This document shows, piece after piece, positions 1-25,004 of a stretch of 25,004 bases of DNA. Each line of letters opens with the position of its first letter. Positions within the stretch are counted from its first letter, which is position 1. Source of the stretch: a virus; the IMG/VR virus record IMGVR_UViG_3300048916_000276, positions 1 through 25,004 of that record, one strand, 5' to 3'. The position numbers were made by a program, and so were the translations under genes. A model generated the notes under the pieces. The model was given only the letters and a program-made list of their open reading frames with translations. It made no database searches and was not told where the DNA came from.

Positions 1-426
1 TCACGGGCGCCTCCGGTCGTGCTGGTCGTGCGGTGGTTCGGGCCATTCGGCGGCGATGAGCGCCACGCCACAGAACGAGCCCCAGACGACGGCGCTGGCC
101 CAGCCGCGGGGGTTGTCGTACAGCCACCAGCTAGCCAGACTGCCCAGGGCCCACGGGGCGACGACGAGGTAGATGGCCGGGTAGCCGGGCCAGTCCCGTC
201 CCGGTGGGCGCCACGCGCAGACGATGGCGAGCAGGCCCGCAGCGATCCACGCCCACGCCCATAGGTGCAGGGGCATCAGGTCGAGTAACAGCCTGATGCC
301 CCGGGTGTCCTGGGGTGGCTGGACGAGCAGGCTGTAGCCGTAGATGCCCGCCATGACGCCCTTGAGGGCGAGGACGGCGCCGCGGCGGCCCACCCGGCGT
401 GCGGCCCGGTGGACCGCCCCGCGCAT
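1..426 (-). CDS. Four-helix membrane protein next to the holin (possible second holin/antiholin)
   Basis: A 141-aa protein with about four hydrophobic segments (residues ~17-35, 54-72, 82-102 and 108-126), a very basic N-terminus (several Arg in residues 2-15) and a charged Pro/His/Arg tail. Its ATG at 426-424 overlaps the stop of the holin-like gene as TGATG, so the two are probably translationally coupled. The stop codon occupies bases 1-3, so the gene is complete. A longer in-frame reading from 555 is possible but would overlap the holin gene deeply, so I reject it. Its place as the last gene after endolysin and holin suggests a role in lysis (second holin, antiholin or membrane accessory). 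I see no family-defining motif, so the function is inferred from context only. Confidence 0.75.
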   Translation of the reverse strand: MRGAVHRAARRVGRRGAVLALKGVMAGIYGYSLLVQPPQDTRGIRLLLDLMPLHLWAWAWIAAGLLAIVCAWRPPGRDWPGYPAIYLVVAPWALGSLASWWLYDNPRGWASAVVWGSFCGVALIAAEWPEPPHDQHDRRRP

Positions 427-677
427 CACGACTCCAGCGGCTTGACGGTTGCGAGGGGCGGAACCAGGTCCGGGCGCGGGGTGTGCCGGGCCTGGTAGCC
501 CGCCACCCCGGCGATCGCGGTCGGCACGATCGCCAGGACGAACGGGGCGAGCCACTCAGGCAGCCAGCCGACCAGTCCGGGATGGTCCTGCACCGCGGTG
601 AGACCGGCGAGCAGCGAGGTGGTGCCGAGGTAGGTGGCGGCCGCGGCGGCCTTGACCTTGGTTTCGATCTGGGCCAT
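426..677 (-). CDS. Holin-like small membrane protein
   Basis: An 83-aa protein with two predicted membrane helices (residues ~10-28 and ~43-62) separated by a short Asp/His/Pro-containing turn, and a basic, Pro-rich C-terminus. Size, topology and position directly after the endolysin fit the small two-helix holins common in actinophages. These form the inner-membrane lesion that releases or activates the lysin. The ATG overlaps the endolysin stop as TGATG, so translation is probably coupled. The family assignment rests on topology and context rather than a conserved motif. Confidence 0.75.
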   Translation of the reverse strand: MAQIETKVKAAAAATYLGTTSLLAGLTAVQDHPGLVGWLPEWLAPFVLAIVPTAIAGVAGYQARHTPRPDLVPPLATVKPLES

Positions 678-1129
678 CAGGAAGTCTCCTTCGAGGCAGG
701 GGCGGTGGGGGTGGTAGTGACGTGCATGTCGACGCCGGCGGCGAGGGCCTTAGTGACGGCGGCCTCGATGGCGGCCGTCACGGTGGCGGTGTCGACGCCA
801 GCGGTGCGGTCGAGGAGGGTCTGGACGACGGCGTCCTGGGCGGCGATCTGGGCGCGGGCCGCAGCAAGCTGCAGCTGCAGCGGGTTAACCGCGGCGGCCA
901 ACCACTTCGCGGGCACGAGAGCGTCGTCGCCGGTCCGCTGCTGCCAGTTGACATCCACGTTCGGAAGGCCGTGCTCCCATACGGCGGCTGGGATCTGGGC
1001 GATCAGGTCGAGCAGGCTCGGGGACCCGTCGCCGTCATAGTGGCGGCCTGACCAGGTCACGTCGTCGCGGGCAGCGAACACCCCCTTGGTGACCAGGGCG
1101 ATGATCTCGTCGTCGGTACGTGCGGCCAT
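677..1129 (-). CDS. Possible internal-start product of the endolysin (C-terminal domain, 150 aa)
   Basis: This is the same reading frame as the endolysin, starting at Met378 (MAARTDDE). It would give a free copy of the non-catalytic C-terminal region, which is Ala-rich with heptads and probably helical. Several characterised phage endolysins make such a C-terminal subunit from an internal start and assemble it with the full-length enzyme. Support is the AGGAGG eight bases upstream and the position of the Met exactly at the domain boundary. Against it, the Glu-Glu-Asp codons would create a Shine-Dalgarno match by chance. Confidence 0.45.
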   Translation of the reverse strand: MAARTDDEIIALVTKGVFAARDDVTWSGRHYDGDGSPSLLDLIAQIPAAVWEHGLPNVDVNWQQRTGDDALVPAKWLAAAVNPLQLQLAAARAQIAAQDAVVQTLLDRTAGVDTATVTAAIEAAVTKALAAGVDMHVTTTPTAPASKETS

Positions 1130-2260
1130 GTCGTCGTCCTCCTCGATGGGGCGCGGGGCGCCGGCCTGGACCCACGCGTAGAGCGGTCCGCCGGGGCAGT
1201 CGGTCTGGTAGCCGTCCCTGTGGCCCTTGATCTCGGGCCCGGCGGCGGCGTTGGCCTGGTAGTCCTCGATGGCGTCGCGCAGGCCCTGGAGTTGGGCGTC
1301 GGTTGGCACGGTGTAGCCGGACGATCCGACGAGTGCGCAGATCGCGTAGTGCTGGGCATTGAGCGTCTGGTCGCCGTTGGCGCCGGACCTGACGTTGTGG
1401 CCACGGCCTTCGAACCGATAGCCGTGCTCGCACACCAGCTCGTTGTAGGCGATGTCCATCCAGTGCTGGACGGGGTCAACCATGTGGGCGGCTTGGACCT
1501 TCCGGACGTACGCGGCGCACGTGGAGTGGTCGCCGAACTGGTAGGCCTCACCCAGGTAGTGGATCTTTACGCCGAGGGCACCTGCCATCGGGGTGTAGGC
1601 GCCTGTCGGGGCCGCCGCGCCCCACGCAGCTCGGGGTACTCGTCCCGGCGACGTCCACGCCGCGGGTGCGCCCGGCGTCGGAGGCGGGACGGGCTGCGGA
1701 ACTGTCCCGCCGGCCCAGGCCCGAAGCTCGTCGAAGCTGCCGTTGTAGACGTCCATGTCAAGCGGCGTGTCCGCGAACTGGTGGAAACGCCAGGCAGCCT
1801 GGATCCTCGGGGAGCCAGCTTGGACGTAGTCGGCGATCCAGAGGAAGTCGCCAGCGTTGTCATCGGTCCGGCGCCACCAATCGGCGCTGGTGTACAAGCC
1901 GACCCGGTTGTTCGGGTAGCGCTGCTTGACCGCCGCCAGCCACGCGTTCTTCGCCGCCGTCGCGGTACCGTCTGAGACAGGCTGACCGTACGGTTCGAAG
2001 TCCAGCACCAGCAGCTCGCCAGGCGGGACGGTGCCAATCACCTGACAGAAGTGATCGATCTCGCCCTGGACCGGGTTCTCGCAGTGGATGAAGTGGTAGT
2101 GGCCGACGACCAGCCCGCGGCTGCGGGCGTCGGCGAGCTTGGCTGTGTAGCCCCGCTGGCTGGTCCGGGCACCCTCGGTCGCCTTGATGAAGACGAACTG
2201 CGCGTCCGCAGGGATCGAGGACTGGTAGTCGGAGACGTCGTAACCGCGTGCGAGCGCCAC
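677..2260 (-). CDS. Endolysin: GH25 muramidase plus zinc amidase, modular
   Basis: A 527-aa peptidoglycan hydrolase with two catalytic modules. Residues ~5-185 are a GH25 lysozyme: Asp8 in YDVSDYQ and the Asp87/Glu89 pair in LVLDFEP are the family catalytic acids. A Pro-rich linker follows (~188-200). Residues ~205-365 are an amidase_2/PGRP-type N-acetylmuramoyl-L-alanine amidase, beginning VPRAAWGA, with probable zinc ligands His234, His347 (GHRDG) and Cys355 (TDCPGG). The C-terminal ~150 residues are Ala-rich with heptad character. The GTG start at 2260 is preceded by AGGAGGG about 3 bases upstream; longer in-frame readings lack this site. It cuts both glycan and stem-peptide linkages for host lysis. 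An in-frame internal start lies at Met378 (see separate entries). Confidence 0.93.
   Translation of the reverse strand: MALARGYDVSDYQSSIPADAQFVFIKATEGARTSQRGYTAKLADARSRGLVVGHYHFIHCENPVQGEIDHFCQVIGTVPPGELLVLDFEPYGQPVSDGTATAAKNAWLAAVKQRYPNNRVGLYTSADWWRRTDDNAGDFLWIADYVQAGSPRIQAAWRFHQFADTPLDMDVYNGSFDELRAWAGGTVPQPVPPPTPGAPAAWTSPGRVPRAAWGAAAPTGAYTPMAGALGVKIHYLGEAYQFGDHSTCAAYVRKVQAAHMVDPVQHWMDIAYNELVCEHGYRFEGRGHNVRSGANGDQTLNAQHYAICALVGSSGYTVPTDAQLQGLRDAIEDYQANAAAGPEIKGHRDGYQTDCPGGPLYAWVQAGAPRPIEEDDDMAARTDDEIIALVTKGVFAARDDVTWSGRHYDGDGSPSLLDLIAQIPAAVWEHGLPNVDVNWQQRTGDDALVPAKWLAAAVNPLQLQLAAARAQIAAQDAVVQTLLDRTAGVDTATVTAAIEAAVTKALAAGVDMHVTTTPTAPASKETS
1138..1143 (-). promoter_or_regulatory. Internal Shine-Dalgarno AGGAGG inside the endolysin gene
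   Basis: A perfect AGGAGG (read on the minus strand) lies 8 bases before the in-frame ATG at 1129-1127. It falls between the amidase module and the C-terminal helical region. Confidence 0.45.
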
Positions 2261-2271
2261 GGTCCCTCCTC

Positions 2272-3081
2272 TCACAGGCCCTTGGCGGCCAGCCAGGAGT
2301 GGGCCGCAGCCGCGAACGCGGCGTCCGGGTCGGCCGGCGCCGGGGTCGGGGTGGGCGGGGTGGAGAGCACGGGCACCGTGACGTCGCCCTGCTGGGACAG
2401 CAGCCACTGCAGGTCCGGCGCGGCGAGGTAGCCGCGCCCGCCCTGCCCCCAATCGCCGCCCCACGAGTTGGTGAGCCAGAACCGGTCGGTGTCGGCGTCC
2501 CAGCCGGTGATCTCGATCTCGTGGCCGCCCGCGACGCCGGACGCCGGGTCGACCGGGATCCGCCCGTCGGAGGCGGGATCGGACATCGAGTTCAGCCAGG
2601 GGATGCCGAGCAGCGCAGGACCGGACTGCAGAGCGGAGCGCACCGCGGACAGGGCGAAAGCGTGCGTGTACGACGTCGCGAGGCCCAGGGCCTTGAGGGC
2701 CTTGGCGACGCCGAGACCGCTGCTCCCAGTGTCGGCGGGAGGGTACTGCCCGGGCGCGCCGTCCAACACGGTGGCCAGCGAGTAGAGACTGACAGCGAAG
2801 GCCTCGTCGAGGACGTGCTCGCCAGCCTGGAAGGCGCCGTGGGATGCGGCGGCACCGGCCGCGCTGATGGTGACGGTGACGGCCCCCATGCGGCCGGCAC
2901 TGTCCGTGCCGAGCAGGCCGGTCGCGGCGTTTCCGGTGCACGACCCGAGCTGGCCCTGGTCGAGCACGGGTATACGCCGGGTCCACGACGTGGTGGTCAG
3001 TGCCGACTGCGGCAGGACCCCGTGGGCGTATGCCAGGGAGCGCGGGTCGTGGTCGACGAACCGTCCGAGGGCTCGGGTCAT
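2272..3081 (-). CDS. Papain-like (C1 family) cysteine peptidase
   Basis: A 269-aa protein with the papain-family signature in order. The oxyanion Gln42 and nucleophile Cys48 lie in [11 protein letters not shown], the catalytic His187 in [11 protein letters not shown], and Asn205 in the hallmark NSWGGDWG. There is no signal peptide or prodomain, so it acts in the cytoplasm or reaches its target through lysis or the virion. A Pro/Thr linker (~235-250) leads to a short Ala-rich helical tail ending AAKGL. The ATG at 3081 overlaps the DUF1003 stop as ATGA, so I chose this start over the longer frame reading back to 3402. It lies just upstream of the endolysin. The substrate is unknown: a host protein, a virion protein or a lysis partner are all possible. 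Confidence 0.85.
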
Positions 3082-3521
3082 CGGTCCTCCTTGCGGGTGA
3101 GAGTGCCGTCGATGGCGGTCACTTCGGCCGCCGGATCGGGGATGCCGAGGTGTGCGGCGATGGCCTTCGTCCAGGCCAGCGCCTCCCTGTCCACCTCGTA
3201 GTCGTGCTCCGCGCGCAGGCGGTCGTGTTCCGCCTGCCGGTTCTGGCTGAGCAGGAGGATCGGCCCGGTGAAGCCGGCCTGGAACGAGTAGACGAGGTTG
3301 AGCAGGACGAACGGGTACTCGTCCCAGCGGGACCAGCCATGGACGGTGTTCGCCACGATCCAGGCGCCGGTGAACGCCGCCTGGGCGATGATGAACCGCC
3401 AACTGCCCATGCCGCCGGCCAGACCGTCGGCGACACGGTCGCCGAGCGTCCGATCGTCGTGCCGGGCCTGGTTCGCCGGGTGCAGGTGCTCCGAGGGCCC
3501 CGGGGCGTCGGCGGCCCTCAC
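3078..3521 (-). CDS. DUF1003 family membrane protein
   Basis: A 147-aa protein matching the DUF1003 pattern. A GSWRFI motif opens the first helix (~41-60) and a WDEYPF motif opens the second (~70-91), followed by the conserved SQNRQ..DR..A..DY segment and a charged C-terminal helix. The family consists of two-helix bacterial membrane proteins of unknown biochemical function. The GTG start overlaps the nuclease gene's stop as GTGA, and its own stop overlaps the next start as ATGA, so the three genes form one coupled unit. A membrane protein here could serve lysis, host takeover or exclusion of other phages; the sequence does not decide. Confidence 0.88.
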
Positions 3522-4057
3522 GAGCCTGTCTGCTTCGTCGCGTTCAGCATGTGGTGGTGGATGGCGTCGATGCGGGCGCGGGCCTCGGCGGCGACGAGCG
3601 GGTCCCGGATGACGGTCGTCTGGTTGTCCTGGAGCGCTTCGCCGGAATGGGACCAGTTCGTCGAGCCCGTGACAACGTCAAGGCCGTCAACGATCACCAT
3701 CTTCATGTGCATGATCTGGCCGTGCTCACTGCGCCCGATCGCGACACTCGACGCCGGGTAGCCCTCCCGGGAGAGGATCGCCCGCTCATGCACACCGCCG
3801 GCCTGGCTGGAGTCGAGGGTGAGCTGCACGAACACGTGCTCGTCGGCGAGCTTCTCCCGGATCGCGTCGGCAAGATCGTCATCGTCAAACCCGTACATGG
3901 CGACCACCAGCGAGGTGCTCGCCGACTTTACGAGGTCGAGCAGGACGCCGTGGACGTCGTCGACCGGCGAGTACCAGGTGCGCACGTCCTGCGGGTAGCC
4001 GGGCGGGAATCCGCTGGTCTTGTGCTGGTCAAGAGAGGCGAGGCTGGCAAGCGCCAA
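3518..4057 (-). CDS. Phospholipase D-superfamily (single HKD) nuclease-like protein
   Basis: A 179-aa protein with one HKD motif, H-x-K-x4-D at His117/Lys119/Asp124 (HMKMVIVD), followed by GSTNWS at ~131-136 as in PLD-superfamily nucleases. The N-terminal half has the expected [12 protein letters not shown] and DLADAI blocks. Single-HKD members such as the Nuc-type endonucleases act as homodimers with both HKDs at the interface. There is no signal peptide. Translation probably starts at TTG (4057), with GGAGG five bases upstream; no better start exists. It begins the cassette nuclease-DUF1003-peptidase after the tail spike gene. It may be a DNA nuclease or a phosphodiester/lipid hydrolase; the short length favours a nuclease. 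Confidence 0.85.
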
Positions 4058-4094
4058 TGGGTCCTCCAGGGGTGTGATAGCGAGGTGGTGCCCG

Positions 4095-5795
4095 TCAGGC
4101 GATGCGGGTGGCGATCAGGACAGAGCCGGACCTGACGGTGGTAGACGTGGTGCTGGACGCGCCCTGCGCGAATTGGAACTGCAGGTTGCCGGACGTCGCG
4201 CTGGTGACCACCACGCCGCCGGGCCTGAGCGCCATCGGCGTTGCGGCGCCATTCGTGCCGAGCCGCCGGGTCGTCGCGAAGCCGATCGCCACCGCGTCGT
4301 AAGCCGTCAGGGCGCCGGTTGGGACCCCGAACGACGACCAGGAGCCGGTGGCCCCGCTGGGGACCGTGAGGGTGCACTGAAGGTCGCCGGCGGGCGAGTT
4401 GTCACCGGTGTAGGAGATGTAACCGTCGATCCGGTACGTAGCGTTGGCCGCCAGTGCCACGACGAGAGCGGAGTCATTGACCAAGGTCGTGGAGCTGGTC
4501 ACCGACTGGTTGGAGGCCTTGTAGGCGGCGACCCGCTGTCCGATGCCCGACACCGTCAGGTTCCCAGTGACGGACAGGTTGCCGGAGACGGATCCGCTGC
4601 CTGCGCTCAGGCTCCCGGTGACGCTGGCGCTGCCTGCAGTGACGGCGCCCGGGAGGGTGACGGCGGCGGCGGTGACGCTGTTCGTCGTGGACGAGGCGTA
4701 GCTGGTCGCGGTGACGGTGGCGCTGTCGATGACGGTGGCGCTGGATCCGGTGTCGACCTTGATGGACGATGTCGCGCCGGCGCCGGGAGAGGCCTCCTGG
4801 ACGCCGATCAGGGACACGCCCGTGGCGCTCCCGGTGACCCAGAACGCCGCGGCCTTGTTGACGGTGCTGTAGCAGCCGGTCAGGGTGTGGACGGAGCCGC
4901 CGGAGACCTTGAACCCGGATCCGTCCTGGCTGGCCTGGGCGACGATCGTGTCGGCGCCGCAGGCGTTGAGGACGTTGCCGGACCCACTGGTGATCAGGAA
5001 GCCGCCGCCGCACGCGGACGCTTTGCACCCGGTGAGGGTGGTGTACGAGACCGACGACAGGTTGAAGCCCTGCTGGGTGCTGGTGCTGCCGACGGCGGCG
5101 CAGGCGTCGAGCGCGTTTCCGGTGCCCCCGGACAGATAGAAGGCGTGCCCGCCTACGCTGGAGACGCTGACCGAGGCGAGGCTGCATCCGGTGAGCGTGA
5201 CCAACTGGACGCCGTGGCTGCCGAACCCGGTGACGGCGACGTTGTTGACCTGGCATGAGGTGACCGGGTTCGCGCCGCTGTTGGCCTGCACGAACAGGCC
5301 GACTCCCGTACCGGATCCCGGGCCTTGCAGGGTCAGGTTCCGGACGGAGACGTAGTTGAGGGTGGTGGGGTTGTAGGCGACGCCGTGCGCGCTGGTGGAC
5401 GTCTGCTTGAGCACGGTGGCGCCCGGCCCGGCGCCGAGGAGACTGACCTGGTTGGCCGGGGCAAGCGCGGAGGACAGCACGTACGTTCCGGCCGGGAAGT
5501 ACACGGTGCCGCCCTTGGTTGCGGCTGCGGTCAGTGCGGACTGGACCGCCGAGGTGTCGTTTGTGGTGCCGTCGCCCTTGGCCCCGTACGCCTTGACGTT
5601 GAGGTAGTCGGTGCCGGACACCGCGCCGGGGGCCTGGAGGGTGAGGTTGCCGGAGGCGTCGGAGGTGAGCACGCTGCCGACGGCGGCGCCGGCGGGAACC
5701 TGGGCGGGCGGGCTGCCGGTGAGTACGAGCGGGCCGGTCATGGTGTCGCCGGCCTTGGCGACGCGGTCCGCCGCGCCGTACATCGACGCGGTCAC
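4095..5795 (-). CDS. Tail spike/fibre with pectate-lyase-type beta-helix
   Basis: A 566-aa receptor-binding candidate. The N-terminus has the [11 protein letters not shown] motif common in tail fibres. Residues ~70-115 carry the pectate-lyase-3 entry motif ([15 protein letters not shown], then a PAGTYVL block). A long right-handed beta-helix region with repeated TLTGC/SLIG-like rungs extends to about residue 350. A Ser/Gly/Val-repeat stalk follows ([18 protein letters not shown]), then a C-terminal beta domain. It probably trimerises and binds or cleaves host surface glycans. I chose the GTG at 5795 because it overlaps the preceding stop as GTGA; ATG at 5783 is a near alternative. The frame stays open to 7331, but that extension overlaps real genes and is a shadow. 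Confidence 0.88.
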
Positions 5796-6103
5796 AGGAG
5801 CTTCCCGAGGATGACGTACGTGCCGACCTGGCCGATCCGTACTGGCATGGCGAGCACGCTGTCGTTGGCAGCCGGGGTGTAGGACGACAGGCGCCGGTAC
5901 GGGCCTGTGAGGACGGTGGCGCCGTTGATGTATGCCCGGGGCTGGCCGCTGCTGTACGCCGGGTCGATGACTGCGGGCAGCGCGGCCAGCGGAAAGCCGG
6001 AGTCGATGCTGGTCGTCCGGTTCTCTAGCCGGCCGATTCGCTGCAAGGCGTTCTGGAGCGTTGCGGAGAACCTCGATTCGAGCGGGTCGGGGTAGCGGGT
6101 CAT
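5792..6103 (-). CDS. Small tail-associated protein of unknown function
   Basis: A 103-aa protein between the baseplate hub-like gene and the tail spike. Residues ~12-30 form a short heptad-like segment (LQNALQRIGRLENRT). The rest looks beta-rich, with a segment of the type YTPAANDSVLAMPV...GTYVILG that recurs in small actinophage minor tail proteins. The ATG is preceded by AAAGGGAG at 7 bases. Its stop overlaps the spike start (GTGA). It could be a connector between baseplate and spike, which is inferred from position only. Confidence 0.75.
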   Translation of the reverse strand: MTRYPDPLESRFSATLQNALQRIGRLENRTTSIDSGFPLAALPAVIDPAYSSGQPRAYINGATVLTGPYRRLSSYTPAANDSVLAMPVRIGQVGTYVILGKLL

Positions 6104-6124
6104 CAGCAGCTCCCTTTCTCCTGG

Positions 6125-7327
6125 TCAGGCGCCGACGGCGGATGTCTGGAGCTGGATCTTCTCGGCCTGCTGCGGGCCCGGCGGGTATGCCGTCCAGCCG
6201 ACGACGCGCACCCGTTGCTGCAGGCCGGGCTGGCCGTTCGGGCCGGGCGGGTGCAGTGGCGAGGTTGCGACCAGGGTGGTGGCGTCGCCCAGGATGATGT
6301 CCCGCACCCTGGGGTATCCGGCGCCGACGGTCACCATCGGGTTGGTCATGGCCCGGGTTTTCATCGCGACCTCGCCGTCGGCGAAGCCGTCGATCTGGGC
6401 TTGGGAAACGACCCATGAGCCCTGCCAGGACACGTTGGATTCCATCAGCGGGTACACGCCGTCGGCGAGGTCGACGGGGTCGGAGCCGTGCGGGTAGGCG
6501 GACTGCCACTGAAGAGCGGCGCCGTTCGGCGGGGCGGTGGCCCACACCATGTTGCTGCTCTGGCTGCCGGTGCGCTGGTAGCCGTAGTCGATGGCGTTGC
6601 CCGGATAGATCAAGTTGTAGCCGGAGGAGGCCGCGGTACGCCCCATCCGCAGGTAGGCGAGCCGCAGGAAGATCGCGAGGTTGCCGGAGGAGTCGAGGCC
6701 GGGAACGAACGCGTACTCCAAGTTCCCTGATGCGCACATGTCCTGCCACGCGCCGCTGATCTGAGTCAGGTCCGAGTACGTGTAGGAGGCGGTCCACGGC
6801 ACCCCGGCGGTGCCCGCGGTCCCTTGCGGCATCACCAGACGTGCCACGCCGCCGTTCTGCGCGACCATCGCCAGGTAAGCCGGGGTCCGGGTTGCTGCCG
6901 GAGAGACGGATGAGATGTACCCCGACTGCTTGGACGTGCCGTACCGGCACAGGTCCATGAAGGCGGTGAACAAGTCGACTTGCTGGTAGATGATGGTGTC
7001 GGTGACCAGGCGGTGTGACCACAGAGTGTCGATGGTCTGCGCGGATATCGGCAGGGTCCCGGGCTGTCGTCCCTGGTCGGGCCAGTCCCAGACGATGCCT
7101 GCCCACACGGGGTAGCCGTCCTGCAGGACCCACAGGACGGAGCGACGCGGCTCCAGCGCGGCGATGGCGGGCGCGTTGACCGCAGGCTCGGCGTTGAGCG
7201 CGAGGCTTCCGGTAAGGGTGCCGGAGCCGTTGAGCTGCATTCCGAACGACTGGACGGTGAGGGGCAGGCTGTCGGCGAGGACCCGGCCGGATATCAGGTC
7301 GGTGGAGGCGTAGGTGTAGGTGCTCAC
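6125..7327 (-). CDS. Minor tail protein / baseplate hub-like (Tal-type N-terminal domain)
   Basis: A 400-aa protein. Its opening (YASTDLISGRVLADSLPLTVQSFGMQLNGSG, given here only as a landmark for residues ~6-36) and the segment LWVLQDGYPVWAGIVWDW resemble tail-associated/hub proteins that define the coordinate frame of the baseplate. No peptidase or hydrolase motif is seen. The GTG start follows the previous stop directly (TGAGTG). It sits after the distal tail protein and an upper-baseplate-like protein, matching Dit-(fibre)-Tal order in siphoviruses. It probably forms the tail tip ring through which the tape measure and DNA exit. Confidence 0.75.
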   Translation of the reverse strand: MSTYTYASTDLISGRVLADSLPLTVQSFGMQLNGSGTLTGSLALNAEPAVNAPAIAALEPRRSVLWVLQDGYPVWAGIVWDWPDQGRQPGTLPISAQTIDTLWSHRLVTDTIIYQQVDLFTAFMDLCRYGTSKQSGYISSVSPAATRTPAYLAMVAQNGGVARLVMPQGTAGTAGVPWTASYTYSDLTQISGAWQDMCASGNLEYAFVPGLDSSGNLAIFLRLAYLRMGRTAASSGYNLIYPGNAIDYGYQRTGSQSSNMVWATAPPNGAALQWQSAYPHGSDPVDLADGVYPLMESNVSWQGSWVVSQAQIDGFADGEVAMKTRAMTNPMVTVGAGYPRVRDIILGDATTLVATSPLHPPGPNGQPGLQQRVRVVGWTAYPPGPQQAEKIQLQTSAVGA

Positions 7328-8401
7328 TCACATCCCGCCCGGCCCAACGCGCAGCAAGGTCTTGGCGGTGGCGCTGGCGGCGATCGTCGTCGAGTACAGG
7401 CCGCTGCCGTTCTGGACGGTCACCTTCACCGTGTGCGTCCCGGCGCTAGGCGTGTCGCCCGCGCCCGAACTCGTGAAGTACGACCAGGCGGAGCCGTTGT
7501 AGATCGTGCCGTCGCCGGGCAGGCTTGGCGTCCACGTGCCGTCGACCGCCGACGAGTCGATGTACATGCGGAAAGTCGCGATGAACGTGCCGCCGAGGCT
7601 GCAGCCGATTCCCGCGTACTTGAAGTAGATCTCGATGTCGGTGTTGCCGTCGGTGGTGATCGTGGCCGACAGTACGGTCTGCTCGCTGCCATCGAAGACG
7701 AAGTTGGTGTTCCGAGTCTGGATGATCGGCACCCACGGCAGCACGTGCAGCTGGGTGGCGTTGGTGGTGCCGTTGTTGTGGTAGAACGCGTTCGACGCGG
7801 GGTCGTAGGCGATCTGCCCCTTGTAGCCGTTCACCGTGCCGCGCGGCGCGACGAGGATGCCGCCCGTGGCGACGGTGAACGGCCGTACGTCCGAGAGCAT
7901 CCCGGCCGTGATGGATGTTGCTGCGGCGGTGACCGTCAGTCGCGCCAGGGTGATCGAGTTCGCCGGGGCCGTAGGGACCGACGGCGAGGGCCCGGCCACG
8001 CCGGTGATGATCTGGATCGCCCCGAACGAGGATGAGCTGCCGACGTCGGACACATACGCGACGATGATGTCGATCCGGGAGTTCGACGGATCCGCGGTCT
8101 GCACGGTCAGCGTCGCCTGGGTTGACAGGGTCGACGCGTAGCCGCCTGCCGTCGGGGTCGACGAGTTCGGAACCACGTACGAGCCGGGCTGCACCGTGAC
8201 CGTCATGCCAGTGCCCGCGGACACCGCCAGGCCGGTGCCGCCGACGACACCACCCAGGACGCCGATCGTGGTGCCAGTGGCGATGCCCTGGTCGTAGAAG
8301 TAGGCGGTGACCCCACTGTTACGTAGGTCGTTGCCGCTGTTGGCGTCGTAGGTGGCGCCCGTGAGCCACATGGGCAGGCTGGTGGTCACCTGTGTTGCCA
8401 T
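7328..8401 (-). CDS. Minor tail / upper-baseplate or fibre-type protein
   Basis: A 357-aa protein. Residues ~60-180 follow a pattern common in tail fibre/baseplate proteins: a VTVQPGSYVV block, then DPSNSRIDIIVAYV, an IITGV segment, PSVPTAPANSITLARLTV and LSDVRPF. The C-terminal ~130 residues form a Gly/Thr-rich beta domain that could be a carbohydrate- or receptor-binding module. The ATG has GGGAGGG 6-7 bases upstream. It lies between the distal tail protein and the hub-like protein and may form the lower tail shaft or side fibres. The subfamily is not certain. Confidence 0.75.
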   Translation of the reverse strand: MATQVTTSLPMWLTGATYDANSGNDLRNSGVTAYFYDQGIATGTTIGVLGGVVGGTGLAVSAGTGMTVTVQPGSYVVPNSSTPTAGGYASTLSTQATLTVQTADPSNSRIDIIVAYVSDVGSSSSFGAIQIITGVAGPSPSVPTAPANSITLARLTVTAAATSITAGMLSDVRPFTVATGGILVAPRGTVNGYKGQIAYDPASNAFYHNNGTTNATQLHVLPWVPIIQTRNTNFVFDGSEQTVLSATITTDGNTDIEIYFKYAGIGCSLGGTFIATFRMYIDSSAVDGTWTPSLPGDGTIYNGSAWSYFTSSGAGDTPSAGTHTVKVTVQNGSGLYSTTIAASATAKTLLRVGPGGM

Positions 8402-8426
8402 TGGAGTCCCTCCCTGCGGCGCGGTG

Positions 8427-9674
8427 TCACACCCACGCGTCCCGCCAGTAGATGGTCGCGGTGGATCCGGTGCCTGTTCCGCCGCCGTACTGCACCTGGT
8501 TGGAGCCCGCCGACAACTGCCACCAGCCGGAGTTGAGGTCGGCCGGCCAGAACGTGCCGCCGGCGGACGGAACGCCCGGGGTGGTGGAGATCGTGGAGGC
8601 GTTCACGAAGCCCTGGCGGTTCAGGAAGTCGACTGTGAGGGTGTCGCCGGTGTTGAGCGTCAGGGTCGACCACGAGACCGTCTGCCGGGTGGTCAGGTTG
8701 GTCAGGGTGGGCCCGGTGACCGGGCCTGTGATGACCACGACCGGCGGGGATGCGAAACCGCCGGCGTTGTTCGCGACGGACACGCCCGGGGGCGGCGACG
8801 CCTTGACGGTGAACGGCACCGTGAACGGGGTCACCATGCTGCCGCCCGCGGTGGCGGGCACCACGCCGATCACGAGCGACCGTTGCACGGTGCCGTACTT
8901 GCGCGGGTCCGGTGCCACCAGGCCGACGGTGAAGGTGACGTCGGTCAGGGTGGGGTAGGCCTCGGTCAGTTTTCCGCTGCGCCGCACCCACGCGTATTTG
9001 GGGACCGGCTCGTCGTAGCGCAGCTGCGCCAGCCCACTGATGGGCACCGCCTGCTGGAGCAGCGCGCGGGCCTGGTCTCGGAGGGCCTGTGTCGGGGCCG
9101 ACGCGGTGACGGTCCAGGTCAGGGTGCGGGGGGCGTAGAACTGGGGTGACGCCCAGCCTCCGTGGTCGCCGGAGCGGGGGATGACGCCGGCGCCCTGGAC
9201 GTCGGGGCCGTCCCAACCCTCCAACTTCTGCCACAGCCAGGCGATGCCGTTGCTGTCCACCTGCCCGAACTCGATGTCCAGGCTTCCGAAGATCAGGCCG
9301 CCGGTCCAGAACCCGGTGTCCCTCGCCGGGACGGGCGGAGTGAACCCGCCAGTGACAGAGAAGTCCTCGACGCCGAGGAACGTGTTGCTGCCGTACTGGC
9401 ATGCCCAGTTCGCGACGTAGACGCCCTGCGTAGCAGTGGGGGGAACGTTCCAGGTGCAGGCGTACTGGCCGACGCCGATCCGCCACACCTGGCCCGAGAC
9501 GGGTTGGCTGGCGCCCTGGTAGGTGTACGGGCTGGCGACGTCCGCGACGAAGCCGACCTGCTGACCGTAGGTGATGTCGAGCTGCACCGTGGACGGATCA
9601 GTGAGCGCGCCGCCGGTCTGGTTGTAGAAGTTGAGGTAGAGCGTCCAGGGCTGGCCTGCGACGGCTTGAACCAT
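8427..9674 (-). CDS. Distal tail protein (Dit-like) with N-terminal extension
   Basis: A 415-aa protein. Residues ~1-110 form an Ig/beta-sandwich-like extension. From ~115 a Dit-like region begins (FGSLDIEFGQVDSNG, then LEGWDGPDVQGAGVIP), with HGGWASPQFYAPRTLTWTV typical of the siphovirus Dit N-domain, and ALRDQARALL plus later DPRKYGTVQ segments. The C-terminal ~130 residues resemble an inserted or appended beta domain. The ATG has GGAGGTGG 6-7 bases upstream. Dit makes the hexameric ring at the end of the tail tube. It would normally follow the tape measure directly; here a plus-strand lipoprotein gene lies between them. Confidence 0.82.
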   Translation of the reverse strand: MVQAVAGQPWTLYLNFYNQTGGALTDPSTVQLDITYGQQVGFVADVASPYTYQGASQPVSGQVWRIGVGQYACTWNVPPTATQGVYVANWACQYGSNTFLGVEDFSVTGGFTPPVPARDTGFWTGGLIFGSLDIEFGQVDSNGIAWLWQKLEGWDGPDVQGAGVIPRSGDHGGWASPQFYAPRTLTWTVTASAPTQALRDQARALLQQAVPISGLAQLRYDEPVPKYAWVRRSGKLTEAYPTLTDVTFTVGLVAPDPRKYGTVQRSLVIGVVPATAGGSMVTPFTVPFTVKASPPPGVSVANNAGGFASPPVVVITGPVTGPTLTNLTTRQTVSWSTLTLNTGDTLTVDFLNRQGFVNASTISTTPGVPSAGGTFWPADLNSGWWQLSAGSNQVQYGGGTGTGSTATIYWRDAWV

Positions 9675-9794
9675 CCGTCACCACCTCCGGCACGTCACGC
9701 TGCAATCGGTCACAGTCCGGCAAAGGGCCACAAGGCCCGGCCCGCGGCGCTGCCACACTGGCCGCACCATTTCGTCACAGCCCCTGGGGAATCA
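9675..9794. other. Divergent intergenic region between Dit and lipoprotein genes
   Basis: This 120-base gap must hold the ribosome site for the leftward distal tail gene and the promoter of the rightward lipoprotein gene. It contains four near-copies of (c/g)gtcac and a short inverted repeat (GGGCC-acaa-GGCCC near 9725-9738). I cannot place a convincing -35/-10 pair. Confidence 0.4.
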
Positions 9795-10430
9795 GTGCGC
9801 CGTGTCATCCCGGCCCTCGCCGGTGTCGTCCTGCTGACTGCCGCCTGCGCCAGTACCACCACGCATCCGGCCGCTGCACCGCCGAGCCGGACGCCGGCCC
9901 AGACGGAGAGCCCGCCAGCGTCGCCTGCGGCAGCGACGTCTTCGGCGCCCGCACCGGCTCCGACGACAGCCTCCGGCCCGGACCCGGCGCCAGGCACTGC
10001 ATCGCAGACGCCGGGGCGCCTGGAGGTGGCCATCCCGGCCGCACGCCTCCCGTACAAGCCGGCGCAGGGCGCGCCCGACCTCGACGACGTCAAGGTCGTG
10101 AAGAGCGCCGCCGACCCGTGCGCGATCCCGGCCGACGACTCTGGAAACGAGGCCCAGCTCCTCGACGCCCAGGCCGATGTGGGCGTGGCGATCGTGACCT
10201 TCGAGTTCACGAACCCCTGCTCTGCGCCGGTTCGGTACGCCTTCCACGTCGCCCAGGCCATCGGCAGCGCGACCGGACGGTCTGGCGGCCTTGGAGTCGA
10301 CGCGACAACGGCACCCATCGGGCCGGGCAAGTCGATTTCGCTGAAGGTCAATCTCAACCCCGACCCGTCACTGACTCCCTCCCAGCTCAAGCAGTTGTGG
10401 GTGGGCGTCACCCGGATCAGCAAGGCGTAG
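9795..10430 (+). CDS. Secreted lipoprotein, opposite-strand moron
   Basis: A 211-aa protein, and the only plus-strand gene in the window. The GTG start (9795) has GGGGA 5 bases upstream and encodes VRRVIPALAGVVLLTAAC: two Arg, a hydrophobic core and a lipobox-like TAAC with Cys18 as the lipidated residue (Thr at -3 is slightly atypical). A Pro/Ala/Ser/Thr-rich linker runs to ~65. It is followed by a beta-type domain with VTFEFTNPCSAPVRYAF and PIGPGKSISLKVNL, like Ig-fold domains of actinobacterial membrane lipoproteins. Earlier starts in the frame (back to 9162) would cover the Dit gene antisense and are rejected. A cargo gene expressed from the prophage would be anchored outside the host membrane. 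Exclusion of incoming phage is my inference. Confidence 0.82.
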   Translation: MRRVIPALAGVVLLTAACASTTTHPAAAPPSRTPAQTESPPASPAAATSSAPAPAPTTASGPDPAPGTASQTPGRLEVAIPAARLPYKPAQGAPDLDDVKVVKSAADPCAIPADDSGNEAQLLDAQADVGVAIVTFEFTNPCSAPVRYAFHVAQAIGSATGRSGGLGVDATTAPIGPGKSISLKVNLNPDPSLTPSQLKQLWVGVTRISKA

Positions 10431-10445
10431 GCGGCCCGCCCCGGA

Positions 10446-10480
10446 AGGAGAACACCGCGGTGGCTCTGCGGTGTTCTCCT
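10446..10480. terminator. Perfect 13-bp hairpin between convergent genes
   Basis: AGGAGAACACCGC (10446-10458) pairs perfectly with GCGGTGTTCTCCT (10468-10480) around a 9-base loop. It sits between the converging lipoprotein (+, stop at 10430) and tape measure (-, stop at 10489) genes, so it can act in both directions. No long U tract follows on either strand, as is common for high-GC actinobacterial terminators. Confidence 0.75.
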
Positions 10481-10488
10481 GCGGGCGG

Positions 10489-13400
10489 TCAGGCGCCACT
10501 GAGCGTGAGCGCCAGGCGCCGCTGCATGTCGGCCTGCTGCTCGATCGTCGGCAGCTGAGTGCCGTGGTAGTGCTGCTCCACGGTGACCTGTCGGCCGACC
10601 GATGCGCCCCCGACGCCCTGTGCGGCGAGATGCCTCGCGAGGGCGATGAACGCCTCCGACTGCTCCGGCGTCAGCACCGCCTCGGGCCGGCCGAGCCCGT
10701 TCACTGGCATCGTGCCCGGCATCAGCCACCCGCCTTGGTCATAGCCCTTCGGCGGCAGGTTCGGGTTGGCCTGCTGTACCCGGCTGATGTTCCCGTAGCG
10801 GCCCACGATGTAGTGGATCGCCGCGGCAACGTTGGCTACGGGATCGTAGATGTCGGTGCTGGTCCCCGCTACGTGGTTCGACAGGAACGTCGACATGATC
10901 GTCTGTGCGAGGCCGCGTGACGGGTCGCCAGCGGCAGCGTTGGAATCGGTGTTGTTGATGGCCCGCGGGTTCCAGCCGGACTCGCGCGTGATCAACGTGT
11001 TCAGCCCGGCCCGCCACTCGTCCTGCGTGCCCGGCGGGGGCACGCCGGCGGCCTGGAGTGCCTGGTCGATGATGCTGAGGTGGTCGCCGGATGGGATCAC
11101 CCCGCCGCCCCCGCCAGAGGGGGCGGCAGGGTGCGATCCGAGGATCGCCTGCACCATGCTCTTGATCAGCGACGTGGGAATGCCGAGCATCAACTTGGTG
11201 AAGTTCCCGACGTCGCCCTGAGTTCCGACCAGCTTGTTCAGCGCATTGGACAAGGCCTCACCGTTGCCTGTGGCGAGAGCGGCGGTGATCTTCCCGATGT
11301 CGACAGCCTTGTCGATCAGATCGCCGACGAATTTCCCGATGCCGCCGATGATGCCGCCGCCGGAGAAGTGGTTGCCGACAGACTGCCGGCCGCCGCCGTA
11401 GGCCGCGTTCAGGCTGTGCACCACGTCGGGGCCGATGGCCTGCACCGCCTCCGGCACCAGCACACCCTCGCCAGGCGAGAGCATCGCCGGCACGGTGTCC
11501 TGTCCGGGGGCATAACCGGGGATGACGCCGCCAGTGGCGAAACCGGTGATGATCGGCAGGTCCAGGCTGTGCATGCCGATCGCGCCGGTGACCGAGTTCC
11601 AGAGTTTCGCGATGCCGTTGTCGTAGACCGTGTTGATCAGGAAGTTCACCGGCGTTTTGAAAATTTCCTTCAGGGAATCCCACCCTGTCTTGAAAATTCC
11701 GATGAACGCGAGGGAGCCGTCCGAAATTCCCTTCCATAGCGGCTCGAACACCCCGTGCCACAGCCACGAGGCCTTGGCTTCGACCCAGTCGACTGCTTCG
11801 CGCCAGTTCGAAACGAAGTTGCCGACCGCTGCGACCACGGCAACGATCCCGCTGATCACCGGGCCGATCAGCTTGGCGGCGAAGTCGATGAAGATGCCAC
11901 CGAGCTTGAGAATCAGGCTGACGAGCGGCAGAAGCGACTCGATCAGCCTGACACCGACCGGCACCAGCGGCAGCATCGCCTGCAGCGACTGGAGTAGGCC
12001 GACCTGCAGGTCCTTCGTCAGCATCTGGGCGAGCTGGAGCACGATCGGCACGAGCGCCTGCAGGAGCGGCGCCAGGCTGAGGCCGATCTGCCCGATGATC
12101 TCCCCGATGACCGGCAGCAGCGGCGCGAACGCCTGGACGACGCCAGTGATCGCCTGGGCCACGGGCAGCAACAGCACGCCCAGGGCTTGGAAGATCGGGC
12201 TCAGCCCCTGCCCGAGCGCGCCGGCCAGCGTGGTTACGGCGGGCAGCAGAGCCGCAAGCGCAGGGGCGAGCGCCTGGGACGTTTGCCCGACGACCGTAGC
12301 CAGCAGCGAGCCGATCGGCGCCAGCGCCTGGCCGAGAGTGCCGAGAACCGACGACAGCGACCCCACGAACGGCGACAAGCCTTTTGCCACGGCGGTCAAG
12401 GCGTTGGCTATTCCGACAACCGCGCCTGCGAGACCGTCCGCTGCGCCCTTCTGCGCTCCAAGCTTCGCCAGCGCGCTGACGAAGCCGCCGATCGCGGGGA
12501 CGACCGTCTTAACGAGTTGCAGGCCGTTGTCGATCAGCCCCTGCAGGACTTCCTTGCCCTGTGTCGACTGCAGCGCCTTGCCGATCGAGCCGAATGCCTG
12601 CCCGATGACCTGCCCCATGCCCGTCACACCGGCAGTCAGCGCCGGCATCGACTCAGACAGGCCGGTGATGAACTGCGACAAACCCGGGGCAACCGCGTTC
12701 TGAGCGGCATCCCTCATCTCCCGGAAAGCGCCGCTCATCCCGAAGATCTGCTCCATCACGGAGCGCATCGCAGGCGTCATGCGCGCCAGGTCCTTCGCGA
12801 GAGCGTTCGCCGCCTCGTTCTCCGTGGACTTCATCGACGCCCACTGGAGCTCCTGCTCCTTGACCGTGTTGGCGACGTTCCGCTCGGCCAGTTCGACGCT
12901 GCGAGCGTCCATCTGCCGCCGGTAGGCAGCATCCTGCTCCGCTGCTGCCAGTTGGATCTGCGCTTCTTTGAGCTGCGTCGCGTTATTGAGCTGCGTGTTC
13001 GTCAGGTCCTGTTGCGCGATCGAGTACTGGGCCTGGGCGTCGGTCTGCCCGTACTGCGCCGCGATGACGGCCTGCTTCGCCTTGATGATCTCCTGCGAAC
13101 CGTCGATCCCCTCCTGATTCGCCCGGTTCGCGTTGTACTGGGAAGCGGCCAACTGGTCCTGCGCGTCAACGAGCCGCTGCTGAGCCTGCGCGACAGCCAG
13201 AGCGGCCTGCTGCCGGTCCAGGGCGGTCGAGTAGGCGTTCTCGTTCGTCAACTTCTGCTGGTAGACGGCCTGCTGGATGCCGAGCTGCGCCTGCTCGACG
13301 TTCAACTGGCTGTCCGCGAGCTGGTCATTCAGCTCCCGCAGGTTCTCCCGCGCCCGCTCCCACGCCTGGTTCAGGTTGTACTGCGCCTCGGACAGCGCGT

Positions 13401-14364
13401 AGTCGGCCTGCTGGACGCCCTGCTCGGCCTGCACCACCGACTGCAGGGCCTGCACCTGCTGCGCCGCGGTGCTGCGCTCGACCGACGCCAGGTTCATCTG
13501 CGCGGTCTCGATCGTGCGGGCCGCGGTGATCGCGTCCTGAGCCTGCTGCATGCGAGCTGTGGTGACCTGCTCCTGCGCGCCCTGCTTCTGCACAGAGTTG
13601 GAGAACTGGATCGCCGCAGTTTGCTGCGGGGTCATGCCGATGTTCAGGGAGGCCTGGTGGGCGTCGCTGAGCGCCTTGGCAACCGGCCCAAGAGCCAGGG
13701 CACCCGCGCCTGCGAGGAGGCCGCCACCCATCGCGGCCCCGCCGACGCTCGGCAGCAGGGAGGTGATGCCAGCAGTGACGCCAGCCAGCATCGGGTGCTC
13801 GCCCAGGCCCCCGAGCAGACTGCCGCCCTCGCTACCACCACCCCCGCTACCGCCTCCGGAGCGGCTCGCGGACGCGTTCAGGCGGGCAGACGCCTCCCTG
13901 GTCCCGAAAGCGTGCAGGCGGGCCTCGGCCCTGTCCAGCCGGGCATCGAACGCGGCCGTGTCCAGCGTGATGTCAGGACGGGCACGGTCGTGACTCAGGC
14001 GGTCGATCCGCGCCCTGGCGTCGTCGACCCTGGCCTCGAACTCGGCGTCCTCCAGGTGCAGCTCAGGACCCGCCCGCCGCCCGCCCAGCTCCTCCAACTG
14101 GGCGCGCGCGTCCTCGGCCTTGGCCTCGAACCCTGCAACCTCCAGGTGCACCGACGGCTCGGCCCGTTCGCCACCGAGCTCATCGAGTTTGGCCTTGACC
14201 TCGCCCGACTGCGCGTCGAACTCCGCCGAGTCCAGGACGACCCGCACCCGGCCCACGACACCGGTGGTTGCCTCGTCCAGCTTGGCCTGGAGCTCCTCCC
14301 GGAAGCCCTCCAAGTCAGGTGAGACCTTCACCCACGCGCTCGCAATACGAAAGCCCTCGGGCAC
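10489..14364 (-). CDS. Tape measure protein with C-terminal lytic transglycosylase (SLT) domain
   Basis: A 1291-aa protein that sets tail length and helps DNA and tail tip cross the cell wall. Residues ~13-157 are ~30-aa repeats and ~168-185 a Gly/Ser linker. A long Gln/Ala-rich coiled coil runs from ~270 to 520. Hydrophobic, membrane-like segments lie in ~600-880. Residues ~1095-1210 are an SLT-like goose-lysozyme-fold domain with probable catalytic Glu1128 in ITRESGWNP, followed by a DPSRGLAQ motif. The C-terminus has a VLTPEQSEAFI segment common in phage tape measures. It starts at GTG (14364), three bases after the chaperone stop, with a weak GGGGG site. Placement right after the G/GT chaperones is the standard siphovirus order. 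Confidence 0.95.
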   Translation of the reverse strand: MPEGFRIASAWVKVSPDLEGFREELQAKLDEATTGVVGRVRVVLDSAEFDAQSGEVKAKLDELGGERAEPSVHLEVAGFEAKAEDARAQLEELGGRRAGPELHLEDAEFEARVDDARARIDRLSHDRARPDITLDTAAFDARLDRAEARLHAFGTREASARLNASASRSGGGSGGGGSEGGSLLGGLGEHPMLAGVTAGITSLLPSVGGAAMGGGLLAGAGALALGPVAKALSDAHQASLNIGMTPQQTAAIQFSNSVQKQGAQEQVTTARMQQAQDAITAARTIETAQMNLASVERSTAAQQVQALQSVVQAEQGVQQADYALSEAQYNLNQAWERARENLRELNDQLADSQLNVEQAQLGIQQAVYQQKLTNENAYSTALDRQQAALAVAQAQQRLVDAQDQLAASQYNANRANQEGIDGSQEIIKAKQAVIAAQYGQTDAQAQYSIAQQDLTNTQLNNATQLKEAQIQLAAAEQDAAYRRQMDARSVELAERNVANTVKEQELQWASMKSTENEAANALAKDLARMTPAMRSVMEQIFGMSGAFREMRDAAQNAVAPGLSQFITGLSESMPALTAGVTGMGQVIGQAFGSIGKALQSTQGKEVLQGLIDNGLQLVKTVVPAIGGFVSALAKLGAQKGAADGLAGAVVGIANALTAVAKGLSPFVGSLSSVLGTLGQALAPIGSLLATVVGQTSQALAPALAALLPAVTTLAGALGQGLSPIFQALGVLLLPVAQAITGVVQAFAPLLPVIGEIIGQIGLSLAPLLQALVPIVLQLAQMLTKDLQVGLLQSLQAMLPLVPVGVRLIESLLPLVSLILKLGGIFIDFAAKLIGPVISGIVAVVAAVGNFVSNWREAVDWVEAKASWLWHGVFEPLWKGISDGSLAFIGIFKTGWDSLKEIFKTPVNFLINTVYDNGIAKLWNSVTGAIGMHSLDLPIITGFATGGVIPGYAPGQDTVPAMLSPGEGVLVPEAVQAIGPDVVHSLNAAYGGGRQSVGNHFSGGGIIGGIGKFVGDLIDKAVDIGKITAALATGNGEALSNALNKLVGTQGDVGNFTKLMLGIPTSLIKSMVQAILGSHPAAPSGGGGGVIPSGDHLSIIDQALQAAGVPPPGTQDEWRAGLNTLITRESGWNPRAINNTDSNAAAGDPSRGLAQTIMSTFLSNHVAGTSTDIYDPVANVAAAIHYIVGRYGNISRVQQANPNLPPKGYDQGGWLMPGTMPVNGLGRPEAVLTPEQSEAFIALARHLAAQGVGGASVGRQVTVEQHYHGTQLPTIEQQADMQRRLALTLSGA
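13894..14328 (-). repeat. N-terminal 30-aa repeats of the tape measure protein
   Basis: Four clear units begin with LDSAEFDA, LEVAGFEA, LEDAEFEA and LDTAAFDA at residues 44, 74, 104 and 134, which is exactly 30 residues (90 bases) apart. Each is followed by an A.L..L-type helix. A degenerate first copy lies at ~13-33 (VKVSPDLEGFREELQAKLDE region). Confidence 0.8.
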
Positions 14365-14367
14365 AGC

Positions 14368-14691
14368 TCACCCCCGAGACGATCCGTAACTGAACAGGCC
14401 GGCGAATGCCGGGTCGGCCATCAGAGCCGTGCGGGTCCCGGGGTTGATCTCCTCGTGGCGGCCGGGCGCCATCCGAGGCGTAGGCCCGGCGCCGGTGTCC
14501 TCCTCCTGGGAGGCGGCAGCCCTGGCCCGCATCACGCCCTCGTAGGCGGGCATCCGCCACGCCAGCCGCAGAAACGTCGGCCCGTCCAGGACCGTGACGT
14601 CGGGAATCCGGTGAAAGACAGAGAAGTCGCTGGCCAGATCGTCGAGATGGTCCAGCACCCAGCCCACCTGGACCACCCGGTCGACTACGCT
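14368..14691 (-). CDS. Tail assembly chaperone, T part (made as GT fusion by -1 frameshift)
   Basis: A 107-codon reading frame reached from the upstream chaperone gene by a -1 slip on C CCA AAA at 14697-14691. The fusion would be 235 aa (128 from G plus 107). The frame has a possible GTG at 14676 but no good ribosome site, as expected for the T part. The sequence has the helical pattern of siphovirus T domains (VLDHLDDLASDF, then LAWRMPAYEGVMRARA), with a charged, disordered tail. In lambda-like phages G and GT coat the tape measure protein during tail assembly and leave before maturity. Its place between G and the tape measure gene is diagnostic. Confidence 0.85.
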   Translation of the reverse strand, partial: SVVDRVVQVGWVLDHLDDLASDFSVFHRIPDVTVLDGPTFLRLAWRMPAYEGVMRARAAASQEEDTGAGPTPRMAPGRHEEINPGTRTALMADPAFAGLFSYGSSRG

Positions 14692-14697
14692 TTTGGG
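14641..14697 (-). promoter_or_regulatory. Programmed -1 frameshift site with downstream hairpin (tail chaperone)
   Basis: The slippery heptamer C CCA AAA is in the correct zero-frame phase (CTC CCA AAA GCG TAG). After a 5-base spacer a strong stem-loop follows: GTCG (14685-14682) pairs with CGAC (14644-14641), and TGGTCCAG (14675-14668) with CTGGACCA (14655-14648), extended by G-U pairs, with a 12-base loop. The zero-frame stop lies one codon past the heptamer. Confidence 0.88.
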
Positions 14698-15074
14698 AGC
14701 TCCAGAGCGCCCATGGTCTGCCGGGTAGCGATGGCGGTGATGTGCTGGAACTGCTCCGGGGTGAGCTGGTCGAATTCGCGCAGAGCCCGGTAGCCTTCCT
14801 CGCCCAGGAGACTGCCGAGGAGGTAGTCCGTCGCGACTGCGTCGCCCTGGTCCTTGGCGAGGTGCATGTACTGCAGGGCGATGTTCATCCGCGGCCGTTT
14901 CGGGATGCAGTACTCGACGTCGTCGATGTAGAACAGCGGCACCCGCTCCTCATCCACCTGCGGACTTGTTGTGAGGCGTAGCACCCCGAAGTCAGACTCG
15001 GCCGGGCTTGCCGCGGGCGCGGGAGTGGGGCGGCGGGCGGCGGCTTTCTTACTGGCGGTGACCTTCGCGGCCAT
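14685..15074 (-). CDS. Tail assembly chaperone, G part
   Basis: A 129-aa protein with an Ala/Pro/Lys-rich N-terminus (~1-28) and a compact domain (VPLFYIDDVEYCIPKRPR, then ALQYMHLAKDQGDAVATDYLL, and LTPEQFQHITAI) typical of actinophage tail assembly chaperones. It ends ELPKA, with the slippery heptamer in the Leu-Pro-Lys codons. The ATG has AAGGGGG upstream at close range. It lies between the major tail protein and the tape measure gene. Together with the -1 product it forms the G/GT chaperone pair that keeps the tape measure soluble. Confidence 0.9.
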   Translation of the reverse strand: MAAKVTASKKAAARRPTPAPAASPAESDFGVLRLTTSPQVDEERVPLFYIDDVEYCIPKRPRMNIALQYMHLAKDQGDAVATDYLLGSLLGEEGYRALREFDQLTPEQFQHITAIATRQTMGALELPKA

Positions 15075-15112
15075 GGTCCCCCTTCAGGGCGGCAGGAACG
15101 GATCGGTTCAGC

Positions 15113-15712
15113 TCACGCCGTCTGGTCGACGATGTGGACCGGAGGGATGCTGCTGCTGACGTAGTACGCCGAGAAAGTGCAGTCGTAGGCCTGCTGGGTC
15201 TTCTTGTCGTACGACAGCTGCGCCTTGACCTGGCTGAGGACCTTGCGGACGATGACGCGGCGCAGTGCCGGCTGGCCGCTGGACAGCATCGGCGCCCAGC
15301 CGTCGATGATCAGGGCCGCGTAGCTGGGCTGCGTCGAGGCCGAGGTCACCGGGATGTCGAGCGTTGAGTAGCCGCTGTTGGTGGCCAGGGTGCCGATGTT
15401 GTTGAGCGCCGTCTGCAGGTTGCCGAGCGTCATCTCTGCGAGCTTGGCGGTCACCGTCATCTTCATGGCGGTCAGGCGGGCGCCGACCTCCATCGTGATC
15501 TGGTCGACCTGAAGTCCGGTGTACGTGTTGTCGACCTCCCACGTGACGCCGCCGTCGGTCCCGCCGACATCGGTCCACGGGGAGGACGGCGGGGTCGTGG
15601 GGCCGTTCGGAGTGACGGTGGAGTCGGCGGGCTCGGTCGAGCCGAATGGGGCGACGTAGAGTCGCGCCGGGCCGAGTACGAGATTTGCAGCGTTGACGGC
15701 GATGGGACTCAT
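15113..15712 (-). CDS. Major tail (tube) protein
   Basis: A 199-aa protein. The opening AVNAANLVLGPARLYVAPFG, the WTDVGGTDGGVTWEVD block and VDQITMEVGARLTAMKMTVTA (split here at ~70-90) match the tail tube proteins of actinobacterial siphoviruses. The C-terminal half has a VRKVLSQVKAQLSYDKKT region. It polymerises into the tail tube around the tape measure. The ATG at 15712 directly follows AAGGGG, which is too close for an ideal ribosome site. It is kept because the N-terminus fits the family and no other start is near. A strong terminator hairpin ends 38 bases upstream. High expression is expected. Confidence 0.88.
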   Translation of the reverse strand: MSPIAVNAANLVLGPARLYVAPFGSTEPADSTVTPNGPTTPPSSPWTDVGGTDGGVTWEVDNTYTGLQVDQITMEVGARLTAMKMTVTAKLAEMTLGNLQTALNNIGTLATNSGYSTLDIPVTSASTQPSYAALIIDGWAPMLSSGQPALRRVIVRKVLSQVKAQLSYDKKTQQAYDCTFSAYYVSSSIPPVHIVDQTA

Positions 15713-15749
15713 CCCCTTGGGTCAGGCGCCACTGCCGGGCGCGGGCATG

Positions 15750-15770
15750 AAAAAAGCCCGCACAGCGGGC
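15750..15770 (-). terminator. Rho-independent terminator upstream of the major tail gene
   Basis: On the minus strand GCCCGC-TGT-GCGGGC (15770-15756) is followed directly by TTTTTT (15755-15750). This is a textbook intrinsic terminator reading leftward, between the 122-aa gene and the major tail protein gene and so inside the virion operon. Confidence 0.9.
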
Positions 15771-15795
15771 CGGGGGGCGGTACTGCGGGACCGGG

Positions 15796-16164
15796 CTAGA
15801 AGACGCCGGCGTTCTGAAGCAGGGCGACACCGTTGACGCTCGCCGGGGTACCGAAGTCCACGTAGATCTGCCCGTTGGGCTGGTTCTCGTCCGACGGGAA
15901 CGGCCCGACGATGTTGGTCGCGCTTGAGGTCAGCGACGCCGTGATGGCAGTGACGGACTGCCCCTCGATGGTCGTCCCGATGTTGACGATCACCGTGCTG
16001 GCGCCCGCGCCCATGGAGATGTGCAGGACCTCGCGTCCGGTGTTGACGAAGCTCACGCCGGTGTTGGCGCCGAGGGTGCCGGCGGTGAGGAGGGCAGTGA
16101 GGTTGAGGGGGGATGCCGCGCCGGTCTTCGGCTGGCTGGTCGCGGTCAGGGCGAGGCGGGCCAT
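15796..16164 (-). CDS. Small beta-rich virion-region protein of unknown function
   Basis: A 122-aa protein without a signal peptide, rich in Thr/Val/Gly/Ala and small alternating hydrophobics, so probably a beta-sandwich. It has segments VSFVNTGREVLHISMGAG and GTTIEGQSVTAI. The ATG overlaps the preceding stop as TAATG. It is followed by the terminator. Position between the tail terminator and tail tube genes suggests a head or tail decoration or neck accessory. I do not recognise the family. Confidence 0.75.
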   Translation of the reverse strand: MARLALTATSQPKTGAASPLNLTALLTAGTLGANTGVSFVNTGREVLHISMGAGASTVIVNIGTTIEGQSVTAITASLTSSATNIVGPFPSDENQPNGQIYVDFGTPASVNGVALLQNAGVF

Positions 16165-16328
16165 TAGGCGTCCTTCGTCTTGGAGGCGGTCGGCTTGACG
16201 GGAACAGGGTCGGCGGCGGGCTGCGGCGCGGACTCCCCGACCAGCAGGCCCTGAGCCCGGAGCACCGGGATCTCGTCGTCGGGGACCTCGACCAGGTCGT
16301 CGAAGAAGGTGGTGCGGACCAGAGGCAT
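16164..16328 (-). CDS. 54-aa small protein in the head-tail joining region
   Basis: A short acidic protein starting MPLVRTTFFDDLVEVPDDE, with a compact N-terminal half and a Pro/Ala/Lys-rich, probably disordered C-terminus. The ATG has GAGG 5 bases upstream, overlapping the end of the previous gene, and its TAA overlaps the next start. A longer reading of the frame back to 16574 would run across the tail terminator gene and is rejected. Function is unknown; small proteins with an FDDLVEVP-like core are frequent next to actinophage neck genes. Confidence 0.65.
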   Translation of the reverse strand: MPLVRTTFFDDLVEVPDDEIPVLRAQGLLVGESAPQPAADPVPVKPTASKTKDA

Positions 16329-16339
16329 GGATTCCTCGC

Positions 16340-16837
16340 TCAGTAGAGGCGGTCGTTGACGGTCACCCACGACAGCGACAGATCGGCCTGGTAGTGGGCG
16401 TAGTCGCCTTGGTCGTCGTACAGGCGGCGGGGCGCGGTCGTCAGGTAGGCGGAGCGCACCGCCGCAGCCGGGTAGGCGACCCCGTTCGCGGTGATCTGCA
16501 AGGGCCGGGAGACGGCCCGCCGGTCCCAGGTGGCTCGGCGGATGGCGCCGGCCAGGGCTGCGGCCTGGTGCCACGGCGGTTTGTTGCTGCCCGGCACGGT
16601 GGCCCAGCAGTCGACCTGCAGCACAGGCCAGTTGACTGGCAGAAGCGGGTCAGGGTTGCCGCCAACCACCGCGACGGTGACGAACCCGGTGGCGACCCAC
16701 GGGGCGAGGGAGCCGTCGGCGTTGACGTCCGGAGGCAGAGTCGTTCCGACCATGGCCGGGGTGAACCCTGGGATGGTGGCGATCCACTGCGCGCAGACGA
16801 GTTCGTCGGTGGCCTCCAGCGGAAGGGGAGTGGTCAC
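16340..16837 (-). CDS. Tail terminator-like protein
   Basis: A 165-aa protein. The pattern VTVAVVGGNPDPLLPVNWPVLQVDCWA in ~53-79, followed by AAALAGAIRRATWD and a closing YAHYQADLSLSWV, matches the fold logic of siphovirus tail terminator/tail-to-head joining proteins (SPP1 gp17 / DUF3168-like). These form the hexamer that caps the tail tube. The GTG start has AGGGAGG 4 bases upstream. It follows the HK97-gp10-like gene, the usual order. Confidence 0.8.
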   Translation of the reverse strand: MTTPLPLEATDELVCAQWIATIPGFTPAMVGTTLPPDVNADGSLAPWVATGFVTVAVVGGNPDPLLPVNWPVLQVDCWATVPGSNKPPWHQAAALAGAIRRATWDRRAVSRPLQITANGVAYPAAAVRSAYLTTAPRRLYDDQGDYAHYQADLSLSWVTVNDRLY

Positions 16838-16851
16838 CTCGCCTCCCTCGG

Positions 16852-17229
16852 TCAGTCGCCGCGCTGCTGGTACAGCGCGGGCCGCAGGAAAGGTCGCGGC
16901 CGGGTGCCCGGGTGGTGCACCTCTCGGACCGGGTGCGCGGCGCCTTCCCAGTACAGGGCCTGCTTGCCGTTGGGGCGGATGATGTGCGGGCCGGTGCCGA
17001 GCTCGACGTAGGCGGCGTAGGTGCGGCCCTCAGCTCCGCCAGTCGCGGACACGATGAGATCCTGGCCTTCCATGTGGTGCTCGATGCTGGCGGCGAGCGC
17101 CCCGGTGTGCTGGGGGCAGTAGCGGGCGGCGTCGGCTGCGATGGCCGGGCCGAGCCGCTCGACGAACAGCCGGCCCAGGGCGCTCGTCACTTCGTGTTCC
17201 CAGGCTCCGTCGATCTCAGCGTGCGCCAT
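16852..17229 (-). CDS. HK97 gp10-like neck/tail completion protein
   Basis: A 125-aa protein with the gp10-family hallmarks: YCPQHTGALAASIEHH near 38-53, TYAAYVELGTGPHIIRP at ~70-86, then a hydrophobic ALYWEG and a basic VHHPGTRPRPFLRPAL motif ending at ~119. This family belongs to the neck/head-tail connection of HK97-like phages. The ATG has GAGGAGG 5 bases upstream. It sits between the head closure and tail terminator genes as expected. Confidence 0.9.
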   Translation of the reverse strand: MAHAEIDGAWEHEVTSALGRLFVERLGPAIAADAARYCPQHTGALAASIEHHMEGQDLIVSATGGAEGRTYAAYVELGTGPHIIRPNGKQALYWEGAAHPVREVHHPGTRPRPFLRPALYQQRGD

Positions 17230-17239
17230 GGCAGCCTCC

Positions 17240-17647
17240 TCAGTCCGATGCGGCGGTGACGCCCGACCTCAGGCGCAGCGTCAGTGTCTTCGGCGGCGGG
17301 TAGTAGCCGATGCCGGGCTGCTCCTGAATGTTCTCGATCATGAAGTAGCGGCCGGTTGTCTCGTCCCGGATGGTGTCCGTGGTCCGTACATCGGCCCAGT
17401 TCGGCACGTTGCATGTGATCGAGCGGATGATCTGTTGCCGCTGGCTCGCCGAGTCGAAGGCCACCTGCTCGGTCTCCGCCAGCGCCGCCGGAACCCCCGT
17501 ATAGAGGGGAACCCCGACGTCCGTCGCGTCGCCGTACGCGTTGACGGCCGTGCCGCGCATGATCGTGATCGTGCGGTTCCAGAACCGAAGGACCCCGGCG
17601 GTTCCGGAAGCACCCCCGCTGCCGAGGTTCGGCCGGCGGCGGGCCAT
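17240..17647 (-). CDS. Head closure (head-tail joining, SPP1 gp16-like) protein
   Basis: A 135-aa protein starting MARRRPNLGSGG. It has RTITIMRGTAVNAYGD, a VPLYTGVPAALAE block, an ITCNVPNWADVRTTD segment, then TTGRYFMIENIQEQPG and a final TLTLRL strand: the small beta-barrel pattern of head closure proteins. The ATG overlaps the adaptor stop as TGATG. The frame remains open upstream to 18457, but that part is antiphase to the adaptor gene and rejected. Confidence 0.85.
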   Translation of the reverse strand: MARRRPNLGSGGASGTAGVLRFWNRTITIMRGTAVNAYGDATDVGVPLYTGVPAALAETEQVAFDSASQRQQIIRSITCNVPNWADVRTTDTIRDETTGRYFMIENIQEQPGIGYYPPPKTLTLRLRSGVTAASD

Positions 17648-18582
17648 CAGCCGACCCGCCGGTAGTCGTCGAGCAGCATCTCGACCTCGGTCGCCAGAGC
17701 CCCTGTTCCGCCTGCCAGCTGCCCTGACAGAGACTGAGCCGCAATGGCGTCGATTCCCTCCAGGGCCTCCACTGCGGCGGCGAGAACCGCGGCGTGAATC
17801 ACGTTCGGCGGGAGTGCCGACACGACAGCCCCACTCGCGTGGTTCTGAGTCAGGGGCTGGGCGAGCTGAACGGTGCCCGGCCCGGTCTGCACCGCAGTTG
17901 CCGTGTTCGGAAGCACCACCGGGGCGGTGGCAGTCGCGCCGCTCACGGCAATCGTCTCCGTGGACGCCCCGTCGTAGCAAAACCCGGCCGTGCCATGCGC
18001 ACCGCCCCAGCCCGTCACGTCGTCCACACTGATCGACATGGCGCCCGCGGCAGCAGGCGCGGTAAGGCCTGCGTGCGGCCAACCCGACGTATAGGACGTC
18101 TGCACCTGCCAGCCGCCCCGCCCCTGCCGCCAGTCGATCCAGCCCGGAGCCACGTCGATGGCACTGCCACCCGACGGGCCCGTCGCCGGAACCGGCCCGG
18201 CGAAGGCCGCTGAACTGCGGAGCCGGAACTGGCCGGCAGGCACCGGTGACCACACCGAAGGAAAGGTGCGCGCCGGTGACAAGAGCACCGCCCACACGTC
18301 CGACAGATGCCGATGCCGCGCGACGACCGCGCCCATCCGGGTGTGCCGGTCCACCGAGACCCGCGACCCGCCCGGACCGGCCTGCGTCTCCGTCACCACC
18401 GTCGCCCGCAGCGGCTGCCGACAGTAGGTGTCCACGACGGCCGTCGCACTCCAGCACACCTGCTGAAGCTGAGCGAACTGCGACGAGGCATCAGCGGTCA
18501 AGGTCGGCATCACCTTCCAGCTGATCCCCGCCGGCTGCGCCAGCAGCATCCCCGGCGTGATGTACGGCGTCGCCACAGCCAC
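17647..18582 (-). CDS. Head-tail adaptor (connector) protein with beta insertion
   Basis: A 311-aa protein. The N-terminal helical segment (YITPGMLLAQPAG, then FAQLQQVCWSATAVVDTYCRQPL) and the C-terminal helices (NVIHAAVLAAAVEALEGIDA, LATEVEMLLDDYRRVG) are the two ends of a gp6/gp15-type adaptor. The ~200 residues between are beta-rich (VSVDRHTRMGAVV, WSPVPAGQFRL, then a MSISVDDVTGWGG domain). Simple adaptors are ~100 aa, so this is an expanded form. The start is GTG with only a weak GGGGGTGA site. It binds the portal and carries the head closure protein. Confidence 0.8.
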   Translation of the reverse strand: MAVATPYITPGMLLAQPAGISWKVMPTLTADASSQFAQLQQVCWSATAVVDTYCRQPLRATVVTETQAGPGGSRVSVDRHTRMGAVVARHRHLSDVWAVLLSPARTFPSVWSPVPAGQFRLRSSAAFAGPVPATGPSGGSAIDVAPGWIDWRQGRGGWQVQTSYTSGWPHAGLTAPAAAGAMSISVDDVTGWGGAHGTAGFCYDGASTETIAVSGATATAPVVLPNTATAVQTGPGTVQLAQPLTQNHASGAVVSALPPNVIHAAVLAAAVEALEGIDAIAAQSLSGQLAGGTGALATEVEMLLDDYRRVG

Positions 18583-18634
18583 TCACCCCCTGCTCGGATC
18601 GGTGCGCGACTGCGCGCTCGGCCTGATGAGGCGG

Positions 18635-18997
18635 CTACTCGGAGGACGGGTCCGGACGGCTCGCGGCGGCCTTCCGCCCGCGGGCGGCCTTCGCGGGAGC
18701 AGACTCCTCGGCCTGCCCGGCAGCGCCGGACTCCTGCCGCGCCGCGCCCACGGCCTGAGCCGCCTGCACCAGCTGCTGTACCGCGTCGAGGAGCGTCGCC
18801 GGGTCCTTGCGCCGCTCCATCTCCTCCGCGATCAGACGGTGCTGCCGAGCCACGTCCGTCTCCCAGGTCGGAAACGACTGCAGCTCCTCGGCGAGTTCCT
18901 CCGGCAGGTCGAACCCGCCGTGAACCGGGTCGGCCTCGATACGGCCATGGACGGGGTGTTCGAGCGCGGTCGCGCCCGTACGCGAGTAGAGGCGCAT
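18635..18997 (-). CDS. Small charged protein of unknown function in the head module
   Basis: A 120-aa protein starting MRLYSRTGATALEHPVHGRIEADP. The first ~50 residues include GGFDLPEELAEELQSFP. The middle is helical (ARQHRLIAEEMERRKDP, then LLDAVQQLVQAAQAV) and the C-terminus is Ala/Lys/Arg-rich and probably disordered. The ATG has GAGGAG 7 bases upstream. Small proteins of this kind commonly lie between the capsid and adaptor genes in actinophages; the role is unknown. Confidence 0.75.
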   Translation of the reverse strand: MRLYSRTGATALEHPVHGRIEADPVHGGFDLPEELAEELQSFPTWETDVARQHRLIAEEMERRKDPATLLDAVQQLVQAAQAVGAARQESGAAGQAEESAPAKAARGRKAAASRPDPSSE

Positions 18998-19038
18998 GCC
19001 TGCTCTCCTCGAAGGGTGATGGAGCGGATGAGGGCGGG

Positions 19039-19479
19039 TCAGCGGCCGTAAAGGCTGAAGCTGACCCCAGTGAAAGTCGGGCTGCCAGTCCCGGTGACCG
19101 TCCAGCGGATCCGGCCGTTGTAGGTGAGGCCGTAGCCGGTCGAGATGTTGCCCGCGACCGTGCCCGCGAAGCCGAGGGCGGCGCCGGAGATCGCCGTCGG
19201 GTTCGAGGTAAGAATCCAGTTCCCGAAGGCGTCGCGGACGTCGAAGAAGACCGCCAGGCTCGGGCTGGTGCCGGTCGGGGCGTTCGCCACGTTGACGACC
19301 AGCAGGCCGTTCGACACCGACGAGACATCAATCAGGCCGCCGGTTGCACCGTTGACCTGGTTGGTGATGTTGGCCGTCACGCTGTCCGAGTTGCTGTTCA
19401 GCGTCAGCCCGTCAGCGCGAAACAGCTCCTGTGTGGCAGTGAAGTTCGGCATAGGTACACCCGCACGGGCCGGCGGCAT
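19039..19479 (-). CDS. Beta-rich protein after the capsid gene (possible capsid decoration)
   Basis: A 146-aa protein starting MPPARAGVPMPNFTATQELF. It is rich in Ser/Thr/Val/Gly, with GLLVVNVANAPTGTSPSLAVF and DAFGNWILTSNPTAISG, then IRWTVTGTGSPTFTGVSF: an Ig- or jelly-roll-type sandwich. I chose ATG 19479 because AAGGAGG lies 5 bases upstream; the frame's first ATG at 19596 has no ribosome site. Position directly after the major capsid gene suggests a head decoration or fibre protein, which is inferred from context. Confidence 0.75.
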   Translation of the reverse strand: MPPARAGVPMPNFTATQELFRADGLTLNSNSDSVTANITNQVNGATGGLIDVSSVSNGLLVVNVANAPTGTSPSLAVFFDVRDAFGNWILTSNPTAISGAALGFAGTVAGNISTGYGLTYNGRIRWTVTGTGSPTFTGVSFSLYGR

Positions 19480-19504
19480 CTGGGCCTCCTTCTGTTTGTC
19501 GACG

Positions 19505-19597
19505 GTTGCAGAGTGGCCGGGAGTGCTTAGTTCCCGGCCACTACGAACCGCCCTCCTGTCATCAGTTCGGCAGGAAGGCCGTTGTCGGCTCTGCAAC
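19505..19597 (-). other. Nested hairpins between capsid and next gene (terminator/attenuator candidate)
   Basis: AGTGGCCGGGA (19512-19522) pairs perfectly with TCCCGGCCACT (19532-19542). A wider inverted repeat GTTGCAGAG (19505-19513) / CTCTGCAAC (19589-19597) encloses it, and a weaker stem lies between. There is no U tract. It could reduce read-through or stabilise the capsid message 3' end. Confidence 0.6.
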
Positions 19598-19630
19598 TGG
19601 CGTGGACGGACTGCAGGTCATCGCCGGGTG

Positions 19631-21130
19631 TCAGGCGACATTCTGCAAAGACGCCATCGCCACGGGCGCGCGGTTCAGGAAGGCTCCGACACTGCGGATT
19701 TCGTACTCGCGCCTCGGGCCCCCGCCTGCGGTGTTGGCGATGCGGGAGACGCCGTAGTCAAACTGGGCGGTGTCGCGCAGGGCGCGGTACTCCAGGACGC
19801 TCTGGATGTTGGCCTGCGGGAACGGCACGCGGTCGGTGCGGGCGATGATCGTGCCCGGCGGGAGGGAGGTGTGGACCTCGATCGGGACCGTGACACCGCC
19901 CGCGGGGGCGTTGACGATCTCGCCGACGCGGCCACCGGCGGTGACGGAGACGCGGCCGGCGGAGTCGGTGTTGAGGTAGGTGGTCGCCGAGGACGAGCCG
20001 AGGATGAGGTTGGCGATCGACTGGGCCTGGACGGCGTTGACCATGATGGCGGTGGGCGAGCACTTGACCTGCTGCCAGAGCGGGAGGAAGAGCAGGTTCT
20101 CGATCTCGGTGATGCTGCCGCCGGTGAGTGTGAGGGCGGCGCCGTTGAGCGAGTTGTTGATGGAGGGGTTGGCGGTTCCGGTGCCGGGCTGTCCCCACTG
20201 GCCGGCGCCGTTGTAGTCGCCGGCGAGGCTGGCGAGGAAGCCGTCGTACTCGGCGGGGGCAGCGGAGCCGTTGTCGGCGGCGGCGTTGTAGGTGGGGGAG
20301 GCGTTGGCGGTGCCCTGCCAGGAGGTGGACAGGTCAGGGGCGGCGTTGAGGGTGGGGAGCGCCTGGTTCGCGTTGATGATCTTGGTCATGGTGACCGCGT
20401 TCACCGTGGTGGTCGTGTAGTAGTACCAGGTCGTCCCGTTGGCGGACTGGAACCAGTCGTAGCAGACCGCGCCGCGCACCGAACCGACCGTCGCCGAGAC
20501 GGAGTTGGTGGAACCGGCACCGGTCGCGATGCTGGCGCTATTGCCCTGGCTGTTGCCGTTGCCATAGTAGTAGCCGGTGCCGGTGCGGGCCGCGACGCCG
20601 ACGTACACGGTGGTGGTCGCGGCCATGGTGCCGCCCGTGGTCGAGGTGGCCAGCGTGGGTGCCGCGGGCCGGGCGAGCGGGAAGGACTGGCCGCCCATGA
20701 GCTGCCGGTCGTCGCCGATGAGGACCTGGTTGAGGACCTGGAAGGTGCTGATGGCGAACGGGTCGCCGTAGCCCTGGGCCAGGTCGTAGGCGTCCTGCGT
20801 GACCAGGCCCGCGAAGCCGGTCGGCTTGTACCTCGCCTGGAAGTCCTGCTCCTGGAACTGCACTTCGTTGGCGGCGTAGTCGAAGCCCATCGCGGGGCTC
20901 GGCTGGCTGTTGGTGAGGTTCATGATGGCGCGCCATACGGCGTAGGGGTTGCCGTTGGGGCTCTTGACGCGGGCGACGATGTCGCGGAACGGGGTGACGA
21001 CCGGGATGAGGGAGACGAGCTCGCTCAGGTCGTACGAGTAGATGCCGGTGTTGTTGAGGATTCCGCTGGTCTGGGCCTTGCTGATGGCGGCCAGCGTGTC
21101 CTCGGTCATGCTGCCGAGCGATGCGCTCAA
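19631..21130 (-). CDS. Major capsid protein (HK97 fold) with Ig-like insertion
   Basis: A 499-aa protein. The N-terminal region (AISKAQTSGILNNTG, LVSLIPVVTPFRDIVAR, then AVWRAIMNLTN and FQEQDFQARYKPTGFAG) and the C-terminal P/A-domain end (PFPQANIQSVLEYRAL, FDYGVSRIANTAGGGPRREYEI) are typical of actinophage capsid proteins. Between residues ~156 and ~256 lies an inserted beta domain starting APTLATSTTGGTM with VYVGVAART, WYYYTTTTV and MTKI strands, like an Ig/fibronectin module exposed on the shell. The start is TTG at 21130: AGGAGG ends 6 bases upstream, whereas the in-frame ATG at 21148 lies upstream of that site. It is flanked by hairpins on both sides. Confidence 0.92.
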   Translation of the reverse strand: MSASLGSMTEDTLAAISKAQTSGILNNTGIYSYDLSELVSLIPVVTPFRDIVARVKSPNGNPYAVWRAIMNLTNSQPSPAMGFDYAANEVQFQEQDFQARYKPTGFAGLVTQDAYDLAQGYGDPFAISTFQVLNQVLIGDDRQLMGGQSFPLARPAAPTLATSTTGGTMAATTTVYVGVAARTGTGYYYGNGNSQGNSASIATGAGSTNSVSATVGSVRGAVCYDWFQSANGTTWYYYTTTTVNAVTMTKIINANQALPTLNAAPDLSTSWQGTANASPTYNAAADNGSAAPAEYDGFLASLAGDYNGAGQWGQPGTGTANPSINNSLNGAALTLTGGSITEIENLLFLPLWQQVKCSPTAIMVNAVQAQSIANLILGSSSATTYLNTDSAGRVSVTAGGRVGEIVNAPAGGVTVPIEVHTSLPPGTIIARTDRVPFPQANIQSVLEYRALRDTAQFDYGVSRIANTAGGGPRREYEIRSVGAFLNRAPVAMASLQNVA

Positions 21131-21136
21131 GGGGTG

Positions 21137-21142
21137 CCTCCT
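21137..21142 (-). promoter_or_regulatory. Ribosome binding site that fixes the capsid TTG start
   Basis: A perfect AGGAGG six bases before TTG (21130-21128). The alternative ATG at 21148-21146 would put this site inside the gene, so the TTG is preferred. Confidence 0.8.
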
Positions 21143-21152
21143 GGGCATGCGA

Positions 21153-21188
21153 AAGCCCCCGGGGCGCTGGGCGCTCGTCCGGAGGCTT
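21153..21188 (-). terminator. Hairpin between scaffold and capsid genes
   Basis: On the minus strand AAGCCTCCGG (21188-21179) pairs with CCGGGGGCTT (21162-21153), with one G-U pair and an inner GCGC-CCA-GCGC stem, followed by only TTT in all. It looks like a weak terminator or an mRNA processing/stability element ahead of the capsid message. Confidence 0.55.
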
Positions 21189-21211
21189 GGGGGGTGTCTG
21201 GGTGCGGGTGG

Positions 21212-22822
21212 TTACCGCGGCTGGTGGATCGCCTGGAGCGCGGCGATGGCGGCGGCCTGCATGTCGTTGGCGGCGCGGTTCTGCTCGGCGGCGGTGCCCC
21301 GGTAGAGCACGCCCTTGAGTTCGCGGGCCTTGGCGACGTCGACGGCCGGGGGTGCGCCGTGGTCCTGGCCGCGCATGTGCTCGCGCGGCGGGGTCGCTCC
21401 GTTGGTGAAGATCTTCGGCTGGGCGGGCTGTTCCTCCAGCACCCCGATGCGGCCCTTGAGTGTCTCGACGAGTTCCGCCAGTTCCAGGACGGCATCGCTG
21501 GTCTTGGCGATCTTTTCGGCCTGGTCGGCGCTGTTCTTCGTCAGGACGTCTTCGACCGCAGCCAGGAGGCTGCTCTTGAACATGTCGGAGATGGTGTCGG
21601 TGTCGGTGGTCTTGGTGACGGTCTCGTCGTCGTCCGGCGGCGCGTCGGCGGGGGTGCCGGCGTCGGCTGCGGGCTGCGGTTCGAGGTCGGGGGTGTCGTC
21701 GTCGGCGGAGTCGTCCTCGGCGTCCGCGGTGTCGCCGGTGCCGGTGGCGTCGGGCTCGGCTTCGGAGTTGGCGACAGGGGTGACGTCGGCGGGGTCGACG
21801 ATGCCGATGAGGCGCCCGGCCTGGTCGTAGACGACGACCACGGGCGGCTTCTCGCCGTTGGCCTTGGCCACCGGCTCGCCGGGGTGGGGCTCGGTGGTCT
21901 TCTCGACCTCGGCGGTGCCCATCGCGGGCTCCTCGCCGGCCGCTGCGGTGCGGTCCTCGGACGGGGTGGGCGTGGGCATGTCGGGCTCCTCGTGGGCGGT
22001 CTTGACGACCGGGGCTTCGGGCAGCGACGCCAGCACCTTCTGCAGGTGCTCGGTCGCGGTGCGGATCGCGGCCTCGTTCGCCGCGGAGAGGACGCGGCCG
22101 GCCTTGGCGACCTGGCCGAGGGCCTCGACGGTGTCGAGCGCGGCGGGTTCCAGCCCGGCGAGGGCCTTGCCGACGGTGGCCATGGCCTCGCCGGCCAGGT
22201 CGGCTGCGGCCTGCTCGCCGACGGCGAACGACGCGAGAGTGTCGATCACGTAGTCGAGGGCGCACTGGGCGTCTTGCAGGTCCCACGCGTCGTAGGCGTC
22301 GTCGGGGTCGGCACCGGCGGCTTCGAGCATCTCGCGTTCGGCGAGGACGCCGAGGGCGTTCTTGAGGCGGACCGCGATGCTCGTCCACTTCTGGGCGGTG
22401 GCCGCGTCGATCGCCTCCCAGGCGGGGGAGCCGGGGTCGTTGGGGTCGCCGGGCGCGTCGTCGTCGGGGGCCGCAAGGACCATCGTGGGGTCGAGGCCGT
22501 CCTCGGAGTCGTCGAGGTCGGCGCCGATGCCGGCGTCCTTGGCGACGTCGTCGCGGCGGCGTGCGCGCTGCGCGGCCTCGTGCATGAGCTTGGCGATGGC
22601 CCCGGGGCTGCCGGTCATCGTCACGGTCTCCTCCTGGGGCGTGGGCTCGGCGGTCTTGCCGATCAGGTCTCGCACGAAGCCGGGCGCCATGAGGCCCCGG
22701 CTGTCGGCGGCGTTCTTGGCGATGAGGAACCGCGTGCCGTTGGCGGCCTTGTCGACCAGGTCCACGCGGGGGATGGTCGCGTCACGCAGCTCGGTGAACT
22801 CGTCGTCAGCGGGTGTGGTCAT
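21212..22822 (-). CDS. Scaffolding protein with XkdF-type C-terminal motif at its start
   Basis: A 536-aa, highly acidic, Ala/Glu/Asp-rich protein. Residues ~15-36 (ATIPRVDLVDKAANGTRF) resemble the EVSLVD..AN motif normally found after the protease domain of XkdF-like proteins. Helical stretches follow. Residues ~325-435 are Pro/Glu/Asp-rich with a VVVVYDQAGRLIGIV segment. A C-terminal coiled coil (LELAELVETLKGRIGVLEEQ) and a basic/hydrophobic tail (AAIAALQAIHQPR) would bind the capsid protein. The ATG overlaps the protease stop as TGATG and has AGGAG 6 bases upstream. Possible internal starts at 21979 and 21922 have GAGGAG six bases upstream. Confidence 0.82.
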   Translation of the reverse strand: MTTPADDEFTELRDATIPRVDLVDKAANGTRFLIAKNAADSRGLMAPGFVRDLIGKTAEPTPQEETVTMTGSPGAIAKLMHEAAQRARRRDDVAKDAGIGADLDDSEDGLDPTMVLAAPDDDAPGDPNDPGSPAWEAIDAATAQKWTSIAVRLKNALGVLAEREMLEAAGADPDDAYDAWDLQDAQCALDYVIDTLASFAVGEQAAADLAGEAMATVGKALAGLEPAALDTVEALGQVAKAGRVLSAANEAAIRTATEHLQKVLASLPEAPVVKTAHEEPDMPTPTPSEDRTAAAGEEPAMGTAEVEKTTEPHPGEPVAKANGEKPPVVVVYDQAGRLIGIVDPADVTPVANSEAEPDATGTGDTADAEDDSADDDTPDLEPQPAADAGTPADAPPDDDETVTKTTDTDTISDMFKSSLLAAVEDVLTKNSADQAEKIAKTSDAVLELAELVETLKGRIGVLEEQPAQPKIFTNGATPPREHMRGQDHGAPPAVDVAKARELKGVLYRGTAAEQNRAANDMQAAAIAALQAIHQPR

Positions 22823-23199
22823 CAGCTGCTCCTGTTGGGAATGCGCCGCGCCGTTCCCTGCGGCGAGAAACCGGTGATCCGGCCGGACTTGTAGAGGTGC
22901 CAGGCGGCTTCGTCGAGGACGGCGCCGACGAGCCAGTCACCGGCCTTCACCACGACGCCGTCGCCGAGGTCCCAGTCGGGGCCGCGCCACACGTACGACT
23001 CGACGACGGTGGCCGCGCCGGTCGTGCCGTCGATGTGGTTGAGGCCGACCTGGGAGCCGCCGTCCCGGAGGAAGCTCCACGCGGCTTTCTCCAGCTCCTC
23101 CGGGGTGAAGAAATCACGGCCGCCGTCGGCGCCCTTCTGAATCCGCGGGTCGGGTCCCGCCTGGTAGGCGATGCCGAGGACGTAGCGCTGCTCGGGCAC
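22822..23199 (-). CDS. XkdF-like prohead protease domain
   Basis: A 125-aa protein with the XkdF/S78-like pattern: FTPEELEKAAWSFL, VGLNHIDGTTGAATVVESYVW with probable catalytic His55, then KAGDWLVGAVLDE and WHLYKSGRITGFSPQG with probable catalytic Ser112. It would cleave scaffold and capsid during head maturation. It starts at GTG (23199) with TAGGAGG six bases upstream, the site overlapping the stop of the previous gene. It ends within 10 residues of the GFS motif; the usual C-terminal part appears at the start of the next gene, so the protease-scaffold unit is split in two. Confidence 0.85.
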   Translation of the reverse strand: MPEQRYVLGIAYQAGPDPRIQKGADGGRDFFTPEELEKAAWSFLRDGGSQVGLNHIDGTTGAATVVESYVWRGPDWDLGDGVVVKAGDWLVGAVLDEAAWHLYKSGRITGFSPQGTARRIPNRSS

Positions 23200-23208
23200 G
23201 GGGACCTC

Positions 23209-23988
23209 CTAGGCGGGAAGGACGGCGCATCGGCACCGGGGGTGGGCCGGCGGGTAGGCGTCGCCGCTGGGATAGGTGCTGCCGAGCGGGAGCGTTCCGG
23301 CGGCGGCATTGGCTTCGCAGACCGGGCAGACACGGCCGTCTGGCTCGGTCTGCCAGCGGCCGTGCGCGACGCCGCTGCGCCGGTAGCCGTCGGCTGCTCC
23401 TGCCGCGATGGCCCGGGTCGTTTCGGTGACGGCCGCCGCGTAGGCGCGGTCGGGGTCGGCCATAGCGGCGTGCATGGCGGCGCCGATGCTGTGCGGTGTG
23501 TCGCCGGCTGCGGTGCCGTCTGCGAGGGCCTTGGCCGCGTCCTTGATGCGGGAAGCGGTCAGGGCCGCCGCGGTGGCGCCGGCCCCAAGCGAGAGCATGG
23601 CGAGGGCCGGGCCGGTGCCGTGGTCCTCGATGCCGGCCTGTGCTGCGGGGGCGCCGCCGGGCTGCCAGCTGTTCAGGTTGCTGGTGGTGCCGGTGGTCAC
23701 GGTCGCGGCGGATACCGCGCCGACGAGATAGGCGTCGGCGTAGAGGCCAGCGAGCGCGTCGGTGAGCGCGGGCCCGGGCGTGATGTCCTGGCTCGTGAGG
23801 TAGGTGGCGGCGGCCGCGGCCAGCGTCTGCCGGTCCGTGCCGTTGCCGCCGTTGTTGGAGGCGAAGGCCTGGGCCAGTCGGGTTGCGGCCGTGACGGTGA
23901 GTGCGGTGCCGAGCGCGGCGGCGATCAGCGGCGCCCAGTAGCGGGCGGTGCGCTCATCGTGGTCCCAGCCGGGCCAGGCGTCGGGGCT
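23209..23988 (-). CDS. Head morphogenesis (SPP1 gp7/MuF-like) domain, in the -1 frame of the portal-NUDIX gene
   Basis: 259 residues from the slip point to the TAG at 23209. It starts SPDAWPGWDHDERTARYWAP, continues with Ala-rich helices, and ends with the family's cysteine/histidine motif: RVCPVCEANAAAG, then YPPAHPRCRCAVLP. The frame is open from 24000 but has no ATG, and its only GTG (23700) lacks a ribosome site and would remove the conserved N-terminal part. Just upstream is the heptamer C CCA AAA in the phase needed to enter this frame from the portal-NUDIX gene. The protein would therefore be made as a fusion of at least 598 residues. A base loss or sequencing error in the C3A4 run is the main alternative. 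Minor head proteins of this family act with the portal in head assembly or DNA ejection. Confidence 0.8.
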   Translation of the reverse strand, partial: SPDAWPGWDHDERTARYWAPLIAAALGTALTVTAATRLAQAFASNNGGNGTDRQTLAAAAATYLTSQDITPGPALTDALAGLYADAYLVGAVSAATVTTGTTSNLNSWQPGGAPAAQAGIEDHGTGPALAMLSLGAGATAAALTASRIKDAAKALADGTAAGDTPHSIGAAMHAAMADPDRAYAAAVTETTRAIAAGAADGYRRSGVAHGRWQTEPDGRVCPVCEANAAAGTLPLGSTYPSGDAYPPAHPRCRCAVLPA

Positions 23989-25004
23989 TTTGGGTCCGCG
24001 TCACCGCCGCCGGCCTTCTCCACGTCCGCGGGGCTGTCGACGCCGAGCGCGGCGAGGACGTTGGGCAGGCTGGCCAGCAGCTCCGCCCGTATGGCAGGGT
24101 TCCCGGCCAGGAGGCAGGGGTCCCACCAGGCGATCGCTTCGACCTGGTCACCGTCGGGGTCGTCCGGGTTGGTGACCTGGCCGCGGCCTGTGCTGACCGG
24201 GACGGCGGTCTCGGAGTCGACGGTCCACACGGTGCCTTGGTAGATGCCGTTCGCGCTGGTCCACGTGCCGGTGAGTGTGCCCGGCGGGGGGATGCAGCCG
24301 GTTTCCTCGGCCCATTCGCGCCAGGCGCCCTGGAGGGGCGTCTCGTTGCCTTCGAGGTGGCCTCCGGGCATCTCCCACGTGCCGGCCGCGGGGTCTTCGG
24401 GGTCGAGGGCCCGCTGCAGCATGAGGACGCGGCCGGTGTCGGCGGCGCGGACGGCGAGTCCGGCGACGGCGACCTCCCCCGTGGCCTTGCGGACGGCAAG
24501 GCGGCCTGCCTGGTTGAGGCGTCGGGCCTGTCGGGTGGTGACGTGCTGGAAGGTGAAGTCCCTCCAACGGCCGTCGCGTCGGCGCGCCCGAGAGAAACGG
24601 TGGAAGGAGCTGAGTTCCCGTTTGGCTAGTTGGTCCCGGTCGTCGTCCTCGTCGTCCGTGGTGCGGACGAGGTCGTAGCCGGTGATGCCGGTCGCCGAGG
24701 TGATGCCCGTGGTGGGCCCGGTCTGGGCGCTGCCGTCCTTGGCGACTTCGGTGTTGTGGACCATCGCGTTGTACCGGGTCTGGTACGCGTTCTCGGCGGC
24801 GGCTGCGGCTGCCTGGTCGGTGGTGCCTGCGGCCGGCACGGCGCCGGGCGGGGGTACGTACGGCTGGTCGAGGACCGGCTGGTCCTTGGCGGGGCCGAAC
24901 GTTTCCGGGTCAACCCTGCCCGCGACGCCGTCGATGGCGAGGAGGGGGATCGGTCCGACACGCGGGGTGGAGTAGAAACGCGGGGTGGGCCGGGTGGGGT
25001 CGCC
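23925..25004 (-). CDS. Portal-like C-terminal region with embedded NUDIX domain (5' end off-window)
   Basis: The frame is open to the window edge, so the 359 residues seen are a C-terminal part. The first ~50 (FYSTPRVGPIPLLAIDG, VDPETFGP) and the segment ELSSFHRFSRARRRDGRWRDF resemble the C-terminal region of actinophage portal proteins, though the portal call is inferred without its N-terminus. A NUDIX domain follows (GEVAVAGLAVRAADTGRVLM, then the box G-x5-E-x7-RE-x2-EE-x-G: GHLEGNE, REWAEETG), with DPDGDQVEAIAWWDP nearer the end. The box is intact, so pyrophosphohydrolase activity is plausible. The last 20 zero-frame residues (from APTPGPAG) are low-complexity; a -1 slip replaces them with the head morphogenesis domain. 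Confidence 0.75.
   Translation of the reverse strand, partial: GDPTRPTPRFYSTPRVGPIPLLAIDGVAGRVDPETFGPAKDQPVLDQPYVPPPGAVPAAGTTDQAAAAAAENAYQTRYNAMVHNTEVAKDGSAQTGPTTGITSATGITGYDLVRTTDDEDDDRDQLAKRELSSFHRFSRARRRDGRWRDFTFQHVTTRQARRLNQAGRLAVRKATGEVAVAGLAVRAADTGRVLMLQRALDPEDPAAGTWEMPGGHLEGNETPLQGAWREWAEETGCIPPPGTLTGTWTSANGIYQGTVWTVDSETAVPVSTGRGQVTNPDDPDGDQVEAIAWWDPCLLAGNPAIRAELLASLPNVLAALGVDSPADVEKAGGGDADPKAPTPGPAGTTMSAPPATGRR
23927..23994 (-). promoter_or_regulatory. Candidate -1 frameshift site joining portal-NUDIX to the head morphogenesis frame
   Basis: The heptamer C CCA AAA (23994-23988) is in the correct zero-frame phase (GAC CCA AAA GCC). Downstream are a stem TGGCCC/GGG-A-CCA (23976-23960; 11-base spacer) and a second hairpin AGCG..CGCCC/GGGCG.CGCT (23954-23927). 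The -1 frame has a stop at 24003-24001, just before the heptamer, and the zero frame stops 20 codons after it. Confidence 0.65.

Follow-up and report, generated by a model that had tools for sequence, protein, structure and literature searches.

A cysteine-protease-like gene has been described in an actinophage lysis cassette, and in phage BetterKatz such a gene is listed as a predicted endolysin (PMC4982276). Wolbachia phage WO has a putative lytic cassette, adjoining tail genes, in which a holin-like protein neighbours a lytic enzyme and which in some variants includes a PLD-family endonuclease (PMC9203015). In a mycobacteriophage lysis cassette, a 2-TMD N-in/C-in protein affects lysis timing (PMC13056207), and in Gordonia phages holin-like genes seem to enter and leave the lysis cassette singly (PMC9671378). 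There is very little published work on DUF1003; our literature search returned no paper combining 'DUF1003' and 'phage', and none linking the Nuc-type nuclease family or DUF1003 proteins to actinophage lysis.

We analysed a virus record of 25,004 bases, referred to here as the window, in which genes for a PLD-family nuclease, a DUF1003 membrane protein and a papain-like C1 peptidase stand in a row. The arrangement resembles that in the Gordonia phages BetterKatz, Sixama, Morgana and Lilbeanie and the Arthrobacter phage Mufasa8, where a cysteine peptidase lies among genes for lysin A, holin and small membrane proteins downstream of the tail genes (PMC4982276); however, those phages gave no PLD match, are absent from the DUF1003 matches and have different lysin domains. 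Phage WO differs in having patatin in place of an endolysin, with papain-like peptidase and DUF1003 unmentioned (PMC9203015), and its PLD is likened to ours by family description. The window fits a known kind of locus, the mosaic cassette. The first-pass annotation knew of no such three-part system; the parts do have precedents (PMC4982276, PMC9203015), whereas the combination is absent from the literature searched. We consider it likely that the three genes were acquired separately, as accessory genes at the head of a late actinophage lysis cassette, between tail spike and endolysin.

Layout of the locus

On the minus strand, which carries the trio and all the lysis genes, tail genes are followed by a beta-helix spike, the PLD, DUF1003 and C1 peptidase genes, a GH25/amidase endolysin, a holin and a further membrane protein (Table 1). 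The three reading frames and their placement between spike and endolysin are as first annotated: all are intact and match Pfam domains, with the spike upstream and the endolysin and holin downstream. As in actinophage lysis cassettes, the genes form a contiguous same-strand run that follows the tail genes and includes an endolysin and holin-like genes. At the DNA level the holin gene is 78.5% identical to the one annotated as holin in Streptomyces phage mu1/6, and the 141-aa membrane protein next to it possibly belongs to the cassette as well. The virus is a tailed phage of soil actinobacteria, with a probable Streptomycetaceae host.

Table 1. Features of the cassette and its upstream border in the window.
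Feature	Position	Strand	Details
Beta-helix tail spike, upstream border of the slot	4095..5795	-	profile matches
PLD-family nuclease (single-HKD, Nuc/NucT-like)	3518..4057	-	179 aa; TTG start; GGAGG ribosome-binding site
PLD stop / DUF1003 start overlap, GTGA	3518..3521	-	read from sequence
DUF1003 protein	3078..3521	-	147 aa; GTG start; two membrane helices
DUF1003 stop / peptidase start overlap, ATGA	3078..3081	-	read from sequence
Papain-like C1 peptidase	2272..3081	-	269 aa; ATG start; Q42/C48/H187/N205; Pro-rich linker, C-terminal helix
Endolysin, GH25 + Amidase_2-like domain	677..2260	-	GTG start; ribosome-binding site GAGGAGGG; PF01510 below its cut-off
Holin	426..677	-	83 aa; weak Holin-X match
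Membrane protein adjoining holin	1..426	-	141 aa; hydropathy only

Both 4-base overlaps reported in the first-pass annotation are present, and they are ordinary. Of 891 pairs of adjacent same-strand genes in related loci, 170 (19%) overlap by 4 bases and 68 (8%) by 1 base, and the chance of two consecutive 4-base overlaps is about 3.6%; as 4-base overlaps are common in related loci, we rejected them as a sign of a dedicated system. The peptidase and PLD genes each have a strong ribosome-binding site of their own, read as AAGGAGGACCG-ATG and GGAGGACCCA-TTG respectively; the DUF1003 gene is the only member of the trio in which no clear site can be read.

Elsewhere in the window, a 304-aa frame (23925-24839, minus strand) has a NUDIX hydrolase match (6e-16) together with a weak portal-protein match. 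A 1249-aa open frame on the plus strand (19145-22894) runs antisense to minus-strand phage genes, one of which matches PHROG 13692 (6e-46), and is probably a GC-rich shadow frame.

The three protein families

The PLD protein matches Pfam PLDc_2 (4.7e-15), and its residues H117, K119 and D124, earlier claimed to be intact, are invariant in an alignment of 27 sequences. The H-x-K-x4-D motif and a single-domain HKD fold place it in the PLD superfamily; the AlphaFold model has a pLDDT of 90, and its best fold matches are NucT and Nuc. By profile, Nuc (1byr) and NucT (6ehi) match at E 1e-9 and 8e-9, sharing the single-HKD fold and the catalytic motif with the window protein but only 23-26% identity; unlike them, the window protein is encoded by a phage late gene and has no evident signal sequence. 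Because these nucleases are its nearest solved structures by both sequence and fold, nuclease action is the best guess, and the protein is probably a non-specific nuclease of the Nuc type; action on lipid is possible. A tblastn search of public phage records gave no match to it. Weak similarity to DrmC of DISARM (PADLOC, 1.2e-10) raised a link with defence, which was rejected since the NCBIfam DrmC score, 35.5 bits, fell far short of its cut-off, 133. Mycobacterium genomes (L157-L176) contain chromosomal homologues, 55-60% identical, which often lie some 13 bases downstream of a gene of 370-372 aa that resembles a DUF2235-type hydrolase and converge tail to tail on a gene resembling recD, these neighbours being recognised by eye. 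The DUF2235-type hydrolase family includes phospholipases.

The second protein is a DUF1003 family member (Pfam 1.7e-29; 102.5 bits against a cut-off of 27.4) with membrane helices predicted at about 41-62 and 70-95, the second leading on to an extended, charged helix at the C-terminus that reaches residue 125. Its predicted structure, of moderate confidence, is a helical hairpin with the second helix extended C-terminally. A structure search of BFVD returned a single match, another DUF1003 protein (E 0.03), and a sequence search against PDB returned none; as neither search gave a holin, naming the protein a known holin from structure was rejected. It is like the LysF1a-type two-TMD holin-like proteins (PMC13056207) in being small, with two membrane helices and a place in or adjoining a lysis cassette; however, it exceeds them in length and has a long C-terminal helix, and the two are likened by topology and position. 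Position and predicted topology are compatible with a role that we infer to be holin-like or holin-modulating. In related phages a small membrane protein of some kind often comes next after PLD, and the DUF1003 position is filled by unrelated, holin-like proteins of two or four helices, VIT1-like in four neighbours and Iron_permease-like in one. In L003/L073, L004, L011, L077 and L092 the slot also has, between PLD and the two-helix protein, a membrane protein with four helices and about 140 aa, VIT1-like by Pfam in four neighbours. The final DUF1003 alignment leaves out L003:6528-6947, a four-helix protein distinct from DUF1003.

The peptidase exceeds the cut-off for Pfam Peptidase_C1 (PF00112; 7.7e-5) and matches PHROG 16701 (4.2e-50). 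Its C48, H187 and N205, whose integrity had been claimed at the outset, and Q42 at the oxyanion-hole position are invariant across 22 aligned sequences, as expected of the family C1 active site; it has no evident signal sequence. The nearest solved structure is the bacterial papain-family C1 cysteine protease 3ois (7e-23), with which the catalytic residues and N-terminal region align; the window protein differs in belonging to a phage family, PHROG 16701, many members of which have a Pro-rich linker and a C-terminal helix. Among phage C1 peptidases ending in this linker and a short helix (..AAARTWLTAKGL) are L032, L052, L213 and L230. A C-terminal tail common to peptidase and endolysins was considered and rejected, as it was not found on endolysins. 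The protein is probably an auxiliary lysin or protease.

Distribution and genomic position

Relatives were gathered from IMG/VR and from genomes, and families were labelled by jackhmmer; genes were called by a home-made codon-usage caller, which is approximate, may pick antisense shadow frames in GC-rich DNA, and did pick one at the far end of the window. At 70 distinct viral PLD loci, the peptidase lay within 4 kb in nine and DUF1003 in seven; both were present at one locus, the window itself, with 0.9 expected if the two were independent. The trio, which a conserved three-gene system would show in several independent genomes, was found together in none of 65 virus records by whole-record searches, many of these records being fragments. 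Among 395 Streptomycetaceae genomes, PLD occurs in five and the peptidase in 17, and the single genome with both has them adjacent. The trio is not a conserved unit. The first-pass annotation had inferred from the coupling of the genes that they act jointly, and had proposed a co-occurrence search, naming as evidence to the contrary that the genes be mostly apart in related phages; mostly apart is how we found them, and a dedicated three-part system is not supported.

Each of the three pairings is found in adjacent positions at other loci, in some cases in both orders: C1-DUF1003 in L032 and L235, PLD-DUF1003 in L088 and reversed in L026, and C1-PLD in L053 and L020, with PLD-C1 in L111. A prophage of Kitasatospora mediocidica (L153) has the arrangement C1-PLD-2TM-LYS. 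Since the pairs recur in direct adjacency, the association is genuine insofar as they occupy a common genome slot. In four phages that have homologous tail genes, this slot is filled in four different ways: PLD-DUF1003-C1-LYS in the window, C1-PLD-2TM-LYS in L053, PLD-4TM-2TM-1TM-LYS in L004 and PLD-4TM-2TM-C1-x-LYS in L011/L102. All four retain PLD, and only the window has DUF1003. The peptidase precedes PLD in L053, follows the membrane proteins in L011, where it is 33% identical, and is missing in L004. The closest relatives of the C1-DUF1003 pair (in L032, at 66% and 73% identity) and of the endolysin (in L052, at 67%) belong to phages whose tail genes gave no match to those of the window, and the cassette was therefore probably assembled from at least two lineages.

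Two further arrangements were seen beside PLD. In L026, L028, L031 and L020 it is followed by a gene of 161-193 aa resembling a permuted papain-like (C92/YiiX-type) enzyme, and one member of the PLD neighbour set matched PF05708. At L015:6528-7682 and L115:5528-6670, PLD precedes a one-helix protein of 85 aa and a protein of 291-295 aa that is papain-like in appearance (NDQLGDCAIAGS ... GGHY); this is another version of the combination of PLD, membrane protein and papain-fold enzyme.

Same-strand endolysin genes lie downstream rather than upstream at ratios of 35:8 for PLD (binomial p 4e-5), 31:10 for the peptidase (p 0.0015) and 11:2 for DUF1003 (p 0.022), p-values that are optimistic, as the loci often come from related phages and are non-independent. 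By Pfam, the two downstream neighbours of PLD included Rv2525c-like (9/115), GH25 (5/115) and Amidase_2 (3/115) proteins, and those of the peptidase GH25 (14/115), Amidase_2 (9/115) and Rv2525c-like (4/115) proteins; wall hydrolases were fewer among control genes 4-6 places away (3, 3 and 1 of 115). No recognised endolysin lies within 4 kb at 25 of the 70 PLD loci, and in some contigs (L014, L023) PLD stands beside portal or head genes. In annotated Gordonia and Arthrobacter phages the neighbours of the peptidase gene are lysin A and genes for holin or membrane proteins; in phage Shaeky the peptidase lies outside the lysis region, among tRNA genes, and in Mycobacterium phages at distal positions outside lysis regions. 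The lysis-region location of the trio is well supported. Host takeover, exclusion and lysis assistance had been offered as functions; lysis assistance is the best of these, fitting the genomic position of all three families, although not as a dedicated joint system.

Possible roles in lysis

A dedicated system serving exclusion, takeover or lysis, with PLD anchored to the membrane by DUF1003 and activated or released by the peptidase, would account for the overlapping gene ends, for the direct adjacency of every pair somewhere, and for the frequent succession of PLD and a small membrane protein, with another papain-fold enzyme in a few phages. We regard it as very improbable, given that the three meet only in the window, at the frequency expected by chance, that gene order varies, and that such overlaps are ordinary. 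Passenger genes (morons) in permissive late-gene gaps, with functions of their own unlinked to lysis (PLD, for example, as an anti-competitor or exclusion nuclease), would agree with the finding of PLD and peptidase in head or non-lysis regions and with the weak likeness of PLD to DrmC; but that score is far under its cut-off, three unrelated families each cluster one-sidedly upstream of endolysins, and other small membrane proteins take the DUF1003 position in related phages, so that this explanation, too, is unlikely.

Rather unlikely, also, is that PLD acts on phospholipid instead of nucleic acid and weakens the membrane at lysis jointly with DUF1003. The fold includes lipid-acting enzymes (PLD6 and others are among the fold matches), the Mycobacterium chromosomal homologues often lie just downstream of a DUF2235-type hydrolase gene, as judged by eye, and the proposed cassette of phage WO contains a phospholipase (PMC9203015); among solved structures, PLD is nevertheless closest to nucleases in both sequence and fold.

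Under our preferred reading, that of separately acquired accessory genes, the trio would be made late, together with the endolysin. DUF1003 would form a helical hairpin inserted in the cytoplasmic membrane and act in a holin-like or holin-modulating way, and the peptidase would pass the holin lesion alongside the endolysin and cut wall peptides or wall proteins. PLD would degrade host DNA around lysis or, less likely, hydrolyse a membrane phospholipid such as cardiolipin. The three would act at one time and place, for which a physical complex is unnecessary. They appear to be exchangeable aids to lysis and not a new three-part machine.

A bolder proposal, which we hold to be quite improbable, is that actinophage lysis regions contain a recurring functional set made up of a small HKD nuclease, a small membrane protein and a papain-fold peptidase, its parts swappable for non-homologous equivalents such as other small membrane proteins and permuted or other papain-like enzymes (L011/L102, L015/L115, L020, L026). 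If true, it would point, for example, to a stage of lysis that dismantles nucleoid, membrane and wall together. The occurrence of DUF1003 beside endolysins gives this family a testable role, and our results point to a slot directly upstream of actinophage endolysins in which lysis-linked accessory genes, the Nuc-type nuclease family and DUF1003 among them, collect.
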